Source of the DNA: Olsenella sp. An293
Lineage (GTDB): Bacteria > Actinomycetota > Coriobacteriia > Coriobacteriales > Atopobiaceae
Assembly (NCBI RefSeq): GCF_002159495.1
Contig: NZ_NFIT01000005.1
Coordinates: 124,001 to 188,000, forward strand
DNA: 64,000 nucleotides
Direction of reading: 5' to 3'
Positions 1 through 64,000 of this stretch are shown here, piece by piece. Position 1 is the stretch's first letter. Each line of letters begins with the position of its first letter. The notes under the pieces were generated by a model that had not been told where the DNA came from, ran no database searches, and was given only the letters and a program-made list of their open reading frames with translations. The position numbers and the translations under genes are program-made.

Positions 1-1
1 G

Positions 2-253
2 GAGCTCGGCCGCCGCTATGCCGTGGACGCCCTGGCCTGGGACCCGTTCGAGCATATGAGCTACCCCGGCCCCGTGCGCATCTGGCAGGGCGACGCCGAC
101 CCGCTCGTGCCGCTCGCCTACGCCGAGCGCGCGGCGCGCACCTACGCGAGCTGCGAGCTCGAGGTCGTCCGCGACGCGGGCCACGGCTTCTACGGCATCC
201 GCAAGCGGCGCATCACAGAGCAGATCGTGGCGGCGGTCCTCGGGAGGGACTAG
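2..253 (+). CDS. Alpha/beta-hydrolase, C-terminal part (cut by the window edge)
   Basis: The last 83 residues of a protein whose start lies to the left. It reads [12 protein letters not shown] followed about 40 residues later by DAGHGFYG. This is the usual end of an alpha/beta-hydrolase: an Asp after a beta-strand (GDADPLVP) and the catalytic His (GHGF), the last two members of a Ser-Asp-His triad. The nucleophile elbow is outside the window, so the substrate class (esterase, peptidase, lipase) cannot be judged. It ends with TAG and is followed by 140 bp before the next gene in the same direction. The family call is fairly safe; no finer function is supported. Confidence 0.75.
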
Positions 254-353
254 GACGCCACGCGCGACGCGATCCCTCGCCTGCGGCGAGCCGCCCCCTC
301 TTCACCTGCGACGAGTCGCTGGCCACCTCCCCTTTCACACCTTCCCTTTCACC

Positions 354-359
354 TATAAT
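354..359 (+). promoter_or_regulatory. Probable -10 box of the UPF0210 gene
   Basis: A perfect TATAAT lies 37 bases before the chosen ATG. It is preceded by a repeated CCTTTCAC stretch (331-351) but by no clear -35 hexamer at the usual distance. Confidence 0.5.
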
Positions 360-396
360 GGGCAGCCACAACCATCCGCGCGAGAAAGGCGCCTTC

Positions 397-1761
397 ATGG
401 ACATCACGCCCCAGGAAGTGGCCGAGACCCTCTCGATGGTCTCCGAGCAGAACCTCGACCTCCGCACCATCACGATGGGCATCTCGCTCGCGGGTTGCGC
501 GGACGAGGACATGGCCCGCATGTGCGACAAGGTCTACGACCGCATCACGCGCACGGCCGAGCACCTCGTCGAGACCGCCGACGATCTTCAGGCCGAGTAC
601 GGCATCCCCATCGCCAACAAGCGCGTCTCCGTGACGCCCATCGCGCAGATCGCCGCCGGCTGCGCCGACGAGGACCTCTCCCCGCTCGCGCACGCCATGG
701 ACCGCGCGGCCGAGACCCTCGGCATCGACTTCATGGGCGGCTTCTCCGCGCTCGTCCAGAAGGGCATGGGCGACGCCGACCGTCGTCTCATCGCGTCCGT
801 CCCCGAGGCGCTGGCCACCACCGACCGCGTGTGCTCGTCGCTCAACATCGCCTCCACGCGCGCCGGCATCAACATGGACGCCGTGCTGCTCTCGGCCGAG
901 ACCATCCTCGAGTGCGCGCGCCGCACCGTTGACATCGACTGCTACGGCGCGGCCAAGTTCGTGGTCTTTGCCAACATGGTCGAGGACTCGCCGTTCATGG
1001 CGGGCGCCGTCCACGGCTCCGGCGAGGCGGACGCCGTCATCAACGTTGGCGTCTCTGGCCCCGGCGTCATGGCCGCGGCGCTCGCAGAACTGCCCGAGAC
1101 CGCGAGCCTCATGGACGTGGCCGAGAAGATCAAGCAGACCGCCTTCAAGATCACCCGTGCCGGCGAGCTCATGAGTCGCGAGGCGAGCCGTCGCCTTGGG
1201 GTCGAGAAGGGCATCGTGGACCTCTCCCTGGCGCCGACGCCCGCTGCCGGCGACTCCGTGGCCCAGATCCTCGAAACCATCGGCGTCGGCGAGTGCGGCG
1301 GCCCCGGCACCACCTGCGCGCTCGCGCTGCTCAACGACGCCGTGAAGAAGGGCGGCGTCATGGCGTCCTCGAGCGTGGGCGGCCTCTCGGGCGCCTTCAT
1401 CCCCGTCTCCGAGGACGCCGGCATGATCCGCGCGGCGGTGGACGGAGCGCTCTCTCTGGAGAAGCTCGAGGCCATGACCTGCGTGTGCTCCGTGGGCCTG
1501 GACATGATCGCCGTGCCCGGTGACACCTCAGTCGAGACCATCGCCGGCATCATCGCCGACGAGATGGCCATCGGCGTCATCAACACCAAGACCACGGCGG
1601 TGCGCCTCATCCCGGCCATCGGCCGCAAGGAGGGCGACATGCTCGAGTTTGGCGGCCTGTTTGGCTCCGCACCGGTCATGCCCGTCAACCAGTTTGCCGG
1701 CAGTGTCTTCGCGCACCGCGGCGGCCGCTTCCCCGCCCCGCTCAACTCGCTCAAGAACTAA
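397..1761 (+). CDS. UPF0210 (DUF711) family protein
   Basis: 454 residues, the usual length for the UPF0210/DUF711 family, with the characteristic opening [15 protein letters not shown] and a glycine-rich end ([16 protein letters not shown]). The biochemical role of the family is not established to my knowledge; members are cytosolic and often sit beside a small ACT-domain gene, which is not visible here. The reading frame is open from 358, but the ATG at 397 is chosen because GAGAAAGG lies 8 bases before it and a TATAAT lies at 354. The upstream neighbour is an unrelated hydrolase, and the gene is closed by a strong hairpin terminator, so it is probably a single-gene unit. Confidence 0.88.
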
Positions 1762-1780
1762 CCTCCAAGACAGCGAAAGG

Positions 1781-1818
1781 CGCGCGGGTCGAGGTTCTTC
1801 TCGGCCCGCGCGTTTTTT
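1781..1818 (+). terminator. Intrinsic terminator after the UPF0210 gene
   Basis: CGCGCGGG (1781-1788) pairs with CCCGCGCG (1805-1812) and is followed by a run of T. The inner CGAG/CTCG pair closes a GTTCTT loop, so the hairpin tip is also a copy of the 13-mer repeat found elsewhere in the window. Confidence 0.85.
1791..1803 (-). repeat. 13-mer repeat CGAGAAGAACCTC, copy 1
   Basis: Reverse-oriented copy (reads GAGGTTCTTCTCG on the plus strand), sitting at the tip of the terminator hairpin. Confidence 0.6.
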
Positions 1819-1823
1819 GACCC

Positions 1824-1836
1824 GAGGTTCTTCTCG
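1824..1836 (-). repeat. 13-mer repeat CGAGAAGAACCTC, copy 2
   Basis: Second reverse-oriented copy, 33 bases after the first, in the same gap. Confidence 0.6.
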
Positions 1837-1850
1837 GCCCGAGGCCCTTA

Positions 1851-1963
1851 TCGGCCCCCAAACTCCACACGTGGTGGTTCTTTCTCTAATTCGTATTAAT
1901 CCTACCTGGGGTTTTCCGTTACCTAAACAAAAGAGAAACACCACGTGTGGAGTTTGGGGCCGA
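1851..1963. repeat. Long inverted repeat, CACGTG family, element 1
   Basis: Left arm at about 1851-1887 and right arm at about 1931-1963. The arms contain CAAACTCCACACGTGGTG and its exact complement, and pairing extends outward (TCGGCCCC/GGGGCCGA, one extra C) and inward (TTCTCT/AGAGAA). The roughly 45-base loop is AT-rich. It lies between the convergent ends of the UPF0210 gene and the nuclease-fold gene. No target-site duplication is visible. Confidence 0.85.
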
Positions 1964-2017
1964 GAAGGATCGTGGCCGAGCGCCCCTGCCGAGAATAACC
2001 TCGAGCCGCGGGCTCCC

Positions 2018-3133
2018 TCACGCATCCCGGCTCGGCATGAGCTGGGCATAGAGGCGTCGGCGGCGCAGCGCCTGGACATCGCTGGGCTCTTCGAGCGGCG
2101 TGCCGAGCGCGCATGCGAGCTGCCGGGCAAGAAGCTCGACGTCGGCCAGAGAGCGCACGACCCGCGGCGTCGCCCTGAAGACGCGATAGCCCAAAGATGT
2201 CAGGATGTTGGCCCGAACGGCGTCGCTCCTCGCATCGCGCCCGACAGCCGCATGAAACTCCGCGCTGTCGTACTCCAACGCCACGCCATGGTCGAGCCAG
2301 AGATAGTCCGGGGAAACCTGGTCGACGTCCGCGAGAATGCCACGGTGGGCGGAAACATCAATGCTGGCATTGAGGCGGGGCCGCACAAGACCAAAGCCAC
2401 CGTAATCAACCGGCAGCGTCAACAGCAGCGCGAGCGCCGTCTCCATGGGGGACGCCGACCCGTCAAACGCAACATCGGCAACGATTCGTGCGCGGGATGC
2501 CGCGGTATTGTGTCCCGCGCTTTCCGCCATGGCCGCAAGGCCCTCCATCGTCATGATCGCCGGGACGTGATAGAGGGTCTTCTCGCCCGGGGCTCCCAGC
2601 CGATACGTGCCCGCGAACTCACACGCCAGCACGGCCGCCGCAACGATCCTGCGCTCGTGCTCCCGCACCAAAGGGTGGTCCACCGTGGGCCGCTCGTTCA
2701 CGCCTAGCTCCCTCAGCGTCCTTGTCTGCGCCTGGACCGCGGATACGTGCGCATCAAGAAGCCCTTCCAGGCGAGCGGTCGCTCCGCAAAGCTGAATGAT
2801 GGTGAACTCGGGGCCGCTCAGCAGGACAGTGTCTTGCAGCACCCAAAAGGCCCCGACGGGCACGTCGGGCGACCACACGTGAAATCTCGCACGCCTGCCG
2901 GCGCTTCTCATCTGCTGAGAGGGAACAAGGAGGTGAACGGGCTCGTCGCAAATCCCCCAGGCCCGCATGTCGGAACTTTCGCACAGTCGCGCGAAGCCCC
3001 GCTGAGTCGAGACGCACTGGGCGAACGGCAACCTCTGCGAATCCGCTGGCCACGTTGACGTGGGCGCCCTTCGATCTCCAGAGAGACGCCTCAAGGCATC
3101 GCGGGCGCTCTCATGACACAGAAAGGCACGCAT
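2018..3133 (-). CDS. Nuclease-fold protein (DUF559/Vsr-like C-terminus), hypothetical
   Basis: 371 residues, no signal peptide or membrane segment. The C-terminal third reads SPMETALALLL, then VSPDYLWLDHGVALEYDS and RANILTSLGYRVFRATPRVV. This arrangement (Asp, then E-x-D, then a helix and a strand ending in R.TP) is that of DUF559/Vsr-like PD-(D/E)XK domains found behind AbiEi-like N-terminal regions in many actinobacteria. The N-terminal 120 residues (ALRRLSGDRRA, HLLVPSQQMRSAGRR) fit such a region only loosely. It stands alone, bracketed by two copies of the same long inverted repeat (1851-1963 and 3151-3252). The nuclease fold is a reasonable inference; activity, and any role in defence or a toxin-antitoxin pair, is not shown. 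Confidence 0.6.
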   Translation of the reverse strand: MRAFLCHESARDALRRLSGDRRAPTSTWPADSQRLPFAQCVSTQRGFARLCESSDMRAWGICDEPVHLLVPSQQMRSAGRRARFHVWSPDVPVGAFWVLQDTVLLSGPEFTIIQLCGATARLEGLLDAHVSAVQAQTRTLRELGVNERPTVDHPLVREHERRIVAAAVLACEFAGTYRLGAPGEKTLYHVPAIMTMEGLAAMAESAGHNTAASRARIVADVAFDGSASPMETALALLLTLPVDYGGFGLVRPRLNASIDVSAHRGILADVDQVSPDYLWLDHGVALEYDSAEFHAAVGRDARSDAVRANILTSLGYRVFRATPRVVRSLADVELLARQLACALGTPLEEPSDVQALRRRRLYAQLMPSRDA

Positions 3134-3150
3134 GCGCCACCGCTTTCTGT

Positions 3151-3252
3151 CTCAAACTCCACACGTGGTGATTGTTTTTCTCGTCTGTTCTGATTTTATC
3201 AGGTCATTTACGGGAAGTCCGAAGAAAAGAAACACCACGTGTGGAGTTTGAG
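3151..3252. repeat. Long inverted repeat, CACGTG family, element 2
   Basis: Left arm 3151-3181 and right arm 3221-3252 both carry CTCAAACTCCACACGTGGTG or its complement. The loop differs entirely from that of element 1 but is again AT-rich. It lies downstream of murB and just upstream of the nuclease-fold gene start. Confidence 0.85.
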
Positions 3253-3285
3253 CCCAGAGGAGCACGATGCGAGAAGGGCCTCGGG

Positions 3286-3298
3286 CGAGAAGAACCTC
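3286..3298 (+). repeat. 13-mer repeat CGAGAAGAACCTC, copy 3
   Basis: Exact forward copy in the gap between element 2 and the end of murB. Confidence 0.6.
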
Positions 3299-3325
3299 AA
3301 GCGAGAAGAGCGCGCGGCCCGCACG

Positions 3326-4249
3326 CTACTCCAGGAAGCGCACCTCCGGCTCGAGGCGCACGCCAAACTGGCGCTCGACCTCGTCCTGGACGTGCTCGAT
3401 CACGGCATGGACGTCCGCCGCCGTCGCGCCGCCGACGTTCACCACGAAGCCGGCGTGCTTCTTCGAGACGGCCGCGCCGCCATGCTGGTATCCCTGCAGC
3501 CCGGCATCCATGATGAGCTTGCCGGCGAAGTAGCCCTCGGGCCGCTTGAACGTGGACCCGGCACTCGGGAGGTCGAGCGGCTGCTTCTCCTCGCGCTGGC
3601 GCATGAGGTCGTCCATCGTCGCGCGGATCTTCTCGGGGTCGCCGCGACGCAGGGCAAACGTGGCCGCCAGCACCACAAGGCCCTCGGACGCCACGCGGCT
3701 GCGGCGGTAGCCCAGGTCGAGGTCCGCCGCGTCAATAGTCTCGATGTCCCCGTCGGGCATGACCACGCGCACGCACTTGAGGACGTCCGCGACGCAGCCA
3801 CCGTACGCCCCCGCGTTCATGAAGCAGGCACCGCCCACCGAGCCCGGGATGCCGCAGGCGAACTCAAGGCCGGTGAGCCCCAGCTCGCACGCCATCTCGG
3901 ACGCCTCTCGCAGGTCGACGCCCGCCTGGCAGGTCATCTCCTCGCCGTCGACGGACACGCCCGTGAGGCCGTCGGCAACGGCGACCACGACGCCGCGGTA
4001 GCCCTCGTCCGAGACGAGCAGGTCGGAGCCGCGGCCGAGGACAAAGCGCCTCGCCCCGGCCTCGTCGCAGGCACGCAGCACGTCGCGCACCTCGTCGAAG
4101 TCCTCCGGAATCACGTAGAGGTCGGCGGGACCTCCCACCTCAAAGGTGGTGTGCTCGCTCATGGGCTCCATCTCGAGCACGTTGTCCTCGCCGACGATGG
4201 CGCGCAGGCGCCAGGCAAGCGGCTCTCTGCCGCCGTCACTCTCGGGCAT
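3326..4249 (-). CDS. murB: UDP-N-acetylenolpyruvoylglucosamine reductase
   Basis: 307 residues. MurB is a cytosolic FAD enzyme that uses NADPH to reduce UDP-GlcNAc-enolpyruvate to UDP-MurNAc, the second committed step of peptidoglycan synthesis. The FAD-binding segment (FEVGGPADLYVIP, then VLGRGSDLLVSDEGY, FACGIPGSVGGACFMNAGAYGG) and the substrate half with the proton-donor Ser (SAGSTFKRPEGYFAGKLI) and the closing Glu (LEPEVRFLE) are all present. The KLIMDAGLQGYQHGGAAVSKKHAGF stretch without the longer E. coli insert fits the type II enzymes. It is divergent from ribU; a TATACT on the minus strand (plus-strand AGTATA, 4283-4288) may be its -10 box. Confidence 0.95.
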   Translation of the reverse strand: MPESDGGREPLAWRLRAIVGEDNVLEMEPMSEHTTFEVGGPADLYVIPEDFDEVRDVLRACDEAGARRFVLGRGSDLLVSDEGYRGVVVAVADGLTGVSVDGEEMTCQAGVDLREASEMACELGLTGLEFACGIPGSVGGACFMNAGAYGGCVADVLKCVRVVMPDGDIETIDAADLDLGYRRSRVASEGLVVLAATFALRRGDPEKIRATMDDLMRQREEKQPLDLPSAGSTFKRPEGYFAGKLIMDAGLQGYQHGGAAVSKKHAGFVVNVGGATAADVHAVIEHVQDEVERQFGVRLEPEVRFLE

Positions 4250-4311
4250 GGCTTCCTCTCTGTGGTCTGGCAGGCGGTTTCAAGTATAGCAGCGCGCCCA
4301 CGGGCGATTAG

Positions 4312-4320
4312 TGCTACACT
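4312..4320 (+). promoter_or_regulatory. Extended -10 promoter of the ribU riboswitch transcript
   Basis: TGC followed by TACACT (4315-4320), the TGn extended -10 form, ends 10 bases before the riboswitch P1 helix. No good -35 box is seen. Confidence 0.5.
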
Positions 4321-4330
4321 CGCGCTGTCA

Positions 4331-4461
4331 GTTTCAGGGCGGGGTGAAAGTCCCCACTGGCGGTGACGGCGGCGTGCGCGCCCCGAAGTCCGCGACCCGC
4401 GAATACGCGGCTGACCCGGTGAGATTCCGGGACCAACGGTCACAGTCCGGATGGAAGAAAC
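4331..4461 (+). ncRNA. FMN riboswitch (RFN element)
   Basis: All conserved RFN blocks are present in order: AGGGCGGGGTGAAAGTCCCC, ACTGGCGGT, AGTCCGCGACC, GGTGAGATTCCGGGACC, and CAGTCCGGATGGAAGAA. P1 is formed by GTTTC (4331-4335) and GAAAC (4457-4461). The ribosome-binding site GGAGG (4462-4466) abuts the 3' strand of P1 and there is no terminator hairpin before the gene. Control of translation start, rather than attenuation, is therefore the likely mode. It precedes the riboflavin transporter, the expected target. Confidence 0.95.
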
Positions 4462-4472
4462 GGAGGCCTTCA

Positions 4473-5048
4473 ATGGCTGCTTCCACGCATGTCTCGCATG
4501 ACGCTCACTCCACCACCGCCGGCGGCGCCTGGTCCACCCGTCGCATCGCGACGACCGCGCTCTTCTGCGCGCTGGCGTTTGTCCTCACCTTCGTGGAGAT
4601 CCCCATCTTCCCGCCGGCGCCATGGCTCATGTACGACCCCTCGGGCATCGTCGCGTTTGTCGCCGCGCTCGTCTTTGGGCCGAGCACCGGGGCCATCGTC
4701 GTCATCCTCCCGTGGGTCCTGAAGACGCTCTTCACCTTCAACGTGTGGGGCCACGTGATGGCGATCGTCGCCGGCGTGGCGCTGTGCGTCCCGGCGGCAT
4801 TGATCGCTCGCCGCCTGGGCGGCGCGCGCGGGCTCGCGGCGGGCATGGTCGCCGGGGCCGTCATCGCGCTCGCGGCGTGCATCGTCGGCAACATCATCGT
4901 GACGCCGCTCTACACTGCGGTCTCCACGGCCGAGGTCGTCGCCATGATCGTGCCGATCCTGCTGCCCTTCAACGCGCTCAAGATCGTCATCAACTGCGTC
5001 GTGACGGCACTCATCCAAAAGCCCGTCGCGCAGGTGGTCTCCAAGTAG
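4473..5048 (+). CDS. ribU: Riboflavin-specific ECF transporter S component
   Basis: 191 residues, almost all hydrophobic, with about six membrane segments (RIATTALFCALAFVLTFVEI, IVAFVAALVFGPSTGAIVV, VMAIVAGVALCVPAALIA and others). EIPIFP near the end of helix 1 and the PWLMYDPSG loop are typical of RibU. It is the substrate-binding membrane subunit that works with an EcfA ATPase pair and EcfT, both encoded next. The frame is open back through the riboswitch, but the start is the ATG at 4473, seven bases after GGAGG at the 3' edge of the FMN riboswitch. The riboswitch makes the substrate assignment firm. Confidence 0.93.
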   Translation: MAASTHVSHDAHSTTAGGAWSTRRIATTALFCALAFVLTFVEIPIFPPAPWLMYDPSGIVAFVAALVFGPSTGAIVVILPWVLKTLFTFNVWGHVMAIVAGVALCVPAALIARRLGGARGLAAGMVAGAVIALAACIVGNIIVTPLYTAVSTAEVVAMIVPILLPFNALKIVINCVVTALIQKPVAQVVSK

Positions 5049-5064
5049 AGCTGGCGAGAAGAAC

Positions 5065-6837
5065 GTGAGCCCCCGGCCCGCCCCCATACGCCTATCGCAC
5101 GTGCGCCTCGTCTACGAGGGGGACGTTGTCGCCCTGGACGACGTCTCGCTCGAGGTCGCGCGCGCCGAGCGCGTATGCGTGCTCGGCGCCAACGGCTCCG
5201 GCAAGTCGACGCTCGCCTCCGTGATCTGCGGTCTTCTCGCCCCTGACGGAGGCGAGGTCGAGCTCGTCGGCGAGCGCGTGTGCGCGGACGGGCGGCCCGA
5301 CCTCGAGGCGTATCGTCGCGCCCGCCGCTCCCTGGGACTCGTGTTCCAGAACCCGGACGACCAGATCGTCACGAGCGTCGTGGAAGATGACGTCGCCTTT
5401 GGCCCGGAGAACCTCGGGCTCCCGCGCGAGGAGATCGCCGCGCGCGTCGCGCGCGAGCTGCACCGCGTCGCGCTCGACGACTACGCAAAGGCGGACCCGT
5501 CGCGCCTCTCGGGAGGACAGAAGCAGCGCGTCGCGATCGCGGGTGCCCTTGCGATGGAGCCCGCCGTGCTCGTGTTCGACGAGCCGGGGTCGTTGCTCGA
5601 CGTGCGCGGGCGCGCCGCCATCCTGCGCGTGATGGGGCGACTCGCCAAGGCGGGGACTACGCTCGTCCACGTGACGCACTTTATGGAGGAGGCGGTCGAC
5701 GCGGACCGCGTCATCGTCCTCGACCACGGCAGGGTCGCGCTCGAGGGCACCCCCGACGAGGTCTTTGCCCGCGGCGCCGAGCTCATCGAGCTGGGCCTCG
5801 AGGCGCCCTTCGCCGCGCGCCTCTCGCAGCGCCTGGGACTTCCCTGGACCTGCAGCGAGCAGGGCGTGGTGGACGAGCTCTGCACGTTGGGGACAGTCCC
5901 CAACGTGCAGAAAAGCTTGACGGACGGGTGCCCGCAGCACATCAAAGATGTGCATGAATTGGGGACTGTCCCCAACGTGCAGGTCGAGCACGCGTCCTTC
6001 TCGTATAGCGGGCGCTCCCAGGCGCTCGAGGACGTCTCGCTCGAGATCCTCGAGGGAACCTCCACGGCCATCGTGGGTCAGACGGGCTCGGGCAAGTCGA
6101 CGCTGCTGCGCCTGCTCTGCGGCCTCGAGGTGCCCGACTCCGGCCGCATCGTCGTCGCCGGAAACGACACGTCCACCCGACGCGGCCGGAAGGCCGTGCG
6201 CCGCGTCATCGGCTACGTGATGCAACACCCCGAGCGCCAGCTCTTCGCCGAGACGGTCGAGAAGGACGTGGCCTTTGGCCCACGCAACCTGCATCTCTCC
6301 GAGGGCGAGGTCACTCGGCGCGTGGACGCCGCCCTCGAGCTCGTCGGCCTCTCGGAGCGCCGCGACGCCTCCCCCTTCACGCTCTCGGGCGGCCAGCGGC
6401 GCCTCTGCGCCCTCGCCGGCATCCTCGCCATGGAGCCCGAGGTGCTCATCCTCGACGAGCCGACCGCCGGCCTCGACCCGCGCGGCCGCGCGATGCTGCG
6501 CCGCGTCCTCGCGCGCCTGCGCGAGCGGGGCATCACCCTCGTGCAGGTCACGCACTCGATGGAGGACGCCGCCCGCTCGGACCGCGTGATCGCCCTCGAC
6601 CAGTCGCGGCTCGTCGCCGCCGGCACGCCCCGAGAGGTCTTCTCGCCCGCAAACGAGCGGCGCCTCGTCCAAAGCGGCCTCGGCATCCCGCGCTCGCTGC
6701 GCGTGGCCCGAGAGCTCGAGCGACGTGGCTGGCCCGCGCTCGGCGAGCCCCTCACCACCGACGAGCTGGTCGGCGCGATATGCGCAAAAGGGACCGCCCC
6801 CTTTCCGCAATCGGGAGGTGAGCTGAGTGGCGCTTAA
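5065..6837 (+). CDS. ecfA: Energy-coupling factor ATPase, EcfA1-EcfA2 fusion
   Basis: 590 residues holding two complete ABC ATPase domains that are usually separate subunits. Domain 1 (about 5-270): GANGSGKST, Q-loop VFQNPDDQIV, signature LSGGQKQR, Walker B VLVFDEPGSLLD. Domain 2 (about 310-575): [12 protein letters not shown]-loop VMQHPERQLF, signature LSGGQRR, Walker B LILDEPTAGLD. The linker between them is encoded by two copies of the GGGGAC-GTCCCC palindrome (each giving LGTVPNVQ) and looks inserted rather than conserved. A GTG start is used, 17 bases after the ribU stop; the ribosome-binding site is weak. It overlaps ecfT by 11 bases, so ribU-ecfA-ecfT form one operon. The module may also serve other S components. 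Confidence 0.92.
   Translation: MSPRPAPIRLSHVRLVYEGDVVALDDVSLEVARAERVCVLGANGSGKSTLASVICGLLAPDGGEVELVGERVCADGRPDLEAYRRARRSLGLVFQNPDDQIVTSVVEDDVAFGPENLGLPREEIAARVARELHRVALDDYAKADPSRLSGGQKQRVAIAGALAMEPAVLVFDEPGSLLDVRGRAAILRVMGRLAKAGTTLVHVTHFMEEAVDADRVIVLDHGRVALEGTPDEVFARGAELIELGLEAPFAARLSQRLGLPWTCSEQGVVDELCTLGTVPNVQKSLTDGCPQHIKDVHELGTVPNVQVEHASFSYSGRSQALEDVSLEILEGTSTAIVGQTGSGKSTLLRLLCGLEVPDSGRIVVAGNDTSTRRGRKAVRRVIGYVMQHPERQLFAETVEKDVAFGPRNLHLSEGEVTRRVDAALELVGLSERRDASPFTLSGGQRRLCALAGILAMEPEVLILDEPTAGLDPRGRAMLRRVLARLRERGITLVQVTHSMEDAARSDRVIALDQSRLVAAGTPREVFSPANERRLVQSGLGIPRSLRVARELERRGWPALGEPLTTDELVGAICAKGTAPFPQSGGELSGA
5880..5910. repeat. Stop-codon palindrome family, in-frame copy in ecfA
   Basis: A perfect 31-base palindrome: CTG, four variable bases, TTGGGGACAGTCCCCAA, the four complementary bases, CAG. 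It lies inside the coding sequence at the linker between the two ATPase domains. Confidence 0.9.
5937..5980. repeat. Second in-frame palindrome in ecfA, with a small hairpin before it
   Basis: TTGGGGACTGTCCCCAA (5959-5975) with imperfect outer arms ending in TGCA (5951-5954 and 5977-5980). It is preceded by a GCACATC/GATGTGC hairpin (5937-5953). Both repeats keep the ecfA frame open. Confidence 0.8.
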
Positions 6838-7630
6838 GATCTCGATCGGGCAGTACTATGCTGCGGCGTCCCCCGTCCATGCAATCGACGCGCGCGTCAA
6901 GCTCTGGTGCGTGCTCGCGGTTCTCGTGGGCACCTTCTGCGTCTCAAACGCCGCCCAGCTCGCGGCCGTCGCCGCCTTTGTCGCGGCGGTCCTTCTCATT
7001 GCCCGGGTGCCGGCGGGGCGCGTGATCGCCTCCGTCCGACCGCTGCTGCTCTTCCTGGCCGTGCTCTCGCTCTTCAACCTCTTCTTCGTGCGGACGGGCG
7101 AGGTCATCTTTGCCCTCGGCCCGCTCTCCGTCACGGGCGGCGGCGTCCTCGCGGCCGCTCTCTACACCGCCCGCTTTGCCCTCGCACTCGTGACGGGCTC
7201 GCTCATCATGCTCACGACCACCCCAACCCAGCTCGCCGACGCCTTTGACCGCATGCTCGCCCCGCTCTCGCGCGTGGGCCTGCCCGGCCACGAGATCGCC
7301 ATGGTCTTCTCGCTCATGATGCGCTTCGTCCCCACGCTCGCCGACGAGGCCTCCGCCATCATCGACGCGCAGTCGCTGCGCGGCGGCGCCTTCGACGAGG
7401 GCGGGCCCGTACGCCGCGTCCGCTCGATCGTGCCCGTGGTGGTGGCCCTGCTCGCAAGCGGCCTGCGCCACGCCGACGGCCTCTCCCGTGCCCTCGACGC
7501 CCGCTGCTACGAGGGCGGGGCCGGGCGGACCCACTTCCACGAGCAGCGCCTCGGGGCTCGCGACGCCCTTGCCGTCGCGCTGACGGCGGCGCTCATCGCG
7601 CTTCTCGTCTTTCTCGCGACGCCCCTCTAG
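6827..7630 (+). CDS. ecfT: Energy-coupling factor transmembrane protein EcfT
   Basis: 267 residues with about five to six membrane segments (LWCVLAVLVGTFCVSNAAQL, LLLFLAVLSLFNLFFV and others) and the cytoplasmic coupling helix region AQSLRGGAFDEGG, where the EcfT A-R-G type signature normally lies. A second one, RALDARCYEGG, follows near the C-terminus. EcfT links the two ATPase domains to the S component. The GTG start at 6827 follows GGGAGGTGAG and lies inside the last codons of ecfA, so translation is probably coupled. A degenerate stop-codon palindrome (6781-6809) forms the last codons of ecfA just before it. Confidence 0.92.
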   Translation: MALKISIGQYYAAASPVHAIDARVKLWCVLAVLVGTFCVSNAAQLAAVAAFVAAVLLIARVPAGRVIASVRPLLLFLAVLSLFNLFFVRTGEVIFALGPLSVTGGGVLAAALYTARFALALVTGSLIMLTTTPTQLADAFDRMLAPLSRVGLPGHEIAMVFSLMMRFVPTLADEASAIIDAQSLRGGAFDEGGPVRRVRSIVPVVVALLASGLRHADGLSRALDARCYEGGAGRTHFHEQRLGARDALAVALTAALIALLVFLATPL

Positions 7631-7748
7631 CCGGCTCGTGCAGGAAGGCGGAGAAGGACCTTCTGCCTCTCGCCGCCAGCCCCGTCCGAGCGACGCGCGA
7701 CCCGCTCGTCGAGCCACAGACCGGGCTGCGGGAAGTCTCGCCCGCATG

Positions 7749-7757
7749 TGCTACGAT
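7749..7757 (+). promoter_or_regulatory. Extended -10 promoter of the TIR operon
   Basis: TGC plus TACGAT (7752-7757), 25 bases before the ATG. No clear -35 box. It has the same TGn design as the promoters of ribU, tRNA-Gln and nadE in this window. Confidence 0.45.
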
Positions 7758-7782
7758 GCGGCCACCGAGCAAAGGAGGTCCA

Positions 7783-10002
7783 ATGAGCTCCGACCCGACG
7801 ACCCGCCGCGTCATCATTGCCTCCTGCGACGCCGACGCCCCGCTCGCTCGGGAGGCCTCAGAGGCCGCGCTGCAGCTCGGGTGCAGCGTCGTTTCCCCCG
7901 ACGACCCCATGCAAGAAGCAGACCTCTGCCTGATACTCATGTCTCAAAACGCGCTCGCCGACAAGGACTTCTTGTCGCGGGCTCGCACGCTCGCGGCAAG
8001 CGCCGCAGCGCTCATCCCCGCACGCATGGATGGCGTTGCCCCGGAGCTCGCCGGCGCCCCGGGAGACCGAATCCGTGAGGTCAACTGGGCGGACTTCTCC
8101 TCGCTCGAAACCGCGGAGGAACGCTCAAAGCGCTGGCGAGCCGTGCTGAGCTCAAACGTTGACCTCTACGACGCCTTCTATGCGCTTGACGCCCGCGCCT
8201 CGTGCTGGGACGACGCCGGACGCGACAAGGGGCACCTCCTCGTAGATCCCGCGCAGGCGCGTGAGGCGCAAGAGCTTCTCCTCTCCATGCGTGACGACCC
8301 GTTCAACGTCCCGGACGCGACCATGGAGGCGTTCGTGGCGGAATCGTCCCGTCACGCGAGACGTCTCCAGCGCAGGCGCTGGTTCCAGTACCTTCGGGTC
8401 GGCGCCGCAGTCGTTGCCGTCGGCGCCGCCATCTATGCCGGCAACGCCCTCATCTCAAGGCAAATCGAGGCAACGAGGTCACTTCTTCAGGAGCTCGCCC
8501 TGAGCGAGAAGGACGACCCGGCGCTCTTCACGCTCAAGGCGCTCTGCAACGCCGACGTCTACGGCGCCCAGACCGACGCCACCGCGCGCGACACCCTCAC
8601 GGGCCTCTCCGAGAACTGGGACGTTGCCCGCCTGGGCTGGGCGGACCTTCAAGAGGGCGGCTGGCAGGGCGAGGCGATCCTGACAAACGACGCCAATACC
8701 TGCCTCGTGCGCGGCGCCGGCGGGACGCTCCAGCGCTGGAACCCGCAAACCGCGGAGCCCCTTTCGACATGGCAGGTCTCCAACGGAGACTCCTTCGTCT
8801 TCGACGCCACCGAAGACGGCGCCGTCGTCGCGGTCGCAGACGGCGATGGCGTTGCGCTCTACGACAAAACGGGCGCCAGGACGGCAACCATCGAGGGCGC
8901 CCCTGCCTCCGTGAGCGCGCTCGCCCTCTCGGAGGACGCCTCGCAGCTGCTTTGCCAGAGCGGGGACGCGATCGCCCTCCTCGAGCTCGACGAGGAGGGC
9001 GGCCCGTCCTTCTCATCACAGTTCGACGAGGTGCTCGCACTGAGGCGAACCGAGCGAGGGCTGCGGGCTCTCGTCGTGGCGGGCGATCGCCTGCAGCTCA
9101 TCGACCCAACCTCCGACTCGAGCGTGCTCGACGCTGCGCTGCCCGAGGCGCAGATGCTCTCCGGGGCCATCGGGCCGCAGGACGCGGTCGTGGTGTGCGC
9201 CGACGGCGCCCTGCTCGTCGGGACGCCCGAAACCGGCCTCGACAACCTCGGCGCCACCACCTATGACCTTCCCCGCGCGCTCGCCCTCGGAGATGAGGTG
9301 CTCGTGGTCGCGACCGAGCAGGCGGGGGTGCAGGTGGTGGACCTGTCCTCGGGCGCCCCGCTCGGAACCATCGCCACGAGCATGGTGGGGACCTGCTATC
9401 TGGACGTGTCGAACGAGCTCGTTGCCAGCGGAAACGGCTGGACGACGACGATCTGCTCGCTCGAGCCCATCACCCCGCGAGACGAGCCTCCCGCCGGAGC
9501 CCACGTCTGCACGGACCTGTCGGACACGAGCGACCTCGTGAGCGTCTCGGTCTCCGCGGGCGGGGACCTCACCGCCACCTGCGAGGAAGGCGCCTGCTCG
9601 CTCGACGCGAGCGGCGTCATGGGCGAGCCGACCTCCTTCTCCGCAGTTGCCGCAGCGGAGGGCTCGTTTGCCGCCGGGACCGAGTCCGGCCAGGTCGTGG
9701 CCTACACCTTCACCTCCGCGGGCACGTTCGTGCAAACGAGGGCCTGGGAGTCGCCCACCGGGGAGCCCATCACGGCGCTCGGCTGGACCGACGACCTGCA
9801 GAGGCTTGTCGTCGAGTCGGGAGGGCGCTGGTGGACCCCCTACTCCAACTCGCTGGCCCTGGGCATCGACGGCATCCGCGATACCGTCAGGGCTCGAGTG
9901 CCCGCCGGGTGGGACGAGGAGACCCTCTCCTTCTATTTCCCCGAGGACTTTGTGGCGTCGATGGGCCTTACGGCCTCGGTCCCGGCACCCCAGGCAAAGT
10001 AG
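7783..10002 (+). CDS. TIR-like / transmembrane / beta-propeller protein, first of a pair (degenerate TIR)
   Basis: 739 residues. Residues about 8-85 (RRVIIASCDADAPLAREA, CSVVSPDDPM, ADLCLILMSQNALADKDF) keep a TIR-like strand-helix order but lack the WRD...AGESW loop and the catalytic Glu of active TIR domains. A helical module follows (ASCWDDAGRDKGHLL, ESSRHARRLQRRR), then one membrane helix at about 204-225. The remaining 510 residues are beta-propeller-like, with many blades of the type VVAVADGDGVALYDKTG. Arg-rich residues before the helix predict an inner N-terminus and an outer propeller. The start at 7783 has AAAGGAGG five bases before it. It is co-transcribed with a paralogue that begins nine bases after its stop. 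The architecture is seen directly; function is unknown. Confidence 0.7.
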   Translation: MSSDPTTRRVIIASCDADAPLAREASEAALQLGCSVVSPDDPMQEADLCLILMSQNALADKDFLSRARTLAASAAALIPARMDGVAPELAGAPGDRIREVNWADFSSLETAEERSKRWRAVLSSNVDLYDAFYALDARASCWDDAGRDKGHLLVDPAQAREAQELLLSMRDDPFNVPDATMEAFVAESSRHARRLQRRRWFQYLRVGAAVVAVGAAIYAGNALISRQIEATRSLLQELALSEKDDPALFTLKALCNADVYGAQTDATARDTLTGLSENWDVARLGWADLQEGGWQGEAILTNDANTCLVRGAGGTLQRWNPQTAEPLSTWQVSNGDSFVFDATEDGAVVAVADGDGVALYDKTGARTATIEGAPASVSALALSEDASQLLCQSGDAIALLELDEEGGPSFSSQFDEVLALRRTERGLRALVVAGDRLQLIDPTSDSSVLDAALPEAQMLSGAIGPQDAVVVCADGALLVGTPETGLDNLGATTYDLPRALALGDEVLVVATEQAGVQVVDLSSGAPLGTIATSMVGTCYLDVSNELVASGNGWTTTICSLEPITPRDEPPAGAHVCTDLSDTSDLVSVSVSAGGDLTATCEEGACSLDASGVMGEPTSFSAVAAAEGSFAAGTESGQVVAYTFTSAGTFVQTRAWESPTGEPITALGWTDDLQRLVVESGGRWWTPYSNSLALGIDGIRDTVRARVPAGWDEETLSFYFPEDFVASMGLTASVPAPQAK

Positions 10003-10011
10003 GAGGCCACC

Positions 10012-12186
10012 ATGGGATACGTCTTCATCTCCTACTCGAGGAAGCAGTCCGCCATCGCGGACAGGCTCGAGGCCGCGCTCTCCTCGCGCTCAGTGGCACG
10101 CGAGCCCGTGAGCGTCTGGCGCGACGTGAACGACCTGCGTGCCGGAGAGTCGTGGGACGCGCGCATCGTCGCCGCAATCCGCGGTGCGAGCCTCGTCGTC
10201 GTGCTGCAGTCAAGCGACTGGCGAGCCTCCCAGCCCTGCCAGAAGGAGCTCGCCCAGGCCCGCCATTACCGCAGGCCCATCCTCGAGCTCGATGCTGCCG
10301 CCCTGTCCCGTGAATCAATGGATGCGGCGAGCCCGGACGGCATCACCCGCGGCGCCGACGATATCGCAGCCCAGCTGAGGCGGCTCGCCGGAAGCTCAGA
10401 GGTGACCGCCAACCTCGAAGTCCGCGCCGCGGCGTGGGCCGAGGGAGGCAGACGGGGCAGGGACCTCATGCGCGGAAGGGCGCTCTCCCGGATGCTCAAG
10501 CTCGCCAGGTCCGCAGACCTCTCGGACTCCGCCCGCCTCTATCTGCGCCAGTCCACGCGCGGACGCAGGCTGCGCCTTCTCATGGGCGCGCTCGCCATCG
10601 TCGCCGTCATCGTGGGCGAGGTGGCGCTTCGCGTCCCTGCCGAGCTGCAGCGACAGCTCGAGGAGCAGGCGGTTGACTCGCTTCGGCTCGCCGACGCCAC
10701 GAGCGAGGTCGCCGCCGTCGTGCGGACCGACCCGAAGCGGGCCCGCGAGCTCGCGCTCTCGGCGGCCGGCGACGGGGACGCTCGCAACTACGCCGCGCTT
10801 CTCGCCTGCCAGCTCGCGCTCACGACGCGCCTGCCCCAGGAGCTCTCGGACAGCGCCGACTTTGCCTTTCCGGACGAGCCCCGCCCCGAAGACGCCGCCG
10901 GCGACATGGCCGCACGCGCCGTTCCCGGCTCGACCCGCATCGGGCTGACCCGTCGAGGGCAGGCCTCGCCGCACGCATACGCCAACCCCGGGTTCATTGC
11001 CGTTGACCTTGCGCTCTCCCCCGATGGGCGCCGACTTGCGGCACTCAGCGAGCAGGGCGTCATCGTCTATGAGACGGATCGGGGTCAGGAGCTCATGGTC
11101 CTCGGCGGCGCAACGCTGCCCATGGGCAGCACGCTCTCTTGGAGCGCAGACGGAACGCGCGTGGCGGCCCATGCGCCCGAAGGGCGGACCTTAGTCTGGG
11201 ACGCCATGCTCGAGACGAGCGTCATCGCAGACACGGACCTGTGGTTCATGGACGTCGCCGAGCTCGGCGACGGGCGCGCGGCGTTTCTCTCGCGCGACGG
11301 GACCGTCGCAGTGATAGATGCCTCGGGCGAGAAGCCCCCGGAGATCGTCGACGTCCTCTCGTCGACCCAGGCGACGAGCATCGCACGGGCCTCGGAGAAC
11401 GCCGTCTACGTGGCGGCCCTCGACGAGAGCGGCGACAGCCGACTCTGGCATCTTGACCTCGGAACGGGCGAGAGCTTCACCATGTCGCTCGAAGACGGCT
11501 ACCAGCCCCTCTACGTTGCCGCCTCCCCAAGCGGCGTCGGCCCCGTCGCAGTCTCGGACGGCTCCACCCTGCTTCTTCTCGATGAGACCTCACTCCAAAG
11601 CCTTGCCACCATAGAGACCGGCGGCATCCTCGCCATCGAGGTCGACGAGGAGGGGCGCACGTTTGCCGGGGCGGGCACCACGCTCATCTGCGTCGAGCCC
11701 GGAGAGACCTCTCCCATCACGCCCCAGGGAGGAGTCGTCCCCGGCGCGCAGGCCCGCTCTCTTGCCGCCACGGGAGACGGGACCGTCCTCGCCGTCGGAT
11801 ACGGCACGCCCCGCGGCGGCGGCTCTCGACTCGTCAGGTACGAGGAGGGCGTGTGGAGGGCCTCTTCGGGCCTCTACCCCTACTCCATCCCGCTTTCAGG
11901 CGCATGCTCGGCGCGCGCCAGCGCCGTCTCCTCGGACGGGAGCCTCTTTGCCGTGGGGCTCTCCGATGGGACGGTCGCGTTTCTCGACGGCGCGGGATAC
12001 TCCTCCTACGCCTCGCACGAGCTCTCCGGCGAGATTCGCGGCATCGTCTTTGCGCCGGACGGCAGGAGCGTCGTCGTGGCGACGCGTGACGGCCTCATCG
12101 CACGCGTCGCCGTCAACGAGGAGGGGCTCTCGCTCCCCTCGCTCCGCGACGCTCTCCAGGCGGGCGTCGGGGGTTCTACCGAGTAG
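10012..12186 (+). CDS. TIR-domain / transmembrane / beta-propeller protein, second of a pair (intact TIR)
   Basis: 724 residues. A canonical bacterial TIR fills residues 1-95: YVFISYSRKQ (box 1), VWRDVNDLRAGESWDARI (BB-loop), then SSDWRASQPCQKELAQA with E79 in the position of the NAD-cleaving Glu. A helical module (AAAWAEGGRRGRDLM ... YLRQSTRGRRLR) matches the same module in the upstream protein. One membrane helix lies at about 187-205, and the rest is a WD40-like propeller (LALSPDGRRLAALS, SWSADGTRVAAHAP, VFAPDGRSVVVATRDG). The predicted layout is a cytosolic enzyme with an outer sensor. The ribosome-binding site overlaps the end of the first gene. TIR-WD40 proteins are known, but the paired catalytic/degenerate arrangement is unfamiliar to me. 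Confidence 0.78.
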   Translation: MGYVFISYSRKQSAIADRLEAALSSRSVAREPVSVWRDVNDLRAGESWDARIVAAIRGASLVVVLQSSDWRASQPCQKELAQARHYRRPILELDAAALSRESMDAASPDGITRGADDIAAQLRRLAGSSEVTANLEVRAAAWAEGGRRGRDLMRGRALSRMLKLARSADLSDSARLYLRQSTRGRRLRLLMGALAIVAVIVGEVALRVPAELQRQLEEQAVDSLRLADATSEVAAVVRTDPKRARELALSAAGDGDARNYAALLACQLALTTRLPQELSDSADFAFPDEPRPEDAAGDMAARAVPGSTRIGLTRRGQASPHAYANPGFIAVDLALSPDGRRLAALSEQGVIVYETDRGQELMVLGGATLPMGSTLSWSADGTRVAAHAPEGRTLVWDAMLETSVIADTDLWFMDVAELGDGRAAFLSRDGTVAVIDASGEKPPEIVDVLSSTQATSIARASENAVYVAALDESGDSRLWHLDLGTGESFTMSLEDGYQPLYVAASPSGVGPVAVSDGSTLLLLDETSLQSLATIETGGILAIEVDEEGRTFAGAGTTLICVEPGETSPITPQGGVVPGAQARSLAATGDGTVLAVGYGTPRGGGSRLVRYEEGVWRASSGLYPYSIPLSGACSARASAVSSDGSLFAVGLSDGTVAFLDGAGYSSYASHELSGEIRGIVFAPDGRSVVVATRDGLIARVAVNEEGLSLPSLRDALQAGVGGSTE

Positions 12187-12219
12187 GCCAATGGCGCCGC
12201 GAACGGTAGGTTTTTGCCG

Positions 12220-12225
12220 TAGAAT
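12220..12225 (+). promoter_or_regulatory. Possible -10 box of purL
   Basis: TAGAAT 43 bases before the ATG, in the 82-bp gap after the TIR operon. Weak evidence: no matching -35 box. Confidence 0.3.
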
Positions 12226-12268
12226 GGTAGCGTTCATCACTCCTTCAGCAAACGGGAGGTAGCCGCGC

Positions 12269-15200
12269 ATGGTCTCACGCATCTACGTTGAGAAGAAGCC
12301 GGGATTCGACGTCGAGGCGCAGCAGCTCAAGGCCGAGCTCGCAAACGTCGTCGCCGAGGGGCTGGCGCAAGACGCCCGCCTTCGCATCGTCAACCGCTAC
12401 GACGTCGAGGGCATCGACGAGGAGCTCTTCGAGCGCTGCGTGCCCATCGTCTTCAGCGAGCCCCAGGTGGACCTCACCTCGCGCGAGCTTCCCGCGAGCC
12501 AGGGCGAGAAGGACGTTCGCGTCTTCGCCGTGGAGGCGCTGCCCGGTCAGTTCGACCAGCGCGCCGACTCCGCCGCCGAGTGCGTCCAGCTCGTCAGCCA
12601 GGGCGAGCGGCCCACGGTGCGCTGCGCCAAGGTCTACGTGATCGAGGGCGCCTGCACCGACGAGGCGCTCGCCGCCATCAAGCACTACGTCATCAACCCC
12701 GTCGAGGCGCGCGAGGCGAGTCTCGACGAGCGCGCGACCCTGCGCCAGAGCTACCCCGAGCCCGCCGACGTCGAGGTGCTCGACGGCTTCCTCGAGCTCG
12801 ACCAGGCGAGCCTTCAGGCCTTCATCGACGAGCGCGGCCTGGCGATGGACCTCGCGGACATCACGTTCTGCCAGAGCTACTTCGCCGGCGAGGGCCGCGT
12901 CCCCACGATCACCGAGATCAAGATGATCGACACCTACTGGTCCGATCACTGCCGCCACACCACCTTCGGCACCACCCTCGGCGACGTGCAGTTTGACGAC
13001 GAGGTCGTGGCCGCCGCCTTCAACCGCTACCTCGAGATGCGCCATGAGCTCGGCCGCGACGCCAAGCCCGTGTGCCTCATGGACATGGGCACCATTGGCG
13101 CCAAGTACCTCAAGCACACCGGGCAGCTCAAGAACCTCGACGAGTCCGAGGAGATCAACGCCTGCACCGTCAAGGTGAAGGTCGACGTCAACGGCACGCC
13201 CGAGGACTGGCTGTTCCTCTTCAAGAACGAGACCCACAACCACCCCACCGAGATCGAGCCCTTCGGCGGCGCGGCAACCTGCATCGGCGGCGCCATCCGC
13301 GACCCGCTCTCCGGCCGTAGCTATGTCTACCAGGCCATGCGCGTGACCGGTGCGGCGGACCCCACCGTGCCCGTCTCCCAGACCATGGAGGGCAAGCTCC
13401 CGCAGCGCAAGCTCGTCACCACCGCGGCGGCGGGATACTCCAGCTACGGCAACCAGATCGGGCTTGCCACCGGACAGGTCAGCGAGCTCTATCACCCCGG
13501 CTACGTGGCCAAGCGCATGGAGATCGGCGCCGTGGTGGGCGCCACGCCGGCGTCCCACGTGCGCCGCGAGTGCCCCGCCCCGGGCGACAAGATCGTGCTT
13601 CTCGGCGGGCGCACCGGACGCGACGGCATCGGCGGCGCCACCGGGTCCTCCAAGGCCCACAACGTCGAGTCCCTCGAGAAGGACGGCGCCGAGGTGCAGA
13701 AGGGCAACCCGCCCATCGAGCGCAAGCTCCAGCGCCTCTTCCGCCGCGAGGACGCGTGCCGCCTCATCAAGCGCTGCAACGACTTTGGCGCCGGCGGCGT
13801 CTCCGTTGCCATCGGCGAGCTCGCCGACGGCCTGGACATCGACCTCGACCTCGTTCCCAAGAAGTACGAGGGCCTCGACGGCACCGAGCTCGCCATCTCC
13901 GAGTCCCAGGAGCGCATGGCCGTGGCCCTGGCACCCGAGGACGTCGACGAGTTCATGCGCTACGCGCACGAGGAGAACCTCGAGGCCACGACCGTGGCGA
14001 CGGTCACCGCCGAGCCCCGCCTGCGCATGCGCTGGCGCGGCAACGTCATCGTGGACGTGAGTCGCGAGTTCCTCGCCTCCAACGGCGCCCCCAAGACCAC
14101 ATGCGTGCGCGTGGAGGCTCCGCAGGAGTTCGAGCGCACCTGGGCCGGCGAGACCGTGGCCGAGAAGATGCGCTCGCTGGTCACCGACCTCAACGTCGCC
14201 TCCAACAAGGGCCTCTCCGAGCGCTTTGACTCCACCATCGGCGCTGCCACGGTCCTCATGCCCTTTGGCGGTCGCACGCAGCTCACGCCCCCCATGGCGA
14301 TGGTCGCCAAGCTCCCTGTTGACGGTGAGACCACCACGTGCTCGGGCATGGCCTGGGGCTTCAACCCCTACCTCATGAGCGCCAACCCCTTCACCGGCGC
14401 CTACCTCTCCGTGGTGGAGTCCGTCGCGCGCATGGTCGCCGCCGGCTTCGAGCACGAGAGCCTCTACCTCACGTTCCAGGAGTACTTCGAGCGCCTGCGC
14501 GACGACCCGCGCCGCTGGGGCAAGCCCACCGCGGCCCTGCTCGGCGCCCTCATGGCCCAGGTCGACCTCGGCATCGCCTCGATCGGCGGCAAGGACTCCA
14601 TGTCCGGCAGCTTCGAGGACCTCGACGTGCCGCCCACGCTCGTCTCGTTTGCCACGGGCCTGGGCGTCGTCGACCACGTGACCTCCCCCGAGTTCAAGGG
14701 CAGCGGACACCGCGTGATGGTCATCGTCCCGGACTACGCCGACGACGGGCTCACGCCCGACCACGAGGCGTTCCTCGCGACGCTCTCCCTCGTCGAGGGC
14801 ATGGTGGCGCGCGGCGAGACGCTCGCCGTCTCTACCCCCGGCTACGGCGGCGCCGCGGAGGCCGCGTTCAAGATGTGCGTCGGCAACCGCGTGGGACTCG
14901 AGGTCGCCCCGGCCTTTGGCGCTGACGCCCTCTTCTGCCCCTCCTACGGCAGCTTCCTCGTGGAGCTTACCGATGACGCCCCGCTGCCCTCCGCCCCGAG
15001 CGGCGTGACGGTTTCCACCTTTGGCACGACGACCGATGCCTACCAGCTCAGCGTCTCCGGGGAGTCCGTTGACCTCGCCGAGCTGCAGGAGGCCTGGGAG
15101 GGCGCCATCGAGTCCGTCTTCCCCTACCGCGCCGAGGGCGAGCAGGTCGACGTCATCTCCTTCGACGTTGCCGAGAAGGGCGTCTCTCGCCCCGCGCCCG

Positions 15201-16015
15201 CCGTCCACGTGGCGCGCCCGCGCGTCATCATCCCGGTCTTCCCGGGCACCAACTGCGAGTATGACACCGCACACGCCTTCGAGCGCGCCGGCGCCAAGGC
15301 GGACGTCTTCGTGATCAACAACCTCACGCCCGAGGCCGTCGCCGAGAGCACCCACGAGCTGGCGCGTCGCATCCGCGAGAGTCAGATCGTCATGATCCCG
15401 GGCGGCTTCTCCGGCGGCGACGAGCCCGAGGGCTCCGCCAAGTTCATCACCGCCTTCTTCCGCGCGCCCGAGGTCACCGAGGCGGTGCGCGACCTGCTGC
15501 AGGCTCGCGACGGCCTCATGCTCGGCATCTGCAACGGCTTCCAGGCCCTGGTGAAGCTCGGCCTCGTCCCGTACGGCGACATCGTCCCGATGGACGACAC
15601 CTGCCCCACGCTCACGTTCAACACCATCGGCCGCCACCAGAGCCGTCTGGTGCGCACGCGCGTGGCGTCCAACCTCTCCCCCTGGCTCTCCAAGTGCTCG
15701 GTGGGAGACGTCCACAACATCGCGATCTCGCACGGCGAGGGCCGCTTCGTCGCCTCGCCCGAGATGGTCGCCAAGCTCGTGGCCGGCGGCCAGGTCGCCA
15801 CGCAGTACGTGGACGAGAGCGGCGTGCCGGGCATGAGCCTCGACGTCAACCCCAACGGCTCGGTCCTCGCGATCGAGGGCATCACCTCGCCTGACGGCCG
15901 CGTCCTGGGCAAGATGGGCCACACCGAGCGCTCCGGCGCCGGCCTCTACAAGAACGTTCCGGGCAACGCCTACCAGCCCCTCATCGAGGGCGGCGTGGCG
16001 TACTTCACCGAGTAG
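12269..16015 (+). CDS. purL: Phosphoribosylformylglycinamidine synthase, single chain
   Basis: 1,248 residues. It converts FGAR, glutamine and ATP to FGAM in purine synthesis. The order is N-terminal PurS-like region, linker, two AIRS-like halves, then a class I glutamine amidotransferase. Visible signatures include TYWSDHCRHTTF, FKNETHNHPTEIEPFGGAAT, GLATGQVSELYHPGY, and the amidotransferase Cys in GICNGFQALVKLGL with its His/Glu in ISHGEGRF. The length is that of the long clostridial/coriobacterial form and shorter than the 1,295-residue E. coli enzyme. The start ATG follows GGGAGG by six bases. A strong terminator closes the gene, so it appears monocistronic. No PurR box or purine riboswitch is seen upstream. 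Confidence 0.96.
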   Translation: MVSRIYVEKKPGFDVEAQQLKAELANVVAEGLAQDARLRIVNRYDVEGIDEELFERCVPIVFSEPQVDLTSRELPASQGEKDVRVFAVEALPGQFDQRADSAAECVQLVSQGERPTVRCAKVYVIEGACTDEALAAIKHYVINPVEAREASLDERATLRQSYPEPADVEVLDGFLELDQASLQAFIDERGLAMDLADITFCQSYFAGEGRVPTITEIKMIDTYWSDHCRHTTFGTTLGDVQFDDEVVAAAFNRYLEMRHELGRDAKPVCLMDMGTIGAKYLKHTGQLKNLDESEEINACTVKVKVDVNGTPEDWLFLFKNETHNHPTEIEPFGGAATCIGGAIRDPLSGRSYVYQAMRVTGAADPTVPVSQTMEGKLPQRKLVTTAAAGYSSYGNQIGLATGQVSELYHPGYVAKRMEIGAVVGATPASHVRRECPAPGDKIVLLGGRTGRDGIGGATGSSKAHNVESLEKDGAEVQKGNPPIERKLQRLFRREDACRLIKRCNDFGAGGVSVAIGELADGLDIDLDLVPKKYEGLDGTELAISESQERMAVALAPEDVDEFMRYAHEENLEATTVATVTAEPRLRMRWRGNVIVDVSREFLASNGAPKTTCVRVEAPQEFERTWAGETVAEKMRSLVTDLNVASNKGLSERFDSTIGAATVLMPFGGRTQLTPPMAMVAKLPVDGETTTCSGMAWGFNPYLMSANPFTGAYLSVVESVARMVAAGFEHESLYLTFQEYFERLRDDPRRWGKPTAALLGALMAQVDLGIASIGGKDSMSGSFEDLDVPPTLVSFATGLGVVDHVTSPEFKGSGHRVMVIVPDYADDGLTPDHEAFLATLSLVEGMVARGETLAVSTPGYGGAAEAAFKMCVGNRVGLEVAPAFGADALFCPSYGSFLVELTDDAPLPSAPSGVTVSTFGTTTDAYQLSVSGESVDLAELQEAWEGAIESVFPYRAEGEQVDVISFDVAEKGVSRPAPAVHVARPRVIIPVFPGTNCEYDTAHAFERAGAKADVFVINNLTPEAVAESTHELARRIRESQIVMIPGGFSGGDEPEGSAKFITAFFRAPEVTEAVRDLLQARDGLMLGICNGFQALVKLGLVPYGDIVPMDDTCPTLTFNTIGRHQSRLVRTRVASNLSPWLSKCSVGDVHNIAISHGEGRFVASPEMVAKLVAGGQVATQYVDESGVPGMSLDVNPNGSVLAIEGITSPDGRVLGKMGHTERSGAGLYKNVPGNAYQPLIEGGVAYFTE

Positions 16016-16036
16016 CCCGATCCAAGAGCATCCTCA

Positions 16037-16071
16037 CGGGCGGGACTCTCCGGGGGTCCCGCCCGTTTTTT
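16037..16071 (+). terminator. Intrinsic terminator of purL
   Basis: ACGGGCGGGA (16037-16046) pairs with TCCCGCCCGT (16057-16066), with T6 completing the signal, 22 bases after the stop. Confidence 0.93.
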
Positions 16072-16107
16072 CGCTCCCGTCGCCCCGCCTCTGCTCACCG
16101 CCGGGGG

Positions 16108-16208
16108 CAAACTCCACACGTGGTGGTTCTTTTCAATCCCTAAACACTGTTTATCTGCGCTTTCTCTCTACTCAGTTAGAAAGAGAAACACCACGTGTGG
16201 AGTTTGGC
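16108..16208. repeat. Long inverted repeat, CACGTG family, element 3
   Basis: Arms CAAACTCCACACGTGGTG and its complement, extended inward by TTCTTT/AAAGAG-type pairing. The loop is AT-rich and unrelated to those of elements 1 and 2. It lies between the purL terminator and the EamA gene. Confidence 0.85.
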
Positions 16209-16249
16209 GATGAGAGGTGGCTTGCCCAAGACAGCGCTGCTAGGATGGC

Positions 16250-17245
16250 ATGCGGAAAACCGGGGAAAGCGAGAAGAACGTGGTCGCAGCAACGGCAGAC
16301 AAATCGAGAAGAACGCCCTTCATCGGCACGCTTCCGGGCGTGGTGCTGGCGTGTCTCGCCTCGTGCTTTCTGTGGGGCTCGGCGTTTCCGTGCGTGAAGA
16401 TCGGCTACGAGCTGTTTGCCGTCGACGCGGCGGACGTGCCCTCGATCCTGGCCTTCGCGGGCACGCGCTTCGTGATAGCGGGCCTCATGGTCGTCGCGGG
16501 CATGAGCGTGGTCCGGCGGCGAGCCTTCCTGCCCGGGCGGCGCGATCTGCCGGCCATCGGCACGCTCTCGCTCTTTCAGACCGTTTTGCAGTACGTCCTC
16601 TTCTATGTGGGCCTCGCCAACTGCGCGGGCGTGACGAGCTCCATCCTGGAGGCGAGCAACTCGTTTCTCTGCGTGCTCCTGGCGGCGCTGGTCTTTCGCT
16701 TTGAGCGACTCACGGGTCGCAAGGTGCTGGGATGTCTCGTGGGCTTTGCGGGCGTCGTGCTCGTCAACGTGACCGGCGAGTCGGGGGGCCTGAGCTTCAC
16801 GCTCGAGGGCGAGGGCATGGTGCTCGCGTCAACGCTCGCCGCGGCCGCCTCGAGCAACCTCGCCAAGCGCTTCTCGCGCGAGCACGACCCCGTGCTGCTC
16901 TCGGGCTGGCAGTTTGTCCTCGGCGGGGCGATCATGCTCGTCGCGGGCCTCGCCGCGGGCGGACACGTGGCGCCGGCGGATGCGACCAACCCGGCCCCGG
17001 CGTTCATGCTCCTCGCCTATCTGGGATTCATTTCCGCGGCTGCCTATTCGCTATGGTCGCTCGCACTGGCCGCAAACCCCGTCTCGCGCGTGGCGGTCTT
17101 TGGCTTCATGAACCCGGTCTTTGGCGTGCTGCTCTCCGCGGTCCTTCTCAGCGAGACCAACGTCGTGAGCCCTGCCGTGGCCGTGGCGGCCCTCGTGCTC
17201 GTGAGCCTGGGCATCGTCATCGTAAACCGCCCGGAGAAGCCCTGA
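16250..17245 (+). CDS. EamA/DMT-family membrane transporter
   Basis: 331 residues with ten membrane segments in two EamA repeats: the first opens with VVLACLASCFLWGSAFPCVK, the second with VLASTLAAAASSNLAK. YVLFYVGLANCAGVTSSILEA and SRVAVFGFMNPVFGVLLSAV are the typical helix 3-4 and 8-9 signatures of drug/metabolite exporters. Substrate unknown. The ATG at 16250 has only a weak AGGATGG before it; starts further in would remove a hydrophilic 25-residue lead (SEKNVVAATADKSRR), so the true start is uncertain. It begins 41 bases after inverted repeat element 3. A 9-bp hairpin follows the gene. Confidence 0.85.
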   Translation: MRKTGESEKNVVAATADKSRRTPFIGTLPGVVLACLASCFLWGSAFPCVKIGYELFAVDAADVPSILAFAGTRFVIAGLMVVAGMSVVRRRAFLPGRRDLPAIGTLSLFQTVLQYVLFYVGLANCAGVTSSILEASNSFLCVLLAALVFRFERLTGRKVLGCLVGFAGVVLVNVTGESGGLSFTLEGEGMVLASTLAAAASSNLAKRFSREHDPVLLSGWQFVLGGAIMLVAGLAAGGHVAPADATNPAPAFMLLAYLGFISAAAYSLWSLALAANPVSRVAVFGFMNPVFGVLLSAVLLSETNVVSPAVAVAALVLVSLGIVIVNRPEKP

Positions 17246-17307
17246 CGCGCCGCCGCTGGCCGAACAAGCCCCACTTACCGAGACCCATGCCTTGCAGTCG
17301 TGAATGA

Positions 17308-17334
17308 CGGGGATACTCAAGGCACGTATCCCCG
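17308..17334 (+). other. Hairpin between the EamA gene and the serpin
   Basis: CGGGGATAC and GTATCCCCG form a perfect 9-bp stem with a 9-base loop, 18 bases before the serpin start. It may end the EamA transcript or shape the serpin leader; no T-run follows. Confidence 0.55.
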
Positions 17335-17351
17335 CGACGGAGGGAGTGCCC

Positions 17352-18611
17352 ATGAGACGCCTGCGCCGACTTCTTGCCCCCGCCCTTCTCGCCTGTCTTC
17401 TTCCGCTGGGACTCGCCGGCTGCCAGCAGGCGCTCTCGCTCACGGCAACCGACCTCACCGCCAGCGTCAAGCCCGCCTCGGAGGCCTCGGTCGAGATGGC
17501 CGACGCAACGGTCGCCTACGACTTCGCGCTCGACCTGCTCCGCGAGAGCACGGCCGAGGCACCCTCGAAAAACGCGCTCGTCTCTCCGCTCTCGGTGCTC
17601 CACGCGCTCGCGATGGCGGAGAACGGCGCGGACGGCGAGACGCTCGCGCAGATGGAGCGGACCACCGGCATGAGCGTCGAGGAGCTCACGGACACGCTCC
17701 AGGCCCACCTACAGCTCTCGAGCTCCTATGACGGGCCCCTCTCGCTCGCCAACTCCGTCTGGCTGCGCGACTCCGGCGGCCTGTCCGTGGAGAACGCCTT
17801 CCTCGAGGCGTGCGGCGGCCGTCTTGGCGCGCGGGTCTTCTCGGCACCCTTCGACGACTCCACCGTGACCGACGTCAACGCCTGGATCAGCGAGAAGACC
17901 CATGAGATGATTCCCGAGATGCTGAGCCAGCTCTCGGACCAGACGCAGCTCCTTCTGGTCAACGCGCTCGCGTTCGAGGGCTCGTGGGAGGAGCCCTTCG
18001 ACTCCGCGCTCGTCACGCCGGACACGTTCACCTGCGAGGACGGCACCGAGCAGGACGTGGACATGATGCACTCCACCGAGAGCGCCTATTTCGAGAGCGA
18101 CCTCGCCACCGGCTTTGCCAAGCCCTACGAAGACCACGACTATCGCTTCGTGGGGCTGCTGCCCAACAAGGGGGTCACGGTGGCGGAGCTGCTGGAGAGC
18201 CTCGACGGGGAGGGTCTGGAGCAGCTGCTGACCCCGGCGGAAAACACCGTCGCGCGCATCGGCCTGCCCAAGTTCACGAGCAGCTACGACGTCGAGCTCT
18301 CAGGGGTCCTGAGGTCACTCGGAATGACGGACGCCTTCGACGCGGGGGCCGCGGACTTCTCGCGCATGGGCAGCTCGGACGCCGGACCGCTCTTCATCGG
18401 CGGCGCGCTGCACAAGACGTTCATCGACGTCGACGAGGAGGGCACGCGCGCCGCGGCGGCGACGGTCACCACGATGGACGGCGGCGCCGCCCCTATCGAG
18501 GAGGAGCCCGAGGTCAAGGAGGTTGTCCTGGACCGACCCTTTGTCTACCTCATCGTCGACGCACACACGATGACGCCTGTATTCATCGGCACCTTCATGT
18601 CCGCCGAATGA
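17352..18611 (+). CDS. Serpin, secreted lipoprotein
   Basis: 419 residues. The lipoprotein signal RRLLAPALLACLLPLGLAGC puts Cys24 at the lipid site. The serpin fold follows: NALVSPLSVLHALAMAENGADGET, ANSVWLRD, LLVNALAFEGSWEEPF, PKFTSSYDVELSGVLRSLGM, and the closing DRPFVYLIVD. The hinge of the reactive loop, EEGTRAAAATVTT, has small residues at P14-P8, so the protein should be an inhibitory serpin. Counting from the hinge puts the scissile bond near MDGG-AA, small residues that suggest an elastase-like target; this count is approximate. The loop is followed by an acidic EEEPEVKE stretch. The start at 17352 has GGAGGG before it. The stop codon abuts a palindrome. Confidence 0.92.
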   Translation: MRRLRRLLAPALLACLLPLGLAGCQQALSLTATDLTASVKPASEASVEMADATVAYDFALDLLRESTAEAPSKNALVSPLSVLHALAMAENGADGETLAQMERTTGMSVEELTDTLQAHLQLSSSYDGPLSLANSVWLRDSGGLSVENAFLEACGGRLGARVFSAPFDDSTVTDVNAWISEKTHEMIPEMLSQLSDQTQLLLVNALAFEGSWEEPFDSALVTPDTFTCEDGTEQDVDMMHSTESAYFESDLATGFAKPYEDHDYRFVGLLPNKGVTVAELLESLDGEGLEQLLTPAENTVARIGLPKFTSSYDVELSGVLRSLGMTDAFDAGAADFSRMGSSDAGPLFIGGALHKTFIDVDEEGTRAAAATVTTMDGGAAPIEEEPEVKEVVLDRPFVYLIVDAHTMTPVFIGTFMSAE

Positions 18612-18638
18612 GTCAAAAGGGGACAGTCCCCTTTTGAC
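18612..18638. repeat. Stop-codon palindrome after the serpin
   Basis: A perfect 27-base palindrome: GTCAAAA, GGGGACAGTCCCC, TTTTGAC. It begins at the base after the serpin TGA. Confidence 0.9.
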
Positions 18639-18703
18639 CCATTTTCGTCAGGCGGGAACAATATGCTCCACTCGCGCATGTTAGGGGCGAGGAGGTGAGG
18701 GGC

Positions 18704-19279
18704 ATGACCGCCAAGCAAGTTCAACGCACCGAGAAGTTCATGCGGCACGCGATGGCCGCGCACGGCGGCTCGGTCTATCTCGTCGCCCTCGCGCAGACGC
18801 GCTCCGAGGCCGACGCCCAGGACGTGGCACAGGACGTCTTCTGCCGTCTGCTCACGGACGGCACCGCGTTCACGAGCGACGAGCACCTGAAGGCCTGGCT
18901 CTTGCGCGTGACCGTCAACCGATGCCACGAGCTCTGCCGCACGCCCTGGAGCCGGCGGGTGGAGAGCGCGGGTGACGCGGGCCGCGAGCTGCCGGCGCCG
19001 GGCGCGCCCACCGAGGAAGCCGCCCTCGCGGAGCTGCGCGCCGACCCGGTCTGGCAGGCGCTCCGGGCCCTGCCGGAGAAGCTCCGCGCGGTGGCGATGC
19101 TCCACTACGTGGAGCAGTACTCGACCGAGGAGATCGCCCGCATCGTGGGCAGCCCGCCGGCGACGGTGCGCACGCGCCTGCACCGGGCGCGCAAGCAGAT
19201 GAGAGAGATGCTCGAGTCCCCCGCAATCCCCGCTACAAGCCACGCAAAGGAGGAGAACTATGGACAGGCACACGCTTGA
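18704..19279 (+). CDS. ECF-type RNA polymerase sigma factor
   Basis: 191 residues. Region 2 (about 20-90) shows VYLVALAQTRSEADAQDVAQDVFCRLL, and region 4 (about 125-185) shows LPEKLRAVAMLHYVEQYSTEEIARIVG with the helix-turn-helix PPATVRTRLHRARKQM. Regions 1 and 3 are absent, as in extracytoplasmic-function sigma factors. The frame opens at a GTG (18695), but the ATG at 18704 is preferred since GGAGGTGAGG lies just before it. It overlaps the next gene by 20 bases, a membrane protein that is the likely partner. It lies just downstream of the secreted serpin, so envelope or protease stress is a plausible input; this is inference. Confidence 0.88.
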   Translation: MTAKQVQRTEKFMRHAMAAHGGSVYLVALAQTRSEADAQDVAQDVFCRLLTDGTAFTSDEHLKAWLLRVTVNRCHELCRTPWSRRVESAGDAGRELPAPGAPTEEAALAELRADPVWQALRALPEKLRAVAMLHYVEQYSTEEIARIVGSPPATVRTRLHRARKQMREMLESPAIPATSHAKEENYGQAHA

Positions 19280-20321
19280 GCAGTTCCGCACGCGGGCGCG
19301 CAGGGTCACGCTGCCCGAGGACGTGCGCGAGTCCGTGCTGGACGAGATCAGGGTCGAGAAGGGCGAGCGCGCCCGCGGCCCGCGCAGGCCGCGGCGGCAG
19401 CAGCGGAGCATGACGCGGCGCGCGGCCGTAGGCGCCGGGCTTGCCGTCCTGGGCGGCGCCGCCGCACTTCTCGCCCTCTCCGTGATCGTGCGCCCCGGCG
19501 AAGACGCCCCCGCGGCGGCAGAGGGCAACTGGTTTGCCCTCAAGGCCTACGCCGACGGCATCTCCCAGGGCGAGGGCACCGTCCTGGCCCAGCGCAGCAT
19601 CAGCCTTGCCGGGTCGCTCGGCGGCGGCGATAACTCCGGCTGGTACGCCGCCCACAGCATCGACCTGCGCTGCGAGGGAACCAACATCGACCGCATCGAC
19701 TACGCGCTCGAAGGGGAGTTCGTGAGCCCCGAGGGCCAGCCGGAAGAGGGGTTCACCGGCAGCGCCGTGTGGTTTGACGCACTGTACAGCCGGCCCTATG
19801 AGGTAGGCGAGGGCGAGGCCTATCCCGACCACGGAGGGGCGGGCGCGGGCTTCAGCGTCTCCTACGAGGAGCAGCAGGCCGACGAGGAGAACTTCAACCG
19901 CCAGGTCTGGACGAGCTTTCCGACCGACGACGAGATTCGCGAGGCGCGCGCCGCGAAGGACGCCCTGCCGATCGACGCCGCCTCGCTCGAGGAAGAGGTG
20001 GCACGCTGGCAGGCGCTCAACAGGTTCCGCTTTGTCCTCGAGCGGAGAAGCGCCGACATCTTGGCCCAGACCACGCTCGTGATGGCGGTCACCTTTGCCG
20101 ACGGGAGCGAGCAGGTCAAGCGCTATCGCATCTCCCCGAGCGAAGACTTCGACGAGGCGTATCAGGACTATCTCGATCGCGAGGCGCGCAGCAGCGCGGT
20201 CCTCAGCTACTACCGAGACGTCGAGCCCAAGCCCGAGGAATACCTCGAGGCCCAGGAGGCGGCCGACGGGCTCTATGCCAACTGGCCCAATTTCTACACC
20301 ATCACCGAGGTCACGGAGTAA
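19260..20321 (+). CDS. Membrane-anchored protein coupled to the sigma factor, possible anti-sigma
   Basis: 353 residues. A 55-residue basic cytosolic part (TLEQFRTRARRVTLPEDVRESVLDEI, then GPRRPRRQQRS), one membrane helix at about 57-77, and a 275-residue outer domain rich in acidic and aromatic residues with no family I recognise. The short N-terminal helix pair would be long enough to hold a sigma factor, but no zinc anti-sigma HxxxCxxC motif is present. The ATG lies inside the last codons of the sigma gene after AAAGGAGG, so the pair is translationally coupled. The topology and coupling support a sigma regulator; direct sequence proof is lacking. Confidence 0.65.
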   Translation: MDRHTLEQFRTRARRVTLPEDVRESVLDEIRVEKGERARGPRRPRRQQRSMTRRAAVGAGLAVLGGAAALLALSVIVRPGEDAPAAAEGNWFALKAYADGISQGEGTVLAQRSISLAGSLGGGDNSGWYAAHSIDLRCEGTNIDRIDYALEGEFVSPEGQPEEGFTGSAVWFDALYSRPYEVGEGEAYPDHGGAGAGFSVSYEEQQADEENFNRQVWTSFPTDDEIREARAAKDALPIDAASLEEEVARWQALNRFRFVLERRSADILAQTTLVMAVTFADGSEQVKRYRISPSEDFDEAYQDYLDREARSSAVLSYYRDVEPKPEEYLEAQEAADGLYANWPNFYTITEVTE

Positions 20322-20326
20322 ACGAC

Positions 20327-20367
20327 GCCGCCCCGACGTCCTTCTCGCGAAGGAGCGTCGGGGCGGC
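20327..20367. terminator. Hairpin between convergent genes (sigma partner and malic enzyme)
   Basis: GCCGCCCCGACG (20327-20338) pairs fully with CGTCGGGGCGGC (20356-20367), with a further TCCTTC/GAAGGA stem inside. It begins five bases after the stop of the sigma partner. No T-run, so termination strength is uncertain. Confidence 0.75.
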
Positions 20368-20371
20368 ACAT

Positions 20372-20398
20372 GATACGAAGGGACTGTCCCTTCGTATC
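20372..20398. repeat. Stop-codon palindrome after malic enzyme
   Basis: Perfect 27-base palindrome GATACGAA, GGGACTGTCCC, TTCGTATC. On the minus strand it starts two bases after the malic enzyme TAA. Confidence 0.9.
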
Positions 20399-20400
20399 CT

Positions 20401-21579
20401 TTAGAGGCGGGCGACGCCGCTCTTGCGGGCGGCCTCGGCCACGGCGGCGGCGACGGCGGGCGCCACGCGCTCGTCGAAGGCGCCGGGGATGATGTAGTCG
20501 GCGGCGCGGTGCTCGTCGTCCACGAGGCCCGCAATCGCGTAGGCCGCGGCCTCCATCATGTCGTCGTTGATGTCGGACGCGCGCACGTCGAGGGCGCCGC
20601 GGAAGATGCCCGGGAACGCGAGCACGTTGTTGATCTGGTTGGGGAAGTCGGAGCGGCCCGTGGCGGCCACGGCGGCGCCTGCCGCGAGCGCCTCGTCCGG
20701 CATGATCTCCGGCACGGGGTTGGCGCAGGCAAAGACGATCGGGTCGGCGGCCATCGTGCGAACCATGTCCTGGGTGAGCACGCCCGGGGCGGAAACGCCC
20801 ACGAAGACGTCGGCTCCGCGCACGGCGTCGGCCAGCGTGCCGGTGACGCCCTCGCGGTTGGTCCACGTGGCGATCTCGGCCTTCTCGGGGTTGAGGCCCT
20901 CGCGGCCCTCGTAGATGGCGCCCGTGCGGTCGCAGATGATGACGTCCTTCACGCCCATGCGCTGCATGAGCTTGGCGATGGAGATGCCCGCGGCGCCGGC
21001 GCCGGAGAAGACCACGCGCACGTCGGAGAGCTCGCGGCCGGTGAGGCGGCAGGCGTTGATGAGCGCGGCGCAGGTCACCACGGCGGTGCCGTGCTGGTCG
21101 TCGTGGAAGACGGGGATGTCGCAGGACTCCTTGAGGCGGCGCTCGATCTCGAAGCAGCGCGGCGCGGAGATGTCCTCCAGGTTGATGCCGCCGAAGCTGC
21201 CCGCGATGAGCTCGACGGTGCGGACGATCTCGTCCACGTCCTTGGAGCGCACGCACAGGGGGAACGCGTCCACGTCGGCGAAGGTCTTGAACAGGGCGCA
21301 CTTGCCCTCCATGACCGGCATGCCCGCCTCGGGGCCGATGTCGCCGAGGCCCAGCACCGCGGTGCCGTCCGTGACCACGGCCACCAGGTTGCCGCGGCGC
21401 GTGTAGGTGTAGGAGTCTTCCACGTTCTCGGAGATCTTGAGGCACGGCTCGGCGACGCCCGGCGTGTAGGCCACGGCCAGCTCCTCGGGGCTGGTGATCG
21501 GCGCGCGGGTGATCACCTCGATCTTGCCCTGCCACTCGCGGTGCTTGTCGAGCGCGTACTGCTTGGCGTCCTCGGCCAT
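20401..21579 (-). CDS. Malic enzyme (NAD(P)-dependent malate dehydrogenase, decarboxylating)
   Basis: 392 residues, the length of the short bacterial malic enzymes that convert malate to pyruvate and CO2. Signatures are [46 protein letters not shown], the metal-binding [11 protein letters not shown], and the nucleotide-binding [20 protein letters not shown] versus NADP cannot be decided by eye. The ATG at 21579 is chosen because GGGAG lies before it; an in-frame ATG four codons upstream has a poorer site, and the frame stays open much further. Two 22-23-base direct repeats (21676-21738) lie just upstream of a TACACT -10 box, so it is probably regulated by a DNA-binding activator or repressor. 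Confidence 0.94.
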
Positions 21580-21642
21580 GGAAACTCCCATCTCACGGGG
21601 CCGGTCGTGCGCCGGCCGTCTTGGCGATAAGAACCACGTGCA

Positions 21643-21648
21643 AGTGTA
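21643..21648 (-). promoter_or_regulatory. Probable -10 box of malic enzyme
   Basis: TACACT on the minus strand, 63 bases before the ATG. The -35 position is GC-rich and does not match, consistent with need for an activator. Confidence 0.45.
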
Positions 21649-21675
21649 GCCATTTTGGCCCGCAAGGCGGCGGCT

Positions 21676-21738
21676 CGCGACAATTCGGACAGGTCCGTAA
21701 CGGATGGGACGCTCACCGCGACGATTTGGACGGTCCGT
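21676..21738 (-). promoter_or_regulatory. Paired direct repeats upstream of malic enzyme, likely operators
   Basis: Two copies on the minus strand: ACGGACCTGTCC then GAATTGTCGCG (21676-21698), and ACGGACCGTCC then AAATCGTCGCG (21717-21738). The starts are 41 bases apart, about four helical turns, and lie directly upstream of the -10 box. Confidence 0.6.
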
Positions 21739-21742
21739 GTGG

Positions 21743-22258
21743 TCACGCCAGCGCGATCGCGCCGAGCCAGCCCCAGCGCGGCTCGGACGCCACGCCGTAC
21801 GCGGAGAGCCACGGCTCGAGCGGCACGCGGCGCACGCTGCCGCCCGCGCAGTCCATGACCGCGCCGTCGCCGACATAGAGCCCCACGTGGCCATGGTCCC
21901 AGCCGCCCGCCCCGTACGGGTCGCGGCCCGTGGCGCAGATCATTCCCACGAGCAGGTCGCGCGTGTCCGTAAGGTGGCAAAAGCCCTCGTAGAGCTCGCG
22001 CGCGTCACCGCTCACGTAGCCCATGCCCAGTCGCGAGAACGCGCGCTCCACCCATGCCGCGCAGAGCCCCTCCCCCATGGGCGCCGTCCCGTACGCGCAC
22101 TCTACGAGCCGCCGCTGCAGCGCCCCGGCGTCCATGAGCGCCTGTGGGTCTTTGCCCGCCGGCACCTCTCGCCATGCGGGCTCGCCAAAGATCGTGGTCC
22201 GCCCGTCTTCCGCAAGCAGTCCGCGCGCGGCCAGCGCCGCCAGAAGCCGTTTTCTCAC
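21743..22258 (-). CDS. NlpC/P60- or CHAP-like cysteine peptidase domain protein, no signal peptide
   Basis: 171 residues. GEGLCAAWVERAFSRLG looks like the nucleophile Cys helix, and DHGHVGLYVGDGAVMDCAGG supplies the His and the strands around it, as in NlpC/P60 and CHAP peptidoglycan peptidases. No signal peptide, membrane helix or wall-binding domain is visible, so export would need another route, or the protein acts inside. The N-terminal 40 residues (RKRLLAALAARGLLAEDG) are unassigned. The start is GTG at 22258 with GGGGAGG before it. It is divergent from galE. The fold is likely; substrate and location are open. Confidence 0.65.
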   Translation of the reverse strand: MRKRLLAALAARGLLAEDGRTTIFGEPAWREVPAGKDPQALMDAGALQRRLVECAYGTAPMGEGLCAAWVERAFSRLGMGYVSGDARELYEGFCHLTDTRDLLVGMICATGRDPYGAGGWDHGHVGLYVGDGAVMDCAGGSVRRVPLEPWLSAYGVASEPRWGWLGAIALA

Positions 22259-22278
22259 CGCGCCTCCCCGATGGGCCC

Positions 22279-22295
22279 AAGGGGTCTGTCCCCTT
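22279..22295. repeat. Degenerate member of the GGGAC-GTCCC palindrome family
   Basis: AAGGGG, TCTGT, CCCCTT, imperfect in the centre, between the P60-like gene and galE. Unlike the others it lies upstream of both neighbours. Confidence 0.55.
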
Positions 22296-22323
22296 TTGAC
22301 TCTACGGCAGCGGACGGCCGACG

Positions 22324-22329
22324 TATACT
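22324..22329 (+). promoter_or_regulatory. Probable -10 box of galE
   Basis: TATACT 53 bases before the galE ATG; no -35 match at 17-bp spacing. Confidence 0.4.
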
Positions 22330-22381
22330 TGAAAGTTAGGGGGAAAGACCGTTAGGAAGAGTCAGCAACGAAAGGACTTCC

Positions 22382-23437
22382 ATGAGCGAGAAGATCGCGC
22401 CCCAGGACACCCGCGTGCTCGTGACGGGCGGCGCCGGCTTCATCGGCAGCCACACCGTCGTCGAGCTTCTCACACGCGGCTATCAGGTCGTCATTGTCGA
22501 TGACCTCTCCAACTCCTCCCCCAAGGTCTGCGACCGCATCAAGACCATCGTCGGTCCCGAGGCCGCCGCGCGCCTCGCCTTCGTGGAGGCCAACGTCAAC
22601 GACCGCGCCGCCCTCGAGAAGATCTTCGACGAGCACCCCATCGACCGCGTGATCCACTTTGCCGGCTTCAAGGCCGTCGGCGAGTCCGTGAGCAAGCCCA
22701 TCGAGTACTACGCGAACAACATCGGCAGCACGCTCACCCTCGTGGACGTCATGCGCGAGCACAGCTGCAAGTCCATCATCTTCTCCAGCTCCGCCACCGT
22801 CTACGGTGACCCGGACAGCCTGCCGCTCACCGAGCAGAGCCCCAAGAAGCCGGCCACCAACCCCTACGGCTGGACCAAGTGGATGATCGAGCAGATCCTC
22901 ACCGACCTCCACACGGCCGACCCCGAGTGGGACGTCGTGCTGCTCCGTTACTTCAACCCCATCGGCGCCCATCCCTCGGGCCTCATGGGCGAGGATCCCA
23001 AGGGCATCCCCAACAACCTCGTGCCCTACGTCGCGCAGACCGCCATCGGGAAGCGCGACGCCGTGCATGTCTTTGGCAACGACTACGACACGCCCGACGG
23101 CACCGGCGTGCGCGACTACATCCACGTCTGCGACCTCGCGTCCGGCCACGCCGCGGCGCTCGCCTGGATGAACGGCCGCACGGGCGTGGAGATCTTCAAC
23201 CTCGGCACCGGCACGGGCACCTCGGTGCTTCAGATCATCGAGGCCTTCTCCGCAGCCTGCGGGCACCAGATCCCCTACGTCATCGAGCCGCGTCGCCCCG
23301 GCGACGTCACCGCAAACTACGCCGACTGCACCAAGGCGCGCGAGGAGATGGGCTGGGAGGCCAAGTTCAACATCGAGGACATGTGCCGCGACTCCTGGAA
23401 CTGGCAGTCCAACAACCCCAACGGCTACGAGGGCTAG
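22382..23437 (+). CDS. galE: UDP-glucose 4-epimerase
   Basis: 351 residues, an extended short-chain dehydrogenase. NAD-binding VLVTGGAGFIGSHTVVELL, the FAGFKAVGESVSKPIEYYANN segment, a catalytic SSSATVYG Ser, and the YGWTK Tyr-Lys pair are all clear; PVALLRYFNPIGAHPSG-type sequence (LLRYFNPIGAHPSG) follows. It interconverts UDP-Glc and UDP-Gal in the cytosol for the Leloir pathway and surface glycans. The other Leloir genes are not adjacent. AAGGA lies before the ATG. A polyprenyl synthase starts 11 bases after its stop, suggesting one transcript. Confidence 0.95.
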   Translation: MSEKIAPQDTRVLVTGGAGFIGSHTVVELLTRGYQVVIVDDLSNSSPKVCDRIKTIVGPEAAARLAFVEANVNDRAALEKIFDEHPIDRVIHFAGFKAVGESVSKPIEYYANNIGSTLTLVDVMREHSCKSIIFSSSATVYGDPDSLPLTEQSPKKPATNPYGWTKWMIEQILTDLHTADPEWDVVLLRYFNPIGAHPSGLMGEDPKGIPNNLVPYVAQTAIGKRDAVHVFGNDYDTPDGTGVRDYIHVCDLASGHAAALAWMNGRTGVEIFNLGTGTGTSVLQIIEAFSAACGHQIPYVIEPRRPGDVTANYADCTKAREEMGWEAKFNIEDMCRDSWNWQSNNPNGYEG

Positions 23438-23448
23438 GCGATAAGACC

Positions 23449-24492
23449 ATGGGAGAGCGTTTCGTCGCGTATCTGAAGGACCGCCTGCCCCTCGTCGAGG
23501 GGGCGCTCGCCGATGCCGCCGCCACGCCGCTCACGGACGGCGCGTCTGCCGCGGACCTGAGTCGATACCTCTACGAGCCGCTCTCCCGCTTCACCGCCTC
23601 GGGCGGCAAGCGCGTGCGCCCCGTGCTCGCGCTGCTCGGCGCCGAGGCCGTCGGCGGCGACGCGCGCGACGCGCTCTCGTGCGCCGTCGCCGTCGAGCTC
23701 TTCCAGAGCGCGGCCCTCATCCACGACGACATCGCGGACGAGGGCGAGCTGCGCCGCGGCGAGCCGTGCCTGCATCGTGTCGAGGGCGAGGGCCTGGCGA
23801 TAAACGCGGGCGACCTCGCCCTCACGCGCGTCTTCGAGGTGGTGCTCGGCGACGAACGCCTCGACGTCGAGCGCAAGGTCCGCGTGCTCTCCGAGCTCGC
23901 CCGCATGGAGCGGCACACCCTCGAGGGCCAGGCCCTCGACCTGGGATGGGTGCGCGACCGCCGGTGGGACCTCTCCACCGAGGACTATCTCTACATGGTG
24001 CGCAGCAAGACCGCCTGGTACTCCGCCGCCATCCCGCTCTACGTGGGTGCCCTCGCCGCGGGCGGCACGAGAAGCGCCGCCGACGGCCTGCTCGAGGTGG
24101 GCCTCACGGCGGGCGTGGCCTTCCAACTGCAGGACGACCTGCTCAACCTCGTGGGCGACGGCGAGGCCCAGGGCAAGGACTTCCGCTCGGACGTCACCGA
24201 GGGCAAGCGCACGCTCGCCGTCGTCTGGGCGCTCGAGCATCTGGACGAGAGGGACGCGGCCGAGCTCGTCGCCCTTCTCGGCTCCCACGCGACCGACCCC
24301 CGCGAGCTCGAGCGCGCCGTCTGCCTGATCGAGCGCGGCGGCGGCATCGAGAAGTGCCGCGCGCTCGCCCGCGAGCTCGCCGAGGAGGCAAAGGCGCGGG
24401 TCGCGGCCCTCGCCCGGGACGCTCACATCTCGGTTGAGGCTCAAGACCTGCTAATCTCTATGGCAGACTTCTTCGTGGAGCGAGCCCTCTAG
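23449..24492 (+). CDS. Polyprenyl diphosphate synthase (IspA/GGPPS type)
   Basis: 347 residues, all helical. First aspartate-rich motif HDDIADEG, second QDDLLNLVGD, plus GGKRVRPVL for pyrophosphate binding and KTAWYSAAIPLYVG. It condenses isopentenyl diphosphate with an allylic diphosphate; product length (C15 to C35 or more) is set by residues before the first DDxxD (VELFQSAALI), where no very bulky residue is seen at the -5 position, hinting at a longer product. The second motif has Asn where Asp is usual. The ATG at 23449 has little ribosome-binding site (GGCGATAAG), so translation may depend on galE upstream. Confidence 0.9.
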   Translation: MGERFVAYLKDRLPLVEGALADAAATPLTDGASAADLSRYLYEPLSRFTASGGKRVRPVLALLGAEAVGGDARDALSCAVAVELFQSAALIHDDIADEGELRRGEPCLHRVEGEGLAINAGDLALTRVFEVVLGDERLDVERKVRVLSELARMERHTLEGQALDLGWVRDRRWDLSTEDYLYMVRSKTAWYSAAIPLYVGALAAGGTRSAADGLLEVGLTAGVAFQLQDDLLNLVGDGEAQGKDFRSDVTEGKRTLAVVWALEHLDERDAAELVALLGSHATDPRELERAVCLIERGGGIEKCRALARELAEEAKARVAALARDAHISVEAQDLLISMADFFVERAL

Positions 24493-24523
24493 GCTCGTGC
24501 CACGTCAGACGCAAGGAGAGGCA

Positions 24524-25435
24524 ATGGAACCCATTCAGGAAGGCGCGAGGGGCGCCGCGGTCGAGGACATCCAGGACCGTCTTGGCACGCTCGGCTACGC
24601 GATCGACGCCGCCGAGACCGGACAGTCGACCTTTGGCCCGTCCACCGCGACCGCCGTGGCGCGCTTCCGCCTCGACCATGGCCTCTCCCTCGGCAAGGAC
24701 GTCGACACCCCCACGTGGACCACGCTCGTCGACGAGTGCTATCAGCTCGGCGACCGCACCCTCTACCTGCGCCTCCCCAACTTCCATGGCAATGACGTCA
24801 GGCAGCTCCAGGAGCGCCTCAACATCCTCGGCTTCTCCTGCGGCCCGGTCGACGGGACCTATGGGGTGCACACCGAGGCCGCGGTCAAGCTCTTCCAGGA
24901 GAGCATTGGGGTCCTTGCCGACGGCATGGCCTTCCCCGACACCTTTGACGCCATCGAGCGCCTCAAGCACGTCTGGGCCGGCAAGCCCGCCGCCGGACCG
25001 CACCCCCAGGGCGGCATGGGCTTCGCCCGCGCGGCGAGCGTCCTCGAGCTTGCCCACATCTGCATCACGGCGGACGACCCCATCTCACGCAACATCGCGG
25101 GCCGCATCTGGAACCTCGCGCACGCCACCGTGGACGACTGCGCCCTCGATCTGCTCGACTCGCCCGAGGACGCGACGTCCGGGTCGCTGATCGTGCTCTC
25201 GACCGCGCCCTTGCCCGAAAACGTGGCCTCCGGCATCGGCAACGTCCTGCTCGACGACTTCGAGACGCTTCCGCTGCGCCTGCGCACCGCCATCCAGAGC
25301 TCGAGCGCCACGCCTCCCGCCGCGCGCATCGAGGTGCCCGTGGGCACCGGCGCCTTCACCACCGGCGACGCCCAGACCTATGCGGTGCTGCTGCTCGACG
25401 CCATTTGCGCCGCCTTCGAGGGCATCGACCTGTAA
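24524..25435 (+). CDS. Peptidoglycan-binding domain protein without export signal
   Basis: 303 residues. Two PG_binding_1 repeats lie at about 6-70 (GARGAAVEDIQDRLGTLGY ... FGPSTATAVARFR) and 78-145 (GNDVRQLQERLNILGFSCG ... YGVHTEAAVKLFQ). The C-terminal 150 residues (AASVLELAHICITADDPI ... GTGAFTTGDAQTYAVLLLDA) are unassigned and lack the metal-binding residues of an amidase. No signal peptide is present with the ATG at 24524, which has AAGGAG before it, so a cytoplasmic role comparable to the regulator CwlM is possible. That comparison is speculative. The stop codon lies inside a perfect palindrome. Confidence 0.75.
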   Translation: MEPIQEGARGAAVEDIQDRLGTLGYAIDAAETGQSTFGPSTATAVARFRLDHGLSLGKDVDTPTWTTLVDECYQLGDRTLYLRLPNFHGNDVRQLQERLNILGFSCGPVDGTYGVHTEAAVKLFQESIGVLADGMAFPDTFDAIERLKHVWAGKPAAGPHPQGGMGFARAASVLELAHICITADDPISRNIAGRIWNLAHATVDDCALDLLDSPEDATSGSLIVLSTAPLPENVASGIGNVLLDDFETLPLRLRTAIQSSSATPPAARIEVPVGTGAFTTGDAQTYAVLLLDAICAAFEGIDL

Positions 25436-25460
25436 GTTGGGGACAGTCCCCAACTTACAG
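25430..25460. repeat. Stop-codon palindrome after the peptidoglycan-binding gene
   Basis: Perfect 31-base palindrome: CTG, TAAG, TTGGGGACAGTCCCCAA, CTTA, CAG. The gene's last codon and its TAA form the left arm. Confidence 0.9.
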
Positions 25461-25505
25461 AGTCCCGCCGTCTCGTCACCCGCCGGCGAGGTCCTTCTCG
25501 TTTCC

Positions 25506-25514
25506 TGATACAAT
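25506..25514 (+). promoter_or_regulatory. Extended -10 promoter of tRNA-Gln
   Basis: TGA plus TACAAT (25509-25514), 15 bases before the mature tRNA. Confidence 0.5.
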
Positions 25515-25529
25515 CTCAGGCGGCGGCAC

Positions 25530-25604
25530 AGGGGTATCGTCCAATGGTTAGGACAGTGGTTTTTGGTGCCATCAATGTGGGTTCGAATCCTACTACCCCT
25601 GCCA
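25530..25604 (+). tRNA. tRNA-Gln (anticodon UUG)
   Basis: Full cloverleaf: acceptor AGGGGTA/TACCCCT, D-arm GTCC-AATGGTTA-GGAC, anticodon loop TTTTGGT (anticodon TTG), T-arm GTGGG-TTCGAAT-CCTAC, discriminator G and encoded CCA. It sits alone, 61 bases before glmU. Confidence 0.96.
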
Positions 25605-25665
25605 GCCGTCGCCTTGGCGTTATCATGTTTCTGTAAAGGGACACACGTCGCTTGGAGGCTCATCC

Positions 25666-27060
25666 ATGCCCATGACCGCGATCATCCTCGCCGCGGGCGA
25701 GGGAACGCGCATGAAGTCCCGCCATCCCAAGGTCATGCACAAGCTTCTCGACCGTCCGCTCGTCTCCTGGGTCACGCGCGCCGCGCGCGAGGCGGGGGCC
25801 GAGCGGATTGTTGTTGTCGTGGGACACGGAGCGGACGAGGTGCGGGGCCATCTGGCGGGCGAGAAGGACGTCGAGTGCGTCGAGCAGACCGAGCGCCTGG
25901 GAACCGGGCACGCCGTGCGCGTGGCGCTCGAGGCGACCGGCATCTCCGCGGGCCCGCTGCTCGTGCTCAACGGCGACGGACCGCTCGTGGAGCCCGACAC
26001 CCTGCGCCGCCTGATCGCGCCCGTCGCAGACGGCGGCTCGGCAGCGGCCATCCTCACCTGGACGCCCGAGGACCCCACCGGCTACGGTCGCCTCGAGTTT
26101 GACGCCGCGGGGTCGGTCGTCCGCATCATCGAGCAGAAGGACTGCACGCCCGAGCAGGCCGCGGGTCTCACCGCATGCAATCCCGGCTTCTACGCCTTCG
26201 ACGCAGAGCAGCTTGCCGCCCACATCGGCGAGCTCTCCACCAACAACGCCCAGCACGAGTACTACCTCACGGACATGGTCTCCGTCCTGCGCGGACACAG
26301 CCTCAACGTGGCCGCCGTGAAAACCGAGGACGCCGACGAGCTGCTCGGCGTCAACGACCGCGCCCAGCTCGCGGAGCTCACGCGCCTCGCCCAGGAGCGC
26401 ATCAACGAGCGCCTCATGAGCGAGGGCGTCACCATGCTCGACCCGCGCACCGTCTGGGTCGGCCCCGACGTGACCGTCGGGCGCGACACCGTCCTTCTCC
26501 CCATGACCATGCTCTGGGGGTCCACGACGGTGGGCGAGGAGTGCGAGATCGGCCCCAACACCCGCCTCACCGACTGCACCGTCGCCGACCACGTCTCGCT
26601 CGAGGAGACGGTGGGCGTCGACGTGACCATCGAGCGCGACGTCACCTGCGGCCCGCGCGCCTACCTCCGCGGCGGCGCGCACGTGCTCGAGGGCGCGCAC
26701 GTGGGAACCCACGTGGAGATCAAGAACTCCACGATCGGGTGCGGCTCCAAGGTGCCGCACCTCTCCTACATCGGCGACTGCACGATGGGCGCCGGCGTCA
26801 ACATCGGCGGCGGCTCGATCACCTGCAACTACGACGGCGTGCACAAGAACCGCACCACGATCGGCGACAACGTCTTCGTGGGTTCGGACACCATGATGGT
26901 CGCGCCGGTCACGATCGGGGACGGCGCGCTCGTGGGCGCCAGCTCCTGCGTCACCAAGGACGTCCCTGCCGACGCGCTCTACCTCGAGCGCGCCGAGCAG
27001 CGCATTGTAGAGGGGTACGCCTCCCGGCGACTCGAGAGACTCAAGAGAGACGAGGCCTAG
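25666..27060 (+). CDS. glmU: Bifunctional UDP-N-acetylglucosamine pyrophosphorylase / glucosamine-1-phosphate acetyltransferase
   Basis: 464 residues. N-terminal nucleotidyltransferase with IILAAGEGTRMKS and EQTERLGTGHAV; C-terminal left-handed beta-helix from about residue 255, with GPDVTVGRDT-type hexapeptides, YIGDCTMGAGVNIGGGSITCNYDG and the active-site region of the acetyltransferase. It makes UDP-GlcNAc from GlcN-1-P, acetyl-CoA and UTP. glmS and glmM, the two preceding steps, are also in this window (54-57 kb) but not adjacent. GGAGG lies 10 bases before the ATG; a second ATG two codons on is possible. prs starts at the base after its stop. Confidence 0.96.
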   Translation: MPMTAIILAAGEGTRMKSRHPKVMHKLLDRPLVSWVTRAAREAGAERIVVVVGHGADEVRGHLAGEKDVECVEQTERLGTGHAVRVALEATGISAGPLLVLNGDGPLVEPDTLRRLIAPVADGGSAAAILTWTPEDPTGYGRLEFDAAGSVVRIIEQKDCTPEQAAGLTACNPGFYAFDAEQLAAHIGELSTNNAQHEYYLTDMVSVLRGHSLNVAAVKTEDADELLGVNDRAQLAELTRLAQERINERLMSEGVTMLDPRTVWVGPDVTVGRDTVLLPMTMLWGSTTVGEECEIGPNTRLTDCTVADHVSLEETVGVDVTIERDVTCGPRAYLRGGAHVLEGAHVGTHVEIKNSTIGCGSKVPHLSYIGDCTMGAGVNIGGGSITCNYDGVHKNRTTIGDNVFVGSDTMMVAPVTIGDGALVGASSCVTKDVPADALYLERAEQRIVEGYASRRLERLKRDEA

Positions 27061-28059
27061 ATGTACGAGAACCTGAGCGAGCCCATGCCGCTGAAGAAGG
27101 AGATCAAGCTCTACACCGGCACGGGCAACCCCGCGCTCGCCGAGAAGATCTCCGAGATCTTGCACCTCGAGCTCCAGGGCCTCAAGATCGAGAAGTTCGC
27201 CAACGGCGAGATCTACGCCCGTTTTGACGAGTCCGTCCGCGGCGACGACGTGTTCTTCATCCAGTCCCTCTCGGGCTCGAACGTCAACGACCTCCTGATG
27301 GAGACGCTCGTCGTGGCCGACGCCGCCAAGCGCGCCTCGGTCTCCAAGTTCACCGCGGTGCTCCCCCACTACTGCTACGCGCGCCAGGACCGCAAGGCCG
27401 CGGCCCGCGAGCCCATCACCGCCCGTCTCGTCGCCAACCTCCTCGAGGCCGCCGGCGTCGACCAGGTCATCACCATCGACCTTCACCAGGGCCAGATCCA
27501 GGGCTTCTTTGACGTCCCGGTGACCCACCTCACCGCCCTCTTCCTCATCGGCGACTACTTCAAGGCCAAGGACTTCGACTGGGACAACACCGTCGTCGTC
27601 TCCCCCGACATGGGCCGCGCCAAGGTCGCCAAGCGCCTCTCCGACTATCTCGGCTGCGAGGTCGCCATCGCCCACAAGAGCCGTCCCAAGCACAATGCGT
27701 CCGAGGTCATGGGCATCATCGGCAACATCGAGGGCAAGACCTGCATCGTCAACGACGACATGATCGACACCGCGGGTACCCTCTGCGGCTCGGTCCGCAA
27801 GCTCAAAGAGATGGGCGCGGGCGACATCTACGTCTCCGCGACCCACGGCATCTTCTCCGGCAAGGCCATCGAGCGTCTCCAGGACGCCCCGCTCGTCGAG
27901 TGCGTCGTCACCGACATCATTCCCTGCGAGGTCGCCAACAAGCCTGGCTCCAAGATCAAGCAGATCTCCGTTGCCAACGAGCTCGCCGAGGCCATCAACA
28001 GCGTCTACATGCGCCGCTCGGTCTCCGAGATCTTTGGCGGCCAGGGCGCCGAGATCTAA
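27061..28059 (+). CDS. prs: Ribose-phosphate pyrophosphokinase
   Basis: 332 residues. It makes PRPP from ribose-5-phosphate and ATP for purines, pyrimidines, histidine and NAD. Signatures: FANGEIYARFDESVRG, LPHYCYARQDRK, DLHQGQIQGFFDVPVTHL, SPDMGRAKVAKRLSDYL, and the PRPP loop CIVNDDMIDTAGTL. An N-terminal extension of about ten residues precedes the usual core. The ATG follows directly on the glmU TAG, so the two are surely co-transcribed; this glmU-prs order is common in Gram-positive bacteria. Confidence 0.95.
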   Translation: MYENLSEPMPLKKEIKLYTGTGNPALAEKISEILHLELQGLKIEKFANGEIYARFDESVRGDDVFFIQSLSGSNVNDLLMETLVVADAAKRASVSKFTAVLPHYCYARQDRKAAAREPITARLVANLLEAAGVDQVITIDLHQGQIQGFFDVPVTHLTALFLIGDYFKAKDFDWDNTVVVSPDMGRAKVAKRLSDYLGCEVAIAHKSRPKHNASEVMGIIGNIEGKTCIVNDDMIDTAGTLCGSVRKLKEMGAGDIYVSATHGIFSGKAIERLQDAPLVECVVTDIIPCEVANKPGSKIKQISVANELAEAINSVYMRRSVSEIFGGQGAEI

Positions 28060-28085
28060 CTGCACATTTGGGACGTGTTATTTCG

Positions 28086-28115
28086 TTCAGATAAAAAGGG
28101 ACAGGTTTTTCTGAA
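28086..28115. repeat. Imperfect palindrome after prs, related to the GGGAC-GTCCC family
   Basis: TTCAG, AT-rich arm, GGGACAGG, T5, CTGAA, starting 26 bases after the prs stop. The T-run makes it a plausible terminator. Confidence 0.5.
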
Positions 28116-28129
28116 AGCATGAAGCACAT

Positions 28130-28155
28130 GCGGGGTCGTCTTCGGGCGGCCCCGC
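28130..28155 (+). other. GC hairpin upstream of pth
   Basis: GCGGGGTCG pairs with CGGCCCCGC around CTTCGGG-type loop sequence, 17 bases before the pth start. No T-run follows, so it may be a leader structure or a weak terminator. Confidence 0.45.
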
Positions 28156-28172
28156 GTCCGTGAAGGAGAGTC

Positions 28173-28745
28173 ATGCCCGCACAGAAACCCGCCGCGAGGC
28201 CGGGCACCATCAAAATCGTCTGCGGCCTCGGCAACCCCGACGCCGAGTACGCCCGCACCCGGCACAACGCCGGCTTTGCCACCATCGACGCCGTGGCCGC
28301 GCGCCGGGGCGTCCGCTACTGGAAGTCCGAGGCCGGCGCCCAGGTCGCCCAGATCACGATCACCGACAAAGACGGCGAGAAGCGCGAGGTCCTTCTCGCC
28401 AAGCCCATGAGCTACATGAACACCTCGGGCGGGCCGCTCTCCAAGCTGGCGCGCGCCCACCACGTGCGCCCCGAGGAGATCCTCGTGGTCCACGACGAGG
28501 TGGACCTGCCCGCCGGGGAGGTCAAGCTCAAGCTGGGCGGCGGCCTCAACGCGCACAACGGCCTGCGCTCCATCGCCGACAAGCTCGGCAGCCGCGACTT
28601 CGCGCGCGTGCAGTTTGGCATCGGACGGCCGCCCGGGCGCATGCAGGTGGCCGACTACGTGCTGCGTGAGCTCAAGGGGAGCTTCCTCGAGGACTTCGAG
28701 CTCACCGTCGAACGCGCGGCGGACCTCGTGGAGCGGTCCCTGTAG
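28173..28745 (+). CDS. pth: Peptidyl-tRNA hydrolase
   Basis: 190 residues, the usual Pth length. It recycles peptidyl-tRNA dropped from ribosomes by cutting the ester bond. GLGNPDAEYARTRHNAGFATID carries the catalytic His, KPMSYMNTSGGPLSKLA the tRNA-contact Asn, and VHDEVDLPAGEVKLKLGGGLNAHNGLRSI the active-site Asp and the second Asn. GAAGGAGAG lies just before the ATG. It follows glmU-prs in the same direction, a neighbour set often conserved in Gram-positives. Confidence 0.95.
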   Translation: MPAQKPAARPGTIKIVCGLGNPDAEYARTRHNAGFATIDAVAARRGVRYWKSEAGAQVAQITITDKDGEKREVLLAKPMSYMNTSGGPLSKLARAHHVRPEEILVVHDEVDLPAGEVKLKLGGGLNAHNGLRSIADKLGSRDFARVQFGIGRPPGRMQVADYVLRELKGSFLEDFELTVERAADLVERSL

Positions 28746-28818
28746 ACGCCCTGCCAAAAGACGTGCGCCGCCCGCCGTTCTTATCGCCCGTCCGTGAGGG
28801 AATGCGCAGCCACTCGGG

Positions 28819-28824
28819 TACAAT
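28819..28824 (+). promoter_or_regulatory. Possible -10 box of the nfnAB operon
   Basis: TACAAT 71 bases before the first ATG; no matching -35. Confidence 0.35.
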
Positions 28825-28895
28825 GAGGGGTGTTGGAAAGGCCCTGCCAGGAGCCGGGCCGCCAAATGAGGGAATGCAGGAGAGGAGTGCGGTTA

Positions 28896-29738
28896 ATGTA
28901 CAAGATCCTCGAAAAGACGCAGTTCTCGGAGAAGGTGTTCAAGTTCCGCATCGAGGCGCCCCGGATGGCCAAGCACGCTCACGCCGGCCAGTTCCTGATG
29001 GTGCGCGCCAACGAGACGGGCGAGCGCGTCCCGTTCACGCTTGCGGGCTGGAACGCCGAGGAGGGCTGGGTCGAGTTCATCTTCATGGTGATCGGCAAGA
29101 CCACGGAGATGCTTTCCACCTACAACGAGGGCGACTCCATCAAGGACGTCACCGGCCCGCTGGGCGTCCCCACCGAGATGGCGGACGGTCCCTGCGCGGT
29201 CATCGGCGGCGGCGTCGGCTTGGCCATCGCCTATCCCGTTGCCCGCCACTTGGTGGAGACCGGCCACGAGGTCCACGCCATCATGGGCGCCCGCACCAAG
29301 GACCTGCTGCTGCTTGAGGAGCAGTTCCGCGAGCTGCTGCCGGACGACCACATCCACATCACCACCGACGACGGCTCCTATGGCGAGAAGGGCGTGGTCA
29401 CCGCGCCGCTCGAGCGCCTGCTCCAGGAGAAGGCCGTCTCCCAGGTCTTCTGCGTCGGCCCCGTGCCGATGATGAAGTTCTCCGCCCTCACGGCCGAGAA
29501 GTACAACACGCCGATCACCGCGTCGCTCAACCCCATCATGGTCGACGGCACCGGCATGTGCGGGTGCTGCCGCGTGGAGGTCGACGGGCAGACGAAGTTC
29601 GCCTGCGTCGACGGCCCCGACTTCGACGCCACCAAGGTCGACTGGAACGACCTTCGCGCGCGTCAGGCCGCGTATCTCACCGAGGAGGGCCAGTCCCTCA
29701 AGGCCTATGAGGAGGCGAACTGCGCATGCCACAGGTAA
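28896..29738 (+). CDS. nfnA: NADH-dependent ferredoxin-NADP reductase subunit A (NfnA / SudB type)
   Basis: 280 residues. An FAD-binding lobe (RVPFTLAGWNAEEGWVEF), an NAD(P)-binding lobe (CAVIGGGVGLAIAYPVARHL), and a C-terminal [2Fe-2S] site (GTGMCGCCRVEVDG ... FACVDGPDFD) are present, as in dihydroorotate dehydrogenase electron-transfer subunits and NfnA. The overlapping downstream gene is the matching NfnB/GltD-like subunit. Together they are expected to bifurcate electrons between NADH, NADPH and ferredoxin in the cytosol of anaerobes. GGAGAGGA lies before the ATG at 28896; the frame is open 66 bases further. Annotation as sulfide dehydrogenase subunit beta would describe the same family. 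Confidence 0.85.
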   Translation: MYKILEKTQFSEKVFKFRIEAPRMAKHAHAGQFLMVRANETGERVPFTLAGWNAEEGWVEFIFMVIGKTTEMLSTYNEGDSIKDVTGPLGVPTEMADGPCAVIGGGVGLAIAYPVARHLVETGHEVHAIMGARTKDLLLLEEQFRELLPDDHIHITTDDGSYGEKGVVTAPLERLLQEKAVSQVFCVGPVPMMKFSALTAEKYNTPITASLNPIMVDGTGMCGCCRVEVDGQTKFACVDGPDFDATKVDWNDLRARQAAYLTEEGQSLKAYEEANCACHR

Positions 29739-31126
29739 ACGGTCGCTTTGTTCCGGACATGAAGTCCCCGCGCACGCCGGACAACGAGGAGCCGGCAGCC
29801 GAGCGCGCGTGCGATTTCCGTCCCGTCGACAAGGGCTTCACCAAGGAGATGGCGCTGGCCGAGGCCGAGCGCTGCATGGACTGCAAGAAGCCGTTCTGCG
29901 TTGACGGCTGCCCCGTCAATATCAACATCCCCAAGTTCATCGAGAAGATCCGCGAGGAGAAGTTCGGCGAGGCGCTGGACATCATCCGCGAGGACTCGAT
30001 GCTCCCCGCCATCTGCGGCCGCGTCTGCCCGCAGGAGAACCAGTGCGAGGGCAAGTGCATCCGCGGCAAGAAGGGCGACCCGGTGGCCATCGGCCAGCTG
30101 GAGCGCTTCCTCGGCGACCAGCCCGAGCTTGCCTCCAAGCCCAAGATGGCCCCCAAGAACGGCAAGAAGGTCGCCGTCGTGGGCTCCGGCCCGTCCGGCA
30201 TCACCTGCGCCGGCGAGCTCGCCCGCAACGGCTTTGACGTCACCGTCTTCGAGGCCTTCTTCACCGGCGGCGGAGTGCTCGTCTACGGCATTCCCGAGTT
30301 CCGTCTGCCCAAGGCCGTCGTCAAGCGCGAGATCGACGGTCTGGAGGAGATGGGCGTCAAGTTTGAGTACAACTCCGTCGTGGGTCGCATCACCGACGCC
30401 GAGGAACTCTTCGCCGAGGGCTTTGACGCCATCTACATCGCCACGGGCGCGGGCCTGCCCAAGTTCCTCAACGTGCCCGGCGAGAACCTCCCCAACGTCT
30501 TCTTTGCCAACGAGTACCTCACGCGCGTGAACCTCATGAAGGCCAACCGCTTCCCCGAGTACGACACCCCCACCAAGCATGGCAAGAACGTCGTGGTCTT
30601 TGGCGGCGGCAACGTCGCCATGGACGCGGTGCGCACCGCCAAGCGCCTGGGCGCCGAGCGCGCGATCATCGCCTATCGCCGCACCGAGGACGAGATGCCC
30701 GCCCGTCGCGCTGAGCTCCACCACGCCAAGGCCGAGGGCGTCGAGGTCATGCCGCTCGTGGCGCCGCTGGAGTTCGTGAAGGGCGAGGACGGCGCCGTCT
30801 GCGCGGTGCGCGTCCAGAAGATGGAGCTCGGCGAGCCCGACGCCTCCGGGCGTCGTCGCCCCGTGCCCATCGAGGGCGCCGTTGAGGAGATTCCCTGCGA
30901 CGTGGCCATCTCCGCCATCGGCACCAACGCCAACCCGTTTGCCAAGATGATCGGCGACATCAAGCTCAACAAGTGGGGCTACATCATCGCCGACGAGGAC
31001 GGCCGCACGTCCGACCCACGCATCTGGGCCGGCGGCGACATCGTCACCGGCGCGGCCACGGTCATCCTGGCCATGGGCGCCGGCAAGACGGCCGCAGCGA
31101 GCATCACGAGGACGCTCGTCGGGTAG
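29726..31126 (+). CDS. nfnB: NfnB / glutamate synthase small-subunit-like oxidoreductase
   Basis: 466 residues. Two [4Fe-4S] ligand sets lie in the N-terminus (CMDCKKPFCVDGCPV and CGRVCPQENQCEGKC), then the FAD site VAVVGSGPSGITCAGELA, the NAD(P) site VVVFGGGNVAMDAVRTA, and the closing GDIVTGAATVILAMGAGKTAA. Large glutamate synthase is not nearby, whereas the NfnA-like subunit overlaps this gene by 13 bases; that makes the Nfn complex more likely than glutamate synthase. It is closed by a long hairpin at 31155. Confidence 0.87.
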   Translation: MPQVNGRFVPDMKSPRTPDNEEPAAERACDFRPVDKGFTKEMALAEAERCMDCKKPFCVDGCPVNINIPKFIEKIREEKFGEALDIIREDSMLPAICGRVCPQENQCEGKCIRGKKGDPVAIGQLERFLGDQPELASKPKMAPKNGKKVAVVGSGPSGITCAGELARNGFDVTVFEAFFTGGGVLVYGIPEFRLPKAVVKREIDGLEEMGVKFEYNSVVGRITDAEELFAEGFDAIYIATGAGLPKFLNVPGENLPNVFFANEYLTRVNLMKANRFPEYDTPTKHGKNVVVFGGGNVAMDAVRTAKRLGAERAIIAYRRTEDEMPARRAELHHAKAEGVEVMPLVAPLEFVKGEDGAVCAVRVQKMELGEPDASGRRRPVPIEGAVEEIPCDVAISAIGTNANPFAKMIGDIKLNKWGYIIADEDGRTSDPRIWAGGDIVTGAATVILAMGAGKTAAASITRTLVG

Positions 31127-31139
31127 CGAGAAGAACCTC
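31127..31139 (+). repeat. 13-mer repeat CGAGAAGAACCTC, copy 4
   Basis: One base after the nfnB TAG (31124-31126). The surrounding GCGAG/CTCGC can pair, with AAGAAC as loop. Confidence 0.6.
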
Positions 31140-31154
31140 GCGCTGTAGCTGACA

Positions 31155-31217
31155 GCCCCGCCGATTTCCACGCAGGAGTGCGCTTCGCGAAACTCCTGCT
31201 TAGGAAATCGGCGGGGC
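31155..31217. terminator. Long hairpin after nfnB
   Basis: GCCCCGCCGATTTCC (31155-31169) pairs with GGAAATCGGCGGGGC (31203-31217), and a second stem CAGGAGT/ACTCCTG lies inside. CTTTCGTT follows, a weak T-tract. Probably a terminator shared by convergent transcripts. Confidence 0.85.
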
Positions 31218-31234
31218 CTTTCGTTGCCGCGGCC

Positions 31235-31247
31235 GAGGTTCTTCTCG
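31235..31247 (-). repeat. 13-mer repeat CGAGAAGAACCTC, copy 5
   Basis: Reverse-oriented copy just past the nfnB hairpin, 96 bases from copy 4; the two copies face each other across it. Confidence 0.6.
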
Positions 31248-31289
31248 TCTGGGACCGCCGAAGGCGTCTAACGGGTTTGGCGGGTCCGT

Positions 31290-31438
31290 GCCCGCACTTC
31301 TCTGCGCCTGCCACTGAGTGCGGGCTAGAGCGCACTCGATGCGCGCACTTGAGCGCAAGACTTGAGAGGCGGCCCGCACTTCTCGGCCCATCACCGAAAA
31401 ATCGCCCGCACTCGATGCCCGCACTTATGAGTGCGGGC
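31290..31438. repeat. Cluster of six GCCCGCACT repeats
   Basis: Exact 9-mers at 31290, 31372, 31404 and 31417, with the complement AGTGCGGGC at 31317 and 31430; several near copies (GCGCACTT) lie between. The last pair (31417-31438) makes a 9-bp hairpin, 12 bases after the end of the minus-strand nucleotidyltransferase gene. No coding sequence is seen in this gap. Confidence 0.75.
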
Positions 31439-31449
31439 CGCGTAGGCCG

Positions 31450-31737
31450 TTACTCCCAGCCGGGGTCCTCAAGGTTGCGGAGGTGGAGGAGGTAGTCGAG
31501 GAGGCGATAGTTCTTCTCGGCGAGGTCCTTCTCGCGCCGCTCCAAAACGGCGTCACGGTTCTGAGGAGAGACGACGAGGTAGAGGTCTATGTCGGAGAAC
31601 TCGTCCGCGTCACCGCGGACAATCGAGCCCTTGAGGAGAACCGCCTCGCACAGGCCGTCGGCGACCGCCGCGCCGGTGATGCGCGCAATGGCCTCGTCAA
31701 GGTGCGCGATGCCTGTGATACGCTTCTCGTCCAACAT
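31450..31737 (-). CDS. Minimal nucleotidyltransferase (MNT) domain protein
   Basis: 95 residues. LLKGSIVRGDADEFSDIDLYLVV carries the G-S and D-x-D metal-binding motif of the Pol-beta/MNT superfamily. Such proteins are often antitoxins paired with a HEPN gene, but no HEPN-like gene is beside it; the partner gene 22 bases upstream is an XRE regulator. Larger nucleotidyltransferases of about 250 residues share this start, so a truncated remnant is possible; the end LHLRNLEDPGWE shows no recognised domain. GGGAGGGG precedes the ATG. Confidence 0.65.
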   Translation of the reverse strand: MLDEKRITGIAHLDEAIARITGAAVADGLCEAVLLKGSIVRGDADEFSDIDLYLVVSPQNRDAVLERREKDLAEKNYRLLDYLLHLRNLEDPGWE

Positions 31738-31759
31738 CGCCCCTCCCCAGGCCCAAACG

Positions 31760-32320
31760 CTACTCCAGCGAGATGGTCACGTGGTCACCGTCGCCGCAGT
31801 CGACATCAAGAAGCGTGCCCTTCTCGCCGTGCTTGATTGCCTCGGAAACAAGGTCCAGGTCAACGTCGGCGTTGTTAAGGTTCAGGCTGACGTTGCCGGG
31901 CATCTTCTTTCCTGCCCCGAGCACAAAGCTCGCGAGGCCGAGCGGAACGTTGATGTTGACATCATCGCCGTCGTCGCCGTCGTGGACCTGAATGTGCAGG
32001 GTGTGCGGGCGACCACCGCGATCAGGACGCGGCGCGGGCTCCGGCTCGAACGCGGCGCCGGGCTCCGCGGGCGCCACCGCCCGCGCCGGCACAACGTCGC
32101 GCACGATGGGCGCCACGCCCAAAAGCTGATCCACGCTCACGCCAAACGTCTTGGCGAGCTCCGGCAGCAGCATGATGTCGGGCGCGCTGAGATCATTTTC
32201 CCACTTGCTTACCGCTTGGGCCGTCACGCCCATCTTCATGGCAAGGCGCTCCTGCGTCATGCCGTACTCCAGGCGCAGCCGTGCGATGCGGCGTCCCAGC
32301 GTCTCGTTCTTCTCGTCCAC
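31760..32320 (-). CDS. XRE-family transcriptional regulator
   Basis: 186 residues. A helix-turn-helix occupies about 8-63 (LGRRIARLRLEYGMTQERLAMKMGVTAQAVSKWEND, ending with SVDQLLG). A proline-rich linker leads to a C-terminal domain (HTLHIQVHDG, INVPLGLASFVLGAG, GEKGTLLDVDCGDGDHVTISLE) of the kind found behind SHOCT-like or DUF4097-type regulators. The GTG at 32320 is chosen because AAAGGA lies before it; the frame runs on upstream without a site. A 15-base palindrome (32431-32445) may be its operator. It forms a short unit with the nucleotidyltransferase gene. Confidence 0.82.
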   Translation of the reverse strand: MDEKNETLGRRIARLRLEYGMTQERLAMKMGVTAQAVSKWENDLSAPDIMLLPELAKTFGVSVDQLLGVAPIVRDVVPARAVAPAEPGAAFEPEPAPRPDRGGRPHTLHIQVHDGDDGDDVNINVPLGLASFVLGAGKKMPGNVSLNLNNADVDLDLVSEAIKHGEKGTLLDVDCGDGDHVTISLE

Positions 32321-32430
32321 GGTTGGTCCTTTCCTCGGGCTTCTGCGTGTGACTCCCACTGTGACATCCCCCTCGGTTGAGTTCCACCAACCATCTGACG
32401 AGTTCCATGGTACGTTATCTACCAGCGAGA

Positions 32431-32445
32431 ACAACCACTGGTTGT
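32431..32445. promoter_or_regulatory. Candidate operator upstream of the XRE gene
   Basis: ACAACCA-C-TGGTTGT, a perfect 15-base palindrome about 110 bases before the regulator start. Two GAGTTCCA direct repeats lie between it and the gene (near 32379 and 32399). Confidence 0.4.
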
Positions 32446-32492
32446 ATCGCTTTGCCTGCATCGATGCGCAATGGCGCCGAGCCAGCGACCTT

Positions 32493-33581
32493 TCATCCGA
32501 CGTCTTCCCCGTGCTCGCGCAGGTACTCTCTCATATACGGGACGGCAAAGGACACCTTGCCGTAGCCAGCGGCCTCGATGAGGGCCGCATCTATGAGACG
32601 CTTGCGGTACGAGCTCGTGTCCTTTGTCGTGAGGCCCATAAAGCGAGAAACCTCGGCAGTGGGCGCGGGATGTTCCTCACAGCGTGCCATCGCGGTGAGA
32701 TACTCCACCTGGCGATCGGGTAGCCTTCTGAGCGCAGGACCAATGACCATGGAGTCAAAGTTCTCGCGCGCCCTGGCGATGCCACGCTCCGCGTCCCCTT
32801 CCTCGATGGCAGCGGCATTCCGACGCGCCGCCGCCTGCCACGTATAGTACCCAACAAGCTGCACCATGAAGGGATAGCCCGCCGCCGCCTTAGTCATGAG
32901 CTCGGCCGCGTCCCTGCGCAATACGCCGCCCGCCCGCGCAACGGTATCCTCAAACGACATCCCAACCTCATAGTCGGAGAGTCGAGAGAGCTCCGTGTGC
33001 TTCGCGCGCTGCAGGAAGGTGAGCGCATCGGCCCCAACTGCATCGTCCACCGCGGTGGGCAGACCCGCAAATGCAAAGGCGACGTTTGCTTCCTGCCGAA
33101 TGAGCAGCTGAATCTCGTTGCCGAGCACGCGAAGCTCATCGATGGGCGCGTCTTGAATCTCGTCAAGCGTCACAAACAGTCCCCCGCGCTGCGACGCCCG
33201 GAGCATCGCCTCTCCCAGCGACGTGGGGGACTTGGAAAGGTTGATCGACCCTGCCCGCACACCAAAGACCGACGGAGAAACCGAGACGGAAGTCAGGATC
33301 GGATCGCGAGTAAGCGCCGTAAGGATCCTCTCGCAGAAGCCCTTGTTTGCCGCAACGTCAACCACCGTAAAGCCGCGGTCTCGCGCAATGCCCCCCATTG
33401 CATTGAGCAGCACGGTCTTACCCACACCGCGCACGCCGGACACGCGCATAAGCCGCTCCGGCGAACCCGGCCCGTTATCTAAAGCGTCAGTGAAATCGTC
33501 GAGGATAGCATCTCGACCAATGAGCTCAGGAGGATTCATGCCCGCAGTGGGCTTGAAGGGATTTCCGCGCCTCTGTGACAT
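32493..33581 (-). CDS. AAA-family ATPase with winged-helix C-terminus
   Basis: 362 residues. Walker A GVRGVGKTVLL, Walker B GLFVTLDEIQD, a sensor-like FAFAGLPTAVDDAV, and a C-terminal part (VEYLTAMARCEE, TAEVSRFMGLTTKDTSSYRKRLIDAALIEAAGYG) that looks like a winged helix. The order is that of the Orc1/Cdc6-like or archaeal-type ATPases found as stand-alone genes in actinobacteria and archaea. Target and role are unknown. Base use is less GC-biased than in its neighbours (many AT-ending codons), so transfer is possible. Three tandem 19-base repeats lie just upstream (33601-33656). Confidence 0.75.
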   Translation of the reverse strand: MSQRRGNPFKPTAGMNPPELIGRDAILDDFTDALDNGPGSPERLMRVSGVRGVGKTVLLNAMGGIARDRGFTVVDVAANKGFCERILTALTRDPILTSVSVSPSVFGVRAGSINLSKSPTSLGEAMLRASQRGGLFVTLDEIQDAPIDELRVLGNEIQLLIRQEANVAFAFAGLPTAVDDAVGADALTFLQRAKHTELSRLSDYEVGMSFEDTVARAGGVLRRDAAELMTKAAAGYPFMVQLVGYYTWQAAARRNAAAIEEGDAERGIARARENFDSMVIGPALRRLPDRQVEYLTAMARCEEHPAPTAEVSRFMGLTTKDTSSYRKRLIDAALIEAAGYGKVSFAVPYMREYLREHGEDVG

Positions 33582-33600
33582 GAAACCTCCCTGACCTCAG

Positions 33601-33656
33601 ATCTAACAAGTCGAGCAGATTCTAACAAGTCGAGCAGATTCTAACAAGTCGAGCAA
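33601..33656. repeat. Three tandem 19-base repeats upstream of the ATPase gene
   Basis: Unit ATTCTAACAAGTCGAGCAG, three near-exact copies (first copy one base shorter, last base of the third changed). They end 20 bases before the ATPase ATG and are AT-richer than the region. Confidence 0.85.
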
Positions 33657-33696
33657 GCCCCCATCGATCGAGGACCTTCAAGGTCTAAACAGAGAA

Positions 33697-33766
33697 GGGT
33701 CGCCCCGGGTGTTCCGTAGAGAAGTTTCACGAAGTGCACTTCTCGAAGGAACACCCGGGGCGACCC
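33697..33766 (-). terminator. Terminator hairpin of groEL
   Basis: A 19-bp perfect outer stem (GGGTCGCCCCGGGTGTTCC, 33697-33715, with its complement, 33748-33766) and an inner AGAAGT/ACTTCT stem. On the minus strand CTTCTCT follows, a T-rich tail. Confidence 0.88.
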
Positions 33767-33791
33767 GTCAGCTACTGGTTAGACCTTGAGC

Positions 33792-35432
<1,641 letters not shown>

Positions 35433-35474
35433 TTAGTCCTCCAAAATCATTGGTTCTTCTCGCGAAACGCGAAG

Positions 35475-35765
35475 CTAGTCCTCGATAACGGCGTAGATGT
35501 CGTCGGCGCGCAGGAGCAGGAAGTCCTCGCCGTCGATCTTGACCTCGTTGCCGCCGAACTTGCCGTAGTAGACCTCGTCGCCGACGTGCACGTCGATGGC
35601 GATGCGCTCGCCCTTGTCGTTGAGCTTGCCAGCGCCGACGGCCACGACCTGGCCGCGCTGCGGCTTCTCCTGGGCACCACTCGAGATGTAGAGGCCCGTC
35701 GAGGTCTTCTCCTCCTTGGGGGCCGGCTTCACGAGGACGCGATCACCCAGCGGCTTAAGAGTCAT
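35475..35765 (-). CDS. groES: Co-chaperonin GroES (Hsp10)
   Basis: 96 residues. MTLKPLGDRVLVKPAPKEEKTSTGLYI, the mobile-loop region SSGAQEKPQRGQVVAVG, and YGKFGGNEVKIDGEDFLLLRADDIYAVIED at the end. It caps GroEL. The ATG at 35765 has AAGGAGGT nine bases before it; the frame upstream is open but has no comparable site. Upstream, TATGAT on the minus strand (plus-strand 35852-35857) is a possible -10 box. Neither a CIRCE nor an HspR-type repeat was recognised, so the mode of heat-shock control is not evident. Confidence 0.97.
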   Translation of the reverse strand: MTLKPLGDRVLVKPAPKEEKTSTGLYISSGAQEKPQRGQVVAVGAGKLNDKGERIAIDVHVGDEVYYGKFGGNEVKIDGEDFLLLRADDIYAVIED

Positions 35766-36057
35766 GTTCAAGAACCTCCTTCTGAGGCGCCCCTGCGGGC
35801 GCGGCTCTGCGACGTCCGGACAATCCGGCGACGCGCTATCCAACGTTCAGAATCATACCCAGACGCGCCGACTTATACCACCTCGCGTGAAAAAATCTTC
35901 CAAGACGCACTTAGATTTTCTGACTCTGAACGAGGCAGGCGAGAAGGGCCGTCGCGTTGCGAAAAAGACGGTGGAATCCCCGGACGTTTTGCCTGCGGCC
36001 CGGTACTATAGGGAACACTGATAATGCAGGGCCACCGTTCCCGGGGAGGGCAGACCC

Positions 36058-37182
36058 ATGTCGATCCGCGTTCGACGCCTCATGCAAGCTCTGTGCGCCT
36101 GCGCGCTCGCCGCCCTTCTCGCCGCCTGCGCCAAGTCCGAGCCGCCCGCCGGCACCGTGCGGACGGAGACCGAAGACGCCGTGGTCAACGCGGCCATGCT
36201 CACGCACGGCTACAGCTGGGACGGCGTCGCGAGCGACCCCGTCGCGCCGACCGAGCTCGCGGACAGCGACGTTCCCGACCTCGCCGTCTCCGGGACCGCC
36301 GAGGTCCGCGCGTCCTTCTCGCAGCCCGCAAACGAGGTCGAGGTCGTGCGCTACGCAGACGACGGAACCCTCGAGGGGGTCGAGTGCGCGCTCGAGGACG
36401 GAGCCGCGACCTTTGTGGCAGAGTCGGGCTGGCGCTACTACGTCGGAGCCTGGTTCGAGGGCGGAGACGCGGGCTATCTCTTTGACGCCAAGGGGGCCGA
36501 GGGCGAGGGGGCCGATATGGACGAGTTCGTGAGCACGGCGATGGTCGTCACGTTTGGCGACGGCGAGGTCCTCTTTGTTGACCAGGACACCGGTTCCCCC
36601 TACTACCCCACCCTGCCCGAGAGCGCTCCCGAGCTCACGGCCGGCAACATCGTGCGCGTGACCGGCAACGGCATCATGCTGCAGAGCTACCCCGGTCAGT
36701 ACCCGGGCATCACCAAGGTCGAGGTGGTCGAGGAGGGCTCGCCCGCGGACGCCGAGAAGTACGACGAGCTGGTGGCGCAAATCTGGCATCCCAAGGACCC
36801 CGCCGAGCTGCCGTACGCGTCGCTCGAGTACACCACGGAGCTCGCGGCGGTCTCGCTCATGCTGCAGAGCTATGGCTACACCTGGAGCTACGAGGAGAAC
36901 GGCGAGATGACCGCCATCTCCGCCGACTCCGCGCTCCCCGCCCAGCTCGCGGCAGACGAGCTGCCCGACGTGAGCGTCGACGCGCCCACGGAGGTGACCG
37001 CGAGCTTTGACGTCCCGGCCACGGGCATCGAGGTCACGCGCTGGAGCGAGGACGCGCTCGACGCCGAGGGCGAGCCGGTGGAGACCGACGGCCTCTCGTT
37101 CACTGTTGAGCCCGGGTATCGCTACGCACTTCTCGCCACGTTTGACGCCGGCGAGGTCACCTACGTCTTCACCGTCCGATGA
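36058..37182 (+). CDS. Lipoprotein with two copies of a repeated domain
   Basis: 374 residues. The signal LMQALCACALAALLAACAKS has a lipobox ending LAAC. Two related domains of about 100 residues follow: residues about 45-135 (THGYSWDG ... VPDLAVSGTAEVRASFSQPANEVEVVRY ... ESGWRYYVGAWFEGGDAGYLF) and about 260-374 (QSYGYTWSYE ... LPDVSVDAPTEVTASFDVPATGIEVTRW ... EPGYRYALLATFDAGEVTYVFTV). Between them lies a beta-rich stretch (GEVLFVDQDTG ... AGNIVRVTGNGIMLQSYP). The next gene carries a third copy. I do not recognise the family. GGGGAGGG precedes the ATG. Probably a surface lipoprotein; function unknown. Confidence 0.72.
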   Translation: MSIRVRRLMQALCACALAALLAACAKSEPPAGTVRTETEDAVVNAAMLTHGYSWDGVASDPVAPTELADSDVPDLAVSGTAEVRASFSQPANEVEVVRYADDGTLEGVECALEDGAATFVAESGWRYYVGAWFEGGDAGYLFDAKGAEGEGADMDEFVSTAMVVTFGDGEVLFVDQDTGSPYYPTLPESAPELTAGNIVRVTGNGIMLQSYPGQYPGITKVEVVEEGSPADAEKYDELVAQIWHPKDPAELPYASLEYTTELAAVSLMLQSYGYTWSYEENGEMTAISADSALPAQLAADELPDVSVDAPTEVTASFDVPATGIEVTRWSEDALDAEGEPVETDGLSFTVEPGYRYALLATFDAGEVTYVFTVR

Positions 37183-37229
37183 TGCGAGATGAGGGCCGCC
37201 CCATCTCACGCCAAGCAGAAGGAGAGATT

Positions 37230-37871
37230 ATGAGAAGAACCAAGACGCCGCTCGTGCTCGGCTCGGCGCTTGCCCTTACGTTCGCCCTCGGCGCGACCGC
37301 CTGCAACCAGCAGCCGCAGGCACAGGACACGCCGGCCGAGGAAGTCACCGAAAGCCAGCAGGTCGAGGACGCCCCTGCCGATGACGCCGCTGACAACGTC
37401 CCGAGCACGACGGACGAGGTCGGCACCGCGGGCGACCCCGCCAACCCGCCCCAGGCAACGCTCGTCTGCGGGTCTGAGAGCGTCTACCCTCTCACCTGCA
37501 GCTCCACCTGGACCTTTGAGCAGGACGGCGAGTCCATGACCGTCACGACCGACGCTGCGCACCCCGTGCAATACGACGCGGACGGCATGCCCACGGCCAA
37601 CGTGGACGAGCCGACCGAGGTCACGGCGAGCTTTGACGAGCCCGCCACCTACGTCGACGTGATGCGCTATGCCGAGGACGACCTCGCGGCGGCCGCCGAG
37701 GAGGCGGGGTCTGCGCAGGACGTCGCCGCGAGCGACGTCGTCGGCGAAATCATCGATGCCAACCTCGGCGAGGACGGGACCGTGGGCCTCACCGTGGAGC
37801 CCGGCTACCGCTACGCGCTCGAGGTCAGCTTCGAGAACGGCATCTGCACGTACGTCTTTACCGTCCGCTGA
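37230..37871 (+). CDS. Lipoprotein sharing the repeated domain of its neighbour
   Basis: 213 residues. Signal peptide TPLVLGSALALTFALGATAC, with a slightly off-consensus lipobox (ATAC), followed by a disordered Gln/Glu/Asp-rich linker (QQPQAQDTPAEE). The C-terminal 120 residues match the second domain of the upstream lipoprotein: DEPTEVTASFDEPATYVDVMRY and VEPGYRYALEVSFENGICTYVFTVR. The ATG at 37230 has GAAGGAGAG before it. The 47-base gap and shared domain indicate a duplicated pair in one operon. A strong two-way hairpin follows. Confidence 0.7.
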   Translation: MRRTKTPLVLGSALALTFALGATACNQQPQAQDTPAEEVTESQQVEDAPADDAADNVPSTTDEVGTAGDPANPPQATLVCGSESVYPLTCSSTWTFEQDGESMTVTTDAAHPVQYDADGMPTANVDEPTEVTASFDEPATYVDVMRYAEDDLAAAAEEAGSAQDVAASDVVGEIIDANLGEDGTVGLTVEPGYRYALEVSFENGICTYVFTVR

Positions 37872-37921
37872 TGCGCTCGGAGGGGGAGCGGGGGCGACGG
37901 TCAATTTGTGCGACTTGATCT

Positions 37922-37962
37922 GACGTGCGTGAGAGCGGGACTACCCCGCTTTCACGCACGTC
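37922..37962. terminator. Hairpin between convergent lipoprotein and nadE genes
   Basis: GACGTGCGTGAGAGCGGG (37922-37939) pairs with CCCGCTTTCACGCACGTC (37945-37962), one mismatch, five-base loop. It ends six bases from the nadE stop and serves both directions. Confidence 0.85.
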
Positions 37963-37968
37963 TTCGCA

Positions 37969-39909
37969 TCACAGTGTCTCGAGCTCGGCGAGCCAGAGCG
38001 CGGAGCAGGCGTCCGAGGGCATGCGCAGATCGCCGCGCGGGCTCACTGCCGCCGAGCCCACCTTGGGGCCGTCGGGCAGGCAGCTGCGTTTGAACTGCTG
38101 GGCAAAGTAACGGCGGTAGAAGACCTTGAGCCAGGAGAGGATCGTGGCGTCGTCGTACTTCTCGCCCAGAGCATAGCGGGCGAGACGGTAGACCTTGGCC
38201 GGGTTGGTGCCGCGGCGCAGCACCTCGTAGAGGAAGAAGTCGTGCAGCTCGTAGGGACCCACGAGGTCCTCGGTCTTCTGCGCGATCTTGCCGTCACCCG
38301 CGGCGGGGAGGAGCTCCGGGGAGACCGGGGTGTCCAGCACGTCAAGAAGGACCTCGGACTCCGCGACGTTTCCGCAGGTGTCCGCCACGTAGCGCACGAG
38401 ATGACGCACCAGCGTCTTGGGCACGCTCGCGTTGACGGCGTACATGGACATGTGGTCGCCGTTGTAGGTGGCCCAGCCCAGCGCCAGCTCCGAGAGGTCT
38501 CCCGTGCCAATGACGAGCCCGCCCTCCTGGTTGGCGACGTCCATAAGGATCTGCGTGCGCTCGCGTGCCTGGGCGTTCTCGTAGGTGACGTCATGGACCG
38601 ACTCGTCGTGCCCGATGTCGGCGAAGTGCTGGCGCACCGAGGGCCCGATGACGACCTCGCGCAGCTGCACGCCAAGGGCCTGCGAGAGCAGGGTGGCGTT
38701 GTCATGCGTACGGTCCGTGGTGCCAAAGCCCGGCATGGTCACGGCGATGATGCCGCGGCGATCAAGGCCGAGAAGGTCAAAGGCCCGCACGGTCACGAGC
38801 AGCGCGAGGGTGGAGTCGAGGCCGCCGGAGACGCCGATGACCGCCTTGCTCGAACGCGTATGCGCGAGACGCTTGGCGAGGCCGTGCGCCTGAATGGCAA
38901 AGACGTCCTCGCAGCGCTCCGCTCGACGGGCGGGGTCGGACGGCACGAAGGGATGCGGGTCGACCCAACGGGTGAGCGGGGTCTCGCGCGAGGCGACGTC
39001 CGCTCCCAGCGAGAAGGGCACGACGGCATAGCCCGCCTCCTCCGGCGCGGCGGCGCACTCGAAGGTGGACATGCGCGTGCGCTCCTGCGCGAGGAAGCGA
39101 ACGTCGATCTCGGAGACGGCGCGGCCGTCGCCGAACGGCTTGCCCTCCGCGAGCAGCCGCCCGTTCTCCGCCACGAGGTCGTGCCCGGAAAAGACGAGGT
39201 CCTGCGTGGACTCGCCGGCGCCGGCGCTGGCGTAGACGTAGCCGCACAGCAGGCGCGCACTCTGGCCGGTAACGAGGCTGCGGCGATAGTCCGCCTTGCC
39301 CACCACGGCGTTGGACGCGCTGAGGTTGCAGACGAGCGTGGCGCCGGCCTGGGCGTGCGCGATCGAGGGCGGCGCGGCGACCCAGAGGTCCTCGCAGATC
39401 TCGGCCGCCACCACGAGCTCCGGAAGCTCGAGGCACGAGAAGAGCAGGCTGGTGCCCATGGGCACGTTCTTCTCGCCGCCCACGGAGACGGGGATGGGGT
39501 CAACGGGGCCGGACACGAAGTGGCGCCCCTCGTAGAACTCGTTATAGGTGGGGATGTGGGTCTTGGGCACAAGCCCGAGCACCATGCCATTCGAGACGAC
39601 GGCGGCGCAGTTGTAGAGCTTGCCGCCCGCGCGCACGGGAACGCCCACGAGCAGGAGGGCGTCAAGGTCCGCCGTAGCGGCGGCAAAGCTCGAAAGCCCG
39701 TCGTCCGCCGCACGGATGAGGGCATCCTGCCAGAAGAGGTCCTCGCAGGTGTAGCCCGTGAGCGCGAGCTCGGGCAGCACGATGACGGCGGCGCCATCCT
39801 CCTCGGCGGCTCTTCGCGCCGCCGCCACGCAGGACTCCACGTTGAAGGCAACGTCCGCGACGCGCACCTCCGGCGTCACCGCCGCGACCTTGACGAACCC
39901 GTCCACCAT
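37969..39909 (-). CDS. nadE: Glutamine-dependent NAD+ synthetase
   Basis: 646 residues. The N-terminal nitrilase-type glutaminase has its Glu-Lys-Cys triad in VLPELALTGYTCE, VPKTHIPTYNEFYEGRHF and AAEICEDLWV. The C-terminal synthetase has the pyrophosphatase loop GVSGGLDSTLAL and GTGDLSELALGWATYNGDHMS. It amidates nicotinate adenine dinucleotide with glutamine and ATP. The length fits the two-domain actinobacterial form. The ATG at 39909 has GAGAGGGG before it. A TGATACGAT extended -10 lies 40 bases upstream. Confidence 0.96.
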   Translation of the reverse strand: MVDGFVKVAAVTPEVRVADVAFNVESCVAAARRAAEEDGAAVIVLPELALTGYTCEDLFWQDALIRAADDGLSSFAAATADLDALLLVGVPVRAGGKLYNCAAVVSNGMVLGLVPKTHIPTYNEFYEGRHFVSGPVDPIPVSVGGEKNVPMGTSLLFSCLELPELVVAAEICEDLWVAAPPSIAHAQAGATLVCNLSASNAVVGKADYRRSLVTGQSARLLCGYVYASAGAGESTQDLVFSGHDLVAENGRLLAEGKPFGDGRAVSEIDVRFLAQERTRMSTFECAAAPEEAGYAVVPFSLGADVASRETPLTRWVDPHPFVPSDPARRAERCEDVFAIQAHGLAKRLAHTRSSKAVIGVSGGLDSTLALLVTVRAFDLLGLDRRGIIAVTMPGFGTTDRTHDNATLLSQALGVQLREVVIGPSVRQHFADIGHDESVHDVTYENAQARERTQILMDVANQEGGLVIGTGDLSELALGWATYNGDHMSMYAVNASVPKTLVRHLVRYVADTCGNVAESEVLLDVLDTPVSPELLPAAGDGKIAQKTEDLVGPYELHDFFLYEVLRRGTNPAKVYRLARYALGEKYDDATILSWLKVFYRRYFAQQFKRSCLPDGPKVGSAAVSPRGDLRMPSDACSALWLAELETL

Positions 39910-39946
39910 CGAAATCCCCTCTCTCAAGGGCCGGAATCTGCCTTGC

Positions 39947-39955
39947 ATCGTATCA
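39947..39955 (-). promoter_or_regulatory. Extended -10 promoter of nadE
   Basis: TGA plus TACGAT on the minus strand, 38 bases before the ATG. Confidence 0.45.
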
Positions 39956-40012
39956 CGCGGCAGTTTCCCGCGATGCCGTTGGCCATTTTCCCGCCAAGTG
40001 AGCGGCAAGAAA

Positions 40013-40043
40013 CTGGGCGGCCCCGACAACGGAAGCCGCCCAG
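40013..40043 (-). terminator. Terminator of the amino-acid ABC operon
   Basis: CTGGGCGGC (40013-40021) pairs with GCCGCCCAG (40035-40043); on the minus strand TTTCTTG follows. It lies 100 bases past the ATPase gene. Confidence 0.7.
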
Positions 40044-40146
40044 CAAAAGAATCGCAGCTCGGATTGGCGCCAAAGAGCCCATCGAGCGCCTCCCCCGTCC
40101 GCGACCGCACACTTGAGACCAAAAATGCCAGCGGCGGGGCGATCGG

Positions 40147-40929
40147 CTACCCCTCGAGGTAGCGGGCAAGGAACTCGCGAGTACGCGGGTGCTCGGGCGC
40201 CGTGAAGAGCTTCTCGGGCGCGCCCTTCTCGGCGATGACACCCTTGTCCATGAAGACGACCTCGTCGGAGACGTTCTTGGCAAAGGCCATCTCGTGCGTG
40301 ACCACGACCATCGTCATGCCCTCGGCAGCAAGCCGGCGCATGACCTCGAGGACCTCGCCCACGATCTCGGGGTCGAGCGCCGAGGTGGGCTCGTCGAAGA
40401 GCATGAGGTCAGGCTGCATGCAGAGGGCGCGCGCGATGGCGACGCGCTGCTTCTGGCCGCCCGAGAGGTTGTTCACGTCCGCTCGTGCGAAGTCTGCCAG
40501 GCCCACCGACTCGAGGTGACGCATCGCCACCTCCTGCGCCTCGGCCTTAGCGCACTTCTTGAGGGTCACGGGCGCAAGCGTGCAGTTGTCGAGTACGTTC
40601 ATGTTATTGAACAGGTTGAAGCCCTGGAAGACCATGCCGATCTTCTCGCGCAGGCGGTTCACGTCCACATGCTCGGCGGCGAGGTCGGCGCCGTGGAACC
40701 ACACGTGGCCGGCGTCGGGCGTCTCGAGCAGATTGATGCAGCGCAGCAGGGTGGACTTTCCCGAACCAGAGGCGCCGATGATGGTGACCACCTGGCCGGG
40801 CATGACGTCGAGGTTGATGTCGCGCAGAACCTCGAGGTCACCGAAGCTCTTGCGCAGGCCCTCGATGCGAACCATGGGCTCGACGGCAGCGGCGGCGGAG
40901 GCCGCGACGTTCAGGTTCTTCTCGCTCAT
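40147..40929 (-). CDS. Amino-acid ABC transporter, ATP-binding subunit
   Basis: 260 residues. Walker [13 protein letters not shown]-loop [12 protein letters not shown], signature [17 protein letters not shown], Walker [15 protein letters not shown], switch His in [10 protein letters not shown]. The sequence is of the GlnQ/HisP polar amino-acid family. The N-terminal 15 residues ([17 protein letters not shown]) are an extra low-complexity lead. It starts three bases after the permease stop and is the last gene of a three-gene unit (binding protein, permease, ATPase). The substrate is not determined by sequence; a cysteine-handling gene is divergent from the operon. Confidence 0.93.
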
Positions 40930-40932
40930 GGC

Positions 40933-42093
40933 TTACTCCTCCACCTTCACGGGCTGGTCGGACGTGCTGCCCATGGTCTCGGCCTTCACGTTGAAGCGCT
41001 TGGCAAACTTGCCGAGCAGCCACGACGCGACCGCCGTCATGATGAGGTAGAACACGGCGGCCACGAGGTAGGCGTTGAGCTGCTTCCAGTAGATGCCCGC
41101 CACCGTGGACGCGGCGAAGGCCAGGTCGAACACGCCGATGACGGAGAGGACCGACGAGTCCTTGATGTTGATGACGAGCTCGTTGGAGAGGCCGGGGATG
41201 GCGAACTTGATGCCCTGCGGGAAGACGACCCGCACCATGGCCTGCCACTGCGAGAGACCCAGCGACCGCGCCGCCTCCATCTGCCCCTTGTCCACCGACT
41301 CAATGCCGCCGCGCAGCACCTCCATCATATAGGCGGTGGAGTTGAGCGACACCACCACGAGGCCGGCCACAAAGCGCGACCAGATGGCGTTGGTGTCGGT
41401 GACGCTGAGGCCAAAGCTGCTCACGAAGGCAAAGCCCGCATAGTAGATGATGACGCCCTGGACGAGCATCGGCGTGCCGCGCACCACGGTGCTGTAGACC
41501 TTGGCAAACCACACGCCGACCTTCTTGAAGAAGCGCACGCAGTCGTTGTCGGAGCGGTCGACCTGCATGATGCGCACGAAGACCAGCAGCAGCGCCAGGA
41601 AAAACGCGATCAGCGTGCCAAAGACGGCCAGCTCGATGGTGGTGACGATGCCGGTGATGTAGGTGTCGCGACCCTGCTGGAACATGTAGAGCACCTGGGC
41701 GAGCATGTCGTCGGGCATCTTCTCCGCGGCCGCCGCCACCTGCCAGGCGCTCGCCAGCCCCATGACCCATCGGTCGACGAGAAGGACGGCGGTTATCGCC
41801 CAGATCACGTAGGAGCCCACGCGCAGTGCCCGGGCCACGGCCGGCTTGGTGAGCGGCGACGACTCTGCATAGTTGTGCCAGTGGGTGAGCTTGAACAGCA
41901 GCGCCACGGCACAGAGCACGAGCCAGGCGGCCAGGACGTAGTACATCACGAGCTCGACGGTGAAGGCGTGCGCCAGGAAGGAGAGCTCCGGGCGCGGCGA
42001 GCTCGAGAGCAGCATGCCGAGAAACGCCACGACGCTCGTGCCCAGCAGCACGTAGCGATGGTCGCGCGTCACGAAGTCACGCAGTTTAGACAT
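40933..42093 (-). CDS. Amino-acid ABC transporter permease
   Basis: 386 residues. The HisM/GlnP-type domain covers about 145-365 and includes the EAA loop EAARSLGLSQWQAMVRVVFPQGIKFAIPGLSNEL. Three additional membrane segments precede it (YVLLGTSVVAFLGMLL, ELVMYYVLAAWLVLCAVALLF, VGSYVIWAITAVLLVDRWV), so the chain is about 150 residues longer than a plain permease. A single permease suggests a homodimer. It lies between the binding protein and ATPase genes, with a stop-codon palindrome separating it from the binding-protein gene. Confidence 0.92.
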   Translation of the reverse strand: MSKLRDFVTRDHRYVLLGTSVVAFLGMLLSSSPRPELSFLAHAFTVELVMYYVLAAWLVLCAVALLFKLTHWHNYAESSPLTKPAVARALRVGSYVIWAITAVLLVDRWVMGLASAWQVAAAAEKMPDDMLAQVLYMFQQGRDTYITGIVTTIELAVFGTLIAFFLALLLVFVRIMQVDRSDNDCVRFFKKVGVWFAKVYSTVVRGTPMLVQGVIIYYAGFAFVSSFGLSVTDTNAIWSRFVAGLVVVSLNSTAYMMEVLRGGIESVDKGQMEAARSLGLSQWQAMVRVVFPQGIKFAIPGLSNELVINIKDSSVLSVIGVFDLAFAASTVAGIYWKQLNAYLVAAVFYLIMTAVASWLLGKFAKRFNVKAETMGSTSDQPVKVEE

Positions 42094-42167
42094 TCAGGAC
42101 TCCTCGCGGTTCTTGTCGATATTTCGCCGCAAACGGGACGAGGGCCAGAGCCCCCGCCCCGCTCGGA

Positions 42168-42196
42168 TGATGAAAAGGGACTGTCCCCTTTCATCA
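42168..42196. repeat. Stop-codon palindrome after the binding-protein gene
   Basis: TGATGAAA(A), GGGACTGTCCC(C), TTTCATCA, one mismatch in 29 bases, directly abutting the minus-strand TAG (42197-42199). In this position it could stabilise the upstream message or reduce read-through into the permease gene. Confidence 0.88.
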
Positions 42197-43132
42197 CTAC
42201 GCAGGCTGGCGGTCCATGCAATCCTGCCACATCTCGAGGCGCTCCTCCTCGGTGATGCCGGCGATGATCTCGTTGAGGCGGTCGAGCATCTCGTCGTTGC
42301 CCTTGGCGATGGCCGCGTTGTCCGGGTTGCTCGGATCGGAGAAGCCCTCGCCCTCCTCGAGCTCGACCTTCATGAGGTCAGGGTAGTTCTCGAGCAGGTT
42401 GGGCAGCGACATCGAGGAGAACGTGACGGCGTCGCAGGTGCCGTTCTCGATGGCGTCGACGACGAGCGGCACCGTGGCGACGGGCGTCATGTGGTTGACG
42501 TCGGGAATCTCATCGATGAGGTCGTCGTAGAAGGTGTCCTTCTGGCCGAGGACGGAGGCGCCGGAGAAGTCGGAGAGCTTGGTGGCGTCGGCGTAGTCGC
42601 CATCCTTCTTGACGACGATGATGACCTCGTCGTCGATGTAGGAGTCGGTGAAGTCCGCGGACTCGGCGCGCTCCGGGGTGACGGACATGCCGGCGCAGAT
42701 GATGTCGATGGTGCCGTTGTTGAGGGAGTCGACGAGCGCGCCAAAGTCCATCTTCACCGCGACAGGCTCCATGCCCAGCTCCTCGGCGATACGCTTGGCG
42801 ATCTGAACGTCGTAGCCGTCGGCGAAGGCGCCCTCGACGTTCTCGATGGGGATGGTGGTGTCGGACTCCTCGGTCGCCTGCCAGTTGTAGGGGGCGTAGG
42901 CGGCCTCCATGCCCACGCGCAGCGTCACGCCGTCGCCGAGGGTCGCAGCGCCGTCGGCGTTTGCGGCAGGCTCGTCGGTCGCGTCGGTGGTGTCCGTGGT
43001 GGAGTCCTGCGCGGCGGGGCCGCAGCCGGAAAGGACCATCACGCCTCCCATGCCCGCCACGAGGCTCGAGAGCTTGAGGAAGTCGCGGCGAGAGACTCTG
43101 TCAGATACGTACACGTGCGGGGTGGCCTTCAT
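42197..43132 (-). CDS. Amino-acid ABC transporter substrate-binding lipoprotein, Tat-type signal
   Basis: 311 residues. The N-terminus SRRDFLKLSSLVAGMGGVMV fits the twin-arginine motif (S-R-R-x-F-L-K) and ends in a lipobox LSGC, so export is probably by Tat followed by lipidation. The bilobed family-3 binding protein follows: LRVGMEAAYAPYNW, AFADGYDVQIAKRIAEELG, IDIICAGMSVTPERAESADFT. The ligand is not clear; the ATE after the first strand and the conserved Arg (PERAES) indicate an alpha-amino acid. AAAGGA precedes the ATG at 43132. The promoter region is shared with the divergent cysteine desulfidase. Confidence 0.9.
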   Translation of the reverse strand: MKATPHVYVSDRVSRRDFLKLSSLVAGMGGVMVLSGCGPAAQDSTTDTTDATDEPAANADGAATLGDGVTLRVGMEAAYAPYNWQATEESDTTIPIENVEGAFADGYDVQIAKRIAEELGMEPVAVKMDFGALVDSLNNGTIDIICAGMSVTPERAESADFTDSYIDDEVIIVVKKDGDYADATKLSDFSGASVLGQKDTFYDDLIDEIPDVNHMTPVATVPLVVDAIENGTCDAVTFSSMSLPNLLENYPDLMKVELEEGEGFSDPSNPDNAAIAKGNDEMLDRLNEIIAGITEEERLEMWQDCMDRQPA

Positions 43133-43180
43133 GGTGGTTCCTTTCCCTTTTTGAGTAATCCCCTTCCGCGCGACGCAACC

Positions 43181-43201
43181 GGAGGGGACCCATTCCCCTC
43201 C
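43181..43201 (-). other. Leader hairpin of the ABC operon
   Basis: GGAGGGG and CCCCTCC with a 7-base loop, in the untranslated leader about 50 bases before the binding-protein start. The minus-strand transcript would carry this stem. Confidence 0.4.
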
Positions 43202-43222
43202 CCCTTGCAACTTAATGCGAGA

Positions 43223-43250
43223 AAGTTACGCGCACGTCGGCAGGATACAA
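43223..43250 (-). promoter_or_regulatory. Candidate promoter of the ABC operon
   Basis: On the minus strand, TTGTAT (43245-43250), a 16-base spacer, then TAACTT (43223-43228), about 90 bases before the ATG. Confidence 0.4.
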
Positions 43251-43255
43251 CGGGG

Positions 43256-43268
43256 CGAGAAGAACCTC
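43256..43268 (+). repeat. 13-mer repeat CGAGAAGAACCTC, copy 6
   Basis: Forward copy followed by G, so CGAG/CTCG can pair, in the divergent promoter region of cyuA and the ABC operon. Confidence 0.6.
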
Positions 43269-43322
43269 GAGGTGATACCATCGTGGGAAACACCGCCGTA
43301 ACGGGTTGCCCAGGAGGCCTTC

Positions 43323-44609
43323 ATGGACCAGGAAAACTACGACGCCTACGTCGCCATCCTCGAGGAGGAGCTCGTCTGCGCGATGGGCTGCACCGAGCCC
43401 ATCGCCGTGGCCTACTGTGCCGCGCTCGCGCGCCAGACGCTCGGCACGCTGCCGGAGCGCGTTGACGTGGCGGCCTCCGCCAACATCATCAAGAATGTGA
43501 AGAGCGTCGTCGTCCCCAACACGGGCGGCGCGCGCGGCATCGAGGCCGCCGCGGCGGCGGGCGTGGTGGCAGGAGACGCCGAGGCCAAGCTCGAGGTCCT
43601 GGCAGGCGTGACCGGCGAGGAGATTGCCGAGATGCGCGATTTTCTCGCCACGCACGAGGTCACCGTGGTGCCGAGCGAGCGCCCGTGGATCTTTGACATC
43701 CAGGTGCGCGTCTCGGGCGGCGGCCACGAGGCGTTCTGCGAGATCGCCGGCTCGCACACCAACGTCATCCGCGTGGAGCGCGACGGCGAGGTCCTTCTCA
43801 GCGAGCCCTTCGAGGAGACCGCGGGCGAGGGGGACGCCGGCGTCGACCGCAGCTGCCTCTCCATCGAGAAGATCGTCGAGTTTGCCGACGAGGTGGACCT
43901 CGAGGACGTGAAGCAGCTGCTCGGCCGCCAGATCGCCTGCAACATGGCCATCGCGCGCGAGGGACTGGACGGCGCGTGGGGCGCGGGCATCGGCAAGGTG
44001 CTGCTCGAGGCGTACGGCGACGGCGTGGCAAACCGCGCCAAGGCGTGGGCTGCCGCTGGCTCCGACGCCCGCATGGGCGGCTGCGAGCTTCCCGTGGTCA
44101 TCAACTCCGGCAGCGGCAACCAGGGCCTCACCGCCAGTGTCCCCGTGATCGTCTATGCGCAGGAGCTGGGCGTCTCCCACGAGGAGCTGCTGCGAGCGCT
44201 CGTGGTGTCCAACCTGGTGACCATCCACCTCAAGACCGGCATCGGCCGACTCTCCGCCTACTGCGGCGCCACGAGCGCGGGAGCTGGCGCGGCGGCCGGC
44301 ATCACCTACCTCTACGGCGGGCGAGCGGACGAGATTTCCCACACCGTGGTCAACGCCATCGCCATCGACTCCGGCATGGTCTGCGACGGCGCCAAGGCGA
44401 GCTGCGCGGCCAAGATCGCGAGCGCGGTGGAGGCCGGCCTTCTGGGCATGCAGATGCAGAGCCAGGGCAAGCAGTTCTACGGCGGCGACGGCATCGTAGT
44501 CAAGGGCGTGGAGAACACGATCCGCAACGTGGGTGTTTTGGCCGCTCGGGGCATGCGCGAGACAGACCGGACGATCATTGAGCTCATGTGCGGGTCCGGC
44601 GCGTGCTGA
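43323..44609 (+). CDS. cyuA: L-cysteine desulfidase (UPF0597 family)
   Basis: 428 residues. CAMGCTEPIAVAY near the start and YCGATSAGAGAAAG plus GMVCDGAKASCAAKIA near the end supply the conserved Cys residues that hold the [4Fe-4S] cluster in this family; NTGGARGIEAAAAAG and INSGSGNQGLTASVPV are typical. The enzyme converts cysteine to pyruvate, ammonia and sulfide in anaerobes. CAGGAGG precedes the ATG by six bases. The divergent ABC importer raises the possibility of cystine or cysteine uptake, which the sequence does not settle. Confidence 0.93.
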   Translation: MDQENYDAYVAILEEELVCAMGCTEPIAVAYCAALARQTLGTLPERVDVAASANIIKNVKSVVVPNTGGARGIEAAAAAGVVAGDAEAKLEVLAGVTGEEIAEMRDFLATHEVTVVPSERPWIFDIQVRVSGGGHEAFCEIAGSHTNVIRVERDGEVLLSEPFEETAGEGDAGVDRSCLSIEKIVEFADEVDLEDVKQLLGRQIACNMAIAREGLDGAWGAGIGKVLLEAYGDGVANRAKAWAAAGSDARMGGCELPVVINSGSGNQGLTASVPVIVYAQELGVSHEELLRALVVSNLVTIHLKTGIGRLSAYCGATSAGAGAAAGITYLYGGRADEISHTVVNAIAIDSGMVCDGAKASCAAKIASAVEAGLLGMQMQSQGKQFYGGDGIVVKGVENTIRNVGVLAARGMRETDRTIIELMCGSGAC

Positions 44610-44620
44610 CGTCTCCTTCG

Positions 44621-44718
44621 GCGCGGGCGCGGTGATAAGAACCCGGCGCTCGGACAGTCCTCGCCGCGCAGGGCGCGGCTGCGGAACTCGCGGCGGGCTC
44701 TTATCGCCGCGCCCGCGC
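44621..44718. repeat. Long imperfect hairpin after cyuA
   Basis: Arms of 24 bases (44621-44644 and 44695-44718) pair with two mismatches; they begin and end with GCGCGGGCGCGG / CCGCGCCCGCGC. An inner hairpin GCCGCGC-AG-GGCGCGGC lies in the 50-base loop. GATAAGAACC within the arm resembles the 13-mer repeat. No T-run follows. Confidence 0.8.
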
Positions 44719-44797
44719 AGTGCCGTTATCGGCGCCTTGGGCAGCTAGGCGCGGATTGCGGACGGTTTCTCGTCCCAAAACGTCCGGAAGCCGCACG

Positions 44798-45301
44798 TCA
44801 ACGGGCAGGGGTGGTGCTCTCCAGCTCCAGCTCTAGCAGCGCACACTTGCGGTCGAGGCCGCCGGCGTAGCCGGTGAGGGAGCCGTCCGCGCCCACCACG
44901 CGGTGGCACGGGATGATCACGCTGACGGGGTTCTTGCCCACGGCGGAGCCGACGGCGCGCGGCGAGCTACCCAACGCCGCCGCAAGTTCGCCATACGTGC
45001 GCGTTTCCCCATACGGGATGGCGAGAAGCGCGTCCCACACGCGGCGCTGGAACGCGGTGCCGCGCGGCGCCAACGGAACGTCCGCCGCAGACGGACGTTC
45101 CTCTGCGAAGTACGCATCCAGCCAGCGGCGCGCAGCAGCCAGCGCGGGCGCCTCAAGCTCCACGTTCTTCTCGCCATCCTCCAGTCCGCGAGCAAAGTAG
45201 CGCTGACCGTAGAACCACGCGCCCGCCAGACCGTCACCGTCTGCCGCAAGCAGCATCCTCCCAAGAGGGGACTCGTAGTCGCAGGCGTACATATCGGCCA
45301 C
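44798..45301 (-). CDS. ogt: Methylated-DNA-protein-cysteine methyltransferase
   Basis: 167 residues. IPCHRVVGADGSLTGYAGG contains the acceptor Cys; GTAFQRRVWDALLAIPYGETRTYGELA is the helix-turn-helix region that binds DNA. It repairs O6-methylguanine by suicide transfer. The start is uncertain: a GTG at 45301 lies four bases after GGAGG, whereas the ATG at 45292 (MYACDYESPLGRML) is 13 bases away. The GTG is chosen. It follows the TsaD fusion on the same strand but a palindrome lies between. Confidence 0.92.
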   Translation of the reverse strand: MADMYACDYESPLGRMLLAADGDGLAGAWFYGQRYFARGLEDGEKNVELEAPALAAARRWLDAYFAEERPSAADVPLAPRGTAFQRRVWDALLAIPYGETRTYGELAAALGSSPRAVGSAVGKNPVSVIIPCHRVVGADGSLTGYAGGLDRKCALLELELESTTPAR

Positions 45302-45366
45302 CAATCCTCCAAGCTGCACTATAAGAGTGCGATTTCCTGAGAAAAACGCGCTGTCCGAGCACATCC

Positions 45367-45395
45367 TGATGAAAAGGGACTGTCCCTTTTCATCA
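45367..45395. repeat. Stop-codon palindrome after the TsaD fusion gene
   Basis: Perfect 29-base palindrome TGATGAAAA, GGGACTGTCCC, TTTTCATCA. The gene's TGA is the outermost three bases of one arm. Confidence 0.92.
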
Positions 45396-47864
45396 CTCCC
45401 AGGTAGGCGGGACGGGGGCGTTGGGCGTGGCCCAGGCGCCCAGGGCCGCATTGGGGTCGGCGTCCAGCGTAAGCGGCGAGAAGGACCCGGCGTTGTAGCT
45501 CCTCAGGGCCGCGATCCCGATCATGGCCGCGTTGTCGCCGCAGGCGCGCATGGGCGGCACGGTCACGCGCACGCCGCGCTTCTCGAGCGCCTTCTTGTAC
45601 GCTGCGCGCAGACCCGGGTTGGCCGCCACGCCGCCGCCGACGCAGAAGTCGGCAACACCGGTCTCCTCCACGGCGGTCACGGCCTTGGCCACCTGAACGT
45701 CGATGACGGCCGCCTCGAAGCTCGCCGCAAGGTCGGGCAGGTTGATGGGGCGACCGGCGCGGTTCTCGCCCTCGATGTAGGTGATGACGGCGGTCTTGAG
45801 GCCGGAGAGGCTGAAGCTGTAGTCGCCGCTGTGCATCATTGCGCGCGGGAAGTGAATGGCCTTGGGATTGCCCTGCGCGGAGAGCTTGGAGATCACGGGG
45901 CCGCCGGGGTATCCCAGGCCGAGCGCCTTGGCCACCTTGTCGAAGGCCTCGCCCACCGCGTCGTCGATCGTGGCGCCGAGAAGAGCGTAGTCGCCCCAGG
46001 CGCGCACGTGCACGAGCATGGTGTTGCCACCGGAGACGATGCTCGCCACGAAGGGCGGCTCGAGGTCCGGCGTCTCGAAGAGGTTGGCCATGAGGTGGCC
46101 CTCGAGGTGGTGCACGGCAATGAGCGGCAGGTCGGCGGCCGCGCAGAGGCCCTTGGCAAAGGCGACGCCCACCACGAGCGCGCCCACGAGGCCCGGCCCC
46201 GCCGTGACGCCCACGGCCGCGAGGTCGGAGGGCGCCAGCGTGTCCACGCCAAAGTGCTCGCCGGCTCGGGCGAGGGTCTCCTCGAAGACGCCCACGATGG
46301 CCTCGGTGTGCTTGCGGGAGGCGATCTCGGGCACCACGCCGCCAAAGCGCGCGTGGAAGTCGATCTGCGTGGCGACGACGCTCGCGCACACGACGCCGTG
46401 GGAGTCCGTCACGGCCATGGCGGTCTCATCGCAGGAGGACTCGATCGAGAGGATGAGCGGCCCGGCGGCCGCCAGCGCGGCGCGCGCCTCGGGCGAGCGC
46501 TCGCCGGGCACGATCGGCCACGGGCGAATCGAGGGCGCCGGCTCCGGACGGCCGTTCTGGATCACGGCGTCCGCCGCGAGCGGCAGCGGCGCGCGCAGGA
46601 TGAGGGCGTCGTGCGCGGGCTCGCCGGCGGCCGCCGGATAGTAGCCCGGGCGACGGCCCTCCTCCGCGAGACCGAGCACGCCGTAGAGCGCGCGGGCAGG
46701 CTCGTTCTTCTCGTCAACCTCGAGCGAGATCGTCTGCGCCCCGAGCATCTGCGCGTCGTAGGCCACGCGGGCCACGAGGCGGCAGGCGATGCCCTCGCGT
46801 CGGCGCGCCGCGTCCACGACGACCTCCTCGACCTCGAAGTCAGCCCCCGCGAGCACGCCGCCCGCGAAGCCGATGACGGTCCCCTGGTCGTGCGCGACCC
46901 ACCAGCTGCGGCCGGGCTGGGAGAGCTCCTCGTAGAACATCCGCTCCGTCCACGGCGTGTGCGCGGAGCCCTCGTAGGCGCTGGCCTCGAGGGCGGCCAC
47001 GGCGGCGGTGTCGTTCACCGTCATCGGACGCAACTGCAGGTGGATGCCCGCAAGCGCGTCATCCACGCCGGTAAGCTCAACAGTCGCCGGCTTCTTGAGG
47101 CCAAGGCGCGTTCGCTCGGCCTCCTCGGCGTCAGAGAGACGGGTGTAGATGGGAAGGACCAGCGCCGGGTCTCCGGGCTGGGCGGACGCGCCTTCAAACA
47201 CCCCGGCCTCCACGGCAGCGCGCAGAAGCCCCTCTCCCGTGGGGTACCACGCCTCCTCGGGCGAGAAGGACGTGAGCCCCGCAGCCTCAAAGCGCCCGCG
47301 GTACTTGACCAGCCCGTTGCCCGTGAGCGTGAGGTCGACGGCGTCGGCACGCCCGACCCAGGCCGTCACGCAGGCATCGGCCTTGAGCACGGTCTCGGCC
47401 GGGAAGATGCGGTGTGCGCCAGCCTCGTCCAGCTCGTAGATGCCCGGGTAGACCTCGCCGCGCATGGCGTCGCCCGCCACCGCGAGCGTCCCTCGGGCGC
47501 CGGCGGCATGCGCCGACCACGCCATCGCGTCGAGCGCGGAGGTCCCATAAAGTGGCAGGCCTAAGCCGCACGCGAGTCCCTTGGCCGTGGCGATGCCGAT
47601 CCGCACGCCCGTGAACGAGCCGGGGCCGCGCCCCACGAGTACCGCGTCGAGCTCGCCCATCGAAAGGCCGGCGTCGGCGAGCGCCTCCCGCGCCGTGGTC
47701 ACGAGCTCCACGTTTGCCTGACGGCGGCAGAGGTGGTCGCGGGCAGCGAGCACCTCCACGACACCGTCCGCGCCCACGCGCCCGACGGCGCACGCCAGCA
47801 TGTCCGTGGACGTGTCCAGCGCCAGGACGGTCTTCTCGGCAGGTTTGACGTTCTTCTCGCTCAT
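45393..47864 (-). CDS. TsaB-RimI-TsaD fusion protein
   Basis: 823 residues joining three usually separate proteins. Residues about 12-270: TsaB (VLALDTSTDMLACAVG, GRGPGSFTGVRIGIATAKGLA). About 275-430: a GNAT acetyltransferase of the RimI type (LRPMTVNDTAAVAALE, VVVDAARRREGIACRLV, EVDEKNEPARALYGVLGL). About 465-823: TsaD (ILSIESSCDETAMAVTD, the metal site AVHHLEGHLMANL, IVSGGNTMLV, FCVGGGVAANPGLR). TsaB and TsaD with TsaE make the t6A modification of tRNA; RimI acetylates ribosomal protein S18. tsaE is 1.8 kb upstream on the same strand. All catalytic motifs look intact, so the fusion is presumably active. The ATG at 47864 has only a weak ribosome-binding site. Confidence 0.93.
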   Translation of the reverse strand: MSEKNVKPAEKTVLALDTSTDMLACAVGRVGADGVVEVLAARDHLCRRQANVELVTTAREALADAGLSMGELDAVLVGRGPGSFTGVRIGIATAKGLACGLGLPLYGTSALDAMAWSAHAAGARGTLAVAGDAMRGEVYPGIYELDEAGAHRIFPAETVLKADACVTAWVGRADAVDLTLTGNGLVKYRGRFEAAGLTSFSPEEAWYPTGEGLLRAAVEAGVFEGASAQPGDPALVLPIYTRLSDAEEAERTRLGLKKPATVELTGVDDALAGIHLQLRPMTVNDTAAVAALEASAYEGSAHTPWTERMFYEELSQPGRSWWVAHDQGTVIGFAGGVLAGADFEVEEVVVDAARRREGIACRLVARVAYDAQMLGAQTISLEVDEKNEPARALYGVLGLAEEGRRPGYYPAAAGEPAHDALILRAPLPLAADAVIQNGRPEPAPSIRPWPIVPGERSPEARAALAAAGPLILSIESSCDETAMAVTDSHGVVCASVVATQIDFHARFGGVVPEIASRKHTEAIVGVFEETLARAGEHFGVDTLAPSDLAAVGVTAGPGLVGALVVGVAFAKGLCAAADLPLIAVHHLEGHLMANLFETPDLEPPFVASIVSGGNTMLVHVRAWGDYALLGATIDDAVGEAFDKVAKALGLGYPGGPVISKLSAQGNPKAIHFPRAMMHSGDYSFSLSGLKTAVITYIEGENRAGRPINLPDLAASFEAAVIDVQVAKAVTAVEETGVADFCVGGGVAANPGLRAAYKKALEKRGVRVTVPPMRACGDNAAMIGIAALRSYNAGSFSPLTLDADPNAALGAWATPNAPVPPTWE

Positions 47865-47943
47865 GCGCAGCTCTTCTCGCTCAGGGTTTCAACCTGCTAA
47901 GTGTAGCGCGGAGCGATGCTCGCAGGGAATGTTTCAAAACGAT

Positions 47944-48029
47944 GAACCCCACACGTGGTCGCTCTTCACAAAAGCTTTCCTGCGAAAACGCCCGCCGATT
48001 AAACTAAAACAGAGACCGCGTGTGGGGTT
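47944..48029. repeat. Long inverted repeat, CACGTG family, divergent element 4
   Basis: Arms AACCCCACACGTGGTC (from 47945) and AGACCGCGTGTGGGGTT (to 48029) are a variant of the other three elements (CCCC for CTCC, and one T/C change). The right arm runs to the stop codon of the DUF3783 gene. Confidence 0.75.
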
Positions 48030-48474
48030 AGTCCGAGTCTGCCCGGGCGGAAGTGGCCGCATGCTCGCCAGCCACCGCCTCGATCAAACGCACGAGCGGC
48101 CAGGCGCGGTTGACCTTGTTGAGCAGCGCCTTGGGCCCCACCACGCACCCCGCCTCGCGCGAGCGGGCGAGAAAAACGTTGACCTGTGCGTCCGTAAGTC
48201 CGCAGAGCAGGACAAACTCATCGCACTCCGGCGTCGGCCCCTCATAGGGCATCGGCGTCTGCCGAAACCCCGGAAGCCGCGCGAACGCGCCCGCCGGATC
48301 GCCCAGCCGCTCGGGCAGCGCCGTGCGCGCCACCACGCCCATCTCGCGCAGCACCCCGCGGACCGCCGCGCCCTTCTCGGAAGAGGGGTCAAGCCCCCAG
48401 AGCACCGCGCACGGCGCGGGCCCCGAGGGCTTGACCTTCTTGCGGGCAGCCTTTTTCTGAGGCTTGCCGGCCAT
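48028..48474 (-). CDS. DUF3783 domain protein
   Basis: 148 residues. The N-terminal tail is Lys-rich (GKPQKKAARKKVKPSG). VLWGLDPSSEKGAAVRGVLREMG and the C-terminal FVLLCGLTDAQVNVFLARSREAGCVVGPKALLNKVNRAWPLVRLIEAV match DUF3783, a family of unknown function common in anaerobes. Its ATG overlaps the rubrerythrin stop (TAATG on the minus strand), so the two are translationally coupled and the protein may be linked to the peroxide-defence unit. The stop codon forms part of inverted repeat element 4. Confidence 0.75.
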   Translation of the reverse strand: MAGKPQKKAARKKVKPSGPAPCAVLWGLDPSSEKGAAVRGVLREMGVVARTALPERLGDPAGAFARLPGFRQTPMPYEGPTPECDEFVLLCGLTDAQVNVFLARSREAGCVVGPKALLNKVNRAWPLVRLIEAVAGEHAATSARADSD

Positions 48475-49061
48475 TAGCCGAAGTAGCGCTCGAGCAGGCC
48501 CTTGAGAGCCTTGCCGTGGCGGGCCTCGTCACGAGCCATCTCGTGGACGGTGTCGTGGATGGCGTCGAGGTTGTTCTTCTTGGCGCAGGTGGCGAGCTCC
48601 GTCTTGCCCTGCGTGGCGCCGAACTCGCAGTCGACGCGCCAGGCGAGGTTGGCCTTGGTGGAGGCCTTCATGTTGGGCTCGAGCTCCTCGCCGAGCAGCT
48701 CGGCGAACTTGGAGGCGTGCTCGGCCTCCTCGTAGGCGGCCTTCTCCCAGTACAGGCCGATCTCGGGATAGCCCTCGCGGTGGGCGATGCGGGCCATGCA
48801 GAGATACATGCCGACCTCGGAGCACTCGCCGTTGAAGTTGGCCTTGAGCTGCTCGAGGATGTAGGCCTTGTCCTCGTCGGAGATGTCGGGGTTGTCCTTG
48901 ACGGTCTTGCCGTAGATGCCGTACTCGTGCTCGGCGGCGAGCTTGAGCTCACCCTCGACCTTCTCGAACATGCTGGCCGGAGCCTTGCAGACCGGGCACT
49001 CCGCCGGCGGCTCGGCGCCCTCGTAGATGTAACCGCAGACCTTGCAGACCCACTTGTCCAT
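48474..49061 (-). CDS. Rubrerythrin (reverse domain order)
   Basis: 195 residues. A rubredoxin-type domain comes first ([22 protein letters not shown], four Cys), then a ferritin-like four-helix domain with [39 protein letters not shown] and [13 protein letters not shown] holding the di-iron site. This reversed order is that of the reverse rubrerythrins of anaerobes, which reduce hydrogen peroxide with electrons from NAD(P)H-rubredoxin systems. It is directly downstream of a PerR/Fur-type regulator (68-base gap), fitting joint peroxide control. Confidence 0.93.
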
Positions 49062-49129
49062 GGTGACCTCCTCGTTGTTGACGTGCGGCGAGGCGTGGCG
49101 CCCCGCCGCCCTCTCCTATGCTCTCGGCC

Positions 49130-49528
49130 CTAGGCCGTAGAAGCCAAACCCTGCTGGCACGCGGGGCAGACGCCGTCGAACTGCAGCGCATGGCCGGTGA
49201 TCTGATACCCCGTCACCCGCGCGGCAGCCTCGTCGACCTCCCCCAGCACCGGAATCATCACGTCGTCGACGCGCCCGCAGCAGGTGCAGCGCACGTGGTA
49301 GTGCGCAAACGCCTGATGGTCAAAGTGGTCGGCGCCGTTGTTGATCTTCACGCGGCCGATCAGGCCCTCGTCCGAAAGCCTGCCCAGTGTACGATAGACC
49401 GTGGCGCGGCCGATGCTGGGATGCGAGGCGTGGACGGCCTCATACACCTCGTCAGCGGTGGGATGGTTGGCCAGACGGCGCAGCTCGTCCTCGATAATCG
49501 TGCGCTGAACGGTGTTTCTGCCAGACAT
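49130..49528 (-). CDS. perR: Fur-family regulator, PerR-like
   Basis: 132 residues. The winged helix HPTADEVYEAVHASHPSIGRATVYRTLGRLSDEGLI is typical of Fur proteins. FDHQAFAHYHVRC provides the metal-site His residues, and CTCC (GRVDDV) plus CPAC (QQGL) provide the structural zinc. Which metal it senses cannot be read with certainty; adjacency to rubrerythrin favours a peroxide sensor (PerR) over Fur. The promoter at 49555-49582 lies inside a TCTCAATTGAGA palindrome, so autoregulation is likely. GGAGG precedes the ATG. Confidence 0.85.
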   Translation of the reverse strand: MSGRNTVQRTIIEDELRRLANHPTADEVYEAVHASHPSIGRATVYRTLGRLSDEGLIGRVKINNGADHFDHQAFAHYHVRCTCCGRVDDVMIPVLGEVDEAAARVTGYQITGHALQFDGVCPACQQGLASTA

Positions 49529-49554
49529 GCCTCGCCTCCTCTCGTGCTGCGAAG

Positions 49555-49588
49555 ACTATAGCATATTGATACTTGTTCTCAATTGAGA
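49555..49588 (-). promoter_or_regulatory. PerR/Fur promoter with overlapping operator
   Basis: On the minus strand, -35 TTGAGA (49577-49582), 16-base spacer, -10 TATAGT (49555-49560). The -35 sits in the 12-base palindrome TCTCAATTGAGA (49577-49588), with another TCTCAAT half-site at 49594. The stretch is strikingly AT-rich for this genome. Confidence 0.65.
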
Positions 49589-49635
49589 TTTTTTCTCAAT
49601 TTTGGACGAGAAGGACATCCTCCAGCAACCGAGCG

Positions 49636-50115
49636 CTACAGCGCGGCGAGCAGCTCCTCGCCCCGGGCGTCATGCGCGACGAGGCGGACCTCGCGCGGGG
49701 GCTCCTCCCCCGGCGCGGCCTCGTCATCGAGGCGCGTCACGAAGACGTCCACGCGCGCGTCACCGATCTCCTCGGAGAACTGCTCGCCCCACTCGATCGA
49801 GCAGACGCCGTCGGCGCCCAGCACGTCGAAGATGCCCGTGTCCTCGAGCTGGTCGGGGTCGTCCAGGCGATAGAGGTCAAAGTGGTAGAGCGGCATCTCG
49901 GCGCCCTCGTAGACCATCTCGATGGTGAAGGTGGGGCTCGTGACGTCGCCCTCCACGCCCATGCCCGCGGCGACACCCTTGGTGAGCTGGGTCTTGCCCG
50001 CCCCGAGGTCCCCCGTCAGCACCAGCACGTCACCGGGGACGAGCAGGCGCCCCAGGCGCTCCCCCAGCGCGATGGTCTCGTCACGCGAGCACGTCTTGAT
50101 GATCTTCTCGCTCAC
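49636..50115 (-). CDS. tsaE: tRNA t6A biosynthesis ATPase TsaE
   Basis: 159 residues. Walker A VLTGDLGAGKTQLTKGVAAGMG, then VTSPTFTIEMVYEGAEMPLYHFDLYRL and the EWGEQF motif, all standard for TsaE, the ATPase that drives the TsaB-TsaD complex. It uses a GTG start at 50115 after GGGAGGGG and overlaps the end of the udg gene by four bases, so the two are coupled. Its TsaB and TsaD partners are encoded in the fusion gene about 1.8 kb downstream. Confidence 0.94.
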   Translation of the reverse strand: MSEKIIKTCSRDETIALGERLGRLLVPGDVLVLTGDLGAGKTQLTKGVAAGMGVEGDVTSPTFTIEMVYEGAEMPLYHFDLYRLDDPDQLEDTGIFDVLGADGVCSIEWGEQFSEEIGDARVDVFVTRLDDEAAPGEEPPREVRLVAHDARGEELLAAL

Positions 50116-50735
50116 CGTACCCCTCCCTCGGGCTCGACGGGATGCTCGGCCAGCCACGCGCCGACCATCCGCAGGTCCGCCTCGAGCAGCGGCTGCCAGT
50201 CGGAGTGGTAGATGCAGGCGGCCGGGTGGAAGGTCGGGCAGACCACGAAGTGGCCCGTCTGATAGAGCTGGCCGCGCAGCGACGTCACGCCCTTGTTGGT
50301 GCGCAGGACAAACTGCGAGGCGAAGTTGCCCAGGCACACGATGACGTCGGGCCAGATAGAGCGAATCTGCTCGCGCAGGAACGGTGAGCAGGCCTCGATC
50401 TCCTCGGGCTTGGGGTTGCGGTTTCCGGGCGGCCGGCACTTGACCACGTTGGCGATGTAGATCTCGTCGCGCGTGAGCCCCGCGCAGCCGAGAAGGGCAT
50501 CGAGCTTGTGGCCGGCGGCGCCCACGAAGGGCTCTCCCTGCAGGTCCTCGTTGCGGCCGGGGCCCTCGCCGACGAACATCACGCGGGCGCGCGGGTTCCC
50601 GACGCCAAAGACGAGGTTGGTGCGCGTTGCGCCCAGCGGGCAGAGCTGGCAGTCGCCCATGAGGTCGCGAATCTCCTGGAGCGAGACCTCGCGCGGCCGC
50701 TGGTGCTCGTGACCGGGGATGTGCATGACGGACAT
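50112..50735 (-). CDS. Uracil-DNA glycosylase, family 4 (iron-sulfur)
   Basis: 207 residues. CQLCPLGATRTNLVFG begins the [4Fe-4S] site; FVGEGPGRNEDLQGEPFVGAAG is the family-4 catalytic motif; CRPPGNRNPKPEEIEAC completes the cluster ligands; CPTFHPAAC carries the uracil-site His. It removes uracil from DNA in base-excision repair. The ATG at 50735 is chosen (AAGGGG nine bases before); a second ATG three codons on is possible. The frame is open for another 330 bases but without a recognisable sequence. Confidence 0.94.
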   Translation of the reverse strand: MSVMHIPGHEHQRPREVSLQEIRDLMGDCQLCPLGATRTNLVFGVGNPRARVMFVGEGPGRNEDLQGEPFVGAAGHKLDALLGCAGLTRDEIYIANVVKCRPPGNRNPKPEEIEACSPFLREQIRSIWPDVIVCLGNFASQFVLRTNKGVTSLRGQLYQTGHFVVCPTFHPAACIYHSDWQPLLEADLRMVGAWLAEHPVEPEGGVR

Positions 50736-50784
50736 GAGGTCGAGCCCCCTTCTCTCCGCGGCCGTGCGACGACCGCCGGACCCG

Positions 50785-51945
50785 CTAGGTGTAGATCTTC
50801 TCAAGGCGCATCCCAAAGTCGCAGACAACCTCATAGTTGATCGTGTTGCGCAGCTGGGCCATCTCGTCCGCGTCGATGGACTCGTTGCCGTCCGTGCCGA
50901 TGAGGGTGACCACGTCGCCATATTCCACCGGGCGCGACGGGCGGTAGGCGCGGGCGCTGTTGACGTCCACCGCGAACATGAACTGATCCATGCAGATGTT
51001 GCCCACCTGCCGGCAGCGCACGCCGCCCACGAGCACGTCCATGTTGTTGGAGAGCTCGCGCGCAAGGCCGTCGGCGTAGCCGATGGGCACCGTGGCGATC
51101 TGGATGTTTTGCTTGGGCACGCGATAGGTGAGGCCGTAGCCCACGCCGTCGCCGACGTTGGGGTAGAGCACGCGCACCACGCGGCCTCGAACGCTCATGA
51201 CCGGCTCGAGCTCGATCCGGGGACGCGTCACGTCGGCGGGGTGCAGGCCGTAGAGGCCGATGCCCACGCGGCACATGTCGAAGTGGCACTCGGGGTGCAG
51301 CACGGTGCCGGGCGTGTTGTCGCAGTGGACGAGGCCCGTGTCGAGCCCCGCCCCGCGCAGCGCCTCAACCGTCTCGCGAAAGCGGTTGAGCTGCAGGGCG
51401 AAGTCCCAGTCGTCCAGGACGTCGGCCGTGGCGAAGTGCGTGAAGGTGCCCGCGCACTCGAGGCCGCGGTGGAAGTCGATGGTTCGGCGAAGCTCCACGG
51501 CATCCTGACGGCGGACGCCGATGCGCGTCATGCCGGTGTCGACCGCCAGGTGATAGCGGGCCACGCGACCTCGCGAGGCAGCGGCCTCGCCCAGCGCAAG
51601 GGCGAAGTCGGCCGTGTAGACCGCCGGCATGAGGTCATAGTCGACGAGCGTTCCCACGCAGTCGACGGGGGGCTCGGAGAGGATGAGGACGGGCCACTCG
51701 ATGCCGCCCTCGCGCAGGGAGATGCCCTCACGCACCGTGGCGACGGCGAACTGGTCTGCCCCGGCGGCGTGCATGGTCTTGGCGCACGGGACGGCACCGT
51801 GCCCGTAGGCGTCGGCCTTGACGACGCACATCATCTGCGTGCCGCGCCCGATCTGGCGCCTGAAGGAGGCGGTGTTCCTCCTCAGGGCAGCGAGGTTCAC
51901 CTCGACCCAGGACCAGCGGGTTTCCGGACTCGCGTGATTGTCCAT
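50785..51945 (-). CDS. alr: Alanine racemase
   Basis: 386 residues. PLP-binding Lys in CVVKADAYGHGAVP, the second catalytic Tyr in VGYGLTYRVPKQN, and FDMCRVGIGLYGLHP. It converts L-Ala to D-Ala for peptidoglycan. The length and order fit the fold-type III Alr family. GGAGGAGGAC lies directly before the ATG. It starts 16 bases after the nnr gene stop in the order acpS-nnr-alr, which is a common Gram-positive neighbourhood. Confidence 0.96.
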   Translation of the reverse strand: MDNHASPETRWSWVEVNLAALRRNTASFRRQIGRGTQMMCVVKADAYGHGAVPCAKTMHAAGADQFAVATVREGISLREGGIEWPVLILSEPPVDCVGTLVDYDLMPAVYTADFALALGEAAASRGRVARYHLAVDTGMTRIGVRRQDAVELRRTIDFHRGLECAGTFTHFATADVLDDWDFALQLNRFRETVEALRGAGLDTGLVHCDNTPGTVLHPECHFDMCRVGIGLYGLHPADVTRPRIELEPVMSVRGRVVRVLYPNVGDGVGYGLTYRVPKQNIQIATVPIGYADGLARELSNNMDVLVGGVRCRQVGNICMDQFMFAVDVNSARAYRPSRPVEYGDVVTLIGTDGNESIDADEMAQLRNTINYEVVCDFGMRLEKIYT

Positions 51946-51961
51946 GTCCTCCTCCTCGCCG

Positions 51962-53572
51962 CTAGGCCAGCTCGTCCGCTTCCGGATACATGACGTGCTC
52001 GTCAACCGCGTCTTGGGCAAGGCCGATCACGTCGATGACGTCGGTTGCCATGACGGCGCGCGTACCCCTCCGCTCGGCGGCCAGCGAACCCGCGTAGCCG
52101 TGGACCTCGCAGACATAGGCGGCGAGAAGGGCGAGATCGACGCCGCCGCCGTGCTGGGCGAGGGCCGAGACCATCATGCCCGCCAGCACGTCCCCGGAGC
52201 CGGCGGTGGCGAGCGCGGCCGGGCCCGGCTTGGGCATGACCGCGCGCTCCACGCTCACGCAGCCGGTCGCCGTGCCCTTGGTGACGACGACGAGCTCGGA
52301 GCCCCCGTCCGACCAGACGATCTTGCGCGCCGCCTCGAGCTGGTCGACGAGCGAGTCGGGCGGGTTGGACGGAAGCCCGACGAGCCGTCCGAGCTCGTGG
52401 CGGTGCGGCGTGAGGATGAGGGGCGCGCCGCGGCGCGTGATCTCGGGAAACTCGGGCAGGGCACCGTCGGTGAGACGGGAGAGGCAGTTGAGGCCGTCGG
52501 CGTCGACGACGAGGGGCGCGCTGGTCTCGAGCAGCTTCGAAACGATCGCTGAGGTTCCGCTCGTCGTGCGCATTCCCGGACCAACGAGCACGGCCGAGGC
52601 GCGCTCGGCGAGCTTGGCCACGACGTCGCGCGCATCGGCCGAGATGGTCCCGTCGGACTCCTCGGGAAGGGGGACCACGGGGATCTCGAGCAGATGGGAC
52701 TGTGCCACGTAGGCCACCGAGGCCGGGACGGCCAGCGTCACGTAGCCGGCGCCCATGCGCGCGGCGGAGCGGGCGGCCATGATCGCGGCCCCCGGGAAGC
52801 GCCTCGACCCGCCAACGACGAGCACCGAGCCACGCGTGAACTTGTCGACCGCCATCGAGGGGGTCGGGAGCACGTCGAGGTAGTCGATGAGGTCGGTCCT
52901 CCAGGCAACGGGATCGGCGTCGATGACGAGGCGCTCGGTCTGCTCCGCGAGCGGCGCCACCACGATCGCGCCGCACACGTCACGGCCGTCGTCGGCGAGC
53001 AGGCCGGGCTTGAGGGCGAGCATCGTGACGGTCATGTCGGCGACGACGCAGCTCTTCGAGGCGTGCCCGGTCTGGGCCGAGAGGCCGCTCGGAACGTCGA
53101 CGGAGACCACGCGCGCCGAGCACGCGTTCACGCAGTCGATCCAGATGTCGAAGGGGGCGCGGACGTCCCCGTGAAAGCCCGTGCCCAGCATGCAGTCGAG
53201 GACGGCGTCCGCAGTCTCCAGCAGGCTCTCGAGCTCGTCGCGCGAGGGGCCGACCATGGGTTGGATTCCCGCGCGCACGGCGCTCTGGGCGACCTGCCGG
53301 GCAAGGTCGCCGGCGAGCTCGTCCGGGTCGACCGGCGTCACGACGGTGACGTTGGCGCCGTGGGCGTGCATCGCCTCGGCGGCGACCCAGCCGTCGCCGC
53401 CGTTGTTTCCAAGGCCGGCGAGCACCACGACGTTCTCGACGCCGCCGAGCTCCATGACCTCCTGCGCCGCGGCGCAACCGGCGCGGTGCATGAGCTCGGA
53501 GACGCTCACCCCCTCGCGCGTGAGGGCGACCTCGACGCACTTGACGTCCTCGATGTTGAGTACCGGCTGCAT
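51962..53572 (-). CDS. nnr: Bifunctional NAD(P)H-hydrate epimerase / ADP-dependent dehydratase
   Basis: 536 residues. The N-terminal epimerase (YjeF_N) shows VVVLAGLGNNGGDGWVAAEAM and VSVDVPSGLSAQTG; the C-terminal kinase-fold dehydratase shows VLVGPGMRTTSGTS, LILTPHRHELGRL, and ATAGSGDVLAGMMVSAL. It repairs hydrated NADH and NADPH. It lies between acpS (five-base gap) and alr, an arrangement shared by many Gram-positive genomes. Confidence 0.95.
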   Translation of the reverse strand: MQPVLNIEDVKCVEVALTREGVSVSELMHRAGCAAAQEVMELGGVENVVVLAGLGNNGGDGWVAAEAMHAHGANVTVVTPVDPDELAGDLARQVAQSAVRAGIQPMVGPSRDELESLLETADAVLDCMLGTGFHGDVRAPFDIWIDCVNACSARVVSVDVPSGLSAQTGHASKSCVVADMTVTMLALKPGLLADDGRDVCGAIVVAPLAEQTERLVIDADPVAWRTDLIDYLDVLPTPSMAVDKFTRGSVLVVGGSRRFPGAAIMAARSAARMGAGYVTLAVPASVAYVAQSHLLEIPVVPLPEESDGTISADARDVVAKLAERASAVLVGPGMRTTSGTSAIVSKLLETSAPLVVDADGLNCLSRLTDGALPEFPEITRRGAPLILTPHRHELGRLVGLPSNPPDSLVDQLEAARKIVWSDGGSELVVVTKGTATGCVSVERAVMPKPGPAALATAGSGDVLAGMMVSALAQHGGGVDLALLAAYVCEVHGYAGSLAAERRGTRAVMATDVIDVIGLAQDAVDEHVMYPEADELA

Positions 53573-53577
53573 GTCAT

Positions 53578-54117
53578 CTACTCCTTCGTAGCGTTCTTCT
53601 CGTCACGGCGCTCGTCGATGCCGCTCAGCGCCTCCTCCTGCACGCGCTCGAGCTCGTCGAGCACCGAGCGCGCCTCCTTGAACGAGGTTGCGAGCGCGCG
53701 GGCCGCCTCGTCACGGGCCGGCGGCACGGGGCGCACGTCATCGGTCACCGCGATGGCGTTGGCCACGGCAACGTCGTGGGTGTGCGAGATGGAGAGCGCG
53801 ATCTCACGCACCCCGCGCTCGCGGGCGATCTCGGCGGCACGCCCCGCGAGCACCGCGCGCGGCCGGCCCGACTCGTCGCGCGAGACGGAGACGTCACGCA
53901 GGCCAACGCCGTCCGAAAAGCCCGTGCCCAGCGCCTTGAGCACGGCCTCCCGCGCGGCGAACCGTGCGGCATAGTGCTCTGCGGGACGCGCGCTCTTCTC
54001 GCAATATGCGCGCTCCTCCTCCGTGAACACGCGCCTCACGAAGTTGGGCCGTCGCGCGATGACGCGCTCCATGCGCTCGATCTCGAGCATGTCCACGCCG
54101 ATGCCTGCCGTTGCCAT
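53578..54117 (-). CDS. acpS: Holo-[acyl-carrier-protein] synthase with C-terminal extension
   Basis: 179 residues. The first 125 are a normal AcpS: GIGVDMLEIERMERVI, EHYAARFAAREAVLKALGTG and ALSISHTHDVAVANAIA. It transfers phosphopantetheine from CoA to acyl carrier protein. The last 50 residues (PPARDEAARALATSFKEARSVLDELERVQEEALSGIDERRDEKNATKE, split here only for description) form a charged helix that the family normally lacks, perhaps a coiled coil. It starts two bases after glmS and ends five bases before nnr. Confidence 0.92.
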   Translation of the reverse strand: MATAGIGVDMLEIERMERVIARRPNFVRRVFTEEERAYCEKSARPAEHYAARFAAREAVLKALGTGFSDGVGLRDVSVSRDESGRPRAVLAGRAAEIARERGVREIALSISHTHDVAVANAIAVTDDVRPVPPARDEAARALATSFKEARSVLDELERVQEEALSGIDERRDEKNATKE

Positions 54118-54119
54118 AG

Positions 54120-55970
<1,851 letters not shown>

Positions 55971-56046
55971 GCGGAGCCTCCTCGTGTCTGCGTCTGGGGC
56001 ACGTCACGATTCTAGCAGCCCGAGGGGCGACGTGGCGTTTTCTCAC

Positions 56047-57384
56047 CTAGGCTTGAAACGGCTTGAGCGCCTCGAGCACGATGGCGTTGGCCTTGCGGCA
56101 GAGCTCGTCGGTCGGCGCCTCGGCGAGGGTGCGCACGAGCGGCTCGGTGCCGGACGCGCGCACGAGCACGCGGCCCTGACCGGCAAGGAACTCCTCGGCC
56201 TGCTTGACGGCGGCAAGGACGCCCTCGTCGCTCATGGCGGCGTCCTTGTCGCTCACGCGCACGTTGACGAGCTCCTGGGGGTAGAGCTTCACCGGGGCGC
56301 ACAGCTGCGAGAGCGTCTCGCGCTCGGCCCGCAGGACCTCCATGATGCGCAGAGAGGTCATGATGCCGTCGCCGGTGCACTCGATGTCGCCAAAGATGAT
56401 GTGGCCGGACTGCTCGCCGCCCAGGCTGTAGCCGTTCGCGCGCATGCAAGCATAGACGTTCTTGTCGCCCACCGCGGTCGTCTCGTAGGAGAGGCGCGCC
56501 TCGTCGAAGGCCTTGAACAGGCCGTAGTTGCTCATGACCGTGGGGACCACGGTGCCGGCGGTGAGCCGACCGTGCTTGTTGAGGTAGACGCCGCAGATGT
56601 AGAGGATCAGGTCGCCGTCGACGACGTTGCCACGCTCGTCCACGGCAAGGCAGCGGTCCGCGTCCCCGTCGTAGGCAAAGCCCACGTCGAGGCCCTGCTC
56701 GACCACGTGTCGGCGCAGGCGGTCGATGTGGGTGGAGCCGCAGTCCACGTTGATGTTGAAGCCGTCGGGGCTGTTGTTGATCACACGGACGTCGGCGCCA
56801 AGGGCGTCGAAGACGGGCTTGGCCACGGAGGAGGCCGCGCCGTTGGCGCAGTCGAGGCCGACCTTGACTCCCTGGAGCGAGAAGTTCGCGCTCGCGATGA
56901 GGTGCGCGATGTAGCGGTTGCGACCCTGCATGTAGTCGACCGTGCAGCCGATGGCGTCTCCGGTCGCCAGCGGCACCTCGCTCTTGCCGTCGATGTAGTC
57001 CTCGATGAGCTCGAGGACGTCCTCGTCCATCTTGTAGCCCTCGTCGTTGACGAGCTTGATGCCGTTGTCGGTGTAGGGGTTGTGGGAAGCGGTGATCATG
57101 ACGCCGCAGTCAAACGCGCCGTCGACGACCTCGTAGGAGACGCCGGGCGTGGGAATGACGTGAAGCATGTAGGCGTCCGCGCCAGAGGCCACCAGGCCCG
57201 AGACCAAGGCGGACTCGAACATGTAGCTCGAGCGGCGCGTGTCCTTGCCCAGCACGATGCGGGCCTTCCTGCCCTGCCGCGCCCCGTAGTACCAGCCCAC
57301 GAAGCGGCCGATCTTGTAGGCGTGCTCGACGTTGAGGCCCTCGTTGGCAACGCCACGGAAGCCGTCGGTGCCAAAGTACTTCAT
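56047..57384 (-). CDS. glmM: Phosphoglucosamine mutase
   Basis: 445 residues. KYFGTDGFRGVAN starts the chain; the phosphorylated Ser lies in ITASHNPYTDNGIK; the metal loop is YDGDADRCLAVD; the sugar loop GEQSGHIIF; and the phosphate-binding loop VRASGTEPLVRTL. It converts GlcN-6-P to GlcN-1-P, the substrate of GlmU. It is 76 bases upstream of glmS in the same direction, so the two may be one transcript; glmU is 30 kb away. Confidence 0.97.
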   Translation of the reverse strand: MKYFGTDGFRGVANEGLNVEHAYKIGRFVGWYYGARQGRKARIVLGKDTRRSSYMFESALVSGLVASGADAYMLHVIPTPGVSYEVVDGAFDCGVMITASHNPYTDNGIKLVNDEGYKMDEDVLELIEDYIDGKSEVPLATGDAIGCTVDYMQGRNRYIAHLIASANFSLQGVKVGLDCANGAASSVAKPVFDALGADVRVINNSPDGFNINVDCGSTHIDRLRRHVVEQGLDVGFAYDGDADRCLAVDERGNVVDGDLILYICGVYLNKHGRLTAGTVVPTVMSNYGLFKAFDEARLSYETTAVGDKNVYACMRANGYSLGGEQSGHIIFGDIECTGDGIMTSLRIMEVLRAERETLSQLCAPVKLYPQELVNVRVSDKDAAMSDEGVLAAVKQAEEFLAGQGRVLVRASGTEPLVRTLAEAPTDELCRKANAIVLEALKPFQA

Positions 57385-57489
57385 TGCCGTCCCCTTTCGC
57401 GCGCGGAACGCCCGGCATGGCCGAGCGGCATAATCCTCGTCCTATCCTACTCTCGACGAGCGCCCCGGCCCCGCGTTTCGTGCCCTTTT

Positions 57490-57526
57490 ACAAAAAATGG
57501 ACCCCCGGACGAAACCGAGGGTCCAT
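57490..57526 (-). terminator. Terminator of the rplM-rpsI operon
   Basis: TGGACCCCCGG (57498-57508) pairs with CCGAGGGTCCA (57515-57525) with one mismatch; the minus-strand tail is TTTTTTG. Confidence 0.92.
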
Positions 57527-57547
57527 GATGGCGCAACAAACGTGCCG

Positions 57548-57943
<396 letters not shown>

Positions 57944-57946
57944 CGG

Positions 57947-58387
57947 TTAGGCCCTCCAATCGATCTGGACGGGGTTCTGGGCCGTGTGCGGGTGCTCGGG
58001 GCCGGCGTAGACCTTGAGCTTGGTGCCCTGCTTGCGGCCGAGGGTGGTCTTGGGGAGCATGCCCTTGATGGCGTGCTCGACGACGCGCTCGGGGTGCTTC
58101 TCCATGGCCTCGCGGAAGCTCTCGAGCTTGAGGCCTCCGAGGTAGCCGGAGTAACGCCAGTACTGCTTGTGGTCAGCCTTGACGCCCGTGAGGACGACCT
58201 TGTCGGCGTTGATGACGACGACGAAGTCACCGGTGTCGGCGTTGGGGGTGTACTGGGGCTTGTTCTTGCCACGAAGGATCATGGCAGCCGTGGTGGCCAG
58301 ACGGCCGAGCGTCGCGCCCTCAGCGTCGATGAGCACCCACTTGCGCTCGACTTCGCCGTTCTTGGCGAACTGAGTCGACTTCTTCAC
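57947..58387 (-). CDS. rplM: Ribosomal protein L13 (uL13)
   Basis: 146 residues. [29 protein letters not shown] and [29 protein letters not shown] are typical. The start codon is GTG, after GGAGGAG. The leader is about 95 bases from a TATACT -10 box. The leader contains a CGGCGG...CCGCC hairpin near 58416-58437 that could be a ribosomal-protein control site, though I recognise no described L13 leader. Confidence 0.97.
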
Positions 58388-58482
58388 TTGACTCCTCCTA
58401 CGTACCTACGTGATGGCGGCTTCTGGACAAACCGCCGTGCTTTCGTATCAGAGATTACGGGGCTCTGTGGAAAAGCTGTAAG

Positions 58483-58488
58483 AGTATA
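58483..58488 (-). promoter_or_regulatory. -10 box of the rplM-rpsI operon
   Basis: TATACT on the minus strand, about 95 bases before the GTG. No clear -35 at 17 bp. Confidence 0.5.
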
Positions 58489-58574
58489 GCGCATTGCGCC
58501 GCCGCTGAGCTGGAAATTATCACGCACACAAGCCGCACAAACGCCTGGGCGCGCGAACCGCACCCCTCAAGCGC

Positions 58575-58647
58575 TAACATGCACAGCTCCGGAAACGCCA
58601 TTTTCCGACCTGCGGATATATGAAAGTTAACGGAACTGTGCATGTTA
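58575..58647. repeat. Long inverted repeat after the GH31 gene
   Basis: TAACATGCACAGCTCCG (58575-58591) and CGGAACTGTGCATGTTA (58631-58647) pair with one mismatch around an AT-rich loop of about 39 bases. It has the same architecture as the CACGTG elements but different arm sequence. Confidence 0.8.
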
Positions 58648-58669
58648 TCCGCGCGAGATCGCACGCCCG

Positions 58670-61318
58670 TCAGCCGAGAAGCGCCACCCGCAGCGCGGCC
58701 TCGCGCACATCAACGCGCGCAAACCGCACGCTCACGCGCGGGGCGCCATGGGCCTCGGCCACCATCTCTGCCAGCAGGCGCTCGCCCGCGGGCGCCCAGG
58801 TCTCGACCGCGGGGGCCTCCTCGAAGAGCCACGCCGCCGTCCCCGGAGCGGGCTCGCCGTCCTCGAGCTCCTCGCGGCTTGTCACCTCGACCAGCTCCAG
58901 GCCCTTTTCGCCCGCCCAGGCGCGCACGGCCTCGGGGCGACCCTCGACCGTCGCCCGCAGCGTCACGCAGCGATGCGGCTCGAAGCCCTCGTAGCTGCCG
59001 CGCGCCGGCTCGACGAGCAGCACCGTCTCCCCGTCACGGCACGCGCACGAGCACGCCGTCGAGACGTGGCCGCCCGCCGTGGCTCCGTCGTCCTCGAACT
59101 CCACGTAACGGCTCTCCCCCGCCACGGGCCAGAAGTCAACGACGCGCCGCGTGCGGTCGAGGCCGCGCGGGTTGAGCGGGCCCGCGGGGCGCGGGTTGTT
59201 GTGCGGCTCCCACCTCGGCACGATCGAGCCGCCGCGCACGAACAGCGGCAGCTTCCACAGCGGCGCGTCAAAGCCGTCGAGCACCTGCCCGCCGCGATGC
59301 CGCGCCCCGGAGAAGAAGTCGAACCACACGTCATCCGGTCCGCCGGGAAGGTAGATGCCGTCGCGGACGTCGTTTCCGACGGCGTCGGCGCGCGTGTCGC
59401 GATAGATGGGCGCCACGAGCAGGGCGTCCCCGAGGAGAAACTCGTACTTCTCGGCCATCTCGCCGCGCGCCCGCTCGTCTGCCAGCAGCACCGAGCGGAC
59501 CATGGGCAGGCCGAGGTCGTCGTTGCCCTCCCAGCCCTCGACGCAGGAGGCCGATGCCGCGCAGGTGCGCAGATAGGACATCAGCGCGCTCTTGAGCTTG
59601 AGGTACATGCGGCAGATTCCCGTGTGGGGGTCGCCGCCCGCGTAGGGCAGCTTGGGAAGCGCCCCCCAGCCGTCCATGTCGAGCATGATGGGCGTGAGGG
59701 CCTTCCACTGGAAGTCGCGCGTCGCCACGAGGGCGTTGCCCCCGAAGATGCCGTCCAGGTCGGAGGCCACGTTGGGGTTGCCCGAGAGGCCCTGCCCGAT
59801 GTAGGTGGGCACGTGCATGCGAACGTACTCCCACCCAGACCCGTCCTGGTCTCCGGACCACACCGCCGCGTAGCGCTGCGTGCCCGCCCAGCCGTCCAGC
59901 GTGAGGACGAAGGGAAGCTGGCCCGTGCGCTCGAAGAGCATCTCGTGGCCCTGACGGGTGGCGTTGAGGCCAAAGGAGTAGCCCTCCCCGACCCACTCCT
60001 CGTCGGTCTTGAGCGCGCGGACGCCCGCGCGGGACACCTCCGCCGCAAAGTCGCGCAGGTTCTGCCAGGTGACGTCCGGATTGGGCGAGGGCGTGATCTG
60101 CGACTGGGCCCACAGGCCCACCTCCACGCCGCGCTCGTTGGCATAGGCCGAGAAGGACGCGAGGTTCTCCACGTTGGCCGCGATGGCGGCCAGGCGCTCG
60201 GGCGAGCTCTCCCCGTCCGCGCCCACGCCGCCCGTCATCTCGTAGCCGTTGTGACCGTAGCCGGCCCCGTAGCCGTCGTTGGGCAAGATCCAGCCGAGGG
60301 GCATGTCGTGCGCGGCGTGCTCGTCGATGACGGCACGGGCGGAGAACTCGTGGGGCGTCTGCCCGCGGTACCTCTCGGCCGAGGCAACGAGCACCTCGTC
60401 GGGACCGTTGAGCGACTCGGCAAGGTGCCCCTCGGGAACCACGTAGCCGCGTAGGCGCCCGAGCTCGTAGCGCGTCTCGCCCGGCCCGTCCGCCGGCGCC
60501 GATCCGCGCACGACCCACTCCTGGGCGCCCTCCCGCGGCTCGCGCGACCATGCGTCGCGGTTGTATGCGTTGAGATGCCCCAGGTAGAAGGCAAAGTCGG
60601 GCAGCAGCGCGGGAGCGCCCGTCACCTTGAAGTAGGCGCGAAGGATCGACTGGGCGACCTTCCGCAGGCCCGCGCCGGGGTCTTCGGCGACGAGCAGGTA
60701 CGCGTCAAAGACGGAGTCCTCGTGGGAGCAGGCGAGCGCCCCGTCCGTGGCGCCAAGGTCGTAGACGCCCGGGGCAAACGTACTTCTCAGCACGCCATAC
60801 CCGACGCTCGACCAGAAAAACGGGCTCGGGGAGGCCACGCCGCCATCGCCCCACTGGTTGCTGTTCATGGGCGTGGAGACGATGCGCACGACCCTGCCCG
60901 TCTGCTCGGCGTAGCCGTTTTGCGTGCCGCCGCCAAAGATGCGCTCGCCTGGGGCTCGCTCGAGCGTCTGCGTGGAGAGGCCCGTGCCGAGTTCCACCGG
61001 GGCCGCCTCGCGCATGACGGCGCGACCGCGACGGCGCAGCGTCATGCGGCCGTCCGCCTTGGCGAGAAGGACCTCGGTCCCGCCGGCGGAAACCGCGAGC
61101 GCGTCGCCCTCGTCGCGCACGGCGGCGACGGGATGAGCGTAGACGTCGGACTCGTCGGGCTGGGCCTGGATGCGCGTGACATGCTCCGGCGAGAGAGGGC
61201 GTGCATACGGCGCGAACTCACCTGCCGGGTCGATGGTCACCCGAACGATGGTCTCGTCGAGAAAGGCGATGCGACAGGGCAGGCCCTTCTCGCCGAAACT
61301 CACACGAACGTCAGTCAC
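58670..61318 (-). CDS. Glycoside hydrolase family 31
   Basis: 882 residues, no signal peptide. The GH31 core has the nucleophile Asp in GVRALKTDEEWVGEGYSFG and the acid/base region in AAVWSGDQDGSGWEYVR. PLGWILPNDGYGAGYGHNG precedes them. These flanking sequences differ from ordinary alpha-glucosidases and remind me of the GH31 alpha-N-acetylgalactosaminidases that act on mucin-type glycans; this is from memory and needs alignment. The family is sure; the substrate (alpha-glucoside, alpha-xyloside or alpha-GalNAc) is open. Without a signal peptide it would act on imported sugars. It ends with a long inverted repeat. Confidence 0.88.
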   Translation of the reverse strand: MTDVRVSFGEKGLPCRIAFLDETIVRVTIDPAGEFAPYARPLSPEHVTRIQAQPDESDVYAHPVAAVRDEGDALAVSAGGTEVLLAKADGRMTLRRRGRAVMREAAPVELGTGLSTQTLERAPGERIFGGGTQNGYAEQTGRVVRIVSTPMNSNQWGDGGVASPSPFFWSSVGYGVLRSTFAPGVYDLGATDGALACSHEDSVFDAYLLVAEDPGAGLRKVAQSILRAYFKVTGAPALLPDFAFYLGHLNAYNRDAWSREPREGAQEWVVRGSAPADGPGETRYELGRLRGYVVPEGHLAESLNGPDEVLVASAERYRGQTPHEFSARAVIDEHAAHDMPLGWILPNDGYGAGYGHNGYEMTGGVGADGESSPERLAAIAANVENLASFSAYANERGVEVGLWAQSQITPSPNPDVTWQNLRDFAAEVSRAGVRALKTDEEWVGEGYSFGLNATRQGHEMLFERTGQLPFVLTLDGWAGTQRYAAVWSGDQDGSGWEYVRMHVPTYIGQGLSGNPNVASDLDGIFGGNALVATRDFQWKALTPIMLDMDGWGALPKLPYAGGDPHTGICRMYLKLKSALMSYLRTCAASASCVEGWEGNDDLGLPMVRSVLLADERARGEMAEKYEFLLGDALLVAPIYRDTRADAVGNDVRDGIYLPGGPDDVWFDFFSGARHRGGQVLDGFDAPLWKLPLFVRGGSIVPRWEPHNNPRPAGPLNPRGLDRTRRVVDFWPVAGESRYVEFEDDGATAGGHVSTACSCACRDGETVLLVEPARGSYEGFEPHRCVTLRATVEGRPEAVRAWAGEKGLELVEVTSREELEDGEPAPGTAAWLFEEAPAVETWAPAGERLLAEMVAEAHGAPRVSVRFARVDVREAALRVALLG

Positions 61319-61347
61319 GTACCGCTCCTCCGTTGGTCGGGGACATT

Positions 61348-61378
61348 CTGCTAGTTGGGGACTGTCCCCAACTAGCAG
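61348..61378. repeat. Stop-codon palindrome after the patatin gene
   Basis: Perfect 31-base palindrome: CTG, CTAG, TTGGGGACTGTCCCCAA, CTAG, CAG. It contains the gene's last Cys codon and its TAG. Confidence 0.92.
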
Positions 61379-62274
61379 GCGCAGAGAAAGGCGTCGATCT
61401 CGGCGAGACGGGCCTGCGCCTGGCGGCGCCCCGCAATGTAGAGCGTGAGCAGCGACTCGCCGTCACGCGTCGAGGACCCCACCGTCACCGGCTCCTCCGG
61501 AGCGATGACGAGACACCGTCCCTCGCGCTCGAGCTCCCAGAGGCGCTCGCGCTGGGCGTTGTAGCGCTCGCCCCGCGTGCGCAGCGCCTCGAGGTAGTAG
61601 GGATAGCGGTCGTATCGGTGGGACTTGAGCGCGATGGCCTCCGAGCCGGCGCCGCGCGCGTAGGAGCGGTCGCGCGTGAGCACCACGAGGGCGCGCTCGG
61701 CAGGGACGTGCCCCTCGACCTCGCGCGCGCCGGGAAGGCCCATCGCCGTCTCGAAGGGGATGGAGTCCGTGGTGCCGCCGTCGAGGTAGCGATGCCCGTC
61801 AATCTCCACGATGCGCGAGACCGTGGGCAGGGAGGCCGAGGCGCGCACCTTCACGAGGTCCTCGGGGTAGCGTCGCACGGGCAGGTAGTCCGGGGCGCCG
61901 AAGGTGACGTCGGAGACGACGGCGTAGAAGGGCGTCTCGGACTCGTTGAACGTGTCGAGGTCGCAGGGGTCCAGGCGGTCCTGCACCTCGCCGTACATGA
62001 AGTCGACGCCCGCGACGTTGCCGGTCGTCGCGAACGACCAGAGCGACATGAAGCGCTTGTCGTCGCGAAAGGCCAGGATGTCACGCATGGTGCGGCCGAT
62101 CTGGCGCGAGCGAAAGTTGGAGCCGTTGACCGCCCCGGCAGAGACGCCCCAGATGCTCGAGAAGCCGTAGAGCCCACGCTCCTGCAGCACGTCGAGCACG
62201 CCCGCCGTGAACATGCCGCGAAAGCCGCCGCCCTCCAGCACGAGCGCCGGCACGCTGGTCTTCTCGGTTGCCAT
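61372..62274 (-). CDS. Patatin-like phospholipase
   Basis: 300 residues. The oxyanion loop GGGFRGMFTAGVLDVL, the nucleophile motif GVSAGA and the dyad Asp in YLDGGTTDSIP are all present, as in bacterial patatins such as RssA/YjjU types. No signal peptide or membrane helix. It is predicted to be a serine acyl hydrolase acting on lipids; the natural substrate is unknown. The ATG at 62274 follows GAGAGGGGAC; the frame stays open upstream towards the tmRNA without a site. The stop codon lies inside a perfect palindrome. Confidence 0.9.
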   Translation of the reverse strand: MATEKTSVPALVLEGGGFRGMFTAGVLDVLQERGLYGFSSIWGVSAGAVNGSNFRSRQIGRTMRDILAFRDDKRFMSLWSFATTGNVAGVDFMYGEVQDRLDPCDLDTFNESETPFYAVVSDVTFGAPDYLPVRRYPEDLVKVRASASLPTVSRIVEIDGHRYLDGGTTDSIPFETAMGLPGAREVEGHVPAERALVVLTRDRSYARGAGSEAIALKSHRYDRYPYYLEALRTRGERYNAQRERLWELEREGRCLVIAPEEPVTVGSSTRDGESLLTLYIAGRRQAQARLAEIDAFLCAC

Positions 62275-62357
62275 GACGTCCCCTCTCCGCGCCCCTCTCG
62301 ACGCGACTCGCAGGAAAAAGCGCCGGGGCCCCTGCGGGTCCCGGCGCGAAGCGTGCA

Positions 62358-62726
62358 TGGTGGAGGTGCGGAGAATCGAACTCCGGTCCAAAGCGGACCC
62401 CTGACAGGTGTCTCCAGGCTCAGTTACCGGTTAGGTCTTAGACGCCGCGCACCCGGCAACCCGCGCTTGGCGTCCCAGTCGGTTCAATCTTTTCGAGTGG
62501 CATACCGACCACGTCCGCTCGAGCATCTCCCTGAAATGACGTCTCCGAGGGAACGGGAGCGATCCCCACTTCGACGCGCCGCTATCTAATTAAGCGGCGA
62601 GAGCCAGCTGAGGCTCAAAAGAGTTGTTGTCGTCAATTCAATTTGACGGTACCCCTGTTTAACGTGGCGAGGAGACCACGGCCTGCTGCCCATCTCAGAC
62701 CCACCCTGTCGAAACCAGTCACCCCC
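62358..62726 (-). ncRNA. ssrA: Transfer-messenger RNA
   Basis: On the minus strand the 5' end GGGGGTGACTGGTTTCGACA and the 3' end GTTCGATTCTCCGCACCTCC-ACCA pair as a tRNA-like acceptor with encoded CCA. The mRNA-like part (62590-62634) reads DDNNSFEPQLALAA then TAA, TAA. The TTCGAT T-loop is complete. The tail LALAA is the usual degradation signal. Together with SmpB (not in the window) it rescues stalled ribosomes. Confidence 0.95.
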
Positions 62727-62834
62727 ACGGATGGAATGGGAAGACTGCCACCATGCGGCTGTCAACGTACGGGCCGCTCGCGCGACCGCAGGGGTATTCT
62801 ACCCGTTTTGCCCCCGACCGTGACAGACACCCAC

Positions 62835-62880
62835 GCCCCATGGGACGGATGCCTCCGGGGCATCCGTCCCACCTTGGGGC
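62835..62880 (-). terminator. Hairpin at the stop codon of the cell-wall hydrolase
   Basis: Inner stem GGGACGGATGCC (62842-62853) with GGCATCCGTCCC (62859-62870), outer GCCCCA/TGGGGC. Its outer end touches the stop codon (62880-62882). Confidence 0.8.
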
Positions 62881-64000
62881 TAGAGCGAGCTCATGACGCG
62901 CAGGAGCTTGGAGGCGTAGGACTTGTCGGTGGCCCACTTTCCGTTGCCGAGGTTCTCGACGAGCGGGGCGCTTCCGCGGCTCACGAGCGAGAAGCGCGGG
63001 TCGACGCAGGGGTTGTTGAGCGCGTCGGTCGAGGCGTACGCCTTCAGATGCTGCGCCTGGGCGCGCAGGCCGATGCGCACCGAGTCGGTGCCGTTGCCGC
63101 TGAAATCCGCGCCCTGGGCGCCGCCATCCGTGGCGCCGATACCGCCGAAGTTGCACTGCTCGGGCTTGATGCGGCCGCCAAAGCGCAGGTTGCCAGTCTC
63201 GATGCAGACCTGGGCAAAGAGCACCTCAGCGCGCACGCCCTCGCCCGCAGCCTCCTCGCAGAGGATGCGGCAGAAGTCGTCGATCGTCGGGGCGCCGTAC
63301 TGGGCGTAGACGTCGGAGGGATAGCTCGCCCCGACGCCGCGGTAGTACGCGGCCATGGTGCTCGCGGAGACGACGGAGGCGCCCATGATCGGGGTGCGCG
63401 TGGTGAGGCCGTTGTAGGGGTCGTCCTCGCCGCCGGACACGCCGACGGGGTTGAGGGAGTACCAGGCGATGCCCTCGTCACGCCAGCCCGCCTTGACGAG
63501 CATGTCGCGCTCCGCGGAATCGGTGGTGAAGTTGTGGGAGCCGGCGATGGCGTTGGGGTTGTACTGGCGCAGGACAGCAATCTCGCGGTTGTCGTCCGAG
63601 TACCAGCCAATCCCCTCGTACTTCCAGCCCGCGAGCACGAGCATCTCGCGCTCGCTCACGCTGGTGGTGTAGTGGTGGTCGCCGGCGTTGGGGTTGTAGA
63701 GGCGGTACACCGGCGTGTCGGAGCGGCCCGGGGCGACCCAGCCCACGCCCTCGTAGATCCATCCCACGCTCTTGAGGCTGTCACGCTCGGCGGCGTTGGA
63801 GGTGTAGAAGTGCTCGCCGGAGTTGGGGTTGTAGAGGCGATGCATGTCACGGCTGGCAGAGGGGTCCTCGACGGTCTCGAGATAGTTGACGATGCCCTTT
63901 GCGTCGGCCACGCCGAGCTGCTGCAGCTTGGAGTCGTCGCTCAGGTACTTGTTGAAGTCGCTCACGTTGTCGAGGAAGGCGTGCTCGACGATGATGGCGG
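62880..64000 (-). CDS. Cell-wall hydrolase: amidase end, three DUF5648 repeats, glucosaminidase (cut by window edge)
   Basis: About 372 residues are visible; the start lies beyond the right edge. The first stretch (AIIVEHAFLDNVSDFNKYLSD, then LQQLGVADAKGIVNYL) matches the end of amidase_3 N-acetylmuramoyl-L-alanine amidases. Three DUF5648 repeats follow (MHRLYNPNSGEHFYTSN, VYRLYNPNAGDHHYTTS, VLRQYNPNAIAGSHNFTTD). The last 150 residues are a lysozyme-like glucosaminidase with the catalytic Glu in VCIETGNLRFGGRIKPEQCNFGGIG and a GKWATDKSYASKLL end. The protein would cut both the peptide link and the glycan strand of peptidoglycan. It is presumably secreted, but its signal peptide is outside the window. 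Confidence 0.88.
   Translation of the reverse strand, partial: AIIVEHAFLDNVSDFNKYLSDDSKLQQLGVADAKGIVNYLETVEDPSASRDMHRLYNPNSGEHFYTSNAAERDSLKSVGWIYEGVGWVAPGRSDTPVYRLYNPNAGDHHYTTSVSEREMLVLAGWKYEGIGWYSDDNREIAVLRQYNPNAIAGSHNFTTDSAERDMLVKAGWRDEGIAWYSLNPVGVSGGEDDPYNGLTTRTPIMGASVVSASTMAAYYRGVGASYPSDVYAQYGAPTIDDFCRILCEEAAGEGVRAEVLFAQVCIETGNLRFGGRIKPEQCNFGGIGATDGGAQGADFSGNGTDSVRIGLRAQAQHLKAYASTDALNNPCVDPRFSLVSRGSAPLVENLGNGKWATDKSYASKLLRVMSSL

Follow-up and report, generated by a model that had tools for sequence, protein, structure and literature searches.

Reciprocal loss of TIR elements in a conserved pair of membrane propeller genes: a possible split TIR receptor-enzyme in Olsenella and related bacteria

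Two adjacent genes, here termed A and B, encode membrane proteins that have each lost a different part of the TIR domain, the loss of TIR elements being reciprocal between A and B. The genes lie within a stretch of 64,000 nucleotides of Olsenella sp. An293 (NCBI RefSeq assembly GCF_002159495.1, contig NZ_NFIT01000005.1, positions 124,001 to 188,000 of the forward strand), referred to below as the window, and the occurrence of the pair in 14 genomes of an order-wide sample identifies A/B as a real unit, far beyond what chance would produce. Judged from the sequences, the pair looks like one BE interface split over two chains to give an end-capped heterodimer. What is new is the pairing with reciprocal loss, since the architecture of B is already present in genomes.

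Results

Organization of the gene pair

Gene A (7783..10002) encodes a chain of 739 residues that was classed as a degenerate TIR chain by comparing the N-terminal parts of 14 A chains with single-chain relatives (hhalign), while gene B (10012..12186) encodes a catalytic-type TIR chain of 724 residues recognised through Pfam and homologue searches. The genes lie head to tail on the forward strand, as do all their features given here, with a good ribosome-binding sequence before each, and the nine-base gap reported between the end of A and the start of B is correct. The ribosome-binding sequence of A, AAAGGAGGT (7771..7779), was read directly from the sequence; it precedes the start at 7783, from which or just after which the relatives align, and this start is right, a longer frame from 7756 being the choice of the ORF caller only. 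A scan of the region before the pair found no sigma-70-type promoter.

The two proteins have the order of parts proposed in the initial annotation, namely a TIR-type domain, a helical module, one membrane helix and a beta-propeller. In A the TIR-like domain (7807..8118; joint alignment and AF2 model) lacks the catalytic Glu, the BB-loop motif and most of alphaB and keeps both betaD and betaE, the latter as IREVNWADF at about 8071-8097. It is followed by a helical module of the form RAxxW...GRDxxxLL with an Arg-rich segment at its end (8170..8382; E 1.5e-9 by hhalign against single-chain modules), a membrane helix (8389..8454) and a propeller (8650..9999) that has weak Pfam propeller matches and is probably outside the cell from its exported-like composition. 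In B a TIR domain with the BB loop and alphaB and without alphaD and betaE (10015..10296) precedes a helical module that also ends in an Arg-rich segment (10411..10569; E 5.4e-9 in the corresponding comparison), a membrane helix (10579..10635) and a propeller (10909..12183) with Pfam propeller matches and a similarly exported-like composition, again probably outside the cell. Hydropathy and flanking charge defined the membrane helices; each chain contains a single strongly hydrophobic helix around residue 200, the best 19-residue stretch spanning residues 206-224 in A and 190-208 in B.

Single-chain relatives

Proteins with the architecture of B occur as single chains. The set used here contains 12 sequences from 11 loci, ten from Chloroflexi (by record titles or as members of the same phylum) and one from genome G636, of the phylum of the window; loci were read in seven genomes of one set of 14, G484 and G534 of another set being left out, as was locus L167, where two TIR copies and several helices were seen and no propeller. 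Like B, these TIR-TM-WD40 proteins have a TIR with the Glu, a helical module (RAxEWxxxGRDxSxLLRGxDL...) and a membrane helix. The propeller was matched by Pfam in seven and by sequence or the B profile in L169, L170:4215, L171 and L178, and is absent from the short gene of L170. Unlike the pair, they consist of one chain whose TIR is complete to profile position 117-122, and no second TM-propeller chain was noticed beside the gene in ten of the 11 loci, read by eye. B was not found in this stand-alone state with a complete TIR, being paired and without betaE in 14/14 genomes. The paired membrane form had been thought undescribed, a view that holds for the pairing in the literature searched and fails for the architecture, which is that of the single-chain TIR-TM-WD40 proteins in Chloroflexi genomes; among the literature matches listed (titles and starts of abstracts), none described a bacterial TIR-TM-propeller pair or a split TIR.

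One Chloroflexi locus (L170:3045-6992) has two adjacent TIR-module-TM genes, both with the Glu, the first being short and lacking the propeller. Upstream of the Chloroflexi single-chain gene lies a Peptidase_C39-like/SH3 protein in L162, L164, L166 and L172 (first residues), and downstream of it a SLATT_1 membrane protein in L164, with similar-looking proteins in L166 and L172. This neighbourhood, checked with Pfam in L164 only (L164:4218-9966), looks like a multi-gene conflict system.

The TIR domain and catalytic-type Glu of chain B

Pfam TIR_2 matches residues 4-87 of B above the cut-off (E 1.8e-13), beside the propeller matches, and of the PADLOC models TIR-SAVED (E 9.9e-15) and ThsB (E 1.4e-6) match its TIR part, this being the only part covered. 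The description of this TIR as full has to be abandoned, as the Pfam match ends at profile position 78 of 122 and alphaD/betaE are missing. The NAD-site Glu is present in B and lost in A as proposed, in 14/14 B against 0/14 A chains of the joint alignment. In the window it is Glu79 (10246..10248), within CQKELAQA and presumed catalytic; the same column holds E in every one of the 12 single-chain proteins, whereas the 14 A chains have R, R, I, I, A, R, R, C, H, H, H, A, A and F there. It is improbable that the pair is a non-enzymatic receptor whose TIRs only scaffold other proteins, with no cleavage of NAD. The missing alphaD and betaE of B would suit such a role, and NAD degradation is called a less common TIR function in the abstract of PMC7075850; however, the Glu is constant in all 14 B chains despite a mean pairwise identity of only about 23-44% in B segments, and Trp36, Trp48 and Asp38, which surround the BB loop, are likewise invariant.

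Conservation of the pair

Profile searches of an order sample of 395 genomes (E up to 1e-10 for B, with no more than two candidates per genome scored) gave matches to B in 16 genomes and to A in 11. The TIR gene was read in all 16 and is a B-type TIR-TM gene in 14, those of G080 and G134 encoding TIR proteins of other build. In 14/14 genomes A lies directly upstream of B on the same strand, the A-B gap being -4 to 10 bases in 12 pairs, which bears out the expectation of a pair kept together with one TIR devoid of the Glu. By taxonomy labels these genomes belong to five genera and four families. Within the family, the B query matched eight of 140 genomes, five of them at full length, and the A query matched the same five, all in the genus of the window. 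In G127, G326 and G394 it was the position, not the profile, that revealed the A gene. B is 724-748 aa long in 13 of the 14 genomes; that of G326 has 538 aa and no Pfam propeller match.

In two genomes B is open while A is not, an in-frame TGA interrupting A in G085 and a frame change disrupting it in G394; B may have a use alone in these genomes, or they may contain assembly errors or decaying systems. A programmed stop (G085) or frame change (G394) was considered and dropped, there being one case of each. No relatives were found on plasmids by tblastn with B, on the viral contigs searched with the A and B profiles, or in a 196-genome class sample around a Lachnospiraceae genome searched with the B profile at E 1e-15, a search run without a positive control.

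Reciprocal loss of TIR elements

With element names that we assigned on a Chloroflexi chain, the joint alignment shows in all 14 B chains none of the 7 positions of betaE and 1-4 of the 18 positions of alphaD, those of betaA to betaD and of alphaE being all present. Conversely, all 14 A chains have betaC, alphaC, betaD and alphaD complete and retain betaE to differing extents, with all 7 positions in five chains, 5 positions in six and 3 positions in the three chains of G127, G326 and G394. They keep 3-9 of the 14 positions of alphaB, with the exception of G191, where a low-complexity insert accounts for 14 of 14, and at the BB position they have unrelated residues rather than a clean gap, with a long insert in G191. 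Independently of the joint alignment, Pfam agrees with this element table: on the TIR_2 profile of 122 positions, the matches of five scanned B chains end at 78, 76, 77, 98 and 90, and those of seven scanned single-chain relatives extend to 117-122. Between betaD and alphaE the B chain of the window carries some twelve additional residues, which are unlike the NW motif and were unmatched by the aligner but might include a diverged strand.

In SARM1 some of the residues on the partner side are located near betaE. The active site of known TIR NADases is found between one BB loop and the betaD/betaE/alphaE face of the next subunit (PMC11364022, in excerpt), and the composite active site of SpbK is likewise at the BE interface, a BB-loop mutant being defective (PMC12847820, in excerpt). 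Both sides of this interface were not encountered in one chain of the pair, B being without alphaD/betaE and A without the Glu and the BB-loop motif. Because A keeps the betaE side that B has lost, it may complete the active site instead of being simply an inactive copy. The initial proposal of a heteromer of an active and an inactive chain thus stands in that one chain is of catalytic type and the other is not, and falls where A is taken as simply inactive.

A different reading, in our view rather unlikely, is that A is a regulatory pseudo-TIR that holds B inactive and upon sensing releases it, whereupon the B TIRs self-associate. The absence of the Glu from A in 14/14 genomes is compatible with such a role, for which the paired plant TIRs RRS1/RPS4, with a hetero-complex postulated to be inactive (PMC11364022, in excerpt), provide a precedent. 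However, B lacks betaE, which belongs to the face that receives the neighbour in the usual head-to-tail contact, so that B-B assembly would be impaired; the receiving face is kept by A, and the loss of A with B open in two genomes would free an enzyme.

Identity of the N-terminal domain of chain A

Pfam found no TIR match in A of the window even at E up to 1 (its propeller matches are weak), and none in the four A chains scanned. The N-terminal parts of the 14 A chains nevertheless align with those of the single-chain TIR-TM-WD40 proteins by hhalign at E 6.1e-12 over 181 columns, compared with E 6.7e-28 for B. Taken by parts, the TIR region of A alone matches the single-chain TIR parts at E 2.4e-5 and its module alone at the value given above, against E 0.11-0.46 for reversed or mismatched controls, each of these part-wise E-values being a single comparison. 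Whole-chain profiles of A and B match each other at E 3.5e-17 over 650 columns, and their N-terminal parts including the module at E 9.6e-6; the TIR parts alone give no clear match (E 0.18 in one comparison and 0.013 in another), so that it is by way of the single-chain proteins, and by position, that A is identified as a TIR. From these sequence comparisons we conclude that A is a degenerate TIR chain.

Searched by sequence against the PDB, the N-terminal domain of A has as its best match a Rossmann 2x3 fold protein (E 0.0065), and there is no TIR among its nine matches (up to E 10). An AF2 model of A 1-241 from the single sequence (pLDDT 45) was too poor to judge the fold. A model of A 1-129 with pLDDT 81.5 was obtained from an alignment of A and B of the window with ten TIRs from related loci; by title, the 50 matches listed for it by VIA-align are all TIR domains or TIR-carrying proteins (Z up to 13.0), and its one Foldseek match at E 0.001 or better is a plant TIR (4c6t), below which flavodoxin, sugar-isomerase-like and response-regulator entries are mixed in. 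The model is consistent with a TIR but, its alignment being TIR-rich, is not independent evidence.

Topology and the membrane segments

Positive residues had been noted before each helix, and the count of Lys+Arg within 20 residues confirms this, being higher on the N-terminal side in 26 of 28 helices with two ties and no reversal, many of the chains being close relatives. A linear composition classifier was trained with parts of proteins from the window and from 17 other stretches of the same genome, crude rules having assigned 157 of these parts to the cytosolic and 27 to the exported class. The classifier has a cross-validated AUC of 0.85, misplacing 8 of the 157 cytosolic and 7 of the 27 exported parts. 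It finds 26 of 27 C-terminal parts of the A/B chains exported-like and 27 of 28 N-terminal parts cytosolic-like, the C-terminal part of A in G394 being too short to be classified and A in G085 truncated. Lys+Arg content is 0.041-0.082 in the A/B C-terminal parts and 0.046-0.106 in other membrane-type chains; a lone propeller ahead of any predicted helix, used as a control, has 0.102, near the top of the membrane-type range. The composition test is weak alone because the make-up of propellers may add to the score.

A single membrane crossing places the TIR and propeller ends on opposite sides. The layout with TIR in and propeller out, as proposed from the start, agrees with charge bias and composition, neither of which indicates propellers in the cytosol, and an outward position of the propellers is supported by these predictions. 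WD40 propellers are often cytosolic, and two charge ties together with one cytosolic-looking WD40 at Lys+Arg 0.102, inside the membrane-type range, could be read in favour of both propellers being cytosolic, the helix being a mere anchor or buried and the sensing internal; with the ends separated by a single crossing, and with charges and composition favouring the TIR inside, we regard this as very unlikely. In Chloroflexi, STAND-WD40-type proteins (L173, L175, L176 and L177), some with a kinase-like start and that of L173 with a TIR, have a strongly hydrophobic helix ahead of their WD40 region, and outward propellers may therefore be common in proteins of this type.

Comparison of G095 and G096, which are different but close species (L033:8355-12821 versus L034:8470-12936), shows 94-99% identity of A and B in the TIR-like, A-helical and propeller parts but 54% (A) and 45% (B) in the membrane and juxtamembrane tract, and 67% in the B helical part. 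DNA identity falls to 49-63% there, the segment limits having been set after the dip was seen. G085, more distant overall, has the G096-type tract in both A and B (70% and 77%, versus 49% and 47% with G095). Weaker dips occur nearby in G193/G196 (lowest local identity 65% in each), where A dips in the propeller too, and the close pairs G190/G192 and G196/G197 show none. As the replacement is parallel in both genes, it points to a need for the membrane segments of A and B to match, although with one clear case this is a hint only.

Insertion and evolution

In the window the pair sits as a clean insertion, inserted as a unit, between ecfT (CbiQ-family) and purL. Among 30 ecfT loci of the genus, purL is the next gene in 28, the remaining two being the window itself and a contig end; the ecfT-purL distance is within about 0.5 kb in 27 of the 28 and 1.3 kb in one (G085). 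The region upstream of purL is intact behind B, and no repeats were found within either edge of the insertion. The pair is present in only 5 of 31 genomes of the genus, the chains of the window share 34-38% identity with those of the four genus relatives, and the purL parts compared are 77-93% identical in 27 of 28, one of these having a second piece at 98%. Insertion, patchiness and low identity are the pattern of horizontally gained conflict genes. A housekeeping envelope sensor unconnected with defence is unlikely: the neighbours in the window are indeed ordinary genes, but the patchy presence, the empty site in relatives, the divergence of the chains relative to purL, and the neighbours of the other pairs, which differ from those of the window when read by eye, all argue against it.

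In a joint tree of 23 rows, A and B fall on opposite sides of a branch with 100/100 support, and separate 12-row trees of A and of B have compatible branching apart from unresolved forks, the rows of the window being long branches (all trees without G085 and G394, the joint tree also without B of G326). Since each forms one clade and their trees are compatible, the duplication looks old and A and B appear to have travelled together.

Near the G085 pair (L035:11983-17238) a large TPR gene is present together with one encoding DUF4062-DUF3825, the only instance in which a possible defence gene was noticed beside a pair, the other neighbourhoods having been read by eye; DUF4062 is reported as a TIR-like antiphage NADase (PMC13174449, in excerpt). 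The genome of the window encodes a second TIR protein (contig C30, L031:2492-5308), of 938 aa with a TIR and a NACHT/STAND-type NTPase (Pfam NPHP3_N and NACHT), the TIR match of which extends to profile position 109.

Discussion

The chances that A and B are two chains of one membrane receptor-enzyme with the half-site mechanism described here seem to us about even; the heterodimer, its activity, its ligand and its role are what we infer. In each chain the N-terminal TIR-type domain would be cytosolic, with the helical module and a single membrane helix connecting it to an outward propeller. B would supply the BB loop and the catalytic Glu and A the betaD/betaE/alphaE face, so that an NAD-cleaving site would form only when the BB side of B docks on the betaE side of A. 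With no BB loop in A and no betaE in B this contact could not be repeated, which would give a capped heterodimer rather than an open-ended filament. A signal outside the cell, for example a phage, a damaged envelope or a product of a neighbour, would be bound by, or would change, the two propellers and move the helices, and this movement would bring the half-sites together and lead to loss of NAD or to an ADP-ribose-type signal, most likely in defence. We tentatively propose, at somewhat less than even likelihood, a split TIR enzyme: an end-capped heterodimer with one composite active site, controlled by two outward propellers.

According to PMC11364022, every active assembly of TIRs is a head-to-tail strand with open ends, which makes the minimal number of TIRs needed for activity a difficult question to address. 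If the proposal is true, a pair with one contact side per chain makes the minimal enzymatic unit directly testable, and the pair would be a receptor of a bacterial membrane that has a TIR as its output and probably senses outside the cell.

Membership of two known bacterial systems was considered and rejected. For Thoeris, the flanking genes scanned are ECF transporter genes and purL, with no ThsA-type gene directly beside the pair, and the scores are 25.7 bits for ThcB4 against a cut-off of 220 and 12 bits for Pfam ThsB_TIR against 21.2. For TIR-STAND, Pfam gave no NTPase match in A or B. TIR-SAVED and ThsB share the TIR part with B, but here Pfam shows no match to a SAVED domain and the chains are membrane propeller proteins. 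The comparison with a Toll receptor that had been drawn is apt for an inner TIR in a membrane receptor, as a likeness of working, and not for the order of the chain, the TIR being N-terminal here: Toll-like receptors have the opposite chain order and LRR (PMC7075850, in excerpt), whereas A and B have propellers and B a catalytic-type Glu.

The plant receptors RPS4 and RRS1 are NLRs and cytosolic. Like A and B, they comprise two TIR chains that act as a pair (PMC11364022, in excerpt). SpbK (PMC12847820, in excerpt), SPARTA and DUF4062 (PMC13174449, in excerpt) sense phage or plasmids inside the cell, through portals or DNA. SARM1, AbTir and SpbK resemble B in having a TIR with a catalytic Glu and an active site at the BE interface (PMC11364022 and PMC12847820, both in excerpt), but differ from A and B, which have a membrane helix and a propeller; their head-to-tail assemblies consist of identical TIRs, whereas in the pair described here the two sides of the contact are found on different chains.
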